Assembly: GCF_016863275.1 (NCBI RefSeq)
Contig: NZ_BOOO01000001.1
Coordinates: 248,001 to 312,000 of the forward strand
Direction of reading: 5' to 3'
Source: Planotetraspora mira
Lineage (GTDB): Bacteria; Actinomycetota; Actinomycetes; Streptosporangiales; Streptosporangiaceae
DNA: 64,000 nt
A model generated the notes under the pieces. That model saw only the letters and a program-made list of their open reading frames with translations, was not told the DNA's origin and ran no database searches. This document shows positions 1-64,000 of this stretch, piece by piece. Positions within the stretch are counted from its first letter, which is position 1. Each line of letters starts with the position of its first letter. The position numbers were made by a program, and so were the translations under genes.

Positions 1-1148
1 CTCGCAGGATCGAGGACCCCCGCAGCGCCGCTCGCTCGCTCCCTCCTGCGCTCCATCAGCTCGCAGAACTCGTCGAACAAGTACGCCGCGTCATGCGGGC
101 CCGCCGCGGCCTCGGGGTGGTACTGGACGCTGAACGCCGGCCGGTCGAGCAGCCGCAACCCCTCGACGCACTCGTCGTTGAGGTTGACGTGGCTCACCTC
201 CGCCCTGCCGTACGGCGTCGCGAAGGGCCCGTCGAGCGGCGCCCGGACGGCGAAGCCGTGGTTGTGCGCGGAGATCTCCACCTTGCCGGTGCGGCGGTCC
301 TGCACCGGCTGGTTCACTCCCCGATGTCCGTAGCGCAGCTTGTAGGTGCCGAGGTCGAGCGCGCGGCCGAGGATCTGGTTGCCGAAGCAGATGCCGAAGA
401 ACGGCACCCCCTCGTCCAGCACGCCGCGCAGCGCCTCGACGGCGTGGTCCGCGGTAGCGGGGTCGCCGGGCCCGTTGGAGAAGAAGACCCCGTCGGGTTC
501 GAGCGCGAGGATGTCGGCCGCCGTCGCACTCGCGGGCAGCACATGCACCTCACAACCGCGCTCGGCCATCCGCTGGGGCGTCATCGCCTTGATGCCGAGG
601 TCGACCGCGGCCACCTTGAAGCGGCGGGGCCCGCGCGCCTCGACGATGTACGGCTCGGGAGTGCTGACCTCCTTCGCCAGGTCGGCCCCTTCCATGCCCG
701 GCGAGAGCCGTACACGCTCCACCAGTTCGGCGACCGGTGCGAGGGCCGGCCCGGAGAAGACGCCCGCGCGCATGGCGCCGCGCTCGCGCAGGTGGCGGGT
801 GAGTGCCCGGGTGCCCCGCATGGCGATGCCGACGACGCCCTGGTCGCGCAGGTAGTCGTCGAGCGTCCGGGTGGACCGCCAGTTCGACGGGATCCTGGAC
901 GGCTCGCGCACGACGTACCCGGCCACCCAGACCCTCCCGGACTCGGGGTCGTCCTCGTTCACGCCGGTGTTGCCGATGTGGGGTGCCGTCATGGCGACGA
1001 TCTGCCGGTGGTACGACGGGTCGGTCAGAGTCTCCTGGTAACCGGTCATGCCGGTGTTGAAGACCATCTCCCCGAACGTCTCCCCCACGGCTCCGTAGGG
1101 CGTTCCCTCGAAGACGCGCCCGTCCTCGAGCACGAGCAGAGCGGTCAT
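1..1148 (-). CDS. carA: carbamoyl-phosphate synthase small subunit (3' end off window)
   Basis: Glutamine amidotransferase subunit of carbamoyl-phosphate synthase. It frees ammonia from glutamine for the large subunit, feeding pyrimidine and arginine synthesis. The frame opens with ATG ([15 protein letters not shown]) and stays open for 382 codons to the window edge. CarA is usually 360-390 residues, so only a few C-terminal residues should be missing. The class I nucleophile motif [12 protein letters not shown] is present, followed by a YRYGHRG-like substrate loop ([12 protein letters not shown]) and a C-terminal HPEA histidine-glutamate pair, which together complete the Cys-His-Glu triad. 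Its ATG overlaps the pyrC stop (ATGA), so it is translationally coupled as the fourth gene of the pyr operon. The large subunit would lie off the window. Confidence 0.93.
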
Positions 1149-2446
1149 ACGAGCTTCCCTTCGAGAACGGTCGGACGGCCGCGCAGGAACGTGGCCACGA
1201 CCCGGCCCGGCAGCGTCATGCCCTCATACGGCGTGTTCCGGCTGCGGGAGGCCATCGCGGACGGGTCGACGAGGGCCCGCGGCGAGGGGTCGTACAGGGT
1301 GATGTTGGCGGGGGCCCCGGCCTCGATCGGGTGGCCGTGACCGGCCAGACGGCCGATCCGCGCCGGACGCGCCGACATGCGGTCGGCGACGCCCGCCCAG
1401 TCGAGCAGGCCGGTCTCGACCATGGCCTCCTGGACGACCGACAGAGCGGTCTCGAGGCCGATCATCCCCATGGCGGCCACGCTCCACTCGGTCTCCTTGT
1501 CCTCGACCGGGTGCGGGGCGTGATCGGTGGCGACGCAGTCGATCGTGCCGTCGGCCAGCGCCTCGCGCAGCGCCCGCACGTCCTCCTCCGTCCGCAGCGG
1601 CGGGTTCACCTTGTAGATCGGGTTGTACGGCCCGACCGGCGAGGACTCCGCGCAGGAATCGGTGAGCAGGAGGTGGTGCGGGGTGACCTCGGCGGTGACG
1701 TCCCAGCCCTTCGACTTGGCCCAGCGGATGATCTCCACGGACCCGGCGGTCGAGACGTGGCACACGTGCAGCCGGGAGCCGACGTGCGCGGCCAGGAGGC
1801 AGTCGCGCGCGATGATCGCCTCCTCGGCGACCGCCGGCCAGCCGCTCAGGCCGAGCCTGCCGGAGACCTCGCCCTCGTTGAGCTGGGCGCCCTCCGTGAG
1901 CCGGGGCTCCTGGGCGTGCTGGGCCACGACCCCGTCGAACGCCTTGACGTATTCGAGCGCACGGCGCATCAGCACGGCGTCGGAGACGCACTTGCCGTCG
2001 TCGGAGAAGACGCGGACGCGGGCGGCCGAGTCGGCCATCGCCCCCAGCTCGGCGAGCTGCCTGCCCTCCAGGCCCGAGGTCACCGCGCCGACCGGCTGGA
2101 CGTCGCAGTGCCCGTGCTCCTGGCCGAGCCGCCAGACCTGCTCGACCACGCCGGCCGTGTCGGCGACCGGCGAGGTGTTGGCCATGGCGTGGACGGCGGT
2201 GTAGCCGCCCCGGGCCGCGGCCTGGGTGCCGGTCTCGACGGTCTCGGCGTCCTCCCTGCCCGGCTCGCGCAGGTGGGTGTGCAGGTCGACCAGTCCCGGC
2301 AGCGCGATCAGGCCGGCGGCGTCGACGGTCAGTGTCGCGGCCGCTCCGGCGAGGTCGCCGATCTCCGCGATCACGCCGTCCTTCACGAGGATGTCGGCCG
2401 GGCCGCCGCCGAGGATCGCGGCGCCCTTGATGAGGATGGTGTTCAC
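1145..2446 (-). CDS. pyrC: dihydroorotase
   Basis: Zinc amidohydrolase that cyclises N-carbamoyl-aspartate to dihydroorotate (de novo UMP, step 3). It has 433 residues, normal for the class I bacterial enzyme. The metal-binding HxH lies in [10 protein letters not shown] near residues 54-63, and the catalytic aspartate in ATDHAPH near residue 305. The start is GTG (MNTILIKG) behind a GGGAGA ribosome site, 37 nt after pyrB. Its stop overlaps the carA start. It belongs to the pyrR-pyrB-pyrC-carA operon and is expected to follow PyrR control of the leader. Confidence 0.95.
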
Positions 2447-2483
2447 AGGTCTCCCTCGATGTCGCCCGGCGTGTTCACGGTGC

Positions 2484-4006
<1,523 letters not shown>

Positions 4007-4197
4007 CCTTAAAAGGGTGTTTGGCGGGTTCAGGCTACCAGGGCGGCTTCAGACCGCCTCTCGCCAGGGACGATGTACGGAACGCACGGCTCGGTCGCCT
4101 ACGGTGGAGTGGTCCGAAACTCCCAGGCTGCGGCACGTGTCGGGGATTTCGGCCAGAGCACTGTTTGGCGCTCTTTTTTCCAATCAGCTTGACCTTT

Positions 4198-4224
4198 GAC
4201 AGTGACGGCTTTACCGTCACTGTC
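4198..4224. promoter_or_regulatory. perfect 11-bp palindrome upstream of bldD (candidate BldD operator)
   Basis: GACAGTGACGG and CCGTCACTGTC form perfect arms around the spacer CTTTA. The inner part fits the AGTGA-(n)-TCAC(T/C) pattern described for BldD targets, and BldD is known to repress its own promoter in Streptomyces. The site lies in the divergent pyrR/bldD gap, 149 bp before the bldD ATG. A TTGACA hexamer overlaps the left arm (4196-4201). It has no T-run, so a terminator is less likely. The rest of the gap (4007-4197 and 4225-4372) shows nothing else I can name. Confidence 0.5.
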
Positions 4225-4372
4225 CGTAACCACAACTCGCGACCTTCCTGGGTAAAACCCGACGCAATGGTCACCGATGGTGCCTGACTCAGTGCAACCC
4301 CGGTGTTCGGAACGCTCGGACCGAGGAAGCAGAATCAAGTGAGAACAGACATAGAAAGCCGGGGGCCATCCA

Positions 4373-4867
4373 ATGCCGTCTGACTACGCCAAGTCCCTGG
4401 GCGCACGACTCCGCGCCATCCGCACCCAACAGGGCCTGTCCCTGCACGGGGTCGAGGAGAAGTCGCGCGGCCGGTGGAAGGCCGTCGTCGTGGGTTCCTA
4501 CGAGCGTGGCGACCGTGCGGTGACGGTGCAGAAGCTTGCCGAGCTTGCCGACTTCTACGGGGTCCCGGTTTCCGAGTTGCTCCCCGGAGGGGCCGCGCCC
4601 AGCCCGCTCGCACCCGCGCCGAAGCTTGTCATCGACCTGGAGCGGCTCTCGCAGCTGCCCAAGGAGAAGGCCGGGCCGCTGGCCCGATACGCCGCGACCA
4701 TCCAGAGCCAGCGTGGTGACTACAACGGCAAGGTGCTGTCGATCCGCCAGGAGGATCTGCGCTCGCTCGCCGTCATCTACGACAAGTCGCCGGTCGAGCT
4801 GACCGAGGAGTTCATCAGCTGGGGCGTGCTCGACGCGGAGGCCCGGCGCGCCGTCGAGTCCTTCTGA
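4373..4867 (+). CDS. bldD: c-di-GMP-responsive developmental repressor BldD
   Basis: Master repressor of sporulation and antibiotic genes in filamentous actinobacteria; tetrameric c-di-GMP bridges two C-terminal domains to allow DNA binding. It has 164 residues. The N-terminal XRE helix-turn-helix is at about residues 8-70 (LRAIRTQQGLSL to LADFYGVPVSELL), with a short proline-rich linker. The C-terminal domain carries RGD at 114-116 and RQED at 125-128, exactly the spacing of the RGD-X8-RQDD ligand motif, with one conservative Asp-to-Glu change. It stands alone, divergent from the pyr operon. The ATG at 4373 gives the canonical N-terminus. Confidence 0.97.
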   Translation: MPSDYAKSLGARLRAIRTQQGLSLHGVEEKSRGRWKAVVVGSYERGDRAVTVQKLAELADFYGVPVSELLPGGAAPSPLAPAPKLVIDLERLSQLPKEKAGPLARYAATIQSQRGDYNGKVLSIRQEDLRSLAVIYDKSPVELTEEFISWGVLDAEARRAVESF

Positions 4868-4879
4868 TCCGGCCACGTC

Positions 4880-4898
4880 GTCTCCCGTTCGGGGAGGC
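4880..4898 (+). terminator. probable bldD terminator
   Basis: GTCTCCC and GGGAGGC-type arms (one G-U pair) close a five-base loop GTTCG, 13 nt after the bldD stop. It is GC-rich without a long T-run, as is common in actinobacteria. The remaining sequence to 5068 shows no gene. Confidence 0.45.
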
Positions 4899-5068
4899 GG
4901 CCCGTCCGGGTTCGTCACGCGAAGTCGATCGTCCGGGCCGTCTCGGTCCCGGACGCGACGGGCTCTCCTGCGCTTGGCGTAGTCGCAGGTGACACCGTCC
5001 GTCGCACAGGAACATCCCTGCACCTCCTGTTGCGGAGACTCTCCTGGTGGACGAGGATGTGAAGGGAT

Positions 5069-6313
5069 ATGACCTTTCATGTCGGCTCGGAGGTCGGGAA
5101 GCTCCGCCAGGTCCTGGTGCACATCCCCGAGCTCGCGCTGAAGCGGCTCACCCCCTCCAACAAGGACGATCTGCTCTTCGACGACGTGCTCTGGGTGCAG
5201 CGCGCACTGGAGGAGCACCACGAGTGGCGTGAGGCCCTCGCGGCCCGCGGCGTCCGGGTCCATCTGCTCGGCGACCTCATCGAGGAGACCGTCGCCGTTC
5301 CCGAGGCCAGGAAGCACGTCCTCGACGGCACCGTCGACGAGCGCTGGTTCGGCCCCCTCGCCGCCGACGCGATCAGGAACACGCTCGACGGCCTCGACGC
5401 GGCCACGCTCGCGCCGTTCCTGACCGGCGGGATCACCAAGCGCGAGATCATGGAGCAGGGCTGCGACCCCAAGTCGATCGCCTTCCACACCCTGAAAGCC
5501 GACGACTTCGTCCTGCCTCCGCTGCCCAATCACATGTTCACCCGCGACACCTCGTGCTGGGTGTACGACGGGGTGTCCATCAACGCCATGCGGAAGAAGG
5601 CGCGCAGGCGGGAGACGGTGAACTACGAGGCCGTCTACCGGTGGCATCCGACGTTCGCCTCCGGCTACGACCGGCCGGAAGAGGGCGGCTTCCACGTCTG
5701 GTATCACGGCACCCGGGCCGCCCCCGCGACCATCGAGGGCGGCGACGTCCTGGTGCTCGGCCGCGGCGTCGTGCTGGTCGGGATGAGCGAGCGCACGCAG
5801 CCCCAGGCGGTCGAGATGCTGGCCACGAACCTGTTCGCCGCCGGCTCCGCGACGAGGATCGTGGCGCTGGACATGCCGAAGGCCAGGGCCTTCATGCATC
5901 TCGACACGGTGATGACCAACGTGGACGTGGGCGTGTTCACCAAGTACGCCGGACTCGGCATGCTCCCGTCGTACACGATCGAGCCGGGCGACAACGAGAA
6001 GGAGCTCAAGGTCACCGATCATGCTCCTGAGGAGATGCACCGGGCCATCGCACGGGCGCTCGACCTGGACGACATCAAGATCCTGACCCCGTCGCAGGAT
6101 GTGCGCTCCGCCGAGCGGGAGCAGTGGGACGACGGGTGCAACGTGCTGGCGCTGGAGCCCGGCGTCGTCATGGCCTATGAGCGCAACACCACGACCAACA
6201 ACTACCTGCGCAGGAACGGGATCGAGGTCATCACGATCCGGGGCAGCGAACTCGGCCGCGGACGGGGCGGCCCTCGCTGCATGAGCTGTCCGCTGGAACG
6301 CGACGCCGTCTGA
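5069..6313 (+). CDS. arcA: arginine deiminase
   Basis: Hydrolyses arginine to citrulline and ammonia in the cytoplasm, the first step of the arginine deiminase pathway. It has 414 residues, typical length. It shows the N-terminal EVGKLRQVLVHIPELALKRL, the substrate motif NHMFTRDTSCWV near residue 155, FHVWYHG near 210, and the C-terminal nucleophile segment GPRCMSCPL with the catalytic cysteine at 404. The ATG at 5069 follows a GAAGGG ribosome site. No arcB, arcC or arcD gene is adjacent, so it is a stand-alone arcA; citrulline could be recycled through argG (62204-63652). Confidence 0.95.
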   Translation: MTFHVGSEVGKLRQVLVHIPELALKRLTPSNKDDLLFDDVLWVQRALEEHHEWREALAARGVRVHLLGDLIEETVAVPEARKHVLDGTVDERWFGPLAADAIRNTLDGLDAATLAPFLTGGITKREIMEQGCDPKSIAFHTLKADDFVLPPLPNHMFTRDTSCWVYDGVSINAMRKKARRRETVNYEAVYRWHPTFASGYDRPEEGGFHVWYHGTRAAPATIEGGDVLVLGRGVVLVGMSERTQPQAVEMLATNLFAAGSATRIVALDMPKARAFMHLDTVMTNVDVGVFTKYAGLGMLPSYTIEPGDNEKELKVTDHAPEEMHRAIARALDLDDIKILTPSQDVRSAEREQWDDGCNVLALEPGVVMAYERNTTTNNYLRRNGIEVITIRGSELGRGRGGPRCMSCPLERDAV

Positions 6314-6425
6314 GCCGCTGGACCTGAGCCCTCGGACCCTGTCGCGACATCGTGTGAGCGCCTGAGCCCTCAGGTCCTGCTGCGACGCTGTGCGAGCGCC
6401 TGAGCTCTCGGGTCCTGCTGCGACT
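6312..6425 (+). repeat. three imperfect ~38-44 bp tandem repeats between arcA and the HEPN gene
   Basis: Units start at 6312, 6356 and 6394 and share the frame GAGCGCCTGAGCCCTCAGG-TCCTGCTGCGAC. Each contains a small palindrome of the type CCTGAG-CC-CTCAGG. The genes converge here, so this may serve as a compound bidirectional terminator (inference). Confidence 0.5.
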
Positions 6426-6426
6426 C

Positions 6427-6861
6427 CTAGCCGGCCATCGGCAGGGCCGACTGGCCGGGAACCCCCAGGATCGCCTCGACCTCGCCGACGAATCTGTCGG
6501 CCTCGGCGATGAGCTCCTCCGCATCCCTGGGCGTCACGACCCGGACCAGGCCGGCCTCGGCCGCCGCCCGCTTGGTGGCACTGACCGCGAAGAACGCGGC
6601 CCAGTCCGCGAGCTTGGGCTCCGCCTCCGGCAGCAGTTCCCAGGCGCTGCGCAGCCGCCGCTTGCGCCCGTCCATCGGCCGGGGCCGAGCCGCGAGGATG
6701 GCCGCGGCCGCTCGCAGGGCCGCGAGGTGAGCCGAGACGTACCTGTCGGCGGGCGTGCGCCCCATGGTGGCATCCGCCAGGCACGTCCTGGCGTCACCGA
6801 GATGCGCCAGGACGGTCTGCGAGACCCTGGGCCCGCTCCGCTCTTCGATCTGTCCAGTCAT
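6427..6861 (-). CDS. SAV_6107-type HEPN domain protein
   Basis: A 144-residue, all-alpha protein that I match by pattern to the actinobacterial SAV_6107 HEPN family (LADATMGRTPADRYVSAHLA, followed by a KRRLRSAWELLPEAEPKLADWAAFF-type core). HEPN proteins are often nucleases or nucleic-acid-linked, but no R-X4-H motif is evident, so activity is unassigned. The start at 6861 is supported by a strong GAGGAGG site. The same frame is open further upstream (ATG about 6965), so a longer form cannot be excluded. A strong promoter with two LexA-like boxes lies about 265 bp upstream, suggesting DNA-damage control. Confidence 0.7.
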   Translation of the reverse strand: MTGQIEERSGPRVSQTVLAHLGDARTCLADATMGRTPADRYVSAHLAALRAAAAILAARPRPMDGRKRRLRSAWELLPEAEPKLADWAAFFAVSATKRAAAEAGLVRVVTPRDAEELIAEADRFVGEVEAILGVPGQSALPMAG

Positions 6862-7125
6862 GCCCGCCTCCTCGAGTCGTGGCAGCCGACGGTGATCGTC
6901 GGTGAGATCACAGTTACAGATCCCACCGACAATTCCGCCGAGGTCAGCAATCTCCGACGACGACATGGAATTCCCGAGCACCGCCGGCACTCCCGAGGCC
7001 GGCCGGACGAGGAGCTTCCCCTCTCCCCGTCCGGCCCACGCCGCGGGCCGTGCCGTGTTCGTCTCCGCCGACGACGATGGCACGGGTCCAACGGGGTGGG
7101 CGCGAGCCGCGAGTCTCACGCCCAC

Positions 7126-7185
7126 TACATCGAACATAGATTCGACACCAGCGCGTGTCAAGGATGAGAGCGAACAAGTATTCGA
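7126..7185 (-). promoter_or_regulatory. sigma-70-type promoter flanked by two LexA-like boxes
   Basis: On the minus strand TTGACA, a 17-nt spacer and TATGTT form a near-consensus promoter (the -10 is at 7133-7138). Two copies of CGAAT-N4-GTTCG, CGAATCTATGTTCG (7131-7144, covering the -10) and CGAATACTTGTTCG (7171-7184, just upstream of the -35), sit exactly 40 bp apart. The actinobacterial SOS box is CGAAC-N4-GTTCG, so each has one mismatch. The next minus-strand gene is the HEPN gene at 6861. Confidence 0.55.
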
Positions 7186-7237
7186 TTCCCGTCGGCCGGG
7201 CGGGTCCCCCCCCCGGCCGCCCTCCCGCAACGGCGAA

Positions 7238-7266
7238 GGCCCCGCGCGAGATGTTCGCGCGAGGCC
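7238..7266 (-). terminator. terminator of the L,D-transpeptidase gene
   Basis: An almost perfect stem, GGCCTCGCGCGA paired with TCGCGCGGGGCC around a short loop, lies 57 nt past the transpeptidase stop on its strand. There is no long T-run. The stretch 6862-7125 holds no gene I can support. Confidence 0.6.
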
Positions 7267-7322
7267 TCAGACCTGCTGTGCCGCCCTCCCGGCCCACCCC
7301 CCGGCGTGGGACCGGGACGCTC

Positions 7323-8174
7323 TCAGCGGACGAACTTGCCGCGGACGTGGACGGGCACGCCCTTACCGAGCAGACCGGGCAGGATCTGCGCGACCGGCAT
7401 GGGGAGCCGGACGCAACCGTGGGACGCGGGGTACAGCGGAACCGACGTCGCGCCATGCAGCGCGATGCCGCCGTTGAAGAAGATCGGGTTGTACAGCGAT
7501 CCCAGATAGGACGTGTGCCAGCCCTTCACGCGCCACGTCGTCTTGTAGTTGCCCGTGGGCGTCCTGGCGTTCCCGGAGAACTTCTGCCGCTTGCCGTTCC
7601 ACACCACCCACTCGGTGTACGGGATCCCGCTGCCGGACGAGATGTGCGAGATCAGCTTCCGCTTGCCCCCGCGGTACAGCACCATGATCTGCTTGGTGAG
7701 GTTGATCTCGACCCTGGTCGGCTTGCCCTTGGGGACCAGGACCTTGGGCGCCTTCGGCTTCTCCAGCGCGTTCCACGTCTTCGACGCCACCGTGCTGGTC
7801 GGCTTGATGCCCTGGACCTTCTGGAAGGCCCAGACGGCGGCGCGCGTGCCCGAGCCGTAGACGCCGTCGACCTTCCCCGGGACGTAGCCGAGCTGCTTGA
7901 GCCTCGTCTGCAGCGTCTTGACCGCAGCGCCCTTCGCACCGTACTTGAGCGTCTTCGACGGCGCCGTGAAGGCCGGCGCCGACGTCACCATGCTCTCCTG
8001 GAGAGCCGTTCCCAGCTGCGAGGCGCTCGTCGCCCCCACGGTCGCCACCTGTGCGGCGGTGATCCGCGTCGTGCCCGTCCGCGCCTGTGCGGCCTCGGAC
8101 AGACCACTCGCCATCAGCGTCACGGCCCCCACCGTGACCAGCGCGGCGGCGGCCAACTTCCGTCGTCCCCCCAT
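7323..8174 (-). CDS. secreted L,D-transpeptidase with peptidoglycan-binding domain
   Basis: Cell-wall enzyme predicted to form 3-3 cross-links in peptidoglycan. It is 283 residues. A signal peptide (MGGRRKLAAAALVTVGAVTL to AAQA) is followed by a PG_binding_1 domain at about 75-130 (LKYGAKGAAVKTLQTRLKQL, with GVYGSGTRAAVWAFQ) and a YkuD domain at about 150-283. The catalytic signature SHGCVRLP gives Cys254 with His252. I chose the ATG at 8174 because a GAGAGG site precedes it; an upstream in-frame start at 8210 would precede the signal sequence awkwardly. It is monocistronic and divergent from the YbaK-like gene. Confidence 0.92.
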   Translation of the reverse strand: MGGRRKLAAAALVTVGAVTLMASGLSEAAQARTGTTRITAAQVATVGATSASQLGTALQESMVTSAPAFTAPSKTLKYGAKGAAVKTLQTRLKQLGYVPGKVDGVYGSGTRAAVWAFQKVQGIKPTSTVASKTWNALEKPKAPKVLVPKGKPTRVEINLTKQIMVLYRGGKRKLISHISSGSGIPYTEWVVWNGKRQKFSGNARTPTGNYKTTWRVKGWHTSYLGSLYNPIFFNGGIALHGATSVPLYPASHGCVRLPMPVAQILPGLLGKGVPVHVRGKFVR

Positions 8175-8303
8175 CGCGTCCAACCTCTCGTTTAGGCCAA
8201 ATTGGATCAAGGGATCCTGTGGGTATGGTGGGCCCGTCCCATCGCGGGATCAAGTCGCGACAACGGATCGCTTATGCCCACTCACCGTGTTTAGAGTGTC
8301 CGG

Positions 8304-8780
8304 GTGCCAGAAAAGTTGCATCCCAACGCCGTCCGGGTGGCCGAAGCCCTCCGCTCACACGGCATCGAGAGCGAGATCGTGGTCCTCACGGACAGCGCGC
8401 CGACGGCCGCGACGGCGGCGGCCCAGCTCGGCTGTGAGATCGGGGCGATCGCGAACAGCCTGATCTTCAACGCGGACGACGCTCCCCTGCTCGTGCTCAC
8501 CAGCGGGGCCCACCGGGTGAACACCGACCTGGTCGCCGGCCTCGTGGGTGCGCGGAAGGTGCGGCGGGCCACCCCGGAGTTCGTCCGGGAGCACACCGGC
8601 CAGCCGATCGGCGGCGTCGCCCCCGTCGGGCATCCGGCGCCGGTCCGAACCCTGGTCGACACCTGGCTCGACGAGCACGAGACCGTCTGGGCCGCGGCGG
8701 GTCATCCGCACACGGTCTTCGCCACGACGTACGGCGAGCTCCTGAAGATCACCGGAGGCACGGCCGCAGAGGTCGGGTGA
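8304..8780 (+). CDS. YbaK/EbsC-family aminoacyl-tRNA deacylase
   Basis: A 158-residue single-domain member of the YbaK/ProX editing superfamily, predicted to hydrolyse mischarged aminoacyl-tRNA in trans. Visible features are LGCEIGAIANSLIF near residue 42, the LVLTSGAHRVN strand with the conserved lysine region following (GARKVRRATPEFV), and the GQPIGGVAPVGH loop. The GTG start at 8304 lies 6 nt after a TAGAGT -10 element, so the mRNA is probably leaderless. Its tRNA substrate cannot be told from sequence. Confidence 0.85.
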   Translation: MPEKLHPNAVRVAEALRSHGIESEIVVLTDSAPTAATAAAQLGCEIGAIANSLIFNADDAPLLVLTSGAHRVNTDLVAGLVGARKVRRATPEFVREHTGQPIGGVAPVGHPAPVRTLVDTWLDEHETVWAAAGHPHTVFATTYGELLKITGGTAAEVG

Positions 8781-8883
8781 GGCCCGGGTGGACGGCACGG
8801 ACGGTCCGTGAGAACCCGGGAAAGGTCCGCCGGCGGCTTCCCGTCGGCGGGCGGGGCACGCGGTCTTTGCTAGGGTCCGGAAA

Positions 8884-9435
8884 GTGATCCAACTGCGACG
8901 CGTCGGGCCCGACCGGTTCATCGCGGCACTCGACACGGTGCTGACGATCTACGCCGCGGCCATGCGCCCGCCGCCGGATCAGCTCCCCGGCCGCCTCGCC
9001 ATCATGCGCAACCACGCGACCTATCCCGACTTCGTGTGCATGCTCGCCGAGGCGCCGGAGATCGTCGGGTTCGCCTACGGCTTTCACGGCACTCCCGGGC
9101 AGTGGTGGCACGACGTCGTCCGCCGCGCCCTGCGGGACCGGGCGGGCGCCCCGATCGCGGAGAACTGGTTCGGGGACGCCCTGGAGATCGCGGAGGTCCA
9201 CGTCCACCCCGACCACCAGGGCAAGGGCATCGGCCGCCAGATGCTCCACGGGCTCTGTGAGGGCCGGCGCGAGCGCACGGCCGTGCTGTCCACCCACGAC
9301 GCGCCGACGGCCGCCCGCCACCTCTACCGTGACATCGGCTTCGTCGATCTCATGACGGAGTTCGTCTTCCCCGGCGGCTACGAGGACTACGCCATCGCCG
9401 GCACGGCCCTGCCGCTGTCTCCGCCGGTGGGGTGA
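8884..9435 (+). CDS. GNAT-family N-acetyltransferase
   Basis: A 183-residue GNAT enzyme with the acetyl-CoA loop VHPDHQGKGIGRQML near residues 108-122 and a C-terminal AARHLYRDIGFVDL strand typical of the fold. The substrate is unknown. The GTG start is 7 nt after a TAGGGT hexamer, so it is probably leaderless. It ends 9 nt before the convergent metF stop. Confidence 0.85.
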   Translation: MIQLRRVGPDRFIAALDTVLTIYAAAMRPPPDQLPGRLAIMRNHATYPDFVCMLAEAPEIVGFAYGFHGTPGQWWHDVVRRALRDRAGAPIAENWFGDALEIAEVHVHPDHQGKGIGRQMLHGLCEGRRERTAVLSTHDAPTAARHLYRDIGFVDLMTEFVFPGGYEDYAIAGTALPLSPPVG

Positions 9436-9444
9436 CCCCGCAGC

Positions 9445-10374
9445 TCAGCGGCGCACGGTCGCGGTGGCAGGGGCCAGCGCCTCGAACACCTCGCGCGTGG
9501 CGCTGGACCGGTTGAAGGTGATGAAGTGGATGCCGGGCGCGCCCTCGTCGAGGAGGGTCCGGCACAGCTCGGCGGCGTGCTCGATGCCCAGCCGGCGCAC
9601 CGCCGCGGGATCGTCGGCGACCGCCTCGAACCGCGCGGCCACCTCCGGCGGGAACGGCGCACCCGACAACTGCTCCGAGCGCGCGATGGTGCTCATCTGG
9701 GTGACGGGCATGATGCCCGGGATGATCGGCGTGTCGCAGCCCCTGGCCGCGACCCGGTCGCGCAGGCGCAGGTAGTCGTCGGCCTTGAAGAACATCTGCG
9801 TGATCGCGTAGTCCGCTCCGGCGCGGCACTTCTGGACGAAGAACTCGGTGTCGGACTCGATCGTGGCCGACCGCGGATGCTTGTAGGGGAAGGCCGCGAC
9901 CCCGACGCAGAACTCGCCCGCCTGACGGATCAGCCGGACCAGGTCCTCGGCGTACTGCACGCCCTCGGGGTGCTTGATCCACTCACTCAGGGGGTCGGCT
10001 CCGCGCGGGTCGCCCCGCACGGCGAGGATGTTGCGGACGCCGGCGTCGGCGAACCGGCCGACCAGGTGCCGCAGCTCGCGGATCGAGTGATCGACCGCCG
10101 TGAAGTGGGCGACCGGGGTGAGCGTCGTCTCGTGCGCGAGGCGCTCGACGATGTCCACCGTGCGGTCACGGGTGGATCCCCCGGCGCCGTAGGTCACCGA
10201 GACGAACGTGGGACGCAACGCCTCCAGCTCACGGATCGCCCGCCACAGCTGGCGCTCACCCTCATCGGTCTTCGGCGGGAGGAACTCGAACGAGAACGAT
10301 CGTTCGCCCGCGGCCAGCAGCTCGCGAACCGTCGGAACTCGTTCAGGAAGCCGTGACGGAAGACCGAGAGCCAT
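9445..10374 (-). CDS. metF: methylenetetrahydrofolate reductase
   Basis: Reduces 5,10-methylene-THF to 5-methyl-THF for methionine synthesis. It has 309 residues in a TIM-barrel fold. The catalytic Glu30 is in [24 protein letters not shown] carries the folate/FAD strand, and VRGDPRG and [11 protein letters not shown] are family hallmarks. The ATG at 10374 has a TAACGT hexamer 7 nt upstream, so it may be leaderless. It is divergent from the polyprenyl synthase. The position next to a polyprenyl synthase and an Rv2175c-like gene mirrors M. tuberculosis Rv2172c. Confidence 0.95.
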
Positions 10375-10520
10375 GGCCCCAACGTTACACGTCGAGTCAA
10401 CCGGGGCAGACGCTCTCACCCCGCCCAGCGGGCACAGACGGTGCGAGACTAATCACAAAACAGGGGCAACAGGGGTATCTCCAGATAGGACGTTGGATCA
10501 ACCGCGGTTACCCTCAAAGC

Positions 10521-11588
10521 ATGACCGCTTCCGCCGCTCCGTTCGACCTCATTCGCCCGGAGGTGGACCGATCTCTCCGCATGTTCGTCGACCGGCAGCG
10601 TCCTCTGTTCACCGACCCTCAGCTGGCCGTCCTGCTGAGCACGGCGGAGGATTTCCTCGCGGGCGGGAAGCGATTGCGGCCGGCCTTCTGCTACTGGGGC
10701 TGGCGTGCCGCCGGAGGCGGGGACGACCCCGCGCTCCACGCCGCCGCCGCCTCGCTCGAACTCCTGCAGGCGAGCGCGCTCATCCACGACGACGTGATGG
10801 ACTCCAGCGACGTCCGCCGCGGCATGCCGGCCGTTCATCGCAAGTTCGAGCAGATGCACAGGCAGGCCGGCTGGTACGGGTCCGCGGAGCAGTTCGGGGA
10901 GGGCGCCGCCGTCCTGCTGGGCAACCTGCTCCTCATCTGGGCCGGCGAGATGTGGCGCAACAGCGGTCTGGGGCCGGAGGCGCTCGCCGCGGCGCAGCCG
11001 GTCCATGAGCACATGCTGACCGAGCTCATGTCGGGGCAGTACCTCGACCTGCTGGAGCAGGCCCAGGGAGAGAGCACCCTCGACGGGGCGCTGCGCGTCG
11101 CCCTCTACAAGAGCGGCAAGTACTCCGTCGAGCAGCCGCTCCGGCTGGGCCTCGTGCTCGCGGCCCGGGCCCAGCACCCGTGGATCGACAAGCTCTGCGT
11201 CCAGTACGGCCAGCAGGTCGGCATCGCGTTCCAGCTCCGCGACGACATCCTCGGCGTCTTCGGCGATCCTGCGGAGACCGGGAAGCCCGCGGGAGACGAC
11301 CTGCGCGAGGGCAAGCGGACCATCCTCATCGCGCGGACCCTCTCGGTGGCGTCGCCCGCTCAGGCGGAGATCGTGCGCACCCTGCTCGGGGATCCCCTGC
11401 TGGACGCGGACGGGGTCGAGCGGCTCCGCTCCGTGATCCTGGACACCGGCGCGCTGTCGGCGTGCGAGGAGATGATCAAGCGGTTCCTCGACGACGCCCT
11501 GCACGCGCTGGAGCAGGCCCCCATCGACGAGAGCGCGCGTGCGGCCCTCGCCGCGCTCGCCGTGGCGGCCACGTCCCGGCGGACCTGA
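10521..11588 (+). CDS. all-trans polyprenyl diphosphate synthase
   Basis: Condenses isopentenyl diphosphate onto allylic diphosphates. It has 355 residues. The first aspartate-rich motif DDVMD is at 90-94 and the second DDILG, followed by VFGD, at 241-249; GGKRLRP near residue 48 binds IPP. It resembles idsA-type geranylgeranyl or farnesyl diphosphate synthases, but chain length is not readable here. The ATG at 10521 is 6 nt after TACCCT. In M. tuberculosis the idsA2 gene (Rv2173) occupies the same place beside Rv2172c and Rv2175c. Confidence 0.92.
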   Translation: MTASAAPFDLIRPEVDRSLRMFVDRQRPLFTDPQLAVLLSTAEDFLAGGKRLRPAFCYWGWRAAGGGDDPALHAAAASLELLQASALIHDDVMDSSDVRRGMPAVHRKFEQMHRQAGWYGSAEQFGEGAAVLLGNLLLIWAGEMWRNSGLGPEALAAAQPVHEHMLTELMSGQYLDLLEQAQGESTLDGALRVALYKSGKYSVEQPLRLGLVLAARAQHPWIDKLCVQYGQQVGIAFQLRDDILGVFGDPAETGKPAGDDLREGKRTILIARTLSVASPAQAEIVRTLLGDPLLDADGVERLRSVILDTGALSACEEMIKRFLDDALHALEQAPIDESARAALAALAVAATSRRT

Positions 11589-11623
11589 GCACGAACCGGA
11601 GCGCGCCGAGAAGCTTCGCGTGG

Positions 11624-12277
11624 TCAGAGCGGAATCGAGGCGAGCCGCGCCCGCAGCGCGGCCGCGGCCTCCCGGGGGTCGTCGGCCTCGGTGATCGCCC
11701 TCACGACGACGGCGCGGCGCACGCCGTAGGACATGACCTCGTCGATGGTGTCGAGCCCGATCCCTCCGATGCCGAACCACGGCCGGCCGGCACCGAGATC
11801 GGCGGCGTGCTTGAGCAGGGCGGGGCCGGGCGCGTGCCGTCCGGGCTTGGTCGGGGTCGGCCAGATGGGGCCGCAGCAGAAGTAGTCGACGCCGGGCTGC
11901 ACCGCCGCGGCCGAGGCCTCGTCCGCCGAGTGCGTGGACCGGCCGATCAGGATGCCGGACCCGAGGATCTCCCGCGCGAGCGCGACGGGCAGGTCGTCCT
12001 GGCCCAGGTGAAGGATGTCCGGGCGGGCCGCGTGGGCGATGTCCGCCCGGTCGTTCACCGCCAGGAGCGCCCCATGCCTGTCGCAGGCAGCACGGAAGAC
12101 CTCGAGCAGTTCGAGCTCTTCACGCGCCTCCAGGCCCTTGTCCCGCAACTGGACGATGTCCACTCCGCCCGCCAGGGCCGCGTCGAGGAAGTCCTCGAGA
12201 TCGCCGCGGTCCTTCCTGGCGTCGGTGCAGAGATAGAGCCTGGCATGCGCGAGTCGCTCTCGCCGGGTGTCGGTCAC
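11624..12277 (-). CDS. thiE: thiamine-phosphate synthase
   Basis: Joins HMP-diphosphate and THZ-phosphate to give thiamine monophosphate. It has 217 residues forming a TIM barrel. The [10 protein letters not shown] diphosphate site is near residue 40, followed by [17 protein letters not shown], and the [14 protein letters not shown] loop near 135. The GTG start at 12277 gives the canonical N-terminus. It lies on the minus strand, separate from thiO-thiS-thiG (14131-16357) across two unrelated genes. Its own upstream region shows no THI box. Confidence 0.95.
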
Positions 12278-12305
12278 CCGACCACAATGCCACGGGCCGC
12301 CGGGA

Positions 12306-12680
12306 TCAGAATCCCAGTGCCTGGGCCCTCCGCTTGACCTCGGTGTGCCGTCCCGCGAGGACCGCGTCGATCGGCGAACCGGGAAGTGACGGGTCCGGTG
12401 TGAACAGCCACCGGATCGCCTCCACGTCGCCGTAGCCCGCGTCGGACAGCACGGTCAGCGTGCCGGGAAGCCCCTTGAGGACATCCCCGTCCGCGATGAA
12501 CACGGCCGGGATGTGCGGCTCACCGCCGCCCCTGCGGGCGCCGACGAGCTTCTTGTCCTTCAGCAGCTGCTTGGCTCGTCCGATGGACAGCCTCAGCCTC
12601 TCCGCGACCTCGGAAAGGGGGAGCCACTCCCCCACCAGTCGGTCGGTCTCCACGTCGATCTGCGCAACAGTAAGCGTCAC
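12306..12680 (-). CDS. Rv2175c-family winged-helix DNA-binding protein
   Basis: A 124-residue protein with an N-terminal helix-turn-helix ([30 protein letters not shown]) and a conserved C-terminal half ([17 protein letters not shown]). It matches the Rv2175c family, whose M. tuberculosis member binds DNA and is phosphorylated near its N-terminus by the neighbouring kinase PknL. Here a PASTA kinase is encoded 3.8 kb away, and threonines occur at positions 2, 4 and 12 as possible acceptors (inference). The GTG at 12680 is preceded by an AATGGT/TAATGG element 6-7 nt upstream, suggesting a leaderless transcript. Confidence 0.88.
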
Positions 12681-12723
12681 GAAACCACCATTACCACAGC
12701 CGACCTTCCAGGAAACACCTCGA

Positions 12724-13902
12724 TTACGCCATAATACAGTCGCGGAGAGTCACTGCCGGATCGATCAACCGGGTGACGTCGAGCCGCTGGCCGCCCTCGA
12801 CTACGCGGCGCCCCTGCACGAGGTCCCGCGGCCGGTCGACGGTGAGGATGGCTGCCAGCCGATCTTCGGCGGCGAGCCAGCATACCGCCCATTTCTCGTC
12901 CACGAGGGGATCCCCCCGCAGCAGCAGGCGCTCCGCCGTCCCCCGGTGCCCGGCGAACTGCACCATGTGGCCGAACTGCTCCGACCAGAAATACGGAACC
13001 GGGTCGTAGACCGCGACCTCGCCGAGCAGCGTCGCCGCCGCGGTGTCGGGGGCGCCGAGAGCCGTGTCCCAGTGCTCGACCCGCATACGGCGTCCGAACC
13101 TGCGCGACCACCAGTTGGCGCAGTCGCCGACGGCGACCACGTTGGCGAGCGACGTCCGCAGGTGCTCGTCGACGACCACGCCGTCCTCGACGGCCACGGC
13201 GGAGCCCTTCAGCCAGTCGACGGCGGGGCGCACGCCGACACAGGTGAGGATGACGTCCGCCTCGATCCTGGCGCCCGACATCAGGGTCACCCCGTCCGGG
13301 TCCACGCTGCCGACCATCGCGCCCAGCCACAACTCGACGCCCGCCTTGCCGTACCAGGGGATCGTGTGACCACCGGCGACGGCGCCCAGCGCGGCGGACA
13401 GCGGCGCCTCACCCGCCTCGATCACGGTGACCACGCAGCCGGCCTTGGCGGCGGCGGTCGCGACCTCGGCGCCGATCCAGCCCGCGCCGATCACCACGAT
13501 CCTGGCGCCCGGGACGAGATGCGCCCGCAGGGCCAGTGCGTCGTCGATGGTGCGCAGGACGTGCTGACACCCCTCGCCCCGCAGCCGTACGGGCGAGGCG
13601 CCTGTGGCGATGACGAGGCCGTCGTAGTCGAGCTCGCCCTCCGTGGTCTCCACCACTCCGTCACGCAGGCCCTTGGCGGCGATGCCCAGGCACAGCCGGA
13701 CGTCGAGGGCCTCGAGATCGGAGTCGACGACCGTGGAGTCGGTCTGGCCGAGCAGCACCGCCTTGGACAGCGGCGGCCTGTCATAGGGGCGATGCGGTTC
13801 CTCGCCGACCAGCGTGATCCGCCCAGCGAACCCGTGGGCACGCAGCGCCTCGACACTTCGCACGCCGGCGAGACCGGCCCCCACAACCACGACGTGATCC
13901 AC
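12724..13902 (-). CDS. ferredoxin/rubredoxin-reductase-type FAD-dependent oxidoreductase
   Basis: A 392-residue flavoprotein. The FAD Rossmann motif VVVVGAGLAG is at the N-terminus, YDRPPLSK near residue 44, the NAD(P)H Rossmann motif VVIGAGWIGAEVA near 140, the FAD motif VVAVGDCA near 265, and a Reductase_C domain at the C-terminus (VPYFWSEQFGHMVQFAG). It probably passes electrons from NAD(P)H to a small iron-sulfur or rubredoxin partner, none of which is adjacent. The frame is open far upstream; I chose GTG 13902 because it starts right at the FAD motif and TATGGT lies 6 nt before it. It is divergent from the TPP riboswitch. Confidence 0.85.
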   Translation of the reverse strand: MDHVVVVGAGLAGVRSVEALRAHGFAGRITLVGEEPHRPYDRPPLSKAVLLGQTDSTVVDSDLEALDVRLCLGIAAKGLRDGVVETTEGELDYDGLVIATGASPVRLRGEGCQHVLRTIDDALALRAHLVPGARIVVIGAGWIGAEVATAAAKAGCVVTVIEAGEAPLSAALGAVAGGHTIPWYGKAGVELWLGAMVGSVDPDGVTLMSGARIEADVILTCVGVRPAVDWLKGSAVAVEDGVVVDEHLRTSLANVVAVGDCANWWSRRFGRRMRVEHWDTALGAPDTAAATLLGEVAVYDPVPYFWSEQFGHMVQFAGHRGTAERLLLRGDPLVDEKWAVCWLAAEDRLAAILTVDRPRDLVQGRRVVEGGQRLDVTRLIDPAVTLRDCIMA

Positions 13903-13969
13903 GACCTGACCATAGATTGCCGACACGGCCACCCGCCAATGGAGAGTGGATAACGAATTGACTAAGTAC

Positions 13970-14002
13970 TGCGCACAATGCGTAATGACTGCCTTGTGCG
14001 CA
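13970..14002. promoter_or_regulatory. 9-bp inverted repeat between flavoprotein and TPP riboswitch
   Basis: TGCGCACAA (13970-13978) and TTGTGCGCA (13994-14002) are perfect arms with a 15-nt spacer. They sit in the shared divergent promoter region, so this may be an operator for either side. No regulator gene is adjacent. Confidence 0.4.
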
Positions 14003-14035
14003 TCCCTCCCGATCAGGGCTAGGCTAGGGGCGTAA

Positions 14036-14129
14036 GACGCGCGGGAGCCCGGCAGGCCGGGCTGAGAGGAGAGCGTGAGGCTCTCGACCGCAATCGACCT
14101 GATCCGGGTAATGCCGGCGAAGGGAGCGC
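14036..14129 (+). promoter_or_regulatory. TPP riboswitch (THI box)
   Basis: The sequence has the full THI-box order: GGGAGCCC, then CCGGGCTGAGAGG, a variable P3 arm, GACCTGATCCGGGTAAT and the closing GCGAAGGGAGCGC. The final AAGGGAG is also the Shine-Dalgarno of thiO (GTG at 14131), so thiamine diphosphate binding should hide the ribosome site directly. A TAGGCT hexamer at 14020-14025 is a candidate -10. Confidence 0.95.
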
Positions 14130-14130
14130 A

Positions 14131-16357
<2,227 letters not shown>

Positions 16358-16522
16358 ACCCGGCCGGCGTGCCTCCGGCCCATCACCAGGGGTCAAGGCC
16401 GCCGTAAATTACGGTTATCGCAGCAAGTGACCTTTCCATCGGCGTCGAATTGACGGCGGAAAAGGTCTCAGTTTGGGATTCCCGAGCCCGGCGAGTGGCA
16501 AATCACCCTTAAACTCGGGCGC

Positions 16523-18466
16523 GTGGACACGACGCTAACCGACCCGATCGTGGGGCATGTGCTCGACGGGCGCTACCGCGTCGAGTCCCGGATCGCCCGG
16601 GGTGGAATGGCCTCCGTCTATCTTGCTCTGGACGTCCGGCTCGATCGTACGGTCGCCGTCAAGGTGATGCACCACACGCTTGCCGAGGACCCCCAGTTCG
16701 TGCGGCGGTTCATCGGCGAGGCCAGGTCCGTGGCCAGCCTCAGCCACCCCAACATCGTGCAGGTCTTCGACCAGGGCACCGACGGCAAGCACGTCTATCT
16801 CTCGATGGAGTACGTGCCCGGCCGGACGCTGCGCGACGTCCTGCGCAAGCGAGGCCGCCTACCCGCGCGCGAAGCGCTGGAGATCGTCATCCCGGTGCTG
16901 GCCGCGCTCGGCGCGGCCCACCAGGCCGGCCTCGTCCACCGGGACGTCAAGCCGGAGAACGTCCTGCTCACCGACGACGGCCGCGTGAAGGTCGTCGACT
17001 TCGGCCTTGCGCGCGCCGTCGAGGCGACGAACCAGACCAAGACCGGCATCATGATCGGCACGATCGGCTACATGTCGCCCGAGCAGGTCACGGCCGGTCT
17101 CGCGGACTCCCGCAGCGACGTCTACGCCGTCGGCATCATGTTGTTCGAGTTGCTGACCGGGCGGCAGCCGTACGAGGGCGACACACCGATGTCGGTCGCC
17201 TACCGGCACGTCCACGACAGCGTCCCCGTCCCGTCCGCCGTCGTCGGCGACATCGCGCCGCAACTCGACGCCCTGGTCGCGGCGGCCACCGATCGCGATC
17301 CCGCCAGGCGTCCCTCCGACGCCACGGCGATGCTGGTCGCCGCCGTCGAGGTGCACCGCGTTCTGCCCAAGACGCCCAAGGCGGGTCAGCACGCCGCTCC
17401 CGTCTCCCTCTCCACGGCGGCCATGCCGGCCGAGCCGTACAGCACGGGGCAGTACCTCGCCCCCGGGCACCACACGCCGGCACCGCCCAACCACACGATG
17501 ATCCAGCCGCGGACCGATCTGATGACCGCGCCGCCGGACGGTCCCCGCCGCAACGTGCTGAAGAGGCGGTCGACCTGGTTCATCGCCGGCCTCGCCCTGC
17601 TGATGGTCGCCGGCGTGGCGCTCACCGGCTGGTGGTTCTCGCAGGGGCGCTACACGAAGGTGCCCGACCTGCTCAACCAGAACATCACGGTCGCCAAGCA
17701 TGCGGCCGAGCAGCAGGGCTTCGTCGTCACGGTCGGGAAGGCGCGCTTCGACGACCACGTGGAAAAGGACCTGGTGCTCGAGTCCGACCCCGTGGCCGGG
17801 ACCGAGGTGGACAAGGGCGCACGGATCACGCTCATCCCGTCGGCCGGCCCGGAGACCGTGCCGGTGCCGAAGGTCCAGGGTCTCAGCGAGGCGGACGCCC
17901 GCGAGGCGATCGGGCAGGCCGGCCTGAACGTCGGGCGCGTGAGCAAGACCGCGAGCGACACCGTGGCCCGCGGCCTCATCGTCAAGACGAGCCCCGACGT
18001 GGGTAAGCGCGTCAGGAAGAACTCGACCGTCAACCTCGTGGTCAGCGCGGGCCTGCTCATGCCGGACGTCACGCAGATGATGCGCGACCAGGCCGAGCAG
18101 TTCCTCCGCGAGAAGGGCTTCAACGTCCAGATCGACGAGACCGCGGACGACACCGCGCCGGGGACCGTCATCGCCCAGGATCCGGCGGGCGGCTCGGAGA
18201 CCGTGGCCGGAGCGAACGTCCGCCTGACAGTCTCCCGAGGCCCCGATCAGGGCTTCCACTGGCCGTGGGAGAACAACGGCGACCAGCAGGCCAACCTGGT
18301 CAACGTGCCTGATGTGCGGTTCAAGAACGTGCAGGACGCCCAGAACGAGCTGAAGGCGGCGGGCTTCAAGGTGAAGACCCGCAACCTCGTCGGCACCCAG
18401 CGGGTGGTGGGCGAGCAGCCTCTCGGTCAGCAACCGGCCGGCACCACGATCATGATCTGGCACTGA
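16523..18466 (+). CDS. PknL/PknB-type Ser/Thr kinase with four PASTA domains
   Basis: Membrane receptor kinase of 647 residues. The kinase domain is at about 18-280: glycine loop ARGGMASVY, Lys47 in VAVKV, VHRDVKPEN with Asp141, DFG at about 159, and the activation loop GTIGYMSPEQ. A Pro-rich juxtamembrane stretch precedes one transmembrane helix at about 347-370. Four extracellular PASTA repeats follow from about 376 (VPDLLNQ, VPVPKVQGLS, MPDVTQM, VPDVRFKN), which should sense muropeptides or lipid II. The GTG start is 7 nt after TAAACT. Proximity to the Rv2175c-like gene supports PknL orthology. Confidence 0.93.
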   Translation: MDTTLTDPIVGHVLDGRYRVESRIARGGMASVYLALDVRLDRTVAVKVMHHTLAEDPQFVRRFIGEARSVASLSHPNIVQVFDQGTDGKHVYLSMEYVPGRTLRDVLRKRGRLPAREALEIVIPVLAALGAAHQAGLVHRDVKPENVLLTDDGRVKVVDFGLARAVEATNQTKTGIMIGTIGYMSPEQVTAGLADSRSDVYAVGIMLFELLTGRQPYEGDTPMSVAYRHVHDSVPVPSAVVGDIAPQLDALVAAATDRDPARRPSDATAMLVAAVEVHRVLPKTPKAGQHAAPVSLSTAAMPAEPYSTGQYLAPGHHTPAPPNHTMIQPRTDLMTAPPDGPRRNVLKRRSTWFIAGLALLMVAGVALTGWWFSQGRYTKVPDLLNQNITVAKHAAEQQGFVVTVGKARFDDHVEKDLVLESDPVAGTEVDKGARITLIPSAGPETVPVPKVQGLSEADAREAIGQAGLNVGRVSKTASDTVARGLIVKTSPDVGKRVRKNSTVNLVVSAGLLMPDVTQMMRDQAEQFLREKGFNVQIDETADDTAPGTVIAQDPAGGSETVAGANVRLTVSRGPDQGFHWPWENNGDQQANLVNVPDVRFKNVQDAQNELKAAGFKVKTRNLVGTQRVVGEQPLGQQPAGTTIMIWH

Positions 18467-18562
18467 CACCCTGTCCCGCGGTCCTGCCCCTGGCCCTGCT
18501 CCGAAGTCGGCGTCGGTTTCGGCTTCGGCTTCGGTGAGGCGCCAGGGCGGACCGCGGCCAGG

Positions 18563-19537
18563 TCAGGGGGCGAGCGAGCCGAGCAGGCGGAGTCGTCCGA
18601 GGCCGCCGTCGGGGTAGATGTCGAGCCGGGCGTGGGTCATCCTGCGGTCGCTGTCGAGGCGGAAGCGATGCCGGGTGTCCGGCTGCAGCCGCGTCCGGGC
18701 AAGCAGCGGGAACCACGCCTCCCCGTCGTCCAGCGCCGCCTCCCCCGCGTCGATCCCGCTGAGCGAGGCCCAGCCGGGCGCGTTGAAGACGAGGTTCGTC
18801 GTGTCGAGTTCGGCCACGGCCACGGTGCCTGCGCCCGCGAGCGCCACGACCAGCCAGTCGTTGCCGCCGTCCCTGCGCCGGGCGGTCTCCCATCCCTCGG
18901 CCTGGTTCCTGGACAGTCCCGGCGCGATGACGTTGTTGGGCGAGGAGTAGAACTCGTCGGAGCAGGCGATCACGAGACCCCCGTTCTCCAGTGCCGCGAG
19001 ATCAACGGTGAGCCCACTCAGGAACGTGGGGTCGGGCACGACCTCCCCGTGCACGCGCAGCCTGGCCACGCCCCCGTCGGGGAAGATGTTCAACCGCACA
19101 TGGGTGAAACGGCGCGGGTCCGCGACCTCGAACAGGTGGGCGGTGTCGCCCTTGAGCGCGCTCGTCGGCACGATCTCCACCCAGTCGGCCCGCTCGGCGA
19201 GCTCCCCCGGCGTGGACAGGCCGTCCACGGTGCACGCCTCGGCGGACGCGTGGGGCGGGTAGTTGCCCTTGAACCAGGCGGTGTCGATCACGATCCCCCT
19301 GATCACACCGGGGAGGCCGAGCCGGACGATCGCCCAGTCGTGCCCCGGCTCACGGCGCCTCCTGGTCTCCCAGCCGTCGTAAAGCTGGCCCTTCGCTCCG
19401 AACGTGTGCGGCTGGAACGACGGCGGGCCCGGCCGGATGAGCGCCTCACGCTCCGCGAACGACTCGTCGTTGGCGGCGACGACGGCCCCGCCGTACGTCC
19501 GAAGGGCAAGATCGGGCAAGCGGGTGAAGTCCGTCAT
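18563..19537 (-). CDS. alc: allantoicase
   Basis: Splits allantoate into ureidoglycolate and urea. It has 324 residues, normal length, and two tandem jelly-roll halves. The first carries AANDESFAEREALI and WETRRRREPGHDWAIVRLG; the second carries ACSDEFYSSPNNVIAPG and WETARRRDGGNDWLVVAL, so the repeat is visible directly. It is the last gene of the purine operon, starting 1 nt after the allB stop. Confidence 0.95.
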   Translation of the reverse strand: MTDFTRLPDLALRTYGGAVVAANDESFAEREALIRPGPPSFQPHTFGAKGQLYDGWETRRRREPGHDWAIVRLGLPGVIRGIVIDTAWFKGNYPPHASAEACTVDGLSTPGELAERADWVEIVPTSALKGDTAHLFEVADPRRFTHVRLNIFPDGGVARLRVHGEVVPDPTFLSGLTVDLAALENGGLVIACSDEFYSSPNNVIAPGLSRNQAEGWETARRRDGGNDWLVVALAGAGTVAVAELDTTNLVFNAPGWASLSGIDAGEAALDDGEAWFPLLARTRLQPDTRHRFRLDSDRRMTHARLDIYPDGGLGRLRLLGSLAP

Positions 19538-19538
19538 C

Positions 19539-20906
19539 TCATCTCCCTGGGGTCAGGAACCTTCCGGTCGGCGTGACGTAGTCGACCGGCACACCGCGTG
19601 ACCATGTGGTCCGCACGACGCCCGTCAGCGTCCTGCCGTCGTAGGGCGAGACCGGGTTGCGATGGTGCAGCGCCGCCACGTCGACCGTGAACTCGGCCGC
19701 CGGGTCGAACGCCACCAGGTCGGCGTCCGCGCCGACCCGCAGGTCTCCCTTGTACGGCAGGCCGGCCAGCGCCGCGGGCCCCCGGGCCATCCATCTGACG
19801 ACGTCGGGCAGGCCGTACCCCCGGGAGAGGGCGGCGGTCCACACGACGGGCAGTCCGAGCTGGAGCGAGGAGACGCCACCCCACGCCGCGGCGAAGTCGG
19901 GCACCTTGAGATCGGGCGTCGACGGCGAGTGGTCGGAGACGATCCCCATCAGCACGCCGTCCGCGAGTGCCTGCCAGAGGGCGTCGCGGTTGGCGGCCTC
20001 CCTGACGGGCGGGCAACACTTGTACGCCGGTCCCGTGACCTCCTCGGCGGTCAGGCAGAGGTAGTGGGGACACGTCTCGGCACTGATCCGCACGCCGTCC
20101 CGCTGAGCCTGGCGCAGCGGCTCGATGCAGGCGGCGGCCGAGACGTGCACGATGTGGGCGCGTGCTCCCGTCTCCGCGGCGAGCTCGATGACCTGCTCGA
20201 CGGCTCTCCGCTCGGCGTCCGGAGTACGAGACCTCAAGAAGTCCGGATATGTCGGGCCGGTCGGTTCGGTCAGCGCGGCGGGATCCTCCGCGTGTGCGAT
20301 GAGCAGCCCGTCGAACGACGCCAGCTCCACGAGCGCGGTCCTGAGGCCGTCGCGATCGAGCGCGGGGAACTCGTCGACACCTGAGGGAGACAGGAAACAC
20401 TTGACGCCGAAGACGCCGGCCTCGTGCAACGGCCGCAGATCCGCCACGTTGCCGGGCACGGCCCCGCCCCAGAAGCCGACGTCGACGTGACACTGCCCCC
20501 GGGCCGCCTTCCGCTTGACCTCCAGGGAGGCGACGTCGACCGTGGGCGGCAGCGAGTTGAGCGGCATGTCGACGATCGTCGTCACGCCTCCGGCGGCGGC
20601 CGCCCTGGTGGCCGAGGCGAACCCCTCCCAGTGCGTACGCCCGGGCTCGTTGACGTGGACGTGCGTGTCCACCAGACCGGGCAGCAACGCGAGGTCGCCG
20701 AGGCCGACGGTCTCCCGCGCGGGCGGCGGCTCGTCATAGGGGCGGAGGGCCGCGATCCTGCCCGCTCGTACGGCCACCGCCAGCGGGCGCTCCCCCTCGG
20801 GGGTGACGGCCCGGCGCGACCGGACGACCAGGTCGTACGGCTCGTCCGCGGCCCTGGCATCCGGAACGTGCTCGGCGGCGTCCGGGGCGCGCTCGGCGGC
20901 GCTCAC
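19539..20906 (-). CDS. allB: allantoinase
   Basis: Metal-dependent amidohydrolase opening allantoin to allantoate. It has 455 residues. The HxH metal motif is in GLVDTHVHVNEPGRTHWEG near residue 65, ITIVDMPLNS-type sequence follows (TTIVDMPLNSLPP), and AHIVHVSAAACIEPL and MGIVSDHSPS complete the metal site. The GTG start overlaps the upstream deaminase stop (GTGA). The family looks like dihydroorotase, but the purine context and the uricase pathway genes fix the assignment. Confidence 0.93.
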   Translation of the reverse strand: MSAAERAPDAAEHVPDARAADEPYDLVVRSRRAVTPEGERPLAVAVRAGRIAALRPYDEPPPARETVGLGDLALLPGLVDTHVHVNEPGRTHWEGFASATRAAAAGGVTTIVDMPLNSLPPTVDVASLEVKRKAARGQCHVDVGFWGGAVPGNVADLRPLHEAGVFGVKCFLSPSGVDEFPALDRDGLRTALVELASFDGLLIAHAEDPAALTEPTGPTYPDFLRSRTPDAERRAVEQVIELAAETGARAHIVHVSAAACIEPLRQAQRDGVRISAETCPHYLCLTAEEVTGPAYKCCPPVREAANRDALWQALADGVLMGIVSDHSPSTPDLKVPDFAAAWGGVSSLQLGLPVVWTAALSRGYGLPDVVRWMARGPAALAGLPYKGDLRVGADADLVAFDPAAEFTVDVAALHHRNPVSPYDGRTLTGVVRTTWSRGVPVDYVTPTGRFLTPGR

Positions 20907-22267
20907 TCGGCGGCCGCCAGCAGCCGGCGGTGGGCCCGTGCCCCCGCCTGCGCGGCCTCGGCGTCGGAGACCGTCCGCAGCTCGCCGTCCTCGACCACCG
21001 TCCGGCCGCCCACCAGGAGCCTGGCCAGGGGCGGGGTCTGACCGTACGCGAACGCCACGACGGGATCGTCGATCGCCGCGTGGTAGCCGCCGAGCCGCCA
21101 CAGGGCGATGTCGGCCAGTTTGCCCGGCTCCAGGGAGCCGATCTCCTTCTCACGGCCGAGGCACCTGGCCCCGCCGATGGTGGCCAGTTCGAGTGCCTGG
21201 CGGGCGGTCAGCGCGCGCGGGCCGTACCGGGCGCGCTGCATGAGCATCGCCATCCGCACCTCGCCCGCGAGCGGGGTCATCTCGCTGGAGGCCGCGCCGT
21301 CGACGCCGAGGCCGACCGGGGCGCCCTCGCGGAGCAGGTCGGAGATGCGGGCGATGCCCGCGCCGAGGCGTCCGTTGGACGAGGGACAGTGGGCCGTGCC
21401 CGTGCCGGTCTGGGCGAAACGTCGGATGTCGGCGTCGGTCAGATGGACGCAGTGGGCGAGCCACACGTCCGGGCCGAGCCAGTTGAGCTGCTCGAGGTAC
21501 TCGACCGGGAGCATGCCGAACTGCGCTCTGCAGTGCTCGTCCTCGTCCGCGGTCTCCGCGATGTGGGTGTGCAGGCGGACGCCGTACGAGCGGGCGAGCT
21601 CCGCGGACCTGAGCATCAGTTCGCCGGTCACCGAGAACGGCGAGCAGGGCGCGACGGCGACGCGGAGCATCGAGCCGAACGACGGATCATGATATTTGCG
21701 GATGGCGTCCTCGGTCGCCTGGAGAACCTCGTCGGCCCCCTCGACGAGGTCGTCCGGCGGCAGCCCGCCCTGGGACTGGCCGCGGTCCATCGAGCCGCGG
21801 CACGGATGGAACCGCACGCCCACCTGCCGGGCCGCCTCGATCTCGGCGTCGAACAGGTCGCCGCGCCCCTTGGGGAAGACGTAGTGGTGGTCGGTCGACG
21901 TCGTGCAGCCCGACCTGGCCAGCCAGGCCAGCCCGGCCGTCGCCGCTCCCGACACCACCTCGGCGTCCATCCGTCCCCACAACCGGTAGCTGGCGACCAG
22001 CCACTCGAACAGCGTCCCGTCGGGCGTGATGCCCTGCGAGGCCCACTGGTAGAGGTGGTGGTGGGTGTTGACGAACCCCGGGGTCGCCAGGCAGCCGGAT
22101 CCGTCGACGCGCTGCGCGCCCTCGGGTACGGCTGGCGCCGCGCCCGGGCCGACGGCCGTGATCCGGTCGTCCTCGATCACGATGTGGCCGGAGGAGATCT
22201 CCTGCCCGACGATCGGGACGATGTGGGCGTTCTCGATGACGACTCGCCGTATTGCATGATCACGCAC
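20903..22267 (-). CDS. 8-oxoguanine deaminase / guanine-deaminase-like amidohydrolase
   Basis: A 454-residue metal-dependent deaminase of the TrzN/GuaD/8-oxoguanine-deaminase group. It has GFVNTHHHLYQWASQG (metal HxH), STDHHYVFP, LHTHIAETADEDEHC and GLGVDGAASSE near residue 320. In purine operons such proteins convert guanine or 8-oxoguanine to xanthine or urate; I favour 8-oxoguanine deaminase by overall pattern, without proof. The only available start is GTG 22267, which lies at the edge of a 53-bp repeat so that its first codons (GTG-CGT-GAT-CAT-GC) come from the repeat. It overlaps allB. Confidence 0.85.
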   Translation of the reverse strand: MRDHAIRRVVIENAHIVPIVGQEISSGHIVIEDDRITAVGPGAAPAVPEGAQRVDGSGCLATPGFVNTHHHLYQWASQGITPDGTLFEWLVASYRLWGRMDAEVVSGAATAGLAWLARSGCTTSTDHHYVFPKGRGDLFDAEIEAARQVGVRFHPCRGSMDRGQSQGGLPPDDLVEGADEVLQATEDAIRKYHDPSFGSMLRVAVAPCSPFSVTGELMLRSAELARSYGVRLHTHIAETADEDEHCRAQFGMLPVEYLEQLNWLGPDVWLAHCVHLTDADIRRFAQTGTGTAHCPSSNGRLGAGIARISDLLREGAPVGLGVDGAASSEMTPLAGEVRMAMLMQRARYGPRALTARQALELATIGGARCLGREKEIGSLEPGKLADIALWRLGGYHAAIDDPVVAFAYGQTPPLARLLVGGRTVVEDGELRTVSDAEAAQAGARAHRRLLAAAE

Positions 22268-22422
22268 AGGAAACTCGCAGGTCAGAGTGGTCGGCAGCGA
22301 AGGTGCGCATGATCACGCTCGGAGAACGGGCAGGCCGGAGGGGTGTTCTCCGAACGCGTGCATGATCACGCACGGGAGGCTCGCAGGCAGGGCGGCATGA
22401 TCACGAAGGTGTGCATGATCAC
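22252..22422 (-). repeat. 53-bp phased repeat array A
   Basis: Copies of GTGATCATGCAC or close variants, read on the minus strand, start (low coordinate) at 22252, 22305, 22358 and 22411, all exactly 53 bp apart, with an extra off-phase core at 22393. The array fills the whole gap between two operon genes: the TGA of the 2Fe-2S subunit gene (22419-22421) is inside the first copy read on that strand, and the GTG of the deaminase adjoins the last copy. Confidence 0.85.
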
Positions 22423-22892
22423 GGCTGGTGTTTGCGGGCGGCGGCCAGGCGGACGGCGTCGAGGATCTTCTCGTATCCGGTGCATCGGCAGAGGTTGCCG
22501 GCCAGGGCCTCGCGGATCTCGGCGTCCGCGGGGACCCCGGGCGTGCTCTCGATCAGCGAATGCGCCTGGACGATCAGCCCGGGAGTGCAGAACCCGCACT
22601 GTACGGCTCCCGCCTCCACGAAGGACCGCTGAACCTCGTCCAGTTCCCCGCCCGAGGCCAGGCCCTCCACCGTGATCACGTCCCGGCCCTCCGCCTGGCC
22701 GGCCGCGACCAGGCAGGCGCAGACCGGGGTTCCGTCCAGGTAGACCGTGCACGAACCGCACTCGCCCTGCTCGCAGGCGTTCTTCGCCCCCGGCAGGCCT
22801 AGCCGTTCCCTGAGGACGTAGAGGAGGCTCTCGCCCTCCCATACGTCGTCCGCGGCCATCGACTCGCCGTTGACACTGATGTTCACCCTCAT
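22419..22892 (-). CDS. xanthine dehydrogenase 2Fe-2S subunit
   Basis: A 157-residue iron-sulfur subunit of a molybdenum hydroxylase, carrying electrons from the Mo site to FAD. The plant-type cluster motif CEQGECGSC with a later cysteine is near residues 40-60. The second, C-terminal cluster uses CGFCTPG and CRCTGYEKI near 100-145. The start overlaps the FAD-subunit stop (ATGA). In this operon no molybdopterin subunit follows; array A occupies that place. Confidence 0.93.
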   Translation of the reverse strand: MRVNISVNGESMAADDVWEGESLLYVLRERLGLPGAKNACEQGECGSCTVYLDGTPVCACLVAAGQAEGRDVITVEGLASGGELDEVQRSFVEAGAVQCGFCTPGLIVQAHSLIESTPGVPADAEIREALAGNLCRCTGYEKILDAVRLAAARKHQP

Positions 22893-23752
22893 GCCGGCCC
22901 CCTCCCCGTGTAGTCGTTCCATGCCCACCCGAGCGTGCGGCGAGCCATCACGGCCAGCGAATGCAGCCGGTAGTCCGCCCGCCCGCGCACGTCGTCGATG
23001 GGCGCGGCCGCTCCGGCGACGAGCTCGCCGAACCTGCGGGCGGCCTCGGGATCCAGTGGCGAGCGGCCCTCCCAGTCGAGCTCGGCGGCGACGAACTCCT
23101 CCGCCTCCGGCGCGCGCCGGGGAGTGGGCGCCGCGGACCCGATGCCCGTTCCCACGCGCCGCTCCCCGGGATGCAGGGCCACGGCGAAGGAGCAGACCGC
23201 GATCACCATGGCGTTCCTGGTGCCGATCTTGGAGAAGTACTGCGGGCCGGTCGCCGCGGGGATGCGCACCGCGCGGATCAGCTCGTCCGGCCGCAGCGCG
23301 TTGCGTTTCACTCCGGTGTAGAACTCGGCGATCGGGATGATCCGCGTCCCGCGCACCGATTCCGCCTCCACGATGGCGCCGGAGGCCAGTAGCGGCGGAT
23401 GCGCGTCCCCTGCCGGTGAGGCGGCGCCGAGGTTGCCCGCGACGGTGCCCCTGTTGCGGATCTGCGGCGACCCGACGGTCCGGGACGCCTGCGCGAGACC
23501 GGGCAGGAGCGGCCCCAGTTCGGCGATCAGCCGGGTGTAGGTCACCCCGGATCCCACGCGGATCTCGGTCCCCTCCGCCGACCACCGGGTCAGCTCGGCC
23601 ACGGGATTCAGGTCGAGGAGGGCGGCGGGCCGCCCCTTGTCGAGGTTGATCTCCACCATGACGTCGGTGCCGCCCTGGATCGGCGTCGCCTCCGGCCGTT
23701 CGGCCTTGTACGCCAGAGCTTGTTCCCAGGTGACAGGGCGCAGGAAGTCCAT
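22889..23752 (-). CDS. xanthine dehydrogenase FAD-binding subunit
   Basis: A 287-residue FAD subunit of the xanthine dehydrogenase family. ATPIQGGTDVMVEINL near residue 25 and IRNRGTVAGNLGAASPAGD near 100 bind FAD, and the CO-dehydrogenase flavoprotein C-terminal domain follows. I chose the ATG at 23752 (MDFLRPVTW), 4 nt after the uricase stop. It should transfer electrons to NAD+. It is paired with the 2Fe-2S subunit but not with a Mo subunit locally. Confidence 0.92.
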   Translation of the reverse strand: MDFLRPVTWEQALAYKAERPEATPIQGGTDVMVEINLDKGRPAALLDLNPVAELTRWSAEGTEIRVGSGVTYTRLIAELGPLLPGLAQASRTVGSPQIRNRGTVAGNLGAASPAGDAHPPLLASGAIVEAESVRGTRIIPIAEFYTGVKRNALRPDELIRAVRIPAATGPQYFSKIGTRNAMVIAVCSFAVALHPGERRVGTGIGSAAPTPRRAPEAEEFVAAELDWEGRSPLDPEAARRFGELVAGAAAPIDDVRGRADYRLHSLAVMARRTLGWAWNDYTGRGPA

Positions 23753-23756
23753 GGCG

Positions 23757-24620
23757 CTAGTCCCAGGCCGGTCCGGCGCCGGGGGCGTCCTCACGCAGGA
23801 CGGCGCCCTCGATGAGCCCGTACGGCCGATCGGCGGCGAAGTACACCTCTCCGTCGTTGTCCAGGTCGAACGGCGAAAGGTCCACGAGGAAGTGGTGCTT
23901 GTTGGGCAGCGAGAGCCGTACCTCGCAGATCTCGGGGCAGTCCTTCAGCACGCGGGACCCCATGGCGTAGAGGGTCTGCTGCAGGGAGAGGCTGTAGGTC
24001 CCCGCGAAGGCCGCGAGGAGCGCCTGCCTGGCGTTCTCGTACGACTTGTCGTAGGCGCCGCCGTCCGGAGCGGCGTGCCGCCAGGTGGCGTCCACGGCCG
24101 TGGCGAGGATGCGGTCGCGGGTCTCCGGCAACGTCGTGTACTCGTCCTTGATGTAGCCCCAGAACTCCGAGTTCGTGGTGTTGAGGACGACCAGGCCGGT
24201 CAGCCCGGAGACGACCCAGGCCTGGGAGCCGTCGTAGTGGGCCACGCAGGTGCGGGTCTCCCCGCCCGATCGCACGAAGGAGTGCCCGGAGGAGCCGTTG
24301 CGCTCCCAGGAGTACTCCTCGATCGCGACCCGCGCGTGGTGGACGGTCGGCTGGGAGTCCACGAAGTGACGGGCCAGGAGCAGGGCGAAGTCCTCGATCG
24401 CGCCCACGCCGTGCTTCTTGGCGAACGCGTGGACCGTGTTCTTCTGCGTGTCGGTGGCCAGCACAGCCGAGTTGTCCCCGCTGAGATGCACCTCGGCCAT
24501 GTCTCCGGACAGCGAGGTGCTGACGTTGAGGTCCTTGATGTGGTGGGCGTCGCCGTGTCTGGTGACCCGCACCACCCTCGTCTCGGCCTTGCCGTACCTG
24601 TTGGGACCCAAGATGATCAA
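23757..24620 (-). CDS. urate oxidase
   Basis: Cofactor-free uricase converting urate to 5-hydroxyisourate. It has 287 residues. The N-terminal ILGPNRYGKAETRVVRV is characteristic, the catalytic Lys-Thr area is near residue 60 (LATDTQKNTVHAFAKKHG), and the signature FVDSQPTVHHARVAIEEYSW is near 95. The start is TTG at 24620, five bases after a GGGGGAG site and adjoining the HIU hydrolase stop; no ATG fits the conserved N-terminus. Confidence 0.95.
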   Translation of the reverse strand: MIILGPNRYGKAETRVVRVTRHGDAHHIKDLNVSTSLSGDMAEVHLSGDNSAVLATDTQKNTVHAFAKKHGVGAIEDFALLLARHFVDSQPTVHHARVAIEEYSWERNGSSGHSFVRSGGETRTCVAHYDGSQAWVVSGLTGLVVLNTTNSEFWGYIKDEYTTLPETRDRILATAVDATWRHAAPDGGAYDKSYENARQALLAAFAGTYSLSLQQTLYAMGSRVLKDCPEICEVRLSLPNKHHFLVDLSPFDLDNDGEVYFAADRPYGLIEGAVLREDAPGAGPAWD

Positions 24621-24621
24621 G

Positions 24622-24969
24622 CTAGCTCCCCCGATAGGTCGAGTAGGCGAACGGGCTGAGCAGCAGCGGCACGTGATGGTGCTCGCCGGCGTCGCGGATG
24701 GTGAAGACGATGCTGACCTCGGGGAAGAAGGCGTCCTGCCCCAGGTAGGCGGCCGTGTCGAACACGAGCCGGTAGGTCCCGGGTCGCGGGTCGCCGTCCG
24801 CGATCCACTCGCGGCCGAGGGGCGACCACTCGCGGATGCGGCCGTCGCCGTCCGTCCGCCCCTCGGCGACCGGCACGAACCCGTGCGCCGCGCGGCGCGA
24901 GAGCCGTACGAACAGGTCGGGGGCGGGCCGTCCGGTGACGGTGTCGAGCACATGGGTGGACAGGCTCAT
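24622..24969 (-). CDS. 5-hydroxyisourate hydrolase
   Basis: Transthyretin-like enzyme converting 5-hydroxyisourate to OHCU. It is 115 residues, with the N-terminal signature LSTHVLDTVTGRPA carrying the active-site histidine and the C-terminal YSTYRGS tetrapeptide that marks hydrolases rather than transthyretin. The ATG overlaps the OHCU decarboxylase stop (ATGA), and its stop abuts the uricase start. Confidence 0.96.
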   Translation of the reverse strand: MSLSTHVLDTVTGRPAPDLFVRLSRRAAHGFVPVAEGRTDGDGRIREWSPLGREWIADGDPRPGTYRLVFDTAAYLGQDAFFPEVSIVFTIRDAGEHHHVPLLLSPFAYSTYRGS

Positions 24970-25439
24970 CGGCCCTCCCACAGCTTCGCCAGCCTCAGCT
25001 TCACGATCGCGGTCAGCTCCTCGCGGACGATCTTCCGTTCGGACTCCTCGTCGCCCGCGAGCCGTTCGCGCAGGAACACGAGCATCTCCTCGGCACTGCG
25101 GCCGGTCGCACAGACCAGGTAGACGTGCCCGAAACGCTCCTCGTAGGCGGCGTTGCCCTCCCGGATCGCGTCGAGCACCGCCTGGCCGGCCGTCGCGGTC
25201 CCCGACTGCTCGCTCCGCGACCACGCGGCCTCTTTGCCGTCTCCCGCCCGCCGCTCGCCGATCCGGGGATGCGCCGACAGCGCCTCCTCCACGTCGGACC
25301 AGCTCAGGTCAGCGATCGCCGCCTCCCCCGCGTCGATCAGCCCGGCGAGGTCCCGGTACGGCCCCCGCCGCGCGACCGCCGACACCCAGGCGGCGGACGC
25401 GCAGCAGGAGCGCAGGTCCTCCGGGCTGATTTCACGCAT
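24966..25439 (-). CDS. 2-oxo-4-hydroxy-4-carboxy-5-ureidoimidazoline decarboxylase
   Basis: Converts OHCU to S-allantoin. It has 157 residues, all alpha. LSAHPRIGERRAG carries the catalytic His and Glu region near residue 56, and FGHVYLVCATGRSAEEML is conserved. It is first in the purine operon (start 25439). The 137-bp divergent gap to the nfo-like gene contains an imperfect palindrome, TTTGT-N8-ACAAA (25518-25535), a possible operator for a purine-responsive repressor (weak inference). Confidence 0.93.
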   Translation of the reverse strand: MREISPEDLRSCCASAAWVSAVARRGPYRDLAGLIDAGEAAIADLSWSDVEEALSAHPRIGERRAGDGKEAAWSRSEQSGTATAGQAVLDAIREGNAAYEERFGHVYLVCATGRSAEEMLVFLRERLAGDEESERKIVREELTAIVKLRLAKLWEGR

Positions 25440-25576
25440 GGCAGCCAGTAGACAACTCTGGGCGGACCAGGTCCAGCAGCGGGAACTCCCAAGTGCCCGT
25501 CCCCGCACCCGCTCCGGTTTGTACGTTGACACAAAGGGAGCGGTCACAAAGGGGCCGACATTACGCTGGACGCATC

Positions 25577-26416
25577 ATGACTTCAACGAATCTCATCGGC
25601 GGGCACGTGTTCGTCACGGGGGGCCTGGCGACCGGCGGGCTGAAATACGCCGCCGAGATCGGTGCGGAGATGATCCAGATCTTCGTGACCAACCCGCGGG
25701 GCTGGGCCCTCAGCGTGGGCAACCCGGCCGAGGACGAGAAGCTGGCCGCCTCGGGCGTGCAGACCTTCGTCCACGCCAACTACCTGATCAACTTCGGCTC
25801 GCCCACTCCGGCGACCCTGGAGAACTCGGTCGCGGTGACCCGCCACACGCTGCGCCGCGCGGCTCAGATCGGGGCTCGCGGCGTGGTCGTCCACACCGGC
25901 TCGGCCGTCAGCCAGTCGCGCGAGGACGCCATGCGCCAGGTGCGCGAGCACCTGCTGCCCCTGCTCGACGAGGTCGGCGAGGACGGGCCCGACCTGCTGC
26001 TCGAGCCCATGGCCGGGCAGGGCCAGATGTTGTGCGCCACCGTGCAGGATCTCGGCCCCTACCTGGAGGCCCTCGATCATCACCCCAAGGTGGGCGTCTG
26101 CCTGGACACCTGCCACGCGTTCGCGGCCGGGCACGACCTCGCCGCCCCCGACGGGGTGGGGGCCACCCTCGACGCGCTGCACGAGATCGCCCCGGGCCGC
26201 CTCCGGCTGATCCACGCCAACGACTCCAAGGACGTGTGCGGCTCCAAGAAGGACCGGCACGAGAACATCGGCGCCGGTCACATCGGCGCGCAGGCGTTCG
26301 CCGATCTCATGCGTCATCCGGTCGCCGCCGGGATCTCGCTCTGCATCGAGACGCCGGGCAAGGGCGACAAGCACCGGGAGGACATCGAACTCCTCAAGAA
26401 GCTCCGGAGCGCCTGA
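25577..26416 (+). CDS. nfo: deoxyribonuclease IV (AP endonuclease family 2)
   Basis: Zinc-dependent apurinic/apyrimidinic endonuclease of base excision repair. It has 279 residues in a TIM barrel. The three-zinc site is visible through VHANYLIN, VVVHTGS, LLLEPMAGQG, VCLDTCHAFAAGHD, LIHANDSKD, ENIGAGHIG and CIETPG. The ATG at 25577 gives the usual N-terminus (IGGHVFVTGGL). It is monocistronic, followed by an array of GC-rich hairpin repeats. Confidence 0.94.
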   Translation: MTSTNLIGGHVFVTGGLATGGLKYAAEIGAEMIQIFVTNPRGWALSVGNPAEDEKLAASGVQTFVHANYLINFGSPTPATLENSVAVTRHTLRRAAQIGARGVVVHTGSAVSQSREDAMRQVREHLLPLLDEVGEDGPDLLLEPMAGQGQMLCATVQDLGPYLEALDHHPKVGVCLDTCHAFAAGHDLAAPDGVGATLDALHEIAPGRLRLIHANDSKDVCGSKKDRHENIGAGHIGAQAFADLMRHPVAAGISLCIETPGKGDKHREDIELLKKLRSA

Positions 26417-26461
26417 CCCGGCCTGCGACTCCCGGAGCGCCTGACCCGGCCCGCGCTGGGG

Positions 26462-26670
26462 GACGGCGCCCCCAGACGCCGTCCCGCCGCCCTTCTCCTC
26501 GCGGCGTCCCCCCGGACCGCCGCCTCCGTGATGACGGCGCCCCCCGACGGCCGCCTTCACCGGATGACGTCCCCCCGGACCGCCATCCTCTGGTGACGGC
26601 GCCCCTGAACCGTCACCTCTGATCACGGCGTCCCCCGGACGCCGTACCCCGCTGCGATCCGGCGCCCCCG
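26462..26670 (+). repeat. degenerate ~30-bp tandem hairpin repeats
   Basis: About seven units of the form GACGGCGTCCCCCGGACCGCC start near 26462, 26503, 26533, 26566, 26595, 26624 and 26661 (spacings 29-41 bp). Several are self-complementary, for example GGCGTCC-CCC-GGACGCC and GACGGCG-N8-CGCCGTC. The array lies 46 bp after the nfo stop. No coding potential is convincing. Confidence 0.65.
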
Positions 26671-26713
26671 TATGGCCGGACCGCTCCTGCGGACGCCCCC
26701 CGTCACGCGGAGC

Positions 26714-26739
26714 CGGGCCCTCCCCCCCGGTAGGGCCCG
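26714..26739. terminator. GC-rich terminator hairpin
   Basis: CGGGCCCT and AGGGCCCG are perfect arms around a C-rich loop. It could end transcripts from either side. The following stretch 26740-27027 shows no gene or other signal I can support. Confidence 0.5.
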
Positions 26740-27027
26740 CCCGGTAGCCCCAAGGTGACAACTTGCTCACTTCGATGACTACCCCGCGTGTCTTCCGACG
26801 CGGGAAAGACTACGAGCCGTAATCACACGGCCGGATGGGCCTTCGGACGAGCGGTCTCTAGTTCGCGCCATGCGGCGAGCCGAATCGCGATGAGCGGGGT
26901 TCCTGAGGCGACGAACGGTCGCTCCTGGTGCACAACGGCCTCCCGACGCCTCCCGCACCGCCCTCGGACGGCTCGGCGGACGTCGGCCGCGGGCTCCCGG
27001 CCCCGTTTCCTGAAGGCGTCGTACGGC

Positions 27028-27783
27028 TCAGCGGACGTCGGCGGTGGGCACCGGTCCGCTCCTGAACTGACGGACCAGTTGCTCGCGCACCTGCCGGGTG
27101 TGCCGCCTGCTCACCGGGAGCACCTTGGAGCCGACCTGGAGGACCACTCGACCGGCGTCGAAACGCAACTCGCTGACGTGCCGGGCGTTGACCAGTGTGC
27201 TGCGGTGGGCCCGGATGAAACCGGAACCGCCCCAGCGACGCTCGAGCGCCGCCAGCGACATGCGGACCAGGTAGGTCGAGTCCGCCGTGTGCAGCCGCAC
27301 GTAGTCGCCGTGCGCCTCGGCATGGGACACGTCCTGCTGCGCCAGGAACTTCGTCCGGCCGCCCAGCTCGACGGGGATGACGTCGACGGCCTCCTCTCCC
27401 GTGGAGGGCGCCACAGCGGCCCACAGCCGCCGTACGGCCTCCGCCAGCCGCTCAGGGCGTACCGGCTTCAGCAGATAGTCGACGGCCTCGAGTTCGAACG
27501 CCTGGACCGCGCAGTCATGAGCGCTGACGAAGATGAGACGGGGCGGAGAGGGGAAGCCGCCGATCAGCCGGGCGAGGTCCAGGCCGTCGAGGCCCGGCAT
27601 CCGCACGTCGAGGAACACTCCGTCGAGGCGTTCCCCTGCGGCGATCATCTGGACCATGTCCTGGAGTGCGGCGCCACCGTCGGACGCCGTAGTGACGTGC
27701 TCGACGCGGGCATCCTGTCTCAGGAGATAGGCGAGCTCGGACAGGGCGGGGACCTCGTCGTCGACAGCGAGAACGCGCAGCAT
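27028..27783 (-). CDS. LytTR-family response regulator
   Basis: A 251-residue response regulator. The receiver domain is at about 1-120 with the acidic pair AVDDE, the phosphoacceptor in GVFLDVRMPGLDG near residue 58, and the conserved lysine in DYLLKPVRP. The LytTR DNA-binding domain is at about 145-245 (HAEAHGDYVRLHT, FIRAHRSTLVNARHV). The ATG at 27783 starts right at the receiver. It follows its sensor kinase by 66 nt in the same operon. The regulon cannot be read here. Confidence 0.92.
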   Translation of the reverse strand: MLRVLAVDDEVPALSELAYLLRQDARVEHVTTASDGGAALQDMVQMIAAGERLDGVFLDVRMPGLDGLDLARLIGGFPSPPRLIFVSAHDCAVQAFELEAVDYLLKPVRPERLAEAVRRLWAAVAPSTGEEAVDVIPVELGGRTKFLAQQDVSHAEAHGDYVRLHTADSTYLVRMSLAALERRWGGSGFIRAHRSTLVNARHVSELRFDAGRVVLQVGSKVLPVSRRHTRQVREQLVRQFRSGPVPTADVR

Positions 27784-27849
27784 GGCCACACCGTGCCCCG
27801 TGGCCCGCCTCCCGCGCAAGCCATCTGGCGACAATCCGTGATATCGCGA

Positions 27850-28977
27850 CTACAGCACGTCGTGGGCGGAGTGGCATTTGGGCACTCTTAGCCGGATTCG
27901 CGTCCCCTCACCGGGCGCCGAGTCCACCACGAGGCCGTAGTCATGGCCGTAGATGTGCCGCATCCGCAGGTCGACGTTGCTCAGTCCGATCCCCGCCGTG
28001 GCGTCCTCGCCGAGGATCGCCCTGACGTGCTCGGGGTCCATCCCGATCCCGTCGTCCTCGACCAGGATGTGCGCCTCGGGGCCGGCGTCCTTGATCACCA
28101 CGCGGACCTCTCCGGGCATGCCGTGCTTGATGGCGTTCTCCACCAGGGGCTGCAGGCACAGGAAGGGCACGGGGACCCGCAACACCTCCGGCGCGACCTG
28201 GACGGTGAAGCGCAGGCGGTCGCCGAACCTCGCGCGCTCCAGCAGGAGGTAGCGGTCCACACAGCTCAGCTCGTCGGCAAGCGTGGTGAAGTCGCGGACC
28301 CTGCGCAGGGCGTAGCGGGTGAAGTCGGCGAAGTCCAGCAGCAGCTCTCGGGCCCGTTCCGGATCGGTGCGGACGAACGAGGCGATCGTCGTCAGCGAGT
28401 TGTAGACGAAGTGGGGCGAGATCTGCGCCCGCAACGCCCGCATCTCGGCCTCCAGCATGCGCCTGCGTGAGGTGTCCAGCTCGGCCAGCTCCAACTGCCC
28501 GGAGACCCAGCGCCCCACCTCCGTCGCCGTGCGCACCAGGACGGCGCTGACCTCGGCGTCGTAGACCGCCAGCGTGCCGATCATCCGTCCCTCGACCGTG
28601 AGCGGCACGAGCACGGCGCTCGGCTCCCCCGCGACCACGTGCGGGCGGCCGCCCATCATGACGACCCGGACCTCCGTGAGCACCTGGTCGTCGTCGGGGA
28701 CGCCGTCCCCGTCGCGGGCGAGCACCCGCTCCGCCGACGTGATGGCCAGCGCCGAGGTCCCCAGCAACGTGCGCAGATGCCGTACGGCCTTGCGGGCGGA
28801 GTTGCCGTTCAGGCCCGCGCGGAGTGAGGGCGCCGCCAGCCCGGCGATGTGGAGGGCCAGATAGGTCGGCTCCCCCGCGAGCTCGCCGCGGCACGGCCTC
28901 CCGCGGGCGAGGATGAACCCGAGCGCTCCGGTGACGGCGCAGAGCCCCAGCCAGGCGAGAACAGACACGCCGGTCAC
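27850..28977 (-). CDS. LytS-type sensor histidine kinase
   Basis: A 375-residue kinase. It has one N-terminal membrane helix (VLAWLGLCAVTGALGFIL), a GAF-like region at about 40-165 and a His_kinase domain with the H-box QISPHFVYNSLTTI near residue 190. The HATPase domain shows LVENAIKHG (N-box) and DDGIGM (G1). It lacks the usual 5TM-LYT input module, so sensing is probably cytoplasmic. The start is GTG 28977. Its partner regulator lies directly downstream. Confidence 0.9.
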   Translation of the reverse strand: MTGVSVLAWLGLCAVTGALGFILARGRPCRGELAGEPTYLALHIAGLAAPSLRAGLNGNSARKAVRHLRTLLGTSALAITSAERVLARDGDGVPDDDQVLTEVRVVMMGGRPHVVAGEPSAVLVPLTVEGRMIGTLAVYDAEVSAVLVRTATEVGRWVSGQLELAELDTSRRRMLEAEMRALRAQISPHFVYNSLTTIASFVRTDPERARELLLDFADFTRYALRRVRDFTTLADELSCVDRYLLLERARFGDRLRFTVQVAPEVLRVPVPFLCLQPLVENAIKHGMPGEVRVVIKDAGPEAHILVEDDGIGMDPEHVRAILGEDATAGIGLSNVDLRMRHIYGHDYGLVVDSAPGEGTRIRLRVPKCHSAHDVL

Positions 28978-28995
28978 CGTAACGGCTGGCGCGCC

Positions 28996-29607
28996 TCAGA
29001 GAGGGCCGTCGCCCGGCTCCTCCTGATATGAGTAGCGCTGCTCCGTCCAGGGGTCGCCGACGTTGTGATAGCCGCGTTCCTCCCAGAAACCGCGCCTGTC
29101 ATCCGTCAGGTACTCGATCCCGCGCACCCATTTCACGCTTTTCCACGCATAGAGGTGGGGCACGACGGCCCGAAGGGGATAGCCCCGTTCCGGCGACAAC
29201 TGTTTGTCCTCGAGTTCGGTGGCGAACAGCGTCGACTCCCGCGCGAAGTCGTCCATGCGGACGTTGGCGCTGTAGCCGTACTCGGCCCAGATCATCACGT
29301 GACGCACGCCCGGCGCGGGAGGGACGCGCTCCAGGAGTTCGGGAGCGGAGACGCCGGCCCACTCGTAGCCCATGATCGAGAACTTGGTCACGCAGTGGAA
29401 GTCGGCGATCACCGACGTCCTGGGCAGCCCGGCGAACTGGTCCCAGGTGAACTCGTGCACCTGGCCGCTCGCCGTCGCCCCGAACACCTGGAAACGCCAG
29501 GTCTGCGGCCGGAACGTCGGCACTCGGCCGTAGTGGATGACGGGACGTCCTCGAGCGATGTGCTGCCCCGGGGGCAGACGGTTCTCCTCCTCAGACATCT
29601 CCGGCAC
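28996..29607 (-). CDS. cytoplasmic molybdopterin-dependent oxidoreductase (sulfite-oxidase fold)
   Basis: A 203-residue protein with only the Moco domain. The molybdenum ligand cysteine lies in VIADFHCVTKFS near residue 70, and GYPLRAVVPHLYAWKSVKWVRGIEYL is the family C-terminal motif. No signal peptide and no dimerisation domain are seen, unlike YedY/MsrP or sulfite oxidase. GTG 29607 or ATG 29598 are both possible starts. The substrate is unknown. It precedes the LytS/LytTR genes on the same strand with a 19-nt gap, so it may share their transcript. Confidence 0.85.
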   Translation of the reverse strand: MPEMSEEENRLPPGQHIARGRPVIHYGRVPTFRPQTWRFQVFGATASGQVHEFTWDQFAGLPRTSVIADFHCVTKFSIMGYEWAGVSAPELLERVPPAPGVRHVMIWAEYGYSANVRMDDFARESTLFATELEDKQLSPERGYPLRAVVPHLYAWKSVKWVRGIEYLTDDRRGFWEERGYHNVGDPWTEQRYSYQEEPGDGPL

Positions 29608-29684
29608 GCCCCAATACTGTCACCCGGGGGTAGATCACTCACCATGGCCCCATGGCCTGGCGACGCGGGCTTCCGCCTATGGGA

Positions 29685-29690
29685 TATATT
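29685..29690 (+). promoter_or_regulatory. -10 element of the aroF leader promoter
   Basis: TATATT ends 7 nt before the leader-peptide ATG, so transcription probably begins at or next to the A of that ATG. No matching -35 is clear. Confidence 0.5.
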
Positions 29691-29697
29691 GCGGGAC

Positions 29698-29766
29698 ATG
29701 CGTAGCTTCTCGTTTTGGTATGGCGACGGACCCGTGAGGACCGTTCGCCTCCACGTGCTGCGCTGA
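29698..29766 (+). CDS. Phe/Trp/Tyr leader peptide of the aroF attenuator
   Basis: A 22-codon frame beginning MRSFSFWYGDG and ending at TGA 29764-29766. Residues 4, 6, 7 and 8 are Phe, Phe, Trp and Tyr, all three aromatic products of the pathway started by the downstream DAHP synthase. It has no ribosome site; a TATATT -10 lies 7 nt upstream, so it is probably translated from a leaderless mRNA. Ribosome stalling on these codons would report shortage of charged aromatic tRNAs. It is far too short for ordinary gene calling but is well supported by what follows it. Confidence 0.85.
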   Translation: MRSFSFWYGDGPVRTVRLHVLR

Positions 29767-29825
29767 CAGCCAAGGCGAACGAAGGCCCCGGGTCCGAAAG
29801 GATCCGGGGCCTTCTGCGTTTTACC
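29727..29825 (+). promoter_or_regulatory. attenuator: terminator and competing antiterminator ahead of aroF
   Basis: The terminator is a 14-bp stem (29782-29795 with 29800-29813, one G-U pair) capped by GAAA and followed by CGTTTTACC. A competing fold pairs CGTTCGCCT (29742-29750) with AGGCGAACG (29773-29781), nine perfect pairs, and CGGACCCG (29727-29734) with CGGGTCCG (29789-29796), eight perfect pairs; the latter consumes the terminator's left arm. A ribosome that reaches the leader stop would cover 29773-29781 and favour termination; stalling on the aromatic codons would favour the alternative fold. Confidence 0.75.
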
Positions 29826-29914
29826 GGGTTCCACCGTCTCTCAGCCGAGATCGAATCAATCGATTTCCCGATTTCTACCGATTTTCCGCCGTACGGAGTC
29901 AGAAGGAGCGTCAC

Positions 29915-30949
29915 ATGGTCATCGTCATGGCCCCCGGAGCCACGCAGGACGACATCGAGTCGGTCGTCCGGCTCGTCGCCTCCGCCGGAGGCGAGGCCTT
30001 CGTCAGCCGGGGAGTGAGCCGCACGATCATCGGGCTGATCGGCGACGTGGAGCAGTTCGCGGCACTGAACCTCCGGGGGCTGCCGGGCGTGGCGGACGTG
30101 GTGCGTGTGTCCACGCCGTACAAGCTGGTCAGCAGGGACAACCACCCCGAACGGTCCACTGTCACCGTCCGCGGGGTCCCGATCGGCCCGGACACCGTCA
30201 CGCTCATCGCCGGCCCGTGCGCGGTCGAGACTCCCACGCAGACCCTCGAGGCCGCCGAGATGGCCAAGGCCGCGGGTGCGACCCTGCTGCGCGGCGGCGC
30301 GTTCAAGCCGCGGACCTCGCCGTACGCCTTCCAGGGACTCGGGGAGAAGGGCCTGCGCATCCTGGCGGACGTCCGGGAGCAGACGGGCCTGCCGATCGTC
30401 ACCGAGGTGGTCGACGCCCACGACGTGGCGCTGGTCGCCTCCTACGCGGACATGCTGCAGGTGGGGACCCGCAACGCCCAGAACTTCGCGCTGCTCCAGG
30501 CCGTCGGCGCCGCGGGCAAGCCGGTCATGCTCAAGCGGGGCATGACCGCCACGATCGAGGAATGGCTGATGGCGGCCGAGTACATCGCGCAGCGGGGGAA
30601 CCTCGACATCGTGCTGTGCGAGCGGGGCATCAGGACCTACGAGACGGCGACCCGCAACACGCTGGACATCTCGGCGGTGCCGGTGGTGCAGCGGATGTCC
30701 CACCTGCCGGTCATCGTGGACCCGTCCCACTCCGGCGGCCGCAGGGACCTCGTGCTGCCTCTGACCCGGTCGGCCATCGCGGTCGGGGCCGACGGCGTGA
30801 TCATCGATGTGCACCCGCACCCCGAAGAGGCTCTGTGCGACGGCCCGCAGGCTCTGGTCGACGGCGACCTGGACGAGCTGGCCATGATCATGCAGGAGTT
30901 CCCCAAGCTCATGTCCCGCACCCTGGCCACCACCCCCACCCGGGCGTGA
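29915..30949 (+). CDS. aroF: type I-beta DAHP synthase with N-terminal regulatory domain
   Basis: 3-deoxy-7-phosphoheptulonate synthase, first step of the shikimate pathway. It has 344 residues. An N-terminal ferredoxin-like domain at about 1-70 resembles the feedback domain of the Thermotoga enzyme and may bind Tyr or Phe. The KDO8PS-like barrel follows, with LIAGPCAVET, LRGGAFKPRTSPYAFQGLG, LQVGTRNAQNF, VMLKRGM and VDPSHSGG. AAGGAG precedes the ATG. The stop TGA lies in the first copy of repeat array B. Many actinobacteria use a type II enzyme at the comparable locus. Confidence 0.94.
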   Translation: MVIVMAPGATQDDIESVVRLVASAGGEAFVSRGVSRTIIGLIGDVEQFAALNLRGLPGVADVVRVSTPYKLVSRDNHPERSTVTVRGVPIGPDTVTLIAGPCAVETPTQTLEAAEMAKAAGATLLRGGAFKPRTSPYAFQGLGEKGLRILADVREQTGLPIVTEVVDAHDVALVASYADMLQVGTRNAQNFALLQAVGAAGKPVMLKRGMTATIEEWLMAAEYIAQRGNLDIVLCERGIRTYETATRNTLDISAVPVVQRMSHLPVIVDPSHSGGRRDLVLPLTRSAIAVGADGVIIDVHPHPEEALCDGPQALVDGDLDELAMIMQEFPKLMSRTLATTPTRA

Positions 30950-31524
30950 TCATGCACAGGTTCGGCGAACCCCCAGCCGACCTGCGCCTCCCCCCGCCGT
31001 GATCATGCACAGGTTCGATGGGAGCCCAGTTGACCTGCGGTCACTCCGGCCGTGATCATGCACGGATTCGGTGGGACCCCGGCTGACCAGCGCATATACG
31101 CCGCGCGATCATGCACAGATTCGCGATTGGCCCATTCGACCTGCGCCGACGCCTTTCGTGATCATGCACCGCCGGGTTCGTACGGCATGCGCGTCACAGC
31201 GCATGCCGTACAGAGGGTGGGCCGCCGATCCCGCGATGTCACAGCACCATCGGAAGCCCGTCTCGCGGGGCGCTCGGGCCGCGAGAGCCCGGACGAGCCC
31301 GTGCATGATCACGCACGGAGTTCACGCAGGTCAGGCCGGCCATCGAGGAACCCGTGCATGATCACGCGGCGTATATGCGCTGGTCAGCCGGGGTTCCGCC
31401 GAATCCGTGCATGATCACGGCGAGGAAGTCTGCTGGTCGGGGGGCCTTTCTCCGAACCTGTGCATGATCACCAAAAAGGTTTGGGCAGGTCAAGTGGGGC
31501 AATCCCGAGCCTGTGCATGATCAC
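30946..31524. repeat. 53-bp phased repeat array B (five direct plus five inverted copies)
   Basis: The 12-mer GTGATCATGCAC (or GCGATCATGCAC) starts at 30946, 30999, 31052, 31105 and 31158; its reverse complement starts at 31301, 31354, 31407, 31460 and 31513. Every interval is 53 bp and the two halves mirror exactly about 31235. Each unit continues with AGRTTCGG and, around position 34, GACCTGCG. The third unit of each half matches over about 66 bp with three differences. The centre holds a separate 13-bp perfect palindrome (31180-31192 and 31199-31211). aroF ends in the first copy. Confidence 0.9.
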
Positions 31525-31535
31525 GCCCGAGGGGG

Positions 31536-32738
31536 TCAGGTGTCGGCGTCCAGGCGGTAGGGGCGGATGGAGTCGGCCAGCTGGGATGCCAGGTCTTCTG
31601 CGTCCAGACGCTTCTCGATCAGCTTCAGGTCCTCGATCTTCGCCCGGGTCTCCGCCGAACGCGGAGCCAGCAGCGTGCAGCAGTCCTCGTCGGGAAGCTC
31701 GGAGATCTCCAGGGTGCCGATCCGGCGGGCCTCCGCGATGATCTCGGTCTTGTCCAGCCCGATCAGCGGCCGGAGGATCGGGAGGTCGACGGCGTTGTCC
31801 TGCGCGGTGATGTTGGTCAGCGTCTGGGAGGAGACCTGGCCGAGCGAGTCACCCGTGACGAGAGCCTCGGCGTGGATGCGGTGGGCCACCTCCTCGGCCG
31901 TCTTCAGCATGAGCCGCCGCTGCGCGATCATGGCGAGCCGGTCCTGGCCCGACGCCCTGATCGACTGCTGGGCCTTGCCGAACGGCACGACCCACAGGCG
32001 GGACTTGCCCTGGAACTTGTCGAGGTTGCGGACCAGCGCGTACGCCTTGTAGATCGACTCCGACGTCGTGAACGGAATGCCGGAGAAGTGCAGGAAGTCC
32101 ACCCGAAGTCCGCGGCGCATCATGCGGTACGCGGCGACCGGGGAGTCGATGCCGCCCGACATGAGCACCAGGCCACGACCGCTGGAGCCGACCGGAAGGC
32201 CGCCCTGGCCGGGGATGCCGCCGGTGAACAGGAACACCTCGTCCCTGTCGACCTCGATGTGCACGGTCAGCTCGGGGTTCTTCAGGCTCACCGGCAGGCC
32301 GTAGGTGTCGTTGATCGCACCGCCGACGAGCCGGTCCAGCTCGTTGGAGCGCAGCGGGAACCGCTTGTCCCGGCGCCGCGATCGGACGGCGAAGTGCGCC
32401 TTGCGGGCCACCTCGTCGGTGTCCCTGACGAGCTCGATGGCCGCCTTCGTGACGATCTCGGGGTCCTTGGGGACACGCCACGCGAGGTGGATGAGGACCA
32501 GTCCGGGCACCTCGGACACCCGCTGCGCCACCGCCGCCGCGACCTCGTAGGCGGTCCCCTCGGGGAGGAACAGCGCGATGACGCCGTGCCGCTGGCGGAT
32601 GTCCACCGAGTAGTCCTTGAGGGCGGCCTTGATGTTCGCCCGCAACCGCATCTCGAACAGCTCGCGGTTCCTGCCCTTGAGGACGACCTCGCCTAACTTG
32701 AGCAGGACGCAGGGCTCTCCGAATGTGGTCATCGACAT
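31536..32738 (-). CDS. thiI: tRNA 4-thiouridine synthase ThiI (no rhodanese domain)
   Basis: Adenylates U8 of tRNA for sulfur insertion. It has 400 residues: ferredoxin-like N-terminus, THUMP domain at about 65-170, and a PP-loop with VLMSGGIDSPVAAYRM near residue 188. The C-terminal rhodanese domain that supplies sulfur in Escherichia coli is absent, so thiamine thiazole is made by the ThiS route and the role is probably tRNA-only (inference). DEDCCTLLAPRSAET is conserved near the end. The ATG at 32738 has a GGAGGT site. Its TGA falls in the partial unit bordering array B. Confidence 0.92.
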   Translation of the reverse strand: MSMTTFGEPCVLLKLGEVVLKGRNRELFEMRLRANIKAALKDYSVDIRQRHGVIALFLPEGTAYEVAAAVAQRVSEVPGLVLIHLAWRVPKDPEIVTKAAIELVRDTDEVARKAHFAVRSRRRDKRFPLRSNELDRLVGGAINDTYGLPVSLKNPELTVHIEVDRDEVFLFTGGIPGQGGLPVGSSGRGLVLMSGGIDSPVAAYRMMRRGLRVDFLHFSGIPFTTSESIYKAYALVRNLDKFQGKSRLWVVPFGKAQQSIRASGQDRLAMIAQRRLMLKTAEEVAHRIHAEALVTGDSLGQVSSQTLTNITAQDNAVDLPILRPLIGLDKTEIIAEARRIGTLEISELPDEDCCTLLAPRSAETRAKIEDLKLIEKRLDAEDLASQLADSIRPYRLDADT

Positions 32739-32850
32739 AGGTGGGAACCTCCGGACGGACATTTCATGCCACGGGCGACAACGCGCCGGCCCAGCGGGAA
32801 CTTCCCCACTGTAGTGCCGTGCGGCGGGGGCTCGTCCGCGCCTCCAGGTG

Positions 32851-33528
32851 TCAGTCCCGTTCCGTCAGGCCCTTCTCGATGGCGTAGCGGACCAGCTCGA
32901 CCCGGTTGTGGAGCTGAAGCTTGCTGAGCGTGTTCTGCACGTGGTTCTGGACCGTACGGTGGGACAACACGAGCCTGGCCGCGATCTGCCGGTAGGACAA
33001 ACCCTTGGCCACCAGGCGCAGAACCTCGGTCTCCCGTTCGGTCAGCACGGGCCCCGCCGGGGCCGCGGGCTGCGCGGCGAGCCTCCGGTACTCCCCCAGC
33101 ACGAGCCCTGCCAGCCCTGGTGTGAAGACGGCGTCACCCTCCGCGGTCCGCCGGACCGCGTCCAGGAAGTCCTCCTTGCTAGCCGATTTCACGATATATC
33201 CGGAAGCGCCGGCCTTGACGGCTTCGAGGACGTCCTCCGGCTCGGCGCTCGCCGACAGGACCAGAACGCGCGGCGGATCAGCGGAGGCGCCGAGCCCTCT
33301 GGCGACCTCCACTCCGGGCAGATCCGGCAATTGGAGGTCCAGCACCACCACATCGGGCCGTACGGCGGCCGCGATGCGGAGGGCCTGCCGGCCCTCCCCC
33401 GTGGTGGCCACCACCTCGCAGCCGGCCTCGTCCAGGTCGCGCGCGACGGCGTCCCGCCACATCGGGTGATCGTCCACCACCATGACCCGCATGACCGGCC
33501 GCCCCTCCTCTGGATCTCGGACATTCAT
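32851..33528 (-). CDS. NarL/LuxR-family response regulator (MacR-like)
   Basis: A 225-residue regulator with a receiver domain (VMVVDDHPMWR, phosphoacceptor in VVVLDLQLPD near residue 64, conserved lysine in GYIVKSASKEDF) and a LuxR helix-turn-helix at about 160-220 (LTERETEVLRLVAKGLSYRQIA). The start ATG overlaps the kinase stop (ATGA). Adjacency to pfkA and the kinase type resemble MacR/MacS of Streptomyces, which control membrane-antibiotic responses; orthology is inferred. Confidence 0.9.
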   Translation of the reverse strand: MNVRDPEEGRPVMRVMVVDDHPMWRDAVARDLDEAGCEVVATTGEGRQALRIAAAVRPDVVVLDLQLPDLPGVEVARGLGASADPPRVLVLSASAEPEDVLEAVKAGASGYIVKSASKEDFLDAVRRTAEGDAVFTPGLAGLVLGEYRRLAAQPAAPAGPVLTERETEVLRLVAKGLSYRQIAARLVLSHRTVQNHVQNTLSKLQLHNRVELVRYAIEKGLTERD

Positions 33529-34808
33529 ACACGCCTCCGGCGACCGGCGCCCGCCGGCGTGGCGGGGACCGACAACTCGACCTCGGTACCCGTCCGAGAG
33601 GAGGTGATCGTCACCGTCCCGCCGAGGTCCGCGATGCGACCGCGGATGGACCGGGCGACGCCCATCCGGCCGTCGGCCGCCGCCTGCTCCAGGCGTCCGT
33701 CCGGGATGCCGGGGCCCTCGTCCCGTACGGACACCGTCACCGCCTCTCCGTCCTGTTCAGCGAACACCCACGCGCGCGTGCCCTCCGCGCAGTGACGCGA
33801 CACGTTGTCGAGCGCCGCGCCGACGGCCGCGCCCACCTCTCGCGCCGTCCCTGCCGGCAGGAACAGCGGAGTCGCGGGGGCCGACACCGTCACCCGCGCG
33901 TCGCCGTACGGCCGGAGGAGGTCCCGAAGATCCACCCGATCAGGCGGCCCGCCCTCCCCGGAACCATCGGGGCCGCCTCTGAAGAGCCCCCACCGGGTGC
34001 GCGCCGGCCGGTCCCGAACGGCGGAGCCGTCTCCGGCGGGATCGCCGGAGACCACGGGACCGCCGAAGACCACAGAATTGTCAGAAGCCGCAGAACCGCC
34101 GGAGGCCGCGGGGGCCTGGACGAGAGCTCGCAGGGCGGACTCCTGCTCGCCGGCCAGCCTGCCGAGCTCCGCCGCCTCGCCGCCGATCTCGGCGCCCTTC
34201 TTCTGCACGAGCGCGAGCACCTGGAGCACGGAGTCGTGAATGCCGCGGGCCAGCCGCTCGCGTTCACGGCCGGCCGCCTCGAGCTGGGCGGCCCGCCGCA
34301 TGAGCTCCCCGGCCTCTCGCGCGAGTTGCGCGACGTGGCCGACGACGACTCCGGCCAGGAAGAGCAGGACCGCGCCGTTCACCGGCAGGGAGGCCAGGTC
34401 CATGCCGTGCGCGCCGCGCAGCCACAGGTCGGCGGCGGACATGATCGCGGCGGCGACGGCGGCCGCCCGCCGCCCGCGGGAGACGCCCCAGGCCAGGACG
34501 GGACCGGCGACCCACGTCGCGGTGATCGGCATCGCCCCGGCGAGGACGGCGGGCTCGTCCTGCACGAACGGTGTCGAGAGCAGGCACGCGACGGTCACGG
34601 CCAGATCGGCGAGGAGCAGCGGCCACGCCCGGGCGGAGGGATACGCCGCGGTGGTGACGGCGGTCCAGGCGGCCATCACCGCGACGACGAACCATCCGGC
34701 CACGGGATGCTCGTAACCGCCGGCCCGGAGCAGCAGGACGGCCGCGTACGCGACGGACGCGATCCTGAAGACCGCGATCGCCCGCCAGAACGGCCCCTCG
34801 ATCCCCAT
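33525..34808 (-). CDS. NarL-partner sensor histidine kinase (MacS-like)
   Basis: A 427-residue membrane kinase. Four or five hydrophobic segments cover about residues 10-160. A HisKA_3 box, RERLARGIHDSVLQVLALVQ, holds the phosphoacceptor near residue 191. A Gly/Ser/Pro-rich insert of about 60 residues (near 235-295) separates it from the HATPase domain, which shows ALDNVSRHC and DEGPGIPDG. It is translationally coupled to the regulator. The upstream 34809-35145 region carries no gene I can see. Confidence 0.88.
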   Translation of the reverse strand: MGIEGPFWRAIAVFRIASVAYAAVLLLRAGGYEHPVAGWFVVAVMAAWTAVTTAAYPSARAWPLLLADLAVTVACLLSTPFVQDEPAVLAGAMPITATWVAGPVLAWGVSRGRRAAAVAAAIMSAADLWLRGAHGMDLASLPVNGAVLLFLAGVVVGHVAQLAREAGELMRRAAQLEAAGRERERLARGIHDSVLQVLALVQKKGAEIGGEAAELGRLAGEQESALRALVQAPAASGGSAASDNSVVFGGPVVSGDPAGDGSAVRDRPARTRWGLFRGGPDGSGEGGPPDRVDLRDLLRPYGDARVTVSAPATPLFLPAGTAREVGAAVGAALDNVSRHCAEGTRAWVFAEQDGEAVTVSVRDEGPGIPDGRLEQAAADGRMGVARSIRGRIADLGGTVTITSSRTGTEVELSVPATPAGAGRRRRV

Positions 34809-35145
34809 GTCCCTCCCTCACCGCCGGCGAATCACTCCAGGCCCGAGCGCGCACGGCCGTCGCCCAACGATGGCGTCAGCCGTATCAGAAGGCAAAGGGC
34901 CGGTGCGAGGCGATTCGGCCCGCATCTCCAGTGGTGCACAGGTCGACGGCCATTCCGTACGGCACGGCGGCCGTCGCCGATTTCCGTTTCTCCCGCTTGA
35001 GCGATTTTCTCCCGCCGCGCCATGTGGCGGACACGCCAGCAAGCACGGCATGACATATCCGAATTCGTCCACAAGACGAATGGCGGCCGGAGGCCAGAAG
35101 GGCGATGACCCCCAATGGAATCGGTGGCGTCGGGTACATGACGAA

Positions 35146-35182
35146 ACGGGCCCACCTGGACATCACGTCCAGACGGGCCCGT
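35146..35182 (-). terminator. pfkA terminator
   Basis: A 16-bp stem with two G-U pairs (35146-35161 with 35167-35182) and a five-base loop lies 18 nt past the pfkA stop; on the transcript it ends ...GGGCCCGUUU. Confidence 0.8.
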
Positions 35183-35200
35183 CAGTAAGGAACCGGTCGA

Positions 35201-36226
35201 TCAGCCGAAGAAGACCTCGGCCTCCTCGTAGCGGGAGGCGGGTACGGTCTTCAGCGCGGAGGTGGCCTCATCGAGGCTCACCCGGACGATGTCGGTGGCC
35301 TTGAGGCCGATCATCTTGCCGAAGTCACCCTCGTGGACGGCGTCGATCGCGCCGAGGCCGAAGCGGGTGGCCAGGACGCGGTCGTACGCCGTCGGGGTGC
35401 CGCCGCGCTGGATGTGACCGAGGACGGTCGTGCGGGCCTCCTTGCCCGTGCGCTTCTCGATCTCCTGGGCGAGCAGTTCGCCGATCCCGCCGAGCCGTAC
35501 GTGGCCGAAGGCGTCGAGCTCGCCGGCCTGCAAGGCCATCTGGCCCTCGATCGGGTGTGCGCCCTCGGCGACGACGATGATCGGCGCGTAGCGGGTCTTG
35601 AAGCGCGACTCGACGTAGGAGCAGACCTTGTCGATGTCGAACGGCTTCTCCGGGATCAGGATGACGTTGGCCCCGGCGGCCATGCCGGCGTGGAGTGCGA
35701 TCCAGCCCGCGTGGCGGCCCATGACCTCGCAGATGAGCGCGCGGTGGTGGGACTCCGCCGTGGTGTGAAGCCGGTCGATGGCCTCCATCGCGATGTTGAC
35801 CGCGGTGTCGAAGCCGAACGTGTAGTCGGTCGCGTTCAGGTCGTTGTCGATCGTCTTGGGTACGCCGACGACCTTCACCCCGCGGTCGTAGAGCTGCTTG
35901 GCCACGCCGAGGGTGTCCTCGCCGCCGATGGCGATCAACGCGTCGACGCCGTGCGTGACCAGGTTCTCCTTGATCCGCTCGACGCCACCCTCGATCTTGA
36001 TGGGGTTGGTCCGGGAGGAGCCGAGGATGGTGCCGCCGCGCGGGAGGATGCCCCGGACGGCCTGGATGTCCAACGGCATGGTCTCGCCCTCGAGCGGGCC
36101 ACGCCAGCCGTCGCGGAAGCCGACGAACTCGTGCCCGTAAACGCCCACGCCCTTGCGGACGACGGCGCGGATCACGGCGTTGAGCCCGGGGCAGTCGCCG
36201 CCTCCGGTGAGCACTCCGATACGCAT
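35201..36226 (-). CDS. 6-phosphofructokinase, probably pyrophosphate-dependent
   Basis: Phosphorylates fructose-6-phosphate. It is 341 residues, of actinobacterial PfkA type. GGGDCPGLNAVIR is at 8-20, GGEDT at 101-105 and VPKTIDNDLN at 122-131, followed by MGRHAGWIALHAG. Position 104 is Asp and 124 is Lys, the pair that marks pyrophosphate users; ATP enzymes have Gly at 104. This predicts a reversible PPi-linked enzyme like that of Amycolatopsis methanolica, rather than an allosteric ATP enzyme. It is monocistronic, next to the MacRS-like pair. Confidence 0.88.
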   Translation of the reverse strand: MRIGVLTGGGDCPGLNAVIRAVVRKGVGVYGHEFVGFRDGWRGPLEGETMPLDIQAVRGILPRGGTILGSSRTNPIKIEGGVERIKENLVTHGVDALIAIGGEDTLGVAKQLYDRGVKVVGVPKTIDNDLNATDYTFGFDTAVNIAMEAIDRLHTTAESHHRALICEVMGRHAGWIALHAGMAAGANVILIPEKPFDIDKVCSYVESRFKTRYAPIIVVAEGAHPIEGQMALQAGELDAFGHVRLGGIGELLAQEIEKRTGKEARTTVLGHIQRGGTPTAYDRVLATRFGLGAIDAVHEGDFGKMIGLKATDIVRVSLDEATSALKTVPASRYEEAEVFFG

Positions 36227-36487
36227 GGCGGGATCCTCCACATGAGTTACGCGCATATGAGATAGGCGGCCAGACTGGTGCAAACGCCACCGCGTCGCCG
36301 GAACGCATTCTGCCCCAGCCGCCAACAATGGTCTAGACCATCAGTGAGGCTACGCGACGGAACCGGCCCCAACAACACAGGGCACGCCCAGGTGAACCAC
36401 CATTCGAAACCGACAGGTGGGCCACCAGGGGATTCCCAGTCTCCCACTCCCACACGCACTTCACGTACGACTCGCGTTCCAATACGA

Positions 36488-36500
36488 TTGACTGAGTCAA
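36488..36500. promoter_or_regulatory. TTGACTGAGTCAA palindrome ahead of the MarR-GNAT gene
   Basis: A perfect 13-bp palindrome (six-base arms, one central G) lies 20 bp before the start. It overlaps a TTGACT -35-like hexamer and is a candidate autoregulatory operator for the MarR domain encoded next to it. Confidence 0.5.
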
Positions 36501-36520
36501 CGAGTTAGTTGAGGTGGGCA

Positions 36521-37429
36521 ATGGATATGGTGGCCGAGGTCCGGGCGTTCAATCGTTTCTATACAGAGGTGATCGGCGTCCTCCAGGCGGGACTTCTGAA
36601 CACCCCCTATTCCCTGACCGAGGCCCGGGTGCTCTTCGAACTGGGAACCCGGGACGCCGCCGAGGCATCCGTTCTCCGCGACCTGCTCGATCTCGATCCC
36701 GGCTACCTCAGCCGGATCCTCACGCGGTTCGAGGCCGATGGGCTGATCTTCCGTGAGCGGTCCTCCGAGGACGGCCGCCGCCAGGTCGTGCGGCTCACGG
36801 ACGCCGGCGCTCAGGCGTACGGCATGCTCGACGACCGCTCGGCCACCGAGGTGCGGGCCATGCTCGCCGCGCTGACCGACGAGGGCCGCCGCCGGCTGGT
36901 CGCGAGCATGACGACGATCCGGAGCCTGCTGGACGCCGACGACAGGCGCGAGCCGTACGTCATCAGACCGCCGCGGCCGGGAGACCTCGGCTGGGTGGTG
37001 CACCGGCACGGCGTCGTCTACAGCCAGGAATACGGCTGGGGAACGGGCTTCGAGGCCCTCGTCGCCCGGATCCTCGCCGACTACGCCGACAGCCATGACC
37101 CGCGGCGCGAGGCCGGGTGGATCGCGGAGGTCGACGGCGTGCCTGCCGGCTGCGTGTTCTGCATGCGGAAGGACGACGAGACGGCACAACTCCGCCTGTT
37201 GCTGGTCGAGCCGTCCGCGCGCGGGATGGGGGTGGGCAGGCGGCTCGTCGAGGAGTGCCTGGCGTTCGCCCGGCACGCGCGTTACCGGCGGATCATGCTC
37301 TGGACCAGGGAGAACCTGACGGGCGCCCGCCGCATCTACAAGAGTGCGGGCTTCGTCCTCGCCGAGCGGCGCGACGGCGAGGAGTCCGGTGAAGCGGTCG
37401 TCGATGAGATCTGGACCCGCGATCTGTAA
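36521..37429 (+). CDS. MarR-GNAT fusion (helix-turn-helix plus acetyltransferase)
   Basis: A 302-residue two-domain protein. The MarR winged helix is at about 1-140 (SLTEARVLFELG, LLDLDPGYLSRILTRFEADGLI, SSEDGRRQVVRLTDAG). The GNAT domain is at about 150-302, with the acetyl-CoA loop VEPSARGMGVGRRLVEECLAF near 235 and a final ARRIYKSAGFVLAE. Such fusions are usually metabolite-sensing regulators or acetyltransferases with a DNA-binding arm; the substrate is unknown. I chose the ATG at 36521 because GAGGTGG precedes it. Confidence 0.9.
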   Translation: MDMVAEVRAFNRFYTEVIGVLQAGLLNTPYSLTEARVLFELGTRDAAEASVLRDLLDLDPGYLSRILTRFEADGLIFRERSSEDGRRQVVRLTDAGAQAYGMLDDRSATEVRAMLAALTDEGRRRLVASMTTIRSLLDADDRREPYVIRPPRPGDLGWVVHRHGVVYSQEYGWGTGFEALVARILADYADSHDPRREAGWIAEVDGVPAGCVFCMRKDDETAQLRLLLVEPSARGMGVGRRLVEECLAFARHARYRRIMLWTRENLTGARRIYKSAGFVLAERRDGEESGEAVVDEIWTRDL

Positions 37430-37658
37430 TATTTCCTCTTTAATCGGCACCAGGGTGATCGCGCTGAGCGGGGCGCCCGGTCAGGTGATCTTCGATGAGA
37501 GTTCCGACCTGCCCTTCGGCGCGCACCCGCGGACAGGCCCCCGTTTCGCCGCCTTGCGGGAGCGACTGGCGGACGTCGTCAGATCGGCCGCCTCGGGCGG
37601 CACCGGCGTCGTCGCATCGTAAGGAGGGCGCGGCGTCGGCGGGCCTGGGCGACCGCTT

Positions 37659-38873
37659 TCAGCCGCGGAAGGGACCCGACACCTCGTAGGTGATCCCGCC
37701 CGCGCCCTCCCCGCCCCACTGGGAGGAGAAGTACAGCCTGGTCCCGTCGGGGGAGAAGGCCGGCCCCGTGATCTGGGACCCCTCGTGACCCTCGACGCGG
37801 AGGAAGGGCTCGGCGACGCCGCCGGGACTGATGACCGTGATCTCCATGACGCCCTCGTCCTCGGCGACGTAGGAGTCCCCCGACCTCACCACCGTGTCGC
37901 GCTCCGGACCGCTTGTGTCGCCGCCCGGCGCGGTGTCGCGGATCTCCGGCCCGTACGGCTCCGCGCACCCGTCGTAGAGAACCGTGATCCGGTCGTTGGC
38001 GGCGTCATAGGCCCACATGCGACTGTCGCCCCGGGTCGTGAAATAGCAGAAACCCTCCGAATAGTGACAGTCCTCGCCGCCGTTGAAGCGTCTCGCGCCG
38101 ACGACCTGCTCACGGACGGGCTCGAACATCGCCACAGGATTCGGCACGCGCTTCCAGGTCACGGCCTCTCGGTCCGGAGACCCGGCCATCACCTCGAGTG
38201 TGCCGGTCGTGAGATCGCCCCAGTCATCCGGCCGGAACCGGTAGAAGCACCCGTCGGGCTCGTCCTCGGTGAGATAGACGACTCCCCTGTCGGGGTCACA
38301 TGTGGCCCCCTCGTGCCTGAACTGTCCCATGGCCAGGCGTGGCATCGCGGCGCGCTGCCCGTACGGGTCGCACTCGAAGAGCCGGCCGTGCGAGGTCGTC
38401 TCGCCCGACAGCCACGTCTGCCACGGCGTCGCCCCGCCCGCGCCGTTCAGGTCGGTTCCGGACAGGATCCGGTAGCCGCTGCCGATCGTCCCGTCCGGTT
38501 CGAACCGTATGGCCGAAACCCCGCCGAGCAGCGGCACGGCCGAGTTGGAGACGTAGATCCATCCGTCTCCGTCCGGGAAACACCCACCGCCGTCGGGCGC
38601 GGCATGCCATGTGACGCCGCCGACGCGGTGGCCGGACCGGCCGACGACCCTGCCGGTGAAGCCCCGGGCGAGCGCGAGGCCGTTGGCGTCCGGTGGACAG
38701 AGGTCGCCGTACGGCGCCGCCCGCTCGTCGGGGACGGCCTCAGGTGTCGTGCTCCCAGATCCCGGGCGCGCGGCCCGTGGCGCCAGGGGAGCCGTCGCCG
38801 TACACGCCGAGCGCCAGAGCGAACCCGACAGGACGGCCAGGGCCCTGGATCGGACGAACGTACGGCTCACCGT
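37659..38873 (-). CDS. secreted PhoX/DUF839-like beta-propeller protein
   Basis: A 404-residue protein resembling the PhoX (DUF839) family: GVTWHAAPDGGGCFPDGDGWIYVSNSA, CDPDRGVVYLTEDEPDGCFYRFRPDDW, FNGGEDCHYSEGFCYFTT and GPAFSPDGTRLYFSSQWG. It may be a Ca/Fe phosphatase or a substrate-binding propeller; activity is unproven. The GTG at 38873 follows GGAGGG and gives a basic, hydrophobic N-terminus that is a poor match to both Sec and Tat signals (no clear RRxFLK). Between the preceding gene and its stop (37430-37658) I see no supportable gene. Confidence 0.75.
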   Translation of the reverse strand, partial: TVSRTFVRSRALAVLSGSLWRSACTATAPLAPRAARPGSGSTTPEAVPDERAAPYGDLCPPDANGLALARGFTGRVVGRSGHRVGGVTWHAAPDGGGCFPDGDGWIYVSNSAVPLLGGVSAIRFEPDGTIGSGYRILSGTDLNGAGGATPWQTWLSGETTSHGRLFECDPYGQRAAMPRLAMGQFRHEGATCDPDRGVVYLTEDEPDGCFYRFRPDDWGDLTTGTLEVMAGSPDREAVTWKRVPNPVAMFEPVREQVVGARRFNGGEDCHYSEGFCYFTTRGDSRMWAYDAANDRITVLYDGCAEPYGPEIRDTAPGGDTSGPERDTVVRSGDSYVAEDEGVMEITVISPGGVAEPFLRVEGHEGSQITGPAFSPDGTRLYFSSQWGGEGAGGITYEVSGPFRG

Positions 38874-39048
38874 GATCCCTCCTCCATCTGCGCGTTTCAT
38901 CTGCGTATGCGTCTGTGATCTGCGAACCCGGGAAAGAGGGCGTCGCCGGCGTCGAGCATCTGGATGTGCGCCTTTCCGGAGGTGCTCTTCTCCGGATCCG
39001 CGGGTCGCGTGTGCGTCGCCTGCACACCCGCGGGCCGCTCCGCCGGGT

Positions 39049-39074
39049 CACGCCGTCTGTGGTCAGACGGCGTG
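39049..39074. terminator. perfect 11-bp hairpin in a gene-free region
   Basis: CACGCCGTCTG and CAGACGGCGTG close a TGGT tetraloop. The region 38874-39383 otherwise has no supportable gene. It also holds short direct repeats of TGATGCGACGT (about 39097-39145) and a GGTCCAGTGGACC palindrome at 39285-39297. Confidence 0.45.
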
Positions 39075-39383
39075 GCGCTGTCGGCGGTCCGACGTCGTGA
39101 TGCGACGTCCTGATGCGACGTTGTGCGCGCGCCCTTGTGATGTGACGTTGTGCTGTGACCTGGTGCCTGCCGCCGGGGGCGTGAAGCCGCACGTGCGGTG
39201 GCCCCGTCCTCGGGTGTCGGCGCGCGATGCGCCGGCTCTTCGTCCACTATCGCGCCTTCCAGCAGGTCAAGCGGCCTCAACCTCGGTCCAGTGGACCGGA
39301 AGGCGGTGAACGCGACGGGAAGCCACGTCCTTCCGGCGGCCAAACTTTGCGCTAACCATGGCGGTTGGGGTGGTGAACGATAT

Positions 39384-39408
39384 TGACAGTGTCATTGTGA
39401 CAGTGTCA
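39384..39408. promoter_or_regulatory. tandem TGACAGTGTCA operators of the MerR/VIT-VWA operon
   Basis: Two identical perfect palindromes, TGACAGTGTCA, occupy 39384-39394 and 39398-39408, 14 bp apart centre to centre and 10 bp before the start codon. The first overlaps a TTGACA -35. A CATCCT hexamer 18 nt on would make a leaderless promoter lying under both sites, so a bound regulator should block it. Confidence 0.65.
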
Positions 39409-39418
39409 TCCTGAGGCC

Positions 39419-40288
39419 ATGCGAGAGACCTGGACCATCAGCGAGCTGGCGGAGCGGGCGGCGAGCCTGCTCGACTCGGCCGGCCCTGTCAACGGCCGGG
39501 TCCGCGAGGTGCCCAACGAGCGCCTCATCCGGTGGTACACGACGATCGGCCTGCTCGATCCGCCCCTCGCCCGCCGGGGCAGGGTCGCCCTCTACGGGCG
39601 GCGTCACCTGCTCCAGCTCGTCGCCGTCAAGCGCCGGCAGGCGGACGGGCTGTCGATCGCCGCCATCCAGACCGAGCTGACCGGCGCGACCGACGCCATG
39701 CTCCTGCAGGCGGCTCGCCTTTCCGGCCTGCCGGACGTCTCGGGACCACCGGACGTCGACGCGCCCGCGGAGGGTTCCACGAACCACTCCGGCGTCACGG
39801 TCGCCGGCGCGGACGACCCGGACGTGACCGGGCGCGAGCGGTTCTGGACGCGGCCGGCGTCCGCTCCCCCGGCCCTCCCCGTTCGAACTCCACCACCCGC
39901 TCCCGCGCCTGCGGGCGCGGCGCTGTCCGCACCCGCCTCCGACTCCCCCGCCGTGCCGCCGCCCGCACCCGCCGCTCCGACGCCGCGACGGGGTCCGGCG
40001 CCGGACCAGAGCGTGGTCTTCGGAGGCGCGGCCGAACCGCTCATGACCGGCGCCGACGTGGTCCGCCACACGTCGGACCACGTGGTCTCGTTCGAACCGG
40101 CGCCCGCCGACGTCGTCTACGGCGTGCGGCTCGCGCCAGGCGTGACCGTGACGCTGGACGCCGCGGGCCGGCCGGTCACCTCCGCCGAGGCGCGGGCACT
40201 GCGCCAGGCCGCAGAACCACTGCTGTCCATGCTGGCCAGACTCGGGCTCACGGACCGGTCCGACCACCCTGAAGGGATGACGCCATGA
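39419..40288 (+). CDS. MerR-family transcriptional regulator
   Basis: A 289-residue protein. The N-terminal MerR winged helix is at about 1-90 (WTISELAERAA, EVPNERLIRWYTTIGLLDPP, LVAVKRRQADGLSIAAIQTEL). A long Pro/Ala-rich linker at about 150-195 leads to a C-terminal segment of unknown fold (VVRHTSDHVVSFEPAPADVVYGVRLAPGVTVTLD). It is not a classical metal or drug MerR. It overlaps the VIT-VWA gene by ATGA and probably controls that operon through the tandem palindromes at its promoter. Confidence 0.85.
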   Translation: MRETWTISELAERAASLLDSAGPVNGRVREVPNERLIRWYTTIGLLDPPLARRGRVALYGRRHLLQLVAVKRRQADGLSIAAIQTELTGATDAMLLQAARLSGLPDVSGPPDVDAPAEGSTNHSGVTVAGADDPDVTGRERFWTRPASAPPALPVRTPPPAPAPAGAALSAPASDSPAVPPPAPAAPTPRRGPAPDQSVVFGGAAEPLMTGADVVRHTSDHVVSFEPAPADVVYGVRLAPGVTVTLDAAGRPVTSAEARALRQAAEPLLSMLARLGLTDRSDHPEGMTP

Positions 40289-42864
40289 CCGTTCCCATCA
40301 CGCCGCTGAGGCCAGAGGAATGCCGTCCCGCTCCGGACGCCGGGCTGGGAGCGCTCGAAACAGGAAAGGGGAACCTGCCGCTCGAGAGCCTCGACGTCGC
40401 GGCGCACATCACCGGACTCGTGGCCGGAGTCGAGGTGGTCCAAGGATTCCGCAACCCGTTCGACGTGTCGCTCGAGGCGACGTACGTCTTCCCGCTGCCG
40501 CCGAGAGCCGCCGTCACCGCGTTCCGGATGGAGGCCGACGACCGGGTGATCGAGGGCGTGCTCAAGGAGCGCGGCCAGGCGCGTGCGGACTACGACCGCG
40601 CCATGGCGGAGGGCAGGCGGGCGGCCATCGCGGAGGAGGACCGTCCCGACGTCTTCACCATCCGGGTGGGCAACATCGTGCCCGGCGAGCACGTCAAGGT
40701 ACGGCTCAGCCTCAGTCAGCCGCTCCCCTACGAGGACGGCGCGGCCGAGTTCCGCTTCCCTCTGGTGGTGGCCCCCCGGTACATCCCCGGCGCCCCCCTG
40801 GGGGGACCGCCGGCGGGCGCGGGCGTGGTCCCGGACACCGACGCCGTGCCCGACGCGTCGCGGATCACCCCTCCCGTCCTGCTCCCCGGGTTCCCCGATC
40901 CCGTACGGCTGTCGCTGACGGCGACCATCGACGGGGCGGGTCTCGACCTGCGGGAGATCCGGTCCAGCCTGCACGAGGTCTCCCAAGAGGGTGACACGAT
41001 CAGCCTCCGGCCCGGCGAGCGTCTCGACCGGGACTTCATCCTCCGGCTTCCGTTCGAGGCCTCGGCGTCACTGGCCCTGGCTCCGGACGACCACGCCGCC
41101 GAATCCGGCGGTGAAGGGACGTTCACGCTCAGCGTGATCCCGCCGTCAGACACCGTTGCCGCATCGGCCGCACGCGACGTGGTGCTCCTTCTCGACCGAT
41201 CGGGCAGCATGACCGGGTGGAAGATGGTCGCCGCCCGGCGGGCCGCCGCCCGGATCGTCGACACGCTCACCACACGTGACCGGTTCGCCGTCCTGTCCTT
41301 CGACTCGGTGATCGAGCGCGCCTTCCCTGACGGGCTCGTCGAGGCCACCGACCGCAACCGCTATCGGGCGGTGGAGCATCTCGCGAGGCTGGACGCACGG
41401 GGCGGCACCGAGATCCTCGCCCCCATGGAGGAGGCGCTTCGCCTGCTCTCCGAGTCCGCCGAGGGCGGCCCCATCACGGCGTCCGGCTACCACGCCTCGG
41501 CCGCGGCCGAGCGCGACGGAGAACCGGCCGGGCCCGGCGAGGCGGCGGCCGACGGTGCCCGAGACCGCGTGCTCGTGCTCGTCACCGACGGGCAGGTGGG
41601 CAACGAGGACCAGATCCTGGAACGGACCGCGGCACGGCTCAGCGGCATCCGGGTCCACACGGTCGGCATCGACCAGGCGGTCAACGCCGGCTTCCTCGGC
41701 AGGCTGGCCCTGCTCGGATCGGGCCGATGCGAGTTGGTCGAGTCGGAGGATCGCCTCGACGAGGCGATGGAGCACATCCACCGCAGGATCGGGTCGCCTC
41801 TCGTGACCGACATCGCGGTGAAGCCGGAAGGACTCGACATCATCGCGGAGACCGTCACCCACGTGGGCAGCCTCTACCCGGGCGTGCCGCTCTCCGTCTC
41901 CGGGCGCTACCGGGGAGCGCCGTCCGGAGCCGTGGCCGTACGCGGGCTCACCTCTGACGGCAGGCCGTGGGAGACGGGTGTCACCGGCCAGGCCGTGCAG
42001 GACACCGCCGCGCGTTCCCTGTGGGCGCGGGCGTTCCTGAGGCGCCTGGAGGACCGCTATCTGTCCGGCGACCGTTCACTCGAGCAGCAGATCATCGACA
42101 CATCGCTCACGTTCGGCGTGCTCTGCAGGTTCACCGCCTTCGTCGCCGTGGACACGCGGGTCGTCGCCGAGGGCGGGCCGGAACACCGCGTGATCCAGCC
42201 TGTCGAGATGCCCAGCGGCTGGGACGCGCCCGTCGCCGCCGCACCGCTGATGGCGGCCGGTGCTCCGATGGCGAAGATGGCCGCCTTCAGCACGACCGAG
42301 TCCATCGCCTGGACGGCTGACGAGGCCCTTCGTCTGCCCGAGAGCGGAGCATTCCCGCCGCCTTCCGGTGCGTACACCGACACTGCGGTAGCCGGCGCAC
42401 CGCGCGGGATCGTCCCGCCGGCCGTTCCCCGGAGCCCCGGCGGACGCGGCTTCTCCGTGGGTGCGCGCATGCCGCATCCGCGCGGGAGAGCCCCGGAGAC
42501 CGACCTCGACGGTGTACGCCCGCTGCTGTCGGAGGAGCTTGTCCGGCTCCGTTCGGCGGAGTCCCTGCCGGAGCAGGACAGACGGCGCTACCTCGCGGAT
42601 CTGGCCAGCCGTCTCAGGGTGATCGACCAGATGGTCGGCGGTCAGCCGGACCTGGCCGCCCTGGCCGCACAGCTCGAAACCGCCGAGAGGGCGTCGGCGG
42701 ACCTGGACGCGCTCTGGCACCGAGCCGTCGACGTCCTGACCGCGATCACGACGGGTTCCGGCTCAGCTGAGCCTGAATCGACGCCCCCTGGATCGCACGG
42801 GTCCGCGTCCCAGGGGCCTGAGCAGCAAGGGACGCGCCGCAGAGACTTCTGGAAGCGCGGCTGA
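40285..42864 (+). CDS. VIT and von Willebrand A domain protein
   Basis: An 859-residue protein organised like inter-alpha-trypsin-inhibitor heavy chains. The VIT domain is at about 15-150 (ITGLVAGVEVVQGFRNPFDVSLEATYVFPLPP). The VWA domain is at about 298-480, with the MIDAS motif LLLDRSGSM (DxSxS at 304-308) and VLVTDGQVGNEDQ. A long, Pro/Gly-rich C-terminal third follows. No signal peptide or membrane helix is evident, so it appears cytoplasmic. The partner is its MerR regulator; the function of such bacterial pairs is unknown to me. Confidence 0.88.
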   Translation: MTVPITPLRPEECRPAPDAGLGALETGKGNLPLESLDVAAHITGLVAGVEVVQGFRNPFDVSLEATYVFPLPPRAAVTAFRMEADDRVIEGVLKERGQARADYDRAMAEGRRAAIAEEDRPDVFTIRVGNIVPGEHVKVRLSLSQPLPYEDGAAEFRFPLVVAPRYIPGAPLGGPPAGAGVVPDTDAVPDASRITPPVLLPGFPDPVRLSLTATIDGAGLDLREIRSSLHEVSQEGDTISLRPGERLDRDFILRLPFEASASLALAPDDHAAESGGEGTFTLSVIPPSDTVAASAARDVVLLLDRSGSMTGWKMVAARRAAARIVDTLTTRDRFAVLSFDSVIERAFPDGLVEATDRNRYRAVEHLARLDARGGTEILAPMEEALRLLSESAEGGPITASGYHASAAAERDGEPAGPGEAAADGARDRVLVLVTDGQVGNEDQILERTAARLSGIRVHTVGIDQAVNAGFLGRLALLGSGRCELVESEDRLDEAMEHIHRRIGSPLVTDIAVKPEGLDIIAETVTHVGSLYPGVPLSVSGRYRGAPSGAVAVRGLTSDGRPWETGVTGQAVQDTAARSLWARAFLRRLEDRYLSGDRSLEQQIIDTSLTFGVLCRFTAFVAVDTRVVAEGGPEHRVIQPVEMPSGWDAPVAAAPLMAAGAPMAKMAAFSTTESIAWTADEALRLPESGAFPPPSGAYTDTAVAGAPRGIVPPAVPRSPGGRGFSVGARMPHPRGRAPETDLDGVRPLLSEELVRLRSAESLPEQDRRRYLADLASRLRVIDQMVGGQPDLAALAAQLETAERASADLDALWHRAVDVLTAITTGSGSAEPESTPPGSHGSASQGPEQQGTRRRDFWKRG

Positions 42865-43003
42865 AGCCCGGCTGGACTCCATGGCTGATCTGCGGGTGAT
42901 CCTCAGGCGATCGAAGCCTTCGAGCCCGGGCACTTCACCGGGCCCGTCATCAGGCGATTCTTCGGACGATTTACCGGGCGAAGAATCGGGGAGCTGCTCC
43001 GAA

Positions 43004-43037
43004 CCGGGCACCGGGCGGGCCGACGCCCGGTGCCCGG
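43004..43037 (+). terminator. terminator after the VIT-VWA gene
   Basis: A 14-bp perfect stem (43004-43017 with 43024-43037, core CACCGGGCG) with a six-base loop. The stretch 42865-43327 otherwise contains only short GGGGATCCGG direct repeats at about 43046, 43076 and 43124 and no gene I can support. Confidence 0.7.
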
Positions 43038-43327
43038 CACCCACCGGTCAGCCGGGATCCGCCAGACAGATCACTGGGGATCCGGCAAGCCCGATCGACG
43101 TCAGATCGGGCAGACCGGTCGCTTGGGGATCCGGAGGGCGGATCAGCTCGGTTCTGGTAGGCGGATGACATCGGATGGTGGGGTGGGAACGGGTCGCCGA
43201 GGCTCCCGCACACCTCCTGTGTCGGGTCGATCATCACGTCCGCCTGCGGGGACGCGTGAACGACGGCGTAGTACGCGGTTAATGAGCCCTTTAAGCCCCA
43301 TGCACGGAGAACGCATAGGGTTGCTGA

Positions 43328-44182
43328 GTGAGTTCCCTGGTTCTCGACGGCGGCCTTGCCACTCATCTGGAGGCCCTCGGCTGCGATCTGAGCGATGAGT
43401 TGTGGTCGGCGAAGTTGCTGATGGAGGATCCCGACGTGATCCGCCGGGCACATCTCGACTACTTCATGGCCGGTGCCGACGTGGCGACGACCGCCAGTTA
43501 TCAGGCCAGCATTGCGGGGTTCGTCCGGCATGGCCTGACCCCTGACCAGGCCCGTGACCTCATCAGGCTGTCGGTGACGCTGGCCGCGCAGGCCCGGGAT
43601 GCCGCTGGACATGGCCTGGTCGCCGCCAGCGTGGGACCGTACGGCGCGTACCTGGCCAACGGCGCCGAGTACACCGGAGACTACGACCTGGACGAAGGCG
43701 GCCTCCTCGACTGGCACCGGGATCGGTTCGAAATCCTCGCCACGTCAGGCGCCGACGTGCTGGCCTGCGAGACCATTCCCTCATTCGACGAGGCCCGGGC
43801 CCTGGCGACGCTGCTGCGCGAGACGCCGTCCGTGCAGGCGTGGGTGAGCTTCTCCTGCCGCGACGGCGAACACATCAATGACGGAACGGCCTTCAAGGAC
43901 TCCGCCGCGTTGTTCGAGGACCTGCCCAATGTGACCGCCGTCGGCGTGAACTGCACCGCGCCACGGTTCATCCCCAGTCTAATCCGCCAGGGGGCGACGG
44001 TCGTCTACCCCAACTCCGGCGAGACGTGGGACGCCGCGGCGCAGCGCTGGACAGGTCTCACCGACCCCGTCGAGTACGGCGAGGCCGCGGCGGAATGGCG
44101 CGCGCTGGGTGCCACGCACATCGGCGGTTGCTGCCGGACCACCCCAGCGCATATCCGCGAGATCAGGTCACACCTCGCCTGA
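43328..44182 (+). CDS. mmuM: homocysteine S-methyltransferase
   Basis: Methylates homocysteine using S-methylmethionine or AdoMet. It has 284 residues. The zinc thiols are in AVGVNCTAPRF and the C-terminal GGCCRTTPAHIREI; LDGGLATHLEALG, TTASYQAS and SVGPYGAYLANGAEYTGDY are family hallmarks. The GTG start is 6 nt after TAGGGT, so it is probably leaderless. It is monocistronic and converges with the exporter gene. Confidence 0.93.
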   Translation: MSSLVLDGGLATHLEALGCDLSDELWSAKLLMEDPDVIRRAHLDYFMAGADVATTASYQASIAGFVRHGLTPDQARDLIRLSVTLAAQARDAAGHGLVAASVGPYGAYLANGAEYTGDYDLDEGGLLDWHRDRFEILATSGADVLACETIPSFDEARALATLLRETPSVQAWVSFSCRDGEHINDGTAFKDSAALFEDLPNVTAVGVNCTAPRFIPSLIRQGATVVYPNSGETWDAAAQRWTGLTDPVEYGEAAAEWRALGATHIGGCCRTTPAHIREIRSHLA

Positions 44183-44265
44183 AGGCCGAAAGCCCCATGG
44201 CCGGAAAGCGGACCGGCCCGCTCAACGGACCGGCCCGACAGTGGATCGGCCCGGAAGGGAGCCCG

Positions 44266-45804
44266 TCAGCCGCCGATGGCGACGGGCTCGTCCCCACGGC
44301 TCGCCAGCGGGATCTCCTTGAGGAAGAACCCCACCACCAGCGCGAAGACCACGAACGGGATGCTCACCAGGAACACATCGTCGATCGCGCTTGTGAACGC
44401 CACCAGCACGTGCTCCTTGACGGGGGGCGGCAACTGCTGGATGGCCTGGACGTTGTTGGAGTCCACCCCTCCCGCGGGAGCACGCCCGCCGAACTCTACG
44501 GCGAGGTAGTGCGTGAGCCGGGTCGTGAGGACCGCGCCCATGATCGCGGTCCCGATGGCCGCGCCCATCATCCGGAAGAACGTGGTCGAACTGGTCGCGG
44601 TGCCCATGTCCGCGCGGTCGACGGCGTTCTGGACCGCGGTGACGATCGTCTGCATGGTGAAGCCGAGGCCCGCGCCGAACAGGTAGGCGTAGATCGCGAC
44701 CTGCCAGTACGGCGTGCCCACGCGGATGGTGGACAACAACGCCAGCGCCACGATGAGCACGATCGCCCCGATGATCGGGAAGATCTTGTAGCGGCCCGTC
44801 CTGGACATCAGCTGCCCCGAGGTCATCGCCGTGGAGAAGATGCCGAAGACGGCCGGCAGCAACGCCAGCCCCGATCTGGTGGGCGACATGCCCTGGACGG
44901 CCTGCAGGTAGACCGGCAGGAAGATCAGCCCGCCGAACATGGCGAGACCGGCGAGGAAGGTGTAGGCGTTGCCCACGCTGTAGATCCCGTTGCGGAACAG
45001 GCGCATGGGGATGATCGGCTCGGCCGCCCGCAACTCGACGAGCACGAACAGCGCCGCGAGCGCGACGAACCCCGCGATGAGCGCGAGCGACCCCGGCGCC
45101 GTCCAGCCGAACTCGTTGCCCGCCCAGTCGAGGTAGAGCAACAGGCAGGAGACGCCTGCGACGATGATCGAGGCGCCCAAGTAGTCGATCTTGTGGGGGC
45201 GGCGCACCACAGGGATCTTCAGCGCGACCGAGGTCACGATCAGTGAGATCACGCCGACCGGCAGGTTGATCCAGAAGATCCACCGCCAGCCGGGCCCGTC
45301 GGTGAAGAAGCCGCCGAGCAGGGGCCCCGCGACGCTCGACGTCCCGAACACCGCGCCGAAGTATCCCTGGTAGCGGCCGCGCTCCCGGGGCGGGATGACG
45401 TCGCCGATGATGCTGAACGCCAGCGCCATCAGCCCGCCGCCGCCCAGCCCCTGGATCGCGCGGAACGTGATGAGCTGGCCGATGTTCTGGCTCAGCCCGG
45501 CCAGCGCCGAGCCGACGAGGAAGATGCCGATGGCCGCCTGGAAGATGACGCGCCTGCCGTACAGGTCGGAGATCTTGCCCCAGAGCGGAGTCGCGGCGGT
45601 CGAGGTCAGCAGGTAGGCCGTGACGACCCAGGAAAGCTTGTCCAGCCCCCCGAGCTCGGAGACGATGCGCGGCAGGGCCGTGCCGACGATGCTCTGGTCG
45701 AGCGCGGCGAGCAACATTCCGGCCGCCACACCGGTGAGCACGATCATGATCTGCCGGTGCGGAAGGTATCCGGAGACCGTTTCCTGTTCCTCGCGAACGC
45801 TCAT
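44266..45804 (-). CDS. DHA2-family drug:H+ antiporter (EmrB/QacA type)
   Basis: A 512-residue inner-membrane exporter with about 14 hydrophobic helices. Motif C-like and signature sequences are AALDQSIVGTALPRIVSELGG near residue 34, WVVTAYLLTSTAATPLWGKISDLYGRR (motif A) near 60 and RAIQGLGGGGLMALAF near 115. It probably exports drugs or lipophilic cations; the substrate is unknown. No regulator is adjacent. Start ATG 45804. Confidence 0.92.
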   Translation of the reverse strand: MSVREEQETVSGYLPHRQIMIVLTGVAAGMLLAALDQSIVGTALPRIVSELGGLDKLSWVVTAYLLTSTAATPLWGKISDLYGRRVIFQAAIGIFLVGSALAGLSQNIGQLITFRAIQGLGGGGLMALAFSIIGDVIPPRERGRYQGYFGAVFGTSSVAGPLLGGFFTDGPGWRWIFWINLPVGVISLIVTSVALKIPVVRRPHKIDYLGASIIVAGVSCLLLYLDWAGNEFGWTAPGSLALIAGFVALAALFVLVELRAAEPIIPMRLFRNGIYSVGNAYTFLAGLAMFGGLIFLPVYLQAVQGMSPTRSGLALLPAVFGIFSTAMTSGQLMSRTGRYKIFPIIGAIVLIVALALLSTIRVGTPYWQVAIYAYLFGAGLGFTMQTIVTAVQNAVDRADMGTATSSTTFFRMMGAAIGTAIMGAVLTTRLTHYLAVEFGGRAPAGGVDSNNVQAIQQLPPPVKEHVLVAFTSAIDDVFLVSIPFVVFALVVGFFLKEIPLASRGDEPVAIGG

Positions 45805-45873
45805 GCGGCTTTCCGTTCTGGGGTACGAGGGGTGACCTAGGTCACGCTACTCCCTCACCCTGACGGTTTTCCG

Positions 45874-46572
45874 CTAGGAATTCTCCCGTGCGGCCCGCAA
45901 CATCTCGACCTTGGCACTCGTGGCGTACTTGTCGACGTACTCCTGCGCGCCCAACTCCATGAGGGCGTACATGATCTCGTCGGTGACCGCCCGGAGGACG
46001 AGACGGTCGTTCTCCATGCCGTAATAACGGGAGAAGTCCAGGGGCTTGCCGTACCGCACGCCGGGACGGATGCCGAGCTTGGGCAGGGGATGGCCCGGCG
46101 GCATCATCTCGAACGTGTTGACCATCGCCCAGGGGATCACGGGGGCGCGGGACTCCAGCGCGAGCCGCGCCACCCCGGTCTTGCCCTTGTACAGCCGGCC
46201 GTCCGGTGAGCGGGTGCCCTCGGGGTAGATGCCGAGGACCTGCTCGTCCTTCAGGATGCGAAGACCCGTGCGCAGCGCGGCCTCGCTGGCCTTGCCGCCC
46301 GACCGGTCGATCGGAACGGTGCCGACGCCGGAGAAGAACAACCGGCTGAACATGCCCTTGAGGCCCCGGCCGGTGAAGTATTCGGCCTTCCCGAGCGAGA
46401 TGACCTTACGCGGCAGCGGCAGCGCACCGAAGAAGTGGTCGGCGAACGACAGATGGTTGCCCGCGAGGATGACCGGGCCCTCCTTGGGCACGTTGTCCAC
46501 ACCTTCCGCCCACGGGCGGAACATGAAGTGGAGGATCGGCCAGAGGATGGCCTTCAACACCCAGTAGAACAC
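45874..46572 (-). CDS. plsC: 1-acyl-sn-glycerol-3-phosphate acyltransferase
   Basis: Adds the second acyl chain to lysophosphatidic acid. It has 232 residues. The catalytic HX4D motif is NHLSFADHF near residue 38, and the glycerophosphate motif YPEGTRSPDG is near 115. An N-terminal amphipathic or membrane segment (FYWVLKAILWPILHFMF) is present. GTG 46572 follows GGAGGT. It corresponds in position to M. tuberculosis Rv2182c. Confidence 0.93.
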   Translation of the reverse strand: MFYWVLKAILWPILHFMFRPWAEGVDNVPKEGPVILAGNHLSFADHFFGALPLPRKVISLGKAEYFTGRGLKGMFSRLFFSGVGTVPIDRSGGKASEAALRTGLRILKDEQVLGIYPEGTRSPDGRLYKGKTGVARLALESRAPVIPWAMVNTFEMMPPGHPLPKLGIRPGVRYGKPLDFSRYYGMENDRLVLRAVTDEIMYALMELGAQEYVDKYATSAKVEMLRAARENS

Positions 46573-46698
46573 TCAGGCACCTCCTCGGTCGGACGTGAAG
46601 TCATCTTCGCACGGCTCGCCCTCTCGCACTAACGACGACTTACATGCGACTATCGGGCGAAACAGCCGGGTTTTCGGCCCTGCTACGCGGAGGTATCC

Positions 46699-47463
46699 AT
46701 GCCAGTGCTCCCGGGCGCGGAGCCGTACCACCACGACGGCGGGGCGGTCGGCGTCCTGCTGTGTCACGGGTTCACCGGGTCCCCTCAGTCGCTGCGCCCG
46801 TGGGGTGAGCATCTCGCGCGCGCCGGTCTCACCGTTTCGCTCCCCCGGCTGCCCGGTCACGGCACCACGTGGCAGGAGATGAGCAGAACCCGGTGGGAGG
46901 ACTGGTACGCCTCGCTGGACAAGGCCCTCGCGGACCTGCGTGGACGCTGCTCCGAGACCTTCGTCATGGGATTGTCGCTCGGCGGCTGCATGGCGCTGCG
47001 CCTGGCCGAGATCCACGGCGCAGCCGTCCAGGGGGCGGTGGTGGTGAACCCGTCCATCGTGAACGACACCCCCATACTGCGGCTCGCTCCGGCGCTGAAG
47101 TGGGTGCTGCCGTCGGTGCCCGGCGTCGCGGGTGACATCAAGATGGACGGTGTGACCGAACTCGGCTACGCCAGAACTCCCGTCAGGGCGGCCGCGACGC
47201 TTCCGCGGCTGTGGAAGCTCGTCCAGACCGACCTCGACAAGATCACCCAGCCGGTGCTGGTCTTCCACAGCCAGGATGACCATGTGGTCAAACCCGCGAG
47301 TACGGCGTTCCTCAGAGCCAGGATGGGGGACAACCTTGAGATCAGAGAACTTCTCGACAGCTATCACGTCGCCACCCTCGACAACGACGCAACCGCGATC
47401 TTCGAGGGTAGCCTCGACTTCATCCGCTCTCACGCCTCTGTACCCTTGACGAAGGACTTGTGA
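46699..47463 (+). CDS. alpha/beta-hydrolase, carboxylesterase/monoacylglycerol-lipase type
   Basis: A 254-residue esterase-like hydrolase. Oxyanion-hole region LLCHGFTGSP is near residue 20, the nucleophile elbow GLSLGG near 95, the acid in HSQDDHVV near 200, and the histidine in DSYHVATLDND near 228, giving a complete Ser-Asp-His triad. It resembles Est30-like carboxylesterases. It sits opposite plsC, so a role in lipid turnover is possible (inference). The next gene starts 12 nt later. Confidence 0.88.
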   Translation: MPVLPGAEPYHHDGGAVGVLLCHGFTGSPQSLRPWGEHLARAGLTVSLPRLPGHGTTWQEMSRTRWEDWYASLDKALADLRGRCSETFVMGLSLGGCMALRLAEIHGAAVQGAVVVNPSIVNDTPILRLAPALKWVLPSVPGVAGDIKMDGVTELGYARTPVRAAATLPRLWKLVQTDLDKITQPVLVFHSQDDHVVKPASTAFLRARMGDNLEIRELLDSYHVATLDNDATAIFEGSLDFIRSHASVPLTKDL

Positions 47464-47475
47464 CCCGGGATCGAA

Positions 47476-47940
47476 GTGACGCCGCAAAGTGACGAGGACG
47501 AGGTCTGGCGTCAGATCGTCGCCTCATTCAATGAAAAGGCCGAGGACGCCTCGGCCGATCAGCCATGGCCTGACCGCGAGAACGTCGCCGTCGAGGCCGG
47601 CCCTGAGGACGACGACGCGCGCGAGCCCGTGGACGAGCCTCAGGACGAGGCCGAGGACGAGCCGGAAGGCTCCGTGGAGCAGGCCGACGACGAGGGTCAC
47701 TACGTGCCTCCGCCTCCGCCGCCGCTCCCTCATGGCGACGCCCTCAGCAGGCTCGCCTGGGTGGCGCTGTTCGGCGGACCGGCCTACCTGTTACTCGCCG
47801 CCCTGATGACCTGGCCCATGGAGGGCTGGATCGTTTTCACCGCCGTGGCCGCGTTCATCGGCGGGTTCGTGACGCTGGTGGTCCGCATGGGCGACGGCCC
47901 GCCTCCCGACTCCGGCTGGGACGACGGCGCCGTCATCTGA
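47476..47940 (+). CDS. small membrane protein with acidic N-terminus
   Basis: A 154-residue protein I do not assign to a function. The N-terminal half is very acidic (EDDDAREPVDEPQDEAEDEPEG) and ends in a PPPPPPLP run. Two membrane helices follow (LAWVALFGGPAYLLLAALM and GWIVFTAVAAFIGGFVTLVV) and then a short acidic tail. The start is GTG 47476, 12 nt behind the hydrolase, so the pair is probably cotranscribed. Confidence 0.8.
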   Translation: MTPQSDEDEVWRQIVASFNEKAEDASADQPWPDRENVAVEAGPEDDDAREPVDEPQDEAEDEPEGSVEQADDEGHYVPPPPPPLPHGDALSRLAWVALFGGPAYLLLAALMTWPMEGWIVFTAVAAFIGGFVTLVVRMGDGPPPDSGWDDGAVI

Positions 47941-47967
47941 GCCGACGCCCTCGGCTGAGGGCGCGGG

Positions 47968-49146
47968 TCACCCGGCGGTGGACCCCTCCTGGCCCTCCGG
48001 GGGCCCGAACCGCTCGATGAGATCGGTGTAGTGGTCGTCGGCGTCGAGCACGTGGCCGACCGCCATGGTGAGACCCGCGACGTGGGTGACGGCCTGGAGC
48101 CGTACCGTCCGGCTCTCCGCCGCCGCGCGGCCCCGTAGGGTCGTCCACTTGGATCCGTCGTATCGCAGCAGGAATCCCTCGGCCCCATGGGCCGGGTCGT
48201 ATCCCGACACCCAGTAGGTGCCGTCGCCGTCGCCGGTCACGCCGTACAACTCGGCCTGCTTCTCCGGGGGGTCGTTCCGGGTCCAGTGCTTCCCGTCCCA
48301 TCGCAGAACCAACGGGGCGATCCTGCCGCTGCTCCGGAAGACGCCGCCGACGGCGATCGCGTGCTTGCGGTCGTCCACGTAAACGTCCCGGAGGAAGCCG
48401 CCCTTGATGGAGGGCAGGTGCACGCTCTTCCAGCCGGTGCCGGACAACCGCATGATCAACGGCTGCTTCCCGTCGTCTCCCACAGCCCATCCGTCGGACT
48501 TGCCGGAGACCGCCACGCCGTACAGGACGCCTTGCGGACCCAGCGCCGTGGTCCACGTCGCGCCCTTGGCCGACCCGCTGGTCACGGCCATGAAGGTCCG
48601 GTCGTCCCTGCTGCCCACCGCGACGACCCTGCCGGTCGAGGCCGTCACACCGCCCAGCCAGTCTCCCGTCCGGAACTGCGGCACGGTGACCCGGTCGAAC
48701 CCGTCGCTCGAACCCTTCACCACGTACGGCAGGCCGTCGTGGCCTTCGCCGACCGCCCAGACCTCGTCGCTCGAGGACACCGCGACCGAGCGCAGGTGGC
48801 CCGCTCCCGTCGTGTCCCCCTTGATCCCCACTTCGGTCCACGAGGTGCCGTTCCAGTGCGTGATCACACCGCGGTTCATCCAGATGTCCCAGACGCTCTG
48901 CTGGCCGACGGCCCAGATGTCGCTGGAGGACGATCCGGCCACGTCGGACAGCGATCCGTCGGGGCGCAACCTGGCCGATGAGGCGCCCTGGGCGACCTCC
49001 GGCTCAGCCGTCGTCCGGTCCGCCTTCTGGCGGCCCGGGTCTGCGTGCGCGTGGGCCACCGATGTGGCGCGCAGGAGATAGCCGGCCATGAGTCCGACGA
49101 ACAGCACACACATCGGCACCGCACGCCGTACCGGGCGGCGGGTCAT
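47968..49146 (-). CDS. secreted beta-propeller-like protein
   Basis: A 392-residue exported protein: signal peptide VPMCVLFVGLMAGYLLRATSVAHAHA, then repeats with the recurring pattern SSSDIWAVGQ...ITHWNGTSWTEV, SSDEVWAVGEG, KSDGWAVGDDG and VLRWDGKHWTRND. These blade-like repeats occur in WD40/Kelch-like propellers of secreted actinobacterial proteins. No catalytic motif is seen; the function is unknown. Confidence 0.82.
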   Translation of the reverse strand: MTRRPVRRAVPMCVLFVGLMAGYLLRATSVAHAHADPGRQKADRTTAEPEVAQGASSARLRPDGSLSDVAGSSSSDIWAVGQQSVWDIWMNRGVITHWNGTSWTEVGIKGDTTGAGHLRSVAVSSSDEVWAVGEGHDGLPYVVKGSSDGFDRVTVPQFRTGDWLGGVTASTGRVVAVGSRDDRTFMAVTSGSAKGATWTTALGPQGVLYGVAVSGKSDGWAVGDDGKQPLIMRLSGTGWKSVHLPSIKGGFLRDVYVDDRKHAIAVGGVFRSSGRIAPLVLRWDGKHWTRNDPPEKQAELYGVTGDGDGTYWVSGYDPAHGAEGFLLRYDGSKWTTLRGRAAAESRTVRLQAVTHVAGLTMAVGHVLDADDHYTDLIERFGPPEGQEGSTAG

Positions 49147-49249
49147 GAATTGATCGTACGGGGGCCGGGGAGCGCGTCGGCCAAGAGGTCACGATTCCGC
49201 ACCCCAAGCGATGCGGGGTCGCGACCTGCGCGGAGTTTCTCCGGACGTG

Positions 49250-49939
49250 CTAGGCCGGTGCGATGTCGGCGACCACGGGCAGGTGGTCACTGGCGTCACG
49301 CAGGTCCTGACGTGCGGCCTCCGCGCCGCCGCAGGCGAGGACGGCCAGGCCCGGATCCGCGAAGATCGCGTCGATGCGCATGGTGGGGTTCCGCGCCGGA
49401 AACGTCCGGCCCTCCCCTCTTGGCGACCTGGCGTGGGCGTCGATGTACCGGTCCGCCAGGTACGTCCACACCGGCTCGCCGGGACGCTCGTTCACGTCCA
49501 CGGCCAGCACGGCGCTCGCTCCCGACGTCCGCGCCGCGGCGTCCAGGATCTCGACGATCTGCGCGGCGTGCCTGAGCCTGGCCCGGGGGACGAGGTCGAG
49601 GTGGGCCGAGCCGACGGCGAACCGGACGCCCTGCTTCTCGACGACCGCGAGGGCCAGCGCCCGCCACTCCAGGCCGGGGATCCAGCGCAGCCGGTCCCCC
49701 CGCCCCCGGACGACCCGCACATCGGGGCCGGCGAGGATGGACACCCCTCCGACCCGGCCGCCCGCGGCGACGGTCATCCCGGTGTCGTGGGCCAGTGCCT
49801 CCCGCCTGCGCCTCCAGGCGGGTCCCCGTGGAGCCTCCTGCAGGCACAACACGTCGGGCCTGACCGCCCGGACGACACGGACCAGCGCGTCGCGGTCGTC
49901 ACGCAGCGAGCGGATGTTGTAGGCGGCGACTCTCAACAC
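49250..49939 (-). CDS. endonuclease/exonuclease/phosphatase family protein
   Basis: A 229-residue EEP-fold hydrolase. VAAYNIRSLRDD and DVLCLQEAP supply the Asn and Glu metal ligands, VLAVDVNERPGEPVW is the D-x-N motif near residue 160, and the C-terminal DASDHLPVVADI holds the Asp-His pair. It may cleave nucleic acids, phospholipid or inositol phosphates; specificity is unclear. The start is GTG 49939. It follows the glucokinase gene on the same strand by 28 nt. Confidence 0.87.
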   Translation of the reverse strand: MLRVAAYNIRSLRDDRDALVRVVRAVRPDVLCLQEAPRGPAWRRRREALAHDTGMTVAAGGRVGGVSILAGPDVRVVRGRGDRLRWIPGLEWRALALAVVEKQGVRFAVGSAHLDLVPRARLRHAAQIVEILDAAARTSGASAVLAVDVNERPGEPVWTYLADRYIDAHARSPRGEGRTFPARNPTMRIDAIFADPGLAVLACGGAEAARQDLRDASDHLPVVADIAPA

Positions 49940-49967
49940 GTCGGATGCCGGCGGGCCCGGGCGGAGG

Positions 49968-50909
49968 TCAGCGCTGCCTCGCCAGGTCCGCGGCGCCGAC
50001 CAGCCCCGCCGAGGGGCCGAGTTCGGCCACCCGGATCTCGGCGAGGGGACGGTGCCCGCGGCCGGTCAGCCGTTCGGCGTAGGCCACGCGGACCTTGTCC
50101 ATGAACAGGTCGGCGGCGGCGGAGACGCCCCCGCCGATGATGTACCGCCCGGGGTCGAGGATCGCGGCCAGGTCGGCCAGCCCCTGCGCGAGCCATTCCG
50201 CGAGCGAGTCGAACGCGTCCAGGGCCGCCCGATCGCCCTTCCTGGCCGCCTCCGTCACGTGCTCGCCCCGCAGGACGTCGACGGAACCGGCCAGCTCGAG
50301 CAGGTGGACGGCCGACGAGGGGTCGGCCTCCGCGCTCGCCCGGGCGTCGATGAGCAGGGAGCTCCCGCTGGCGTACTTCTCCCAGCAACCGCGGTGGCCG
50401 CAGCCGCAGGGCCGGCCGTCGGGGATCACCTGCATGTGCCCCCACTCGGCGCCCATTCCCCAGCGCCCCCGGTAGAGCTCACCGCCGAACACGGCGCCGC
50501 CGCCGATGCCGGTGCCGACCGTCACGCAGACCACGTGGGTCTCGCCGCGGCCGGCGCCGAAGCGGTATTCGCCCCAGGCCATGGCGTTGGCGTCGTTCTC
50601 GACCACCACGGGCAGGCCGACGAGCTCGCTGACCTTCTTCTGCAGCGGCTCCTCGCGCCAGGCGAGGTTGGGCGCGAACCTCACGTTCGACCGCGTCTCG
50701 TCCACGAACCCGGCGGCGCCCACGCCGACGGCCTCGACCTCGTGCCGTCCGGCCAGTTCCGACACCGCGTCGGCGATCGTCACGGCGACCTTCTCCGGGT
50801 TGTCCGCCGGAGTGTGCCTGAGGCTCCGCTCGAGGATCCGCCCGTCGTCGTCCACGACTCCAGAAGCGATCTTGGTGCCGCCTACGTCCACGCCGATGGT
50901 CAGCGCCAT
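49968..50909 (-). CDS. glk: ROK-family glucokinase
   Basis: Phosphorylates glucose with ATP. It has 313 residues. The ATP motif LTIGVDVGGTKIASGVVD opens the protein, VVENDANAMAWGEYRFG carries the catalytic aspartate, and the zinc motif CGCGHRGCWEKYASG is near residue 167. It resembles Streptomyces GlkA, which also mediates carbon catabolite repression. It lies in the same neighbourhood as the phosphofructokinase (35201-36226). Confidence 0.93.
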   Translation of the reverse strand: MALTIGVDVGGTKIASGVVDDDGRILERSLRHTPADNPEKVAVTIADAVSELAGRHEVEAVGVGAAGFVDETRSNVRFAPNLAWREEPLQKKVSELVGLPVVVENDANAMAWGEYRFGAGRGETHVVCVTVGTGIGGGAVFGGELYRGRWGMGAEWGHMQVIPDGRPCGCGHRGCWEKYASGSSLLIDARASAEADPSSAVHLLELAGSVDVLRGEHVTEAARKGDRAALDAFDSLAEWLAQGLADLAAILDPGRYIIGGGVSAAADLFMDKVRVAYAERLTGRGHRPLAEIRVAELGPSAGLVGAADLARQR

Positions 50910-51068
50910 GGTGTCTTCCTCTCGCCCTCAGGCGTCCGGCTCACGGCGCGGACCGGCACGGGCCTTGGAGACACCATGCGGCCCGCGCGAGGACTGTCCT
51001 CGCCACGAGACCGCACCGCCGGAACCGACCGAAGCCACGCCCGGTCAAATCTGATCGAGCCGATCCAA

Positions 51069-51554
51069 TCAGCCGAGGTCGATGTGTTCCACTCGGGGCT
51101 CCCCCTGCCGGGGGCCCGGCGACCCGGAAGACGACCCCGGCGACGCCGAGGACGACCCGGACGACGGCCGCTGCAGAGCGTCGAACGCCTGCCGTACCGC
51201 CGCGAACAGCTCTCCGCCCGCCGCGATCAGGTGGTCGGTGACGTCGCCGCCCGACTCCTTCCGTGCGGCGATCACCCGGCACACCGGGCAGGCGCGGCAG
51301 ATGTACTCGTCGCCGTGCGGCTCCGACACCGCCTCGCCCCACACGTCGTGCTCCCGGTCCCGCTTGTCGCCGCCGCCGAAGCTGATCCCGAACCCGTTGG
51401 CGCCGCCCTTCACGACGCCCTTGCCGAACTCCCGGCCCATGCGCTGCTGAAGCGCGTCAAGCAGCTTCATCGCCTCTTCCGCGGCCGAGCCGAGCGGGTC
51501 CTGCCGCCGCCCGCCGCTCGTGTCGGCGCCGCTGCTGTCCTTGCCATCTGTCAT
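51069..51554 (-). CDS. DUF5304-like protein
   Basis: A 161-residue protein. The middle part (AMKLLDALQQRMGREFGKGVVKGG) and the cysteine-bearing segment YICRACPVCRVIAARKES (CxxCPxC-like) are conserved in actinobacteria beside ArsA-like ATPases; the tail is Ser/Pro-rich. The paired cysteines might bind zinc. The function is unknown. The start overlaps the upstream ATPase stop (ATGA), so the two are coupled. Confidence 0.75.
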   Translation of the reverse strand: MTDGKDSSGADTSGGRRQDPLGSAAEEAMKLLDALQQRMGREFGKGVVKGGANGFGISFGGGDKRDREHDVWGEAVSEPHGDEYICRACPVCRVIAARKESGGDVTDHLIAAGGELFAAVRQAFDALQRPSSGSSSASPGSSSGSPGPRQGEPRVEHIDLG

Positions 51555-52711
51555 TTCGCCCCTCCTGCCTCGAACCGTACCCGGAGGCGGCCGTCGGAGA
51601 GCGTCGCGGAGGAGATACCCCGGCGAGCGAGGGCCAAAGGCAGGGCGATCACCCGCCGGTAGGGGCCGGCGGTGACGATCAGCTCGTCGCCCTTGCGGGC
51701 CAGATCGACGTCGGCCTTGTCGGCGAGCGGCAGGTCGAGCACCAGTTCGTCGGCCGTCAGGCGCAGCGGCGGCTCCGCGTCGGGCCGGGCGAACGGGTCG
51801 GCGGAGCCGTACAGCTCCTCGGCGACCTCCGCGAGGGCGGCGGGGCCGACCGGCTCCGCCGCGAGGTACGGCACGGTGCGGACCGGCAGCGGCGCGAACG
51901 ACTCGTGAACCTCGGTGAGCTGCCTGGCCTGCGCCTCCACCCAGCCCGTGCGCCACTCGTCGGCGCCTTCGACGGGAAAGACGCGGTTGGCGATCACGGC
52001 GTCGACGCGGTAGCCGTACAGGCTGAGAGAGGTCAGCGTGCGGCGGGCCTCGGCGACCACGACCGCCTCGGGGGTGAGCACGAGCCGGACGGAGGCGTCG
52101 CCGCCGGTCAGCAACTCGCGGATGTCCAGCAGGGCGCGGTGCAGCCGCTCCCCCGCCGAGATGACCTCTCCCTGCGGGACGCTCACCTTCGCGACGTGCC
52201 GCAACATCGGGGAGACCGCTTTGAGCACGCGCCGGCCGACCGGGAGAAGGCGGTTGACGTGCCAGTCGAACGCCTCGGGCAGGGCCAGCAGCCGCAGCGT
52301 CTCCGCCGTCGGCGCGCAGTCGACCACGATGACGTCCCACGTGCCCGTGCGGGCCTGCTCGCGCAGCTCGAGCAGAGCGATGATCTCCTCCGCCCCGGGC
52401 AGGACCGTGATCTCCTCGGAGGTGATCTCGTCGAGGCCGAGCTCGCCGAACAGGTTCCTGACGTAGTCCCGCAGCTCGCCCCAGTGGCGTTCGAGCGACT
52501 TCTGGGTGTCGACCTGCTGAAGGAAGAGACCGGGAGCGGCCTCGGCGGGCTCCTCTGACGGGGTGACGGCGAGGGCGTCGGCCAGCGAATGGGCCGTGTC
52601 GGTCGACACGACCAGCGTCTTCAGGCCGCGCGCCGCGGCGAGGGTCGCGGTGGCGGCGGCGACGGTGGTCTTGCCGACACCCCCCTTCCCCGTGAAGAGG
52701 AGGATCCTCAT
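51551..52711 (-). CDS. ArsA/GET3-family ATPase
   Basis: A 386-residue soluble ATPase. The deviant Walker A FTGKGGVGKTTVAAA is at the N-terminus, the A' or switch I region STDTAHSLADAL follows, and switch II is VVDCAPTAETLRLL near 140. The C-terminal 80 residues form a HSP20-like or ArsA_HSP20 domain (LVLDLPLADKADVDLARKGDELIVTAG). No arsenite genes are nearby. The equivalent M. tuberculosis gene is Rv2184c, next to the SRPBCC gene as here. Confidence 0.88.
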   Translation of the reverse strand: MRILLFTGKGGVGKTTVAAATATLAAARGLKTLVVSTDTAHSLADALAVTPSEEPAEAAPGLFLQQVDTQKSLERHWGELRDYVRNLFGELGLDEITSEEITVLPGAEEIIALLELREQARTGTWDVIVVDCAPTAETLRLLALPEAFDWHVNRLLPVGRRVLKAVSPMLRHVAKVSVPQGEVISAGERLHRALLDIRELLTGGDASVRLVLTPEAVVVAEARRTLTSLSLYGYRVDAVIANRVFPVEGADEWRTGWVEAQARQLTEVHESFAPLPVRTVPYLAAEPVGPAALAEVAEELYGSADPFARPDAEPPLRLTADELVLDLPLADKADVDLARKGDELIVTAGPYRRVIALPLALARRGISSATLSDGRLRVRFEAGGAK

Positions 52712-53145
52712 AGGCTCTCGACGCGCTTCTTGAGCCCGTTCAGCGCGGTGTCGACGAGGACCTTCTCCGCCTTGCGCTTGATCATGCCGATCATGGGGAC
52801 CTTGAGCTCCACGGCCAGCTCGTACGTCACCTCGGCGCCGTCGCCCGCGTCGGCGAGGCGGTAGCTGCCGCTCAGGCGGGAGAGCATCCGGCCCGCTTCC
52901 GCGATCTCCCAGCTGACGACCGTGTCGTCGACCCAGTCGTAGGCGAGGACGTACTGGTCGCTGATCACGCCGGCGTCGATGACGAACCGGACCTTGGACG
53001 GCCTGCCGTCCTCTCCGACCTCCAGGATGTCCGCCGTCTTCACCTGGCCCGCCCACTCGGGATAGGCGGGGAAGTCCGCGATCACGGCCATGATCGCGGA
53101 TCGGTCGGCGCGGATGGTGACACTCGAGGTGGTGCGATCAGCCAT
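52708..53145 (-). CDS. SRPBCC (polyketide cyclase-like) lipid-binding protein
   Basis: A 145-residue START/SRPBCC fold protein: IRADRSAIMAVIADFPAYPEWAG, WEIAEAGRMLSRLSGSYRL and a C-terminal long helix (MIKRKAEKVLVDTALNGLKKRVESL). Such proteins bind hydrophobic ligands in a closed cavity. It is coupled to the ArsA-like gene by an ATGA overlap and matches Rv2185c in position. The ligand is unknown. Confidence 0.88.
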   Translation of the reverse strand: MADRTTSSVTIRADRSAIMAVIADFPAYPEWAGQVKTADILEVGEDGRPSKVRFVIDAGVISDQYVLAYDWVDDTVVSWEIAEAGRMLSRLSGSYRLADAGDGAEVTYELAVELKVPMIGMIKRKAEKVLVDTALNGLKKRVESL

Positions 53146-53159
53146 GGGCTAACCGTACT

Positions 53160-53927
53160 TCACCATTCCAGGGCGAAAGGCGTGCCGCGGCCGCGGAAAT
53201 GGCCGACGTTGACGCACTCGGTCCTGCCGATGCGCGTCCTGCTCACCAGAGGCTGGTGGACATGCCCGAACAGGGCGTATTTGGGCTGGGTGGCCCTGAT
53301 CGCCTCGAGCGTGGCCTCGCTGCCCCGCTCGAAGCGGCGGGCCACCACGTCGTACAACAACTCCGGGACGGCCGGCGGGATGTGACAGCACAACACGTCG
53401 ACCTGGCCGACCGCCTCCACCTTCCGCGCGTAGTCCTCGTCGTCGATCTCGTACGGCGTGCGGTAGCGCGTGCGCAGCCCGCCGCCCACGAAGCCGAAGG
53501 TCAGGCCGCCTATCTCGACCTTCGCGCCGTCGAGCACCTGGTGGCCCGACCGGAGGTAGTCCTTCCAGAGGAGCGGCAGGTCGACGTTGCCGTAGGTGAG
53601 GAACGCGGGCTCGGGCATCACGGCGAAGATCTGCTCGTACTGCCGCCGGACCGCCGACTCGATGTGCCCGCGCGGGTCGCCGCCGAGGGCGGACCACAAC
53701 TCGGCCGACATCGCCCTGGCGTCGTCGAACCGGCCGGCCGTGCGCAGGCCGATGAACTCGGTGGCCTTCTCCGGGCCGAAGAGGTCGGCGAAGATCCCCT
53801 GGGAGTGATCCTGGTAGTCGACGAAGAGGATCAGGTCGCCCAGGCAGACGAGCGCGTCGGCCCCGTCTCCCGCGCGGGCCAGAGCGTCGACCCGGCCGTG
53901 GACGTCGCTGACGACATGTACCCGCAT
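53160..53927 (-). CDS. metallophosphoesterase
   Basis: A 255-residue calcineurin-like phosphoesterase. The five metal motifs are visible: VVSDVHGRVD (D-x-H), CLGDLILF (GD), YGNVDLP (GN), CCHIPPAVP (H) and FGHVHQPLV (GHxH). The substrate could be a nucleotide or phosphoprotein; unassigned. Start ATG 53927. It lies 14 nt upstream of the SRPBCC gene in the same operon. Confidence 0.88.
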   Translation of the reverse strand: MRVHVVSDVHGRVDALARAGDGADALVCLGDLILFVDYQDHSQGIFADLFGPEKATEFIGLRTAGRFDDARAMSAELWSALGGDPRGHIESAVRRQYEQIFAVMPEPAFLTYGNVDLPLLWKDYLRSGHQVLDGAKVEIGGLTFGFVGGGLRTRYRTPYEIDDEDYARKVEAVGQVDVLCCHIPPAVPELLYDVVARRFERGSEATLEAIRATQPKYALFGHVHQPLVSRTRIGRTECVNVGHFRGRGTPFALEW

Positions 53928-54165
53928 GGCGACATCGTAGTACCGCTTCTCGCGCCCCTACCAAGCGCTTGACCGCCGGTCAGACGATTGTCTCCACCCC
54001 GTCTGACTGACACTGGTAGCGTGCGCTTGACCCGGGATAACGCCTATATGACGGATCTACCGGTCCGTAACTTTGCGCGGTAACGTCCGGGGAGATCTCA
54101 GGGATGACGTCCGCGACGCCGTTCCGGCCTCGCGGAGACCGCCGGTGCGTGACAGAGGAGTGACC

Positions 54166-55950
54166 GTGCGCGAGTTCAGTGTTCCCGTGCTGGTGGACGT
54201 GCCCCCGTCCGCCAACTGCACCGATGTGGTGTTCCAGCGCGCGGTGGACGAGCCCGAAACCGTCGTGATCCGCCGCAAGGACGGCACCGCGGCGGACTCC
54301 CCCTGGAACCCGATCACGGCCGCCGAGTTCCGCGCCGACGTGGCCGCGGTCGCCAAGGGCCTGATCGCCGCCGGCGTGGAGTCCGGCGACCGGGTCGGCC
54401 TCATGTCCAGGACCCGCTACGAGTGGACCGTCACCGACTACGCCATCTGGGCGGCCGGCGCCGTCGGCGTGCCGATCTACGAGACCTCCTCCCCCGACCA
54501 GGTGAAGTGGATCCTGTCCGACAGCGGCGCCAAGGCCGTCGTCGTCGAACTGAAGGGCCACGAGGAGACGGTGCGGGAGGCCCTGCCGGAGTTCCCGCTG
54601 GTCTGGCGGATCGACGACGGCGGGATCGACGAGCTGAAGACGCTCGGGTCCGGCGTCGCCGACGACACCCTCGCCGAGCGGCGGGCGAGCAGGGGCGGCC
54701 ACGACCTCGCCACGATCATCTACACGTCCGGCACCACGGGCATGCCGAAGGGCTGCCGGATCACGCACGACAACCTGCTCTTCACCGCGCGCAACGTCTC
54801 CCGCGGCCCCCTGGAGGCGATGTTCGAGGTGGACGACCGGGCGGCGCTGCTGTTCCTGCCCCTCGCCCACAGCTTCGCCCGGATCATCGAGGTGGTGCTG
54901 ATCGAGACCGGCACGGTCCTCGCGCACACCCCCAACATGAAGAACGTCGCGCCCGACCTGCAGGGGTTCAAGCCCACGTTCCTGCTCGGCGTGCCCCGCG
55001 TGTTCGAGAAGGTCTACAACGCCGCCGAGCAGAAGGCCGTGTCCGAGGGCAAGGGCAAGATCTTCCACGCCGCCGTGCGCGCCGCCATCGACTGGAGCCG
55101 CGCGGAGAGCGCGGGCGGCGCGGGGTTCGGCGTCCGGACCAAGCACGCGGTCTTCGACAAGCTCGTGTACGGCAAGCTGCGCGCGGCGACGGGTGGAGCC
55201 CTGAACACGGCGGTCTCCGGCGGGTCGGCCCTCGGCGAGCGGCTCGGGCACTTCTTCCGCGGCGTCGGCATCGAGGTGCTCGAGGGCTGGGGCCTCACCG
55301 AGACGAGCGCTCCGTCGACAGTCAACATCCCGGGCGCCAACAAGATCGGGACGGTCGGCAAGCCGTTCCCCGGTGTGAGCATCAGGATCGGCGACGACGG
55401 CGAGGTCCTCGTCAAGGGACGCCACGTCTTCGACGGCTACTGGAACAACGAGCGCGCCACCAAGGAGGCCATCGACCCCGAGGGCTGGTTCCACACCGGT
55501 GACGTGGGCGAGCTCGACGGCGACGGCTACCTGAGGATCACCGGCCGCAAGAAGGAGATCCTCGTGACCGCGGGCGGCAAGAACGTCGCCCCCGCGCCGC
55601 TCGAGGACGCCATCCGCGCGCACCGGCTGATCAGCCAGGTCATGGTGGTCGGCGACGACCGTCCGTTCATCGCCGCGCTCGTCACGCTCGACCCCGAGGC
55701 GATGGACCAGTGGAAGCAGGCCAACGCCAAGACCGAGGTCTCGACGGCCGACCCGGCCCTCCTGGCCGAGGTGCAGGGCGCCGTGGACGTCGCCAACCGC
55801 ATGGTGTCCAAGCCCGAGCAGATCAAGAAGTTCGTCATTCTCGAGAAGGACCTGACCGAGGAGACCGGCCACCTCACGCCGTCGCTGAAGGTCAAGCGTG
55901 CGCTCGTGATGCGCGACTACGCCAAGCAGATCGACGAGCTCTACGGCTGA
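54166..55950 (+). CDS. long-chain acyl-CoA ligase (FadD15-like)
   Basis: Activates fatty acids through acyl-adenylate to acyl-CoA. It has 594 residues. The AMP motif IIYTSGTTGMPKG is near residue 185, GWGLTETSAPSTVN near 370, and the C-terminal domain begins after GWFHTGDVGELDGDGYLRITGRKKEILVTAGG, with the conserved hinge Asp and catalytic lysine region KVKRALVMRDYAKQIDELYG. GTG 54166 is preceded by AGAGGAG. It converges with the mannosyltransferase gene 10 nt away, as Rv2187 and Rv2188c do. Confidence 0.92.
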   Translation: MREFSVPVLVDVPPSANCTDVVFQRAVDEPETVVIRRKDGTAADSPWNPITAAEFRADVAAVAKGLIAAGVESGDRVGLMSRTRYEWTVTDYAIWAAGAVGVPIYETSSPDQVKWILSDSGAKAVVVELKGHEETVREALPEFPLVWRIDDGGIDELKTLGSGVADDTLAERRASRGGHDLATIIYTSGTTGMPKGCRITHDNLLFTARNVSRGPLEAMFEVDDRAALLFLPLAHSFARIIEVVLIETGTVLAHTPNMKNVAPDLQGFKPTFLLGVPRVFEKVYNAAEQKAVSEGKGKIFHAAVRAAIDWSRAESAGGAGFGVRTKHAVFDKLVYGKLRAATGGALNTAVSGGSALGERLGHFFRGVGIEVLEGWGLTETSAPSTVNIPGANKIGTVGKPFPGVSIRIGDDGEVLVKGRHVFDGYWNNERATKEAIDPEGWFHTGDVGELDGDGYLRITGRKKEILVTAGGKNVAPAPLEDAIRAHRLISQVMVVGDDRPFIAALVTLDPEAMDQWKQANAKTEVSTADPALLAEVQGAVDVANRMVSKPEQIKKFVILEKDLTEETGHLTPSLKVKRALVMRDYAKQIDELYG

Positions 55951-55960
55951 TCCCCGGCCT

Positions 55961-57109
55961 TCACCGGCACTCCGCGGCGGGCTCGTTTCCCGTCGCGGTG
56001 GCCGTGAGGATGCCGGAGAAGCGGGCGGCGACCCGGTCCCAGCCCCACTCCTCCTCGATCCAGGCCCTGCCCCGCTCCCCCATCGCGCGGGCACGGGCCG
56101 GGTCGGACAGCAGGCCGGTCAGGGCTCCGGCGATCTCCGTTTCCGACGTGCCGTCGACGACCAGGCCCGTCTCGCCGTGCCGTACGGCGTCGGGGGCGCC
56201 GCCCGACGAGCCGGCGACGACGGGGAGCCCGGTGGCCGACGCCTCCAGGTAGACGATGCCGAGCCCCTCGATGTCGAGCCCGGCCAGGCGGCTGCGGCAC
56301 GGCATGGCGAACACGTCGCCCGCGTCGTAGTGCGCCGGAAGCGTCGCCCACGGCACCGACCCGGTGAACACGACCGAACCCTTCGCGACGTGGCCGGCCG
56401 CCGCCCGTTCGAGCGCGTTGCGGGACGGGCCGCCGCCGACCAGGAGCAGCGCGGCGTCGGGGATCTCCCGCAACACCCGCGGCCAGGCCCGGATCAGCAT
56501 GTCCTGGCCCTTGCGCGGCACCAGGCGGGAGACGCACACGACCACCGGCCTGTCCTCCAGGCCCAGCGACTTGCGGACGCCGGCGCCTCCCGCGCCCGGG
56601 TGGAAGGCCGAGGTGTCCACTCCGGGCGCCAGCCGCACCAGCTTGGACTCCGGTATCACCGATGCGAGCCTGCGCCGCGTGTAGTCGCCGAGGTAGGTCA
56701 CCACGTCCGCGCCCCGGCCGATGCGGCGGAGCATGTCACGGGCGACGGGCAGCCGGGCCCACGACGCCTCGTGCCCGTGGGTGAGCATCACGACCCGGCC
56801 CACACCGGCCGAGCGCAGACCGGGCGCGAGCATCCCCAGCGGAGCCGCGGCGCCGAAGACCACGGTGTCGCAGCCCTTGGCCAGCTCCGCCGCCCTCCGG
56901 GCGACGCCGGGCGTGGGAAGCATGAGGGTTCCCGGATGCCTGACCACCTCGTACGGCTGCCGCCTGTCGAAGGAGTCCGATCCCCTCCACTTGGGCGCGT
57001 AGACGACCACGGAGTCCGCCGGCCGCCGCGAGGCGAGCCCATGGACGAACGCCTGGATCCCCCCGGCCCGCGGCGGAAAGTCATTGGTGACGATCAGTGT
57101 CCTCCCCAT
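55961..57109 (-). CDS. GT4 glycosyltransferase, PimB'-like mannosyltransferase
   Basis: Predicted GDP-mannose-dependent transferase acting on phosphatidylinositol mannosides at the inner leaflet. It has 382 residues: N-terminal acceptor domain (LIVTNDFPPRAGGIQAFVHGL), donor domain with SRLVPRKGQDMLIRAWP, SVPWATLPAHYDAGDVFAMPCRSR and the E-x7-E motif EGLGIVYLEASATGLPVVAG. ATG 57109 follows GGAAGGTGG. Its position beside the fadD15-like gene supports PimB' (Rv2188c); donor and acceptor are inferred. Confidence 0.87.
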   Translation of the reverse strand: MGRTLIVTNDFPPRAGGIQAFVHGLASRRPADSVVVYAPKWRGSDSFDRRQPYEVVRHPGTLMLPTPGVARRAAELAKGCDTVVFGAAAPLGMLAPGLRSAGVGRVVMLTHGHEASWARLPVARDMLRRIGRGADVVTYLGDYTRRRLASVIPESKLVRLAPGVDTSAFHPGAGGAGVRKSLGLEDRPVVVCVSRLVPRKGQDMLIRAWPRVLREIPDAALLLVGGGPSRNALERAAAGHVAKGSVVFTGSVPWATLPAHYDAGDVFAMPCRSRLAGLDIEGLGIVYLEASATGLPVVAGSSGGAPDAVRHGETGLVVDGTSETEIAGALTGLLSDPARARAMGERGRAWIEEEWGWDRVAARFSGILTATATGNEPAAECR

Positions 57110-57127
57110 CGCCACCTTCCCTTCCCC

Positions 57128-57351
57128 GTGATCATGCACAAATTCGGGATTGCCACCTCTGACCGGCCCTTTCATCTCGCGTGATCATGCACAGACTCGG
57201 GAATCCCCCCATCCACCTGCGCGAACGCGTCGCGTGATCATGCACACTTTCGGCAACACCCCCGCCCACCTGGGCGAATCCGCGGCGCGATCATGCACAG
57301 GTTCGGCGGACGGCCCGGCCACCTGGGCGAACCCCTCACGTGATCACGCAC
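57128..57351 (+). repeat. 53-bp phased repeat array C
   Basis: Five copies of GTGATCATGCAC or one-base variants start at 57128, 57181, 57234, 57287 and 57340, each 53 bp apart. The flanking unit sequence again shows AGRTTCGG at positions 13-20 and a (G/C)ACCTG motif near position 34. All are direct on the plus strand. The array lies upstream of the mannosyltransferase start and past the peptidase stop. Confidence 0.88.
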
Positions 57352-57383
57352 GTATCCGGACCGGGCACGCCGCGACCGGGTGC

Positions 57384-58244
57384 TCACGAGGCGGCCACAG
57401 GACCGAGCTGCCGCACCACATAATCCCGCCACGCCTCGGTCAGGCCGGGAAGGGTCATGCCCAGCGTGTCCCTGAGGGCCGCCGTGACACCGGACCGCAG
57501 GGCGGCACGGTACAGGCCCACCAGCTTGGGTTCTCCGAACCGCTCGGCGATGTAGCGGCACACCAGCCACGCCTCCTCGTACGCCTGCGCGAGCCGTACC
57601 GACCCGGACTGGAACTCGGCGCGCCCGGGCAGCTCGCGCGGCGGGGTCCCGGCACGCACCTCCTCGGCGAGCTCGGCCGCGACCGCGCGCACGGGCAGAC
57701 CGGCGTCCAGATATCCGACGTAGTCGGCGAAACCCTCCACCAGCCAGGCCGGCATGTCTCCCGTGAGCACCGCACCGGTGGCGACATGGGTGAGTTCGTG
57801 GGTGAGCACCACCTGACGACCGGTCCGGCTGAGCCGCCCGAAGCCGGACGGGTCGACGATGACGCGGCCCACCCCCGCGAACGCCGCGAATCCCTCGACG
57901 TGCGCGGGCGCCGCCAGCTCCGCGGCCTGCGCCTCCGTCGCGGGCACCAGCACGACCGCGTCGACCGGCCCCCAGACCTTGGCGACCGTATGGCCGGCCC
58001 GGTCGGCGACCGCGGCGATCTCGGCGGCCTGCCGCGCGGAGCGGCCGACGACGACGGTGTGCTCGCCCCTGGCCACGACCGCCTGCGCCCACATGCCGGG
58101 ATGCTCCCGCACGATCGCCCGCGCCCTCGGCAACAGGGTGTCGGGCGCCGCGGCGGACGTCGGCCCGGCCACGGCGAAGGCCACCAGGACGGCCGCCAGC
58201 ACGGACACCGCCCTCGACCGTGCGTGAGCACGCATGCCGAGCAT
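57384..58244 (-). CDS. secreted gluzincin-type metallopeptidase
   Basis: A 286-residue exported protein with signal peptide (RAVSVLAAVLVAFAVAGPTSAAA). The zinc motif HELTH lies in VVLTHELTHVATG near residue 148, with the third ligand Glu in PAWLVEGFADYVGYL about 20 residues on, the pattern of the M1/MA-like gluzincins. The N-terminal third (ARAIVREHPGMWAQAVVARGEH) is a pro- or accessory region. ATG 58244 is preceded by a GGGGG site. The substrate is unknown. Confidence 0.85.
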   Translation of the reverse strand: MLGMRAHARSRAVSVLAAVLVAFAVAGPTSAAAPDTLLPRARAIVREHPGMWAQAVVARGEHTVVVGRSARQAAEIAAVADRAGHTVAKVWGPVDAVVLVPATEAQAAELAAPAHVEGFAAFAGVGRVIVDPSGFGRLSRTGRQVVLTHELTHVATGAVLTGDMPAWLVEGFADYVGYLDAGLPVRAVAAELAEEVRAGTPPRELPGRAEFQSGSVRLAQAYEEAWLVCRYIAERFGEPKLVGLYRAALRSGVTAALRDTLGMTLPGLTEAWRDYVVRQLGPVAAS

Positions 58245-58431
58245 GGTATTGCCCCCATCTGAGGGTTCACCGCCGTCCAGCGGCGTACGAGGCGGCCGCC
58301 CGGCCCGGTAACCTTGATCCGTAAGGTGCGGCGAGCCACGTTCGGCGTGGTCTCGTGTCGGGATTTCCGGCCGGCACGACGTCACCGCGATCGGTGGCGT
58401 CAAGTCTCTCGTCATCAGAGAGTTCTTCGCC

Positions 58432-59832
58432 ATGCCCGAAATTGGCACCTTTGTCCGCACCTCCCTCAGATGGTGGATCTTCGCCGTCATCCTGGTCGCG
58501 GACGTCCTCGATCTGCTGAGCACGACGGTCACCAACATCGCCGTGCCCACCATCCTGCGCGACCTGCACGCCCCGCCGTCCCTGACGCCCTGGCTGGGGT
58601 CGGCGTACTCCCTGACGCTCGGCTCCGTCCTGGTGATCGGAGGCAGGATCGGCGACAGGTACGGCTACCGCAGGTCGTTCCTCATCGGCGGCGCGGGGTT
58701 CACCGCCGCCTCGCTGCTGTGCGCGCTCGCCTGGAATCCGGCGTCCATCGTCCCCGCGCGTCTCCTGCAGGGCGTGTTCGGCGCCCTGCTGATCCCGCAG
58801 GGCTTCAGCATCCTGCTCCGCGCCTTCCCCCGTGCGGAACTCGGCCGCGTCTTCGGCCTCTTCGGCCCGCTCATGGCGGTGGGTTCGATCAGCGGCCCGG
58901 TCGTCGCCGGCCTGCTGATCCAGGCGAACCCGCTCGGGCTCGGCTGGCGGGGCGTCTTCGTCGCCAACGCCGTCCTGGGTCTCGCCGTGTTCCTCACCGG
59001 CGTACGGGTCCTGCCGCGCGACCCGGGACGCCCGGCGGCGGTGATCGATCCCCTGGCGTCCGTCCTGCTGATGCTCGGAGTCCTCGGCGTGCTCGGCGGC
59101 CTCGTCCAGAGCGCGGACCACGGTTGGGACGCGCGGCCGGTGCTCGCGATCGTCCTGGGCGTCGCAGGGCTGGCCCTGTTCACCCTGCACCAGCTTCGCA
59201 GTGACGACCCGCTGCTCGCCCCCTCGCTGTTCCGCGACCGGGGCTTCGTCACCGGTGTCCTGCTCGGCGCGTTGTTCTCCGCGGTCGTCGCGGGGCTGCT
59301 CTACGTCACCTCCCTGTATCTGCAGGACGGCCTGCGGCTGGTGCCGTCGCAGACCGCGGAGACGATGGCGCCCCTGTCCGTCGGCATCATCATCGCCTCG
59401 TTCTCGGCACGAGGCCTCATCGCGAGGCACGGCCGCCGGGTGGTGGCGGCAGGCCTCGCTCTGATCGGCGCGGGAGTGCTCTGCTACCTGATCCTCGTCG
59501 GCGCGGACGGGCGATCGATCTGGCCGCTGACCGCTCCGCTGTTCCTGTGCGGGCTCGGAATGGGCTGCTGCTTCGGGTCGATCTTCGCCGTCGCACTCGG
59601 CGACGTCGGCGCGGAGGAGTCCGGCAGCGCCAGCGGGACGCTCAACGCCGTCCAGCAACTGTCCAACGCCGTCGGCGCGGCGGGCGTATCGACGATCTTT
59701 CTGGCCGTCGGCGCCGCTCACGGCATGCGTGCCGGCGTGTTCACCGTCCTGCTGGCCGTACTGGGCGTGATCGTCCTGTGCGGCCTGTGCCTGCCGCTGC
59801 TCCCCCGCACCGCGGCGGCGGATCACCACTGA
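58432..59832 (+). CDS. MFS transporter, DHA2-like
   Basis: A 466-residue membrane transporter with 13-14 hydrophobic helices. DVLDLLSTTVTNIAVPTILRDL is near residue 22, LGSAYSLTLGSVLVIGGRIGDRYGYRRSF is motif A near 50, and RLLQGVFGALLIPQGF follows. It is probably a drug or metabolite exporter. A small palindrome CTCTC-N7-GAGAG (58406-58422) precedes the start. It is followed 49 nt later by the LysR gene. Confidence 0.9.
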   Translation: MPEIGTFVRTSLRWWIFAVILVADVLDLLSTTVTNIAVPTILRDLHAPPSLTPWLGSAYSLTLGSVLVIGGRIGDRYGYRRSFLIGGAGFTAASLLCALAWNPASIVPARLLQGVFGALLIPQGFSILLRAFPRAELGRVFGLFGPLMAVGSISGPVVAGLLIQANPLGLGWRGVFVANAVLGLAVFLTGVRVLPRDPGRPAAVIDPLASVLLMLGVLGVLGGLVQSADHGWDARPVLAIVLGVAGLALFTLHQLRSDDPLLAPSLFRDRGFVTGVLLGALFSAVVAGLLYVTSLYLQDGLRLVPSQTAETMAPLSVGIIIASFSARGLIARHGRRVVAAGLALIGAGVLCYLILVGADGRSIWPLTAPLFLCGLGMGCCFGSIFAVALGDVGAEESGSASGTLNAVQQLSNAVGAAGVSTIFLAVGAAHGMRAGVFTVLLAVLGVIVLCGLCLPLLPRTAAADHH

Positions 59833-59881
59833 GTCCCGAAATGACCTAGACGCGGCGGCGGCGGACAGGCGATCCTGTGGC

Positions 59882-60850
59882 GTGTTGTTGCGCCAGCTGG
59901 AATATCTGGTCGCCCTGGCAAGGGAGCGGCACTTCGCCCGTGCCGCCGCCGCCTGCCATGTCTCGCAGCCGTCGTTGTCGGCCGCCATCCGCAAGCTCGA
60001 GCGCGAACTCGGCGTCCCTCTCGTACGGCGGGGCCGGCGTTTCGCCGGGCTCACCCCCGAAGGCGACCGCGTCCTGCTCTGGGCCCACCGCATCCTCGCC
60101 GAGTGCGACGGGCTGCGGGACGACCTGTCCGTGATGCGCGAGAGCCTGTCGGGCACGCTGCGCATGGGCGCGATACCGACGGCGCTGACGGCGGCGTCGC
60201 TGCTGACGACGCCGTTCTGCGAGCGCCACCCGCACGCCAGGGTGTCGTTGTCGTCGTTGTCGTCCAGGGAGATCAACAGGCAGCTCGCCGATTTCGAGAT
60301 CGATGTGGCGATGACCTACCTCGACGACGACGAGCTCGGCGGCGTGCGCGCGAGCCCGCTGTACGAGGAGCGCTATCTGCTGCTCACCCCGGACGACGGC
60401 ACGCTGGCCGGGCGGGACGTCGCGCGCTGGGCGGAGGTCGCCGCGCTGCCGTTGTGCCTGCTGGCTCCCGAGATGCGCAACCGGCGCATCCTGGACGGCA
60501 TCTTCCGCGCCGCCGGCGCCGTCGCGGTGCCCGCCATCGAGACCGACACCGTCTCGGCGCTGTACGCCCACGTGGCCACGCACCGGTGGTCGAGCGTCAT
60601 CGCGCACGCCTGGCTGTACATGTTCGGCGTGCCCGACGGCATGCGGGTCGTCCGGATGGAACAGCCCGCGCAGGTGCCCCGGGTCGGCCTGGTCGTCGCG
60701 GACCGGAGCCCCGAACCGGTCCTCGCCGGCGCACTGCTGGAGATCACCCGGGGGCTGGACCTGCGCGACACCCTGGACCGGCTGCTGCGTGACCACCTCG
60801 CGCCGCTGCCGACGGCCGTGCCGCCGCAGGCACGCACGGAGAACTCATAG
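59882..60850 (+). CDS. LysR-family transcriptional regulator
   Basis: A 322-residue LTTR. The winged helix is at about 1-62 (LRQLEYLVALARERHFARAAAACHVSQPSLSAAIRKLE) and a periplasmic-binding-like effector domain at about 88-300 (LRMGAIPTALTAASLLTTPF). The start is GTG 59882. It lies directly upstream of the formate dehydrogenase gene in the same direction, with a palindrome in between, so it probably controls fdh. Confidence 0.9.
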   Translation: MLLRQLEYLVALARERHFARAAAACHVSQPSLSAAIRKLERELGVPLVRRGRRFAGLTPEGDRVLLWAHRILAECDGLRDDLSVMRESLSGTLRMGAIPTALTAASLLTTPFCERHPHARVSLSSLSSREINRQLADFEIDVAMTYLDDDELGGVRASPLYEERYLLLTPDDGTLAGRDVARWAEVAALPLCLLAPEMRNRRILDGIFRAAGAVAVPAIETDTVSALYAHVATHRWSSVIAHAWLYMFGVPDGMRVVRMEQPAQVPRVGLVVADRSPEPVLAGALLEITRGLDLRDTLDRLLRDHLAPLPTAVPPQARTENS

Positions 60851-60855
60851 AAGCG

Positions 60856-60873
60856 TCCTATCTCGCGATAGGA
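60856..60873. promoter_or_regulatory. TCCTATC-TCGC-GATAGGA palindrome, candidate LysR site
   Basis: Perfect 7-bp arms around a 4-bp spacer lie 6 bp after the LysR stop and 79 bp before fdh. The CTATC-N4-GATAG form is typical of LTTR recognition sites. Confidence 0.55.
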
Positions 60874-60951
60874 ACTTTCGCTTTGACGTGCGGATATGCC
60901 CGCGCGGATGGTGGAGGCATCTGCCCCCGTCCTCAATGAGGAGTCGACACC

Positions 60952-63652
<2,701 letters not shown>

Positions 63653-63670
63653 CCGGACACGACGGAGATC

Positions 63671-63698
63671 GCGTGCGGTGCCGGCCGGCACCGCACGC
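63671..63698 (+). terminator. 28-bp perfect palindrome, argG terminator
   Basis: GCGTGCGGTGCCGG followed directly by its reverse complement, 19 nt after the argG stop. It would form a very stable hairpin with a minimal loop. Confidence 0.75.
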
Positions 63699-63738
63699 GG
63701 ACCCGCGGGGTGCCGCTCTTCAGGTCAAGCAGGCTCAT

Positions 63739-63758
63739 ATTTCCCTATAGATGGAAAT
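63739..63758. promoter_or_regulatory. AT-rich inverted repeat upstream of the partial Mo-subunit gene
   Basis: ATTTCC-CTATAGAT-GGAAAT sits in an unusually AT-rich patch (about 63736-63780) 96 bp before the next start. It is a candidate operator or promoter. Confidence 0.4.
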
Positions 63759-63853
63759 TATCCGCTCAAGGGTAGAAATTCGCCCATGATGGATGAAATC
63801 CACCGGCCCGGCATGGCCCTTCTCGTCCGCACGCTCGCGGTACCGGTGATCCC

Positions 63854-64000
63854 ATGACGCTCACGGGCACGCAGGCGGTCGGGGCGGCCTTGACCCGGAT
63901 CGAGGGGAAGGAGAAGGTCACCGGGACGGCCCGCTACGCGTTCGAGAACGCGCAGGACCGCGACACCGCCTACACCGTGCCGGTGCAGGCGGCCATCGCC
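63854..64000 (+). CDS. xanthine dehydrogenase-family molybdopterin subunit (5' part only)
   Basis: The first 49 codons, beginning MTLTGTQAVGAALTRIEGK, then EKVTGTARYAFEN, match the N-terminus of molybdopterin-binding subunits of xanthine dehydrogenase-type enzymes (RIEGKEKVTGTARYAFE). It runs off the window. This subunit binds Mo-MPT and carries out hydroxylation; the FAD and 2Fe-2S subunits in the window are 40 kb away at 22419-23752. Whether other subunits follow it cannot be seen. Confidence 0.8.
   Translation, partial: MTLTGTQAVGAALTRIEGKEKVTGTARYAFENAQDRDTAYTVPVQAAIA

What the first reader, a model, noticed from the sequence alone, without database searches (positions are those of the whole stretch)
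30946..31524. A repeat family with an exact 53-bp period, mirror-symmetric in array B
Ten copies of GTGATCATGCAC (one-base variants allowed) occur here: five forward at 30946, 30999, 31052, 31105 and 31158, five reverse at 31301, 31354, 31407, 31460 and 31513. Every interval is 53 bp and the two halves mirror about 31235. Arrays at 22252-22422 and 57128-57351 keep the same 53-bp phase. Unit positions 1-20 and about 34-41 are conserved (GTGATCATGCACAGATTCGG, GACCTGCG); the rest varies. 53 bp is about five helical turns, so the cores lie on one DNA face, which suggests a protein assembling along the array, or an RNA of repeated modules. I know no described family matching it.
Basis: partly seen in the sequence, partly recalled or inferred. 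Interest (0 to 1): 0.85.

Follow-up and report, generated by a model that had tools for sequence, protein, structure and literature searches.

The report
Phased 53-bp repeat arrays between genes
In the soil bacterium genus Planotetraspora about a thousand copies of a short DNA word, nearly always set 53 bases apart, form mirror-image arrays between genes, often just behind gene ends; they look like docking strips for an unknown DNA-binding protein that marks or insulates the ends of transcription units.

Summary
The 12-mer (up to 1 mismatch) occurs 502+514 times in this 9.0-Mb Planotetraspora genome; the reversed control 2+3. In 852 kb, 115 of 120 same-strand spacings up to 70 bp are exactly 53. 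Arrays are head-in (forward block left, reverse block right), mostly 3-5 units a side. They lie mainly in convergent and co-directional gaps, and two-sided co-directional ones start close behind stop codons. They are old: 68 of 76 cross-species comparisons find an array at the same gene junction. The core hardly changes between orthologous units while other positions drift. The core GTGATC[A/T]TGCA recurs as hairpins or arrays in other Actinomycetes. One other genus has 41-bp arrays with the same second box, YGACCWGS, but inverted (0 of 2000 shuffles). That, and no base-pair covariation, favours double-stranded DNA read by a protein over an RNA module. Best explanation: protein-binding arrays at transcription-unit boundaries (roadblock, terminator or insulator). 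Protein and function are not shown. REP/RAYT and Rfam membership were tested and not met; DNA uptake sequences are the closest described analogue I found.

The parts
30946..31169 (+). Array B, forward block: four 53-bp units plus a fifth core (cores at 30946, 30999, 31052, 31105, 31158)
31301..31524 (-). Array B, reverse block: five cores (31301, 31354, 31407, 31460, 31513), mirror of the forward block about 31235
31180..31211 (.). Perfect 13-bp inverted repeat with 6-nt loop in the centre of array B (hairpin, terminator-like, no T run)
   Evidence: read; the centre folds with z -3.2
22252..22422 (-). Array A, one-sided reverse block, four cores, in the sense direction between two minus-strand genes; the outer core holds the upstream gene's stop codon
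57128..57351 (+). Array C, one-sided forward block, five cores, antisense between two minus-strand genes
29915..30949 (+). DAHP synthase gene; its stop codon TGA is bases 2-4 of the first core of array B
   Evidence: PF00793, 3.4e-81
31536..32762 (-). ThiI gene, convergent; ends 11 nt from array B
   Evidence: PF02568, 1.6e-64
22419..22892 (-). 2Fe-2S protein gene, upstream of array A
   Evidence: PF01799, 9.6e-31
20903..22267 (-). Amidohydrolase ORF, downstream of array A; the longest ORF starts inside the last core
   Evidence: (PF01979, 1.3e-62)
55961..57115 (-). Glycosyltransferase gene, its start beside the first core of array C
   Evidence: (PF00534, 1.2e-37)
57384..58202 (-). Peptidase MA-like gene, ends 32 nt from array C
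   Evidence: PF13485, 1e-9

Best explanation
Each 53-bp unit is a composite double-stranded DNA binding site: a core box GTGATC[A/T]TGCA with TTC at 16-18, and a second box YGACCWGS. Three to five units stand in tandem, in register, facing inward from one or both edges of an intergenic gap. A sequence-specific protein, not identified, is inferred to load on the units and form a polar nucleoprotein block beside the ends of transcription units. The most likely role is to stop or insulate transcription in both directions: read-through from the upstream gene, and antisense transcription from the downstream promoter. Shown: occurrence, exact spacing, place, conservation at orthologous junctions, constraint on the core, sharing of the core across families, inversion of the second box in another genus. 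Inferred: the protein, cooperative loading, any effect on transcription. Origin from a mobile palindrome with the same core is compatible.
For: Exact phase: 115 of 120 spacings. Orthologous units with G004 (49 units): 271 substitutions, none at positions 1, 3-7, 9, 17, 18; 34 of 34 intervals unchanged. No covarying stem. Box 2 shared with the 41-bp arrays of G054 but inverted: profile correlation 0.976, best direct 0.63, 0 of 2000 shuffles. Two-sided co-directional arrays start a median 14 nt behind the stop and leave 76 nt before the next start (19 groups, p 1.9e-5); in seven other lineage groups the stop side is nearer in 25 of 28 co-directional sites. Gaps with arrays: convergent 21, co-directional 27, divergent 3, against 69, 235 and 179 gaps of 150 bp or more. 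In 16 of 50 two-sided groups the halves are in one register, 24-26 modulo 53 (window chosen after seeing the data).
Against: No binding protein and no transcript data. One-sided co-directional arrays are sense in 13 groups and antisense in 13, so they are not simple 3'-UTR terminators. The C-rich leader before the first core (56% C against 35-39% after array-less stops) and the fold of array B (z -20.5) leave room for an RNA-level role. Half-arrays alone fold slightly better than shuffles (mean z -1.5, 20 of 63 below -2). Several array centres hold ordinary hairpins that could terminate on their own. The spacing test is biased, since arrays were chained at 52-54 bp. Gene calls outside the window come from my own script.
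Confidence: 0.48

Rival explanations
1. A family of mobile palindromic elements (MITE-like) with a class-wide core. Arrays are old products of tandem or nested growth, tolerated between gene ends, where they do least harm.
For: In genus g50 two palindromes of about 75 bp lie in frame in a UreF gene (PF01730, 5.6e-25); the aligned gene of G108 lacks both. Copies within one genome share arms that differ between genomes. Avoidance of divergent gaps fits selection against damage to promoters. Sites are orientation-neutral in Planotetraspora.
Against: In Planotetraspora the sites are vertically inherited (68 of 76 comparisons) with the core kept and the rest drifting, which decaying copies would not show. 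No Y1 transposase in 14 of 16 element-bearing genomes; other transposases were not searched. No target duplication was seen at the two UreF inserts.
Confidence: 0.2
2. RNA-level terminator: C-rich leader (rut-like) plus repeated GUGAUCWUGCA modules in the transcript, used by Rho or another RNA-binding factor; inverted halves serve convergent genes.
For: The 15 nt before the core are 45-69% C in all eight lineage groups measured. Elements follow stops in other lineages (25 of 28), and all eight single-direction elements in their co-directional gaps are sense (my count). Many are strong hairpins; array B folds with z -20.5.
Against: No covariation. Box 2 inverted between genera. 13 of 26 one-sided co-directional groups are antisense. 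Exact 53-bp spacing has no known need in a rut site.
Confidence: 0.17
3. DNA uptake or transfer signal (DUS/USS- or clt-like) kept by molecular drive, some inverted pairs doubling as terminators.
For: Short invariant core, about a thousand copies, inverted pairs at gene ends, lineage dialects; neisserial DUS inverted pairs act as terminators (PMC2397512, passages).
Against: Clustered: 167 of 179 cores in 852 kb lie in 25 clusters, whereas DUS lie about 1.1-1.5 kb apart. Fixed 53-bp phase and a second box are not DUS features. Competence was not tested.
Confidence: 0.07
4. Binding arrays for a general chromosome-structure protein (gyrase, SMC, a nucleoid protein), relieving or partitioning supercoils at gene ends.
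For: Enrichment in convergent gaps, orientation-neutral use, phased spacing.
Against: Dense phased arrays were found only in Planotetraspora and the sister genus of G101, with a sparser set in G054, while such proteins are general. No direct evidence.
Confidence: 0.08

Closest known systems
Neisserial DNA uptake sequences paired in terminators (PMC2397512, passages seen)
   Same: Short invariant word in high copy, much of it intergenic, inverted pairs at gene ends
   Different: Here nearly all copies are clustered in phased tandem units with a second conserved box; uptake not tested
REP/BIME elements of enterobacteria (recalled)
   Same: Extragenic palindromic repeats at 3' ends and in convergent gaps
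   Different: No Y1/RAYT transposase in 14 of 16 genomes; fixed 53-bp direct tandem units with drifting interior
Mycobacterial interspersed repetitive units (MIRU; PMC2453075, passages seen)
   Same: Actinobacterial intergenic tandem repeats; one locus combines 77-bp and 53-bp units
   Different: MIRU copies in a locus are described as near-identical with point variants; here units differ freely outside the boxes. No sequence comparison was made
Rickettsia palindromic elements (recalled)
   Same: Palindromes inserted in frame in genes, as in UreF of G131
   Different: Different sequence and host; arrays absent there as far as I recall
Roadblock terminators such as Sal boxes with TTF-I, Reb1 sites (recalled)
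   Same: Tandem protein-binding boxes downstream of a transcription unit
   Different: Eukaryotic; here bacterial, genome-wide, often two-sided, protein unknown

Membership tests
REP/BIME with RAYT | Y1-type transposase (RAYT) in the genome | tested here: not met
   PF01797 found in 2 of 16 element-bearing genomes, not in G000
REP/BIME with RAYT | extragenic palindrome | tested here: inconclusive
   hairpins in other lineages; 42 of 95 array groups in Planotetraspora and G101 are one-sided, without a partner
DNA uptake sequence (DUS/USS) | short invariant word in about a thousand dispersed copies | tested here: inconclusive
   1016 copies, but 167 of 179 in 852 kb are clustered in 25 places
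DNA uptake sequence (DUS/USS) | preferential uptake of DNA bearing the word | not testable with these tools
   needs a transformation assay
Rfam RNA family | match above gathering score | tested here: not met
   only a TPP riboswitch at 14031-14142 in the window
Structured RNA module | covarying base pairs | tested here: not met
   236 units; the nine highest mutual-information pairs are neighbours; four distant pairs pass the null maximum slightly (0.106-0.128 against 0.105) and form no stem; consensus stem at shuffle level
CRISPR array | unrelated spacers between near-identical repeats | tested here: not met
   the interval holds a second conserved box at 33-40 and has orthologues at the same loci; cas genes not searched
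Intrinsic terminator | GC-rich hairpin followed by a T run | tested here: inconclusive
   hairpins in some centres and in other lineages; the elements printed show no long T run; the consensus terminator scan tool was not run
MIRU | sequence homology to MIRU units | not tested
   no MIRU sequence in the passages read
MITE | insertion with target-site duplication | tested here: inconclusive
   two UreF insertions relative to G108, no duplication seen

The most novel reading that the evidence does not exclude
A dedicated bacterial system of boundary insulators: an unknown actinomycete protein reads GTGATC[A/T]TGCA and YGACCWGS boxes on double-stranded DNA, in fixed phase, and builds polar, often two-sided nucleoprotein arrays at some 140 places in the chromosome (my proportion), a genome-wide protein roadblock terminator or insulator with a class-wide palindromic precursor.
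Probability: 0.25. Interest if true: 0.92.

Novelty: new variant of a known kind. Interest (0 to 1): 0.76.

Why it matters
If the arrays act on transcription they would be a protein-dependent boundary element of a kind I know from no bacterium, in high-GC Actinomycetes, where termination without U-tracts is still debated (recalled). The exact phase, the core shared by unrelated families and the inverted second box make the binding protein findable by pull-down and the role testable with one reporter.

Tried and rejected
RNA module with a conserved stem: mutual information and pair counts show none. REP/RAYT. Rfam. Sense-only 3'-UTR element: antisense arrays exist. 'Private to one genus': the exact 53-bp pair in 100 relatives suggested it (5 genomes positive, all genus g1), but reject it. 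Mirror homology of the two halves: mean identity 0.39-0.41 for mirror pairs against 0.37-0.38 for others, p 0.23 and 0.08; 12 of 286 pairs exceed 0.7. Helical phasing as a general rule: sharp in Planotetraspora (53) and G054 (41), slightly looser in G101 loci (85 at 53, 20 at 52, 2 at 51), scattered in the rest.

Literature: core strings (2 papers, 54 papers, of which the 30 listed looked unrelated by title); REP with Actinobacteria and RAYT; DUS, terminators and Actinobacteria; MIRU (the 10 listed off topic); convergent-gene palindromes (off topic by title); Planotetraspora repeats. I saw search listings for all of these and passages only of PMC2453075, PMC2397512 and PMC2267715. Supplements and subscription journals were not searched.

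Rows dropped and limits: runs of fewer than three units were left out, and only units followed at exactly 53 bp entered. One search dropped clusters of fewer than three cores or within 600 bases of a stretch end; its stricter gene-score subset has 73 groups, with one-sided co-directional sense 12, antisense 8. One search used 50 two-sided groups and 19 co-directional ones without a called gene inside. In one search eight of 76 comparisons read 'absent'; some are coordinate effects, since the reverse comparison finds the array; one real absence is in G003. Seven of 57 element sites in other lineages fell inside called genes. Loci L081-L175 were fetched by a 53-bp pattern and cannot be used to estimate the share of 53-bp spacings. 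Some G054 loci overlap, so its 23 of 27 spacings include repeats; the distinct units are 18. Genera of G-handles outside Planotetraspora are unnamed.

Full report
OBSERVATION. The ten cores, the 53-bp steps and the mirror axis at 31235 are as described. Arrays at 22252-22422 and 57128-57351 share the period. With up to 2 mismatches the window holds 34 matches against a shuffled mean of 4.25, largest 10. In the whole genome (9.03 Mb, 100 contigs) the 12-mer with up to one mismatch occurs 502 times forward and 514 reverse, the reversed control 2 and 3 times. Pairs exactly 53 bp apart number 559, control 0.

ORGANISM. The four same-genus genomes carry 115 to 599 such pairs and none of the other 95 genomes carries one.

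ANATOMY. In 236 units, positions 1, 3-7, 9, 17 and 18 are invariant or nearly so, 33-40 read YGACCWGS, 45-46 have under 1% G, and 20-31 are mostly free. In 852 kb, 115 of 120 same-strand spacings up to 70 bp are 53 and two are 52. Of 179 cores there (up to 1 mismatch), 167 lie in 25 clusters, which by proportion gives about 140 clusters in the genome (estimate). In 75 half-arrays of three or more units the gene-proximal core is perfect in 93%, the fourth in 31% of 62. The forward block stands left of the reverse block except in 6 of 134 sites. In 16 of 50 two-sided groups the distance between halves is 24-26 modulo 53 (p 8.6e-9 for a window chosen after seeing the data).

PLACE. Gene calls by my own codon-model script put 51 clusters of three species in 21 convergent, 27 co-directional and 3 divergent gaps; the background of gaps of 150 bp or more is 69, 235 and 179. 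In 95 flank-groups (five Planotetraspora-titled strains and G000) the split is 32, 51 and 12, with 53 two-sided and 42 one-sided. Two-sided co-directional arrays lie a median 14 nt behind the stop and 76 nt before the next start (19 groups, p 1.9e-5). One-sided co-directional arrays are sense in 13 and antisense in 13 groups. In this window array A is sense and array C antisense, with flanking genes confirmed by Pfam. In array B the TGA inside the first core is the stop codon of the DAHP synthase gene.

EVOLUTION. Of 76 cross-species comparisons of array junctions 68 find an array at the same place. Variable positions agree at 0.36 between loci, 0.41 between adjacent units of one array, and 0.70-0.96 for 17 half-arrays matched with G004 (three further best matches scored 0.57-0.61). 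In 49 orthologous units with G004 there are 271 substitutions: 0.155 per site at variable positions, 0.031 over positions 1-12, none at 1, 3-7, 9, 17 and 18, and 34 of 34 intervals kept their length. With G003 (10 units) the same nine positions are unchanged. Array-free intergenic DNA (121 gaps) has 0.05-0.17 indels per substitution, so some tens of indels would be expected. The measure is biased because arrays were chained at 52-54 bp, and a shortened unit exists in G003. Copy number changes by whole units, and one array is inverted in place in G004. Twelve of 286 left-right unit pairs are more than 0.7 identical, a sign of occasional exchange between halves.

WIDER FAMILY. GTGATCATGCACNNNTTC with one mismatch is enriched in five further genomes of the family: G101 (364+366), G053 (68+88), G131 (58+58), G054 (29+26) and G130 (20+20); the other non-Planotetraspora genomes have at most 7 (150 genomes). 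Inverted pairs of the core occur in 31 of 341 family genomes, 11 of 68 genera, several with one copy only, and in 8 of 394 genomes of a class sample, six of them in four other families. In a phylum sample the 2 hits of 246 are G000 and G093, both of this class; none of the 225 genomes of other classes has one. G101 has a 768,793-bp contig and so is the record named Planotetraspora sp. A-T 1434. In most other lineages the element is one hairpin: C-rich leader, core, lineage-specific arm, loop and the mirror. The 15 nt before the core are 45-69% C in eight lineage groups, against 35-39% after array-less stops in G000; antisense edges in Planotetraspora have 50% C, so the leader belongs to the element. 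In co-directional gaps of seven other lineage groups the stop side is nearer in 25 of 28 sites, medians 16 and 95.5 nt (from the rows). In genus g50 two palindromes lie in frame in a UreF gene; G108 lacks both, so at least these moved.

THE 41-BP GENUS. In G054 23 of 27 spacings are 41 (some loci overlap). Its 18 distinct units share the core, TC at 17-18, and a box SCWGGTCR at 26 (16 of 18, up to one mismatch). This is the reverse complement of box 2, which stands at 33 in 205 of 236 Planotetraspora units. Profile correlation is 0.976 inverted and 0.63 direct; none of 2000 column shuffles reached 0.976 (highest 0.914). A single-stranded RNA signal should not survive inversion of one part; a double-stranded protein site does. 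Inference: core centre to box-2 centre and on to the next core is 32 and 21 bp in Planotetraspora, 22 and 19 bp in G054, near whole helical turns.

RNA TESTS. The nine highest mutual-information pairs are neighbouring columns; four distant pairs slightly pass the null maximum and form no stem. The one consensus stem (12-17 with 34-39) pairs no more often than shuffled columns. Array B as one RNA folds at -413 kcal/mol, z -20.5. Part of this comes from core-core pairing and one near-identical mirror unit (0.91); 42 of 95 groups have no partner half. Half-arrays have mean z -1.5 over 63 cases, 20 below -2; centres of 30 nt or more have mean z -1.1, 7 of 34 below -2, some being plain hairpins.

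MECHANISM. Most likely the units bind an unknown protein on double-stranded DNA and mark or block transcription at unit ends. An antisense half facing the next promoter would stop divergent transcription from it (inference). I give this 0.48. A mobile palindrome as origin is compatible and may be true in addition. An RNA-level terminator remains possible because of the C-rich leader. Uptake sequences are the closest described analogue I found (PMC2397512, passages).

NOVELTY. The searches listed under Tried and rejected found no description. As an interspersed repeat of gene ends it belongs to a known broad kind; fixed phase, two boxes, two-sided arrays and a class-wide core make it a new variant. 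A roadblock or insulator protein, if found, would make it a new kind.

Noticed in passing
window 14031-14142: TPP riboswitch above Rfam's gathering score (58.4 bits).
   Followed up: no
window 6323-6424 and 26502-26644: Other tandem repeats, periods 38 and 29 bp, not related to the 53-bp family by sequence as far as the consensus units show.
   Followed up: no
L236:1296-2105: UreF gene (PF01730) of an unnamed relative with two in-frame palindromic inserts bearing the core, absent in G108.
   Followed up: partly
L213, G004:C2:346730-346999: Array inverted in place relative to G000 and G003 (order minus then plus), flanks unchanged.
   Followed up: partly
G003:C1:65354-66255: Junction without the array that G000 and G004 carry; about 0.9 kb of other sequence instead.
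   Followed up: no
L271:14751 and L274:5946: Centres of arrays in G101 hold a further hairpin with a variant word GTGACCTTGCAC or GTGACCTCGCAC.
   Followed up: no
G002 (same genus): Only 139+121 cores against about 690-760 in total in the other four Planotetraspora genomes: a lineage with far fewer arrays.
   Followed up: no
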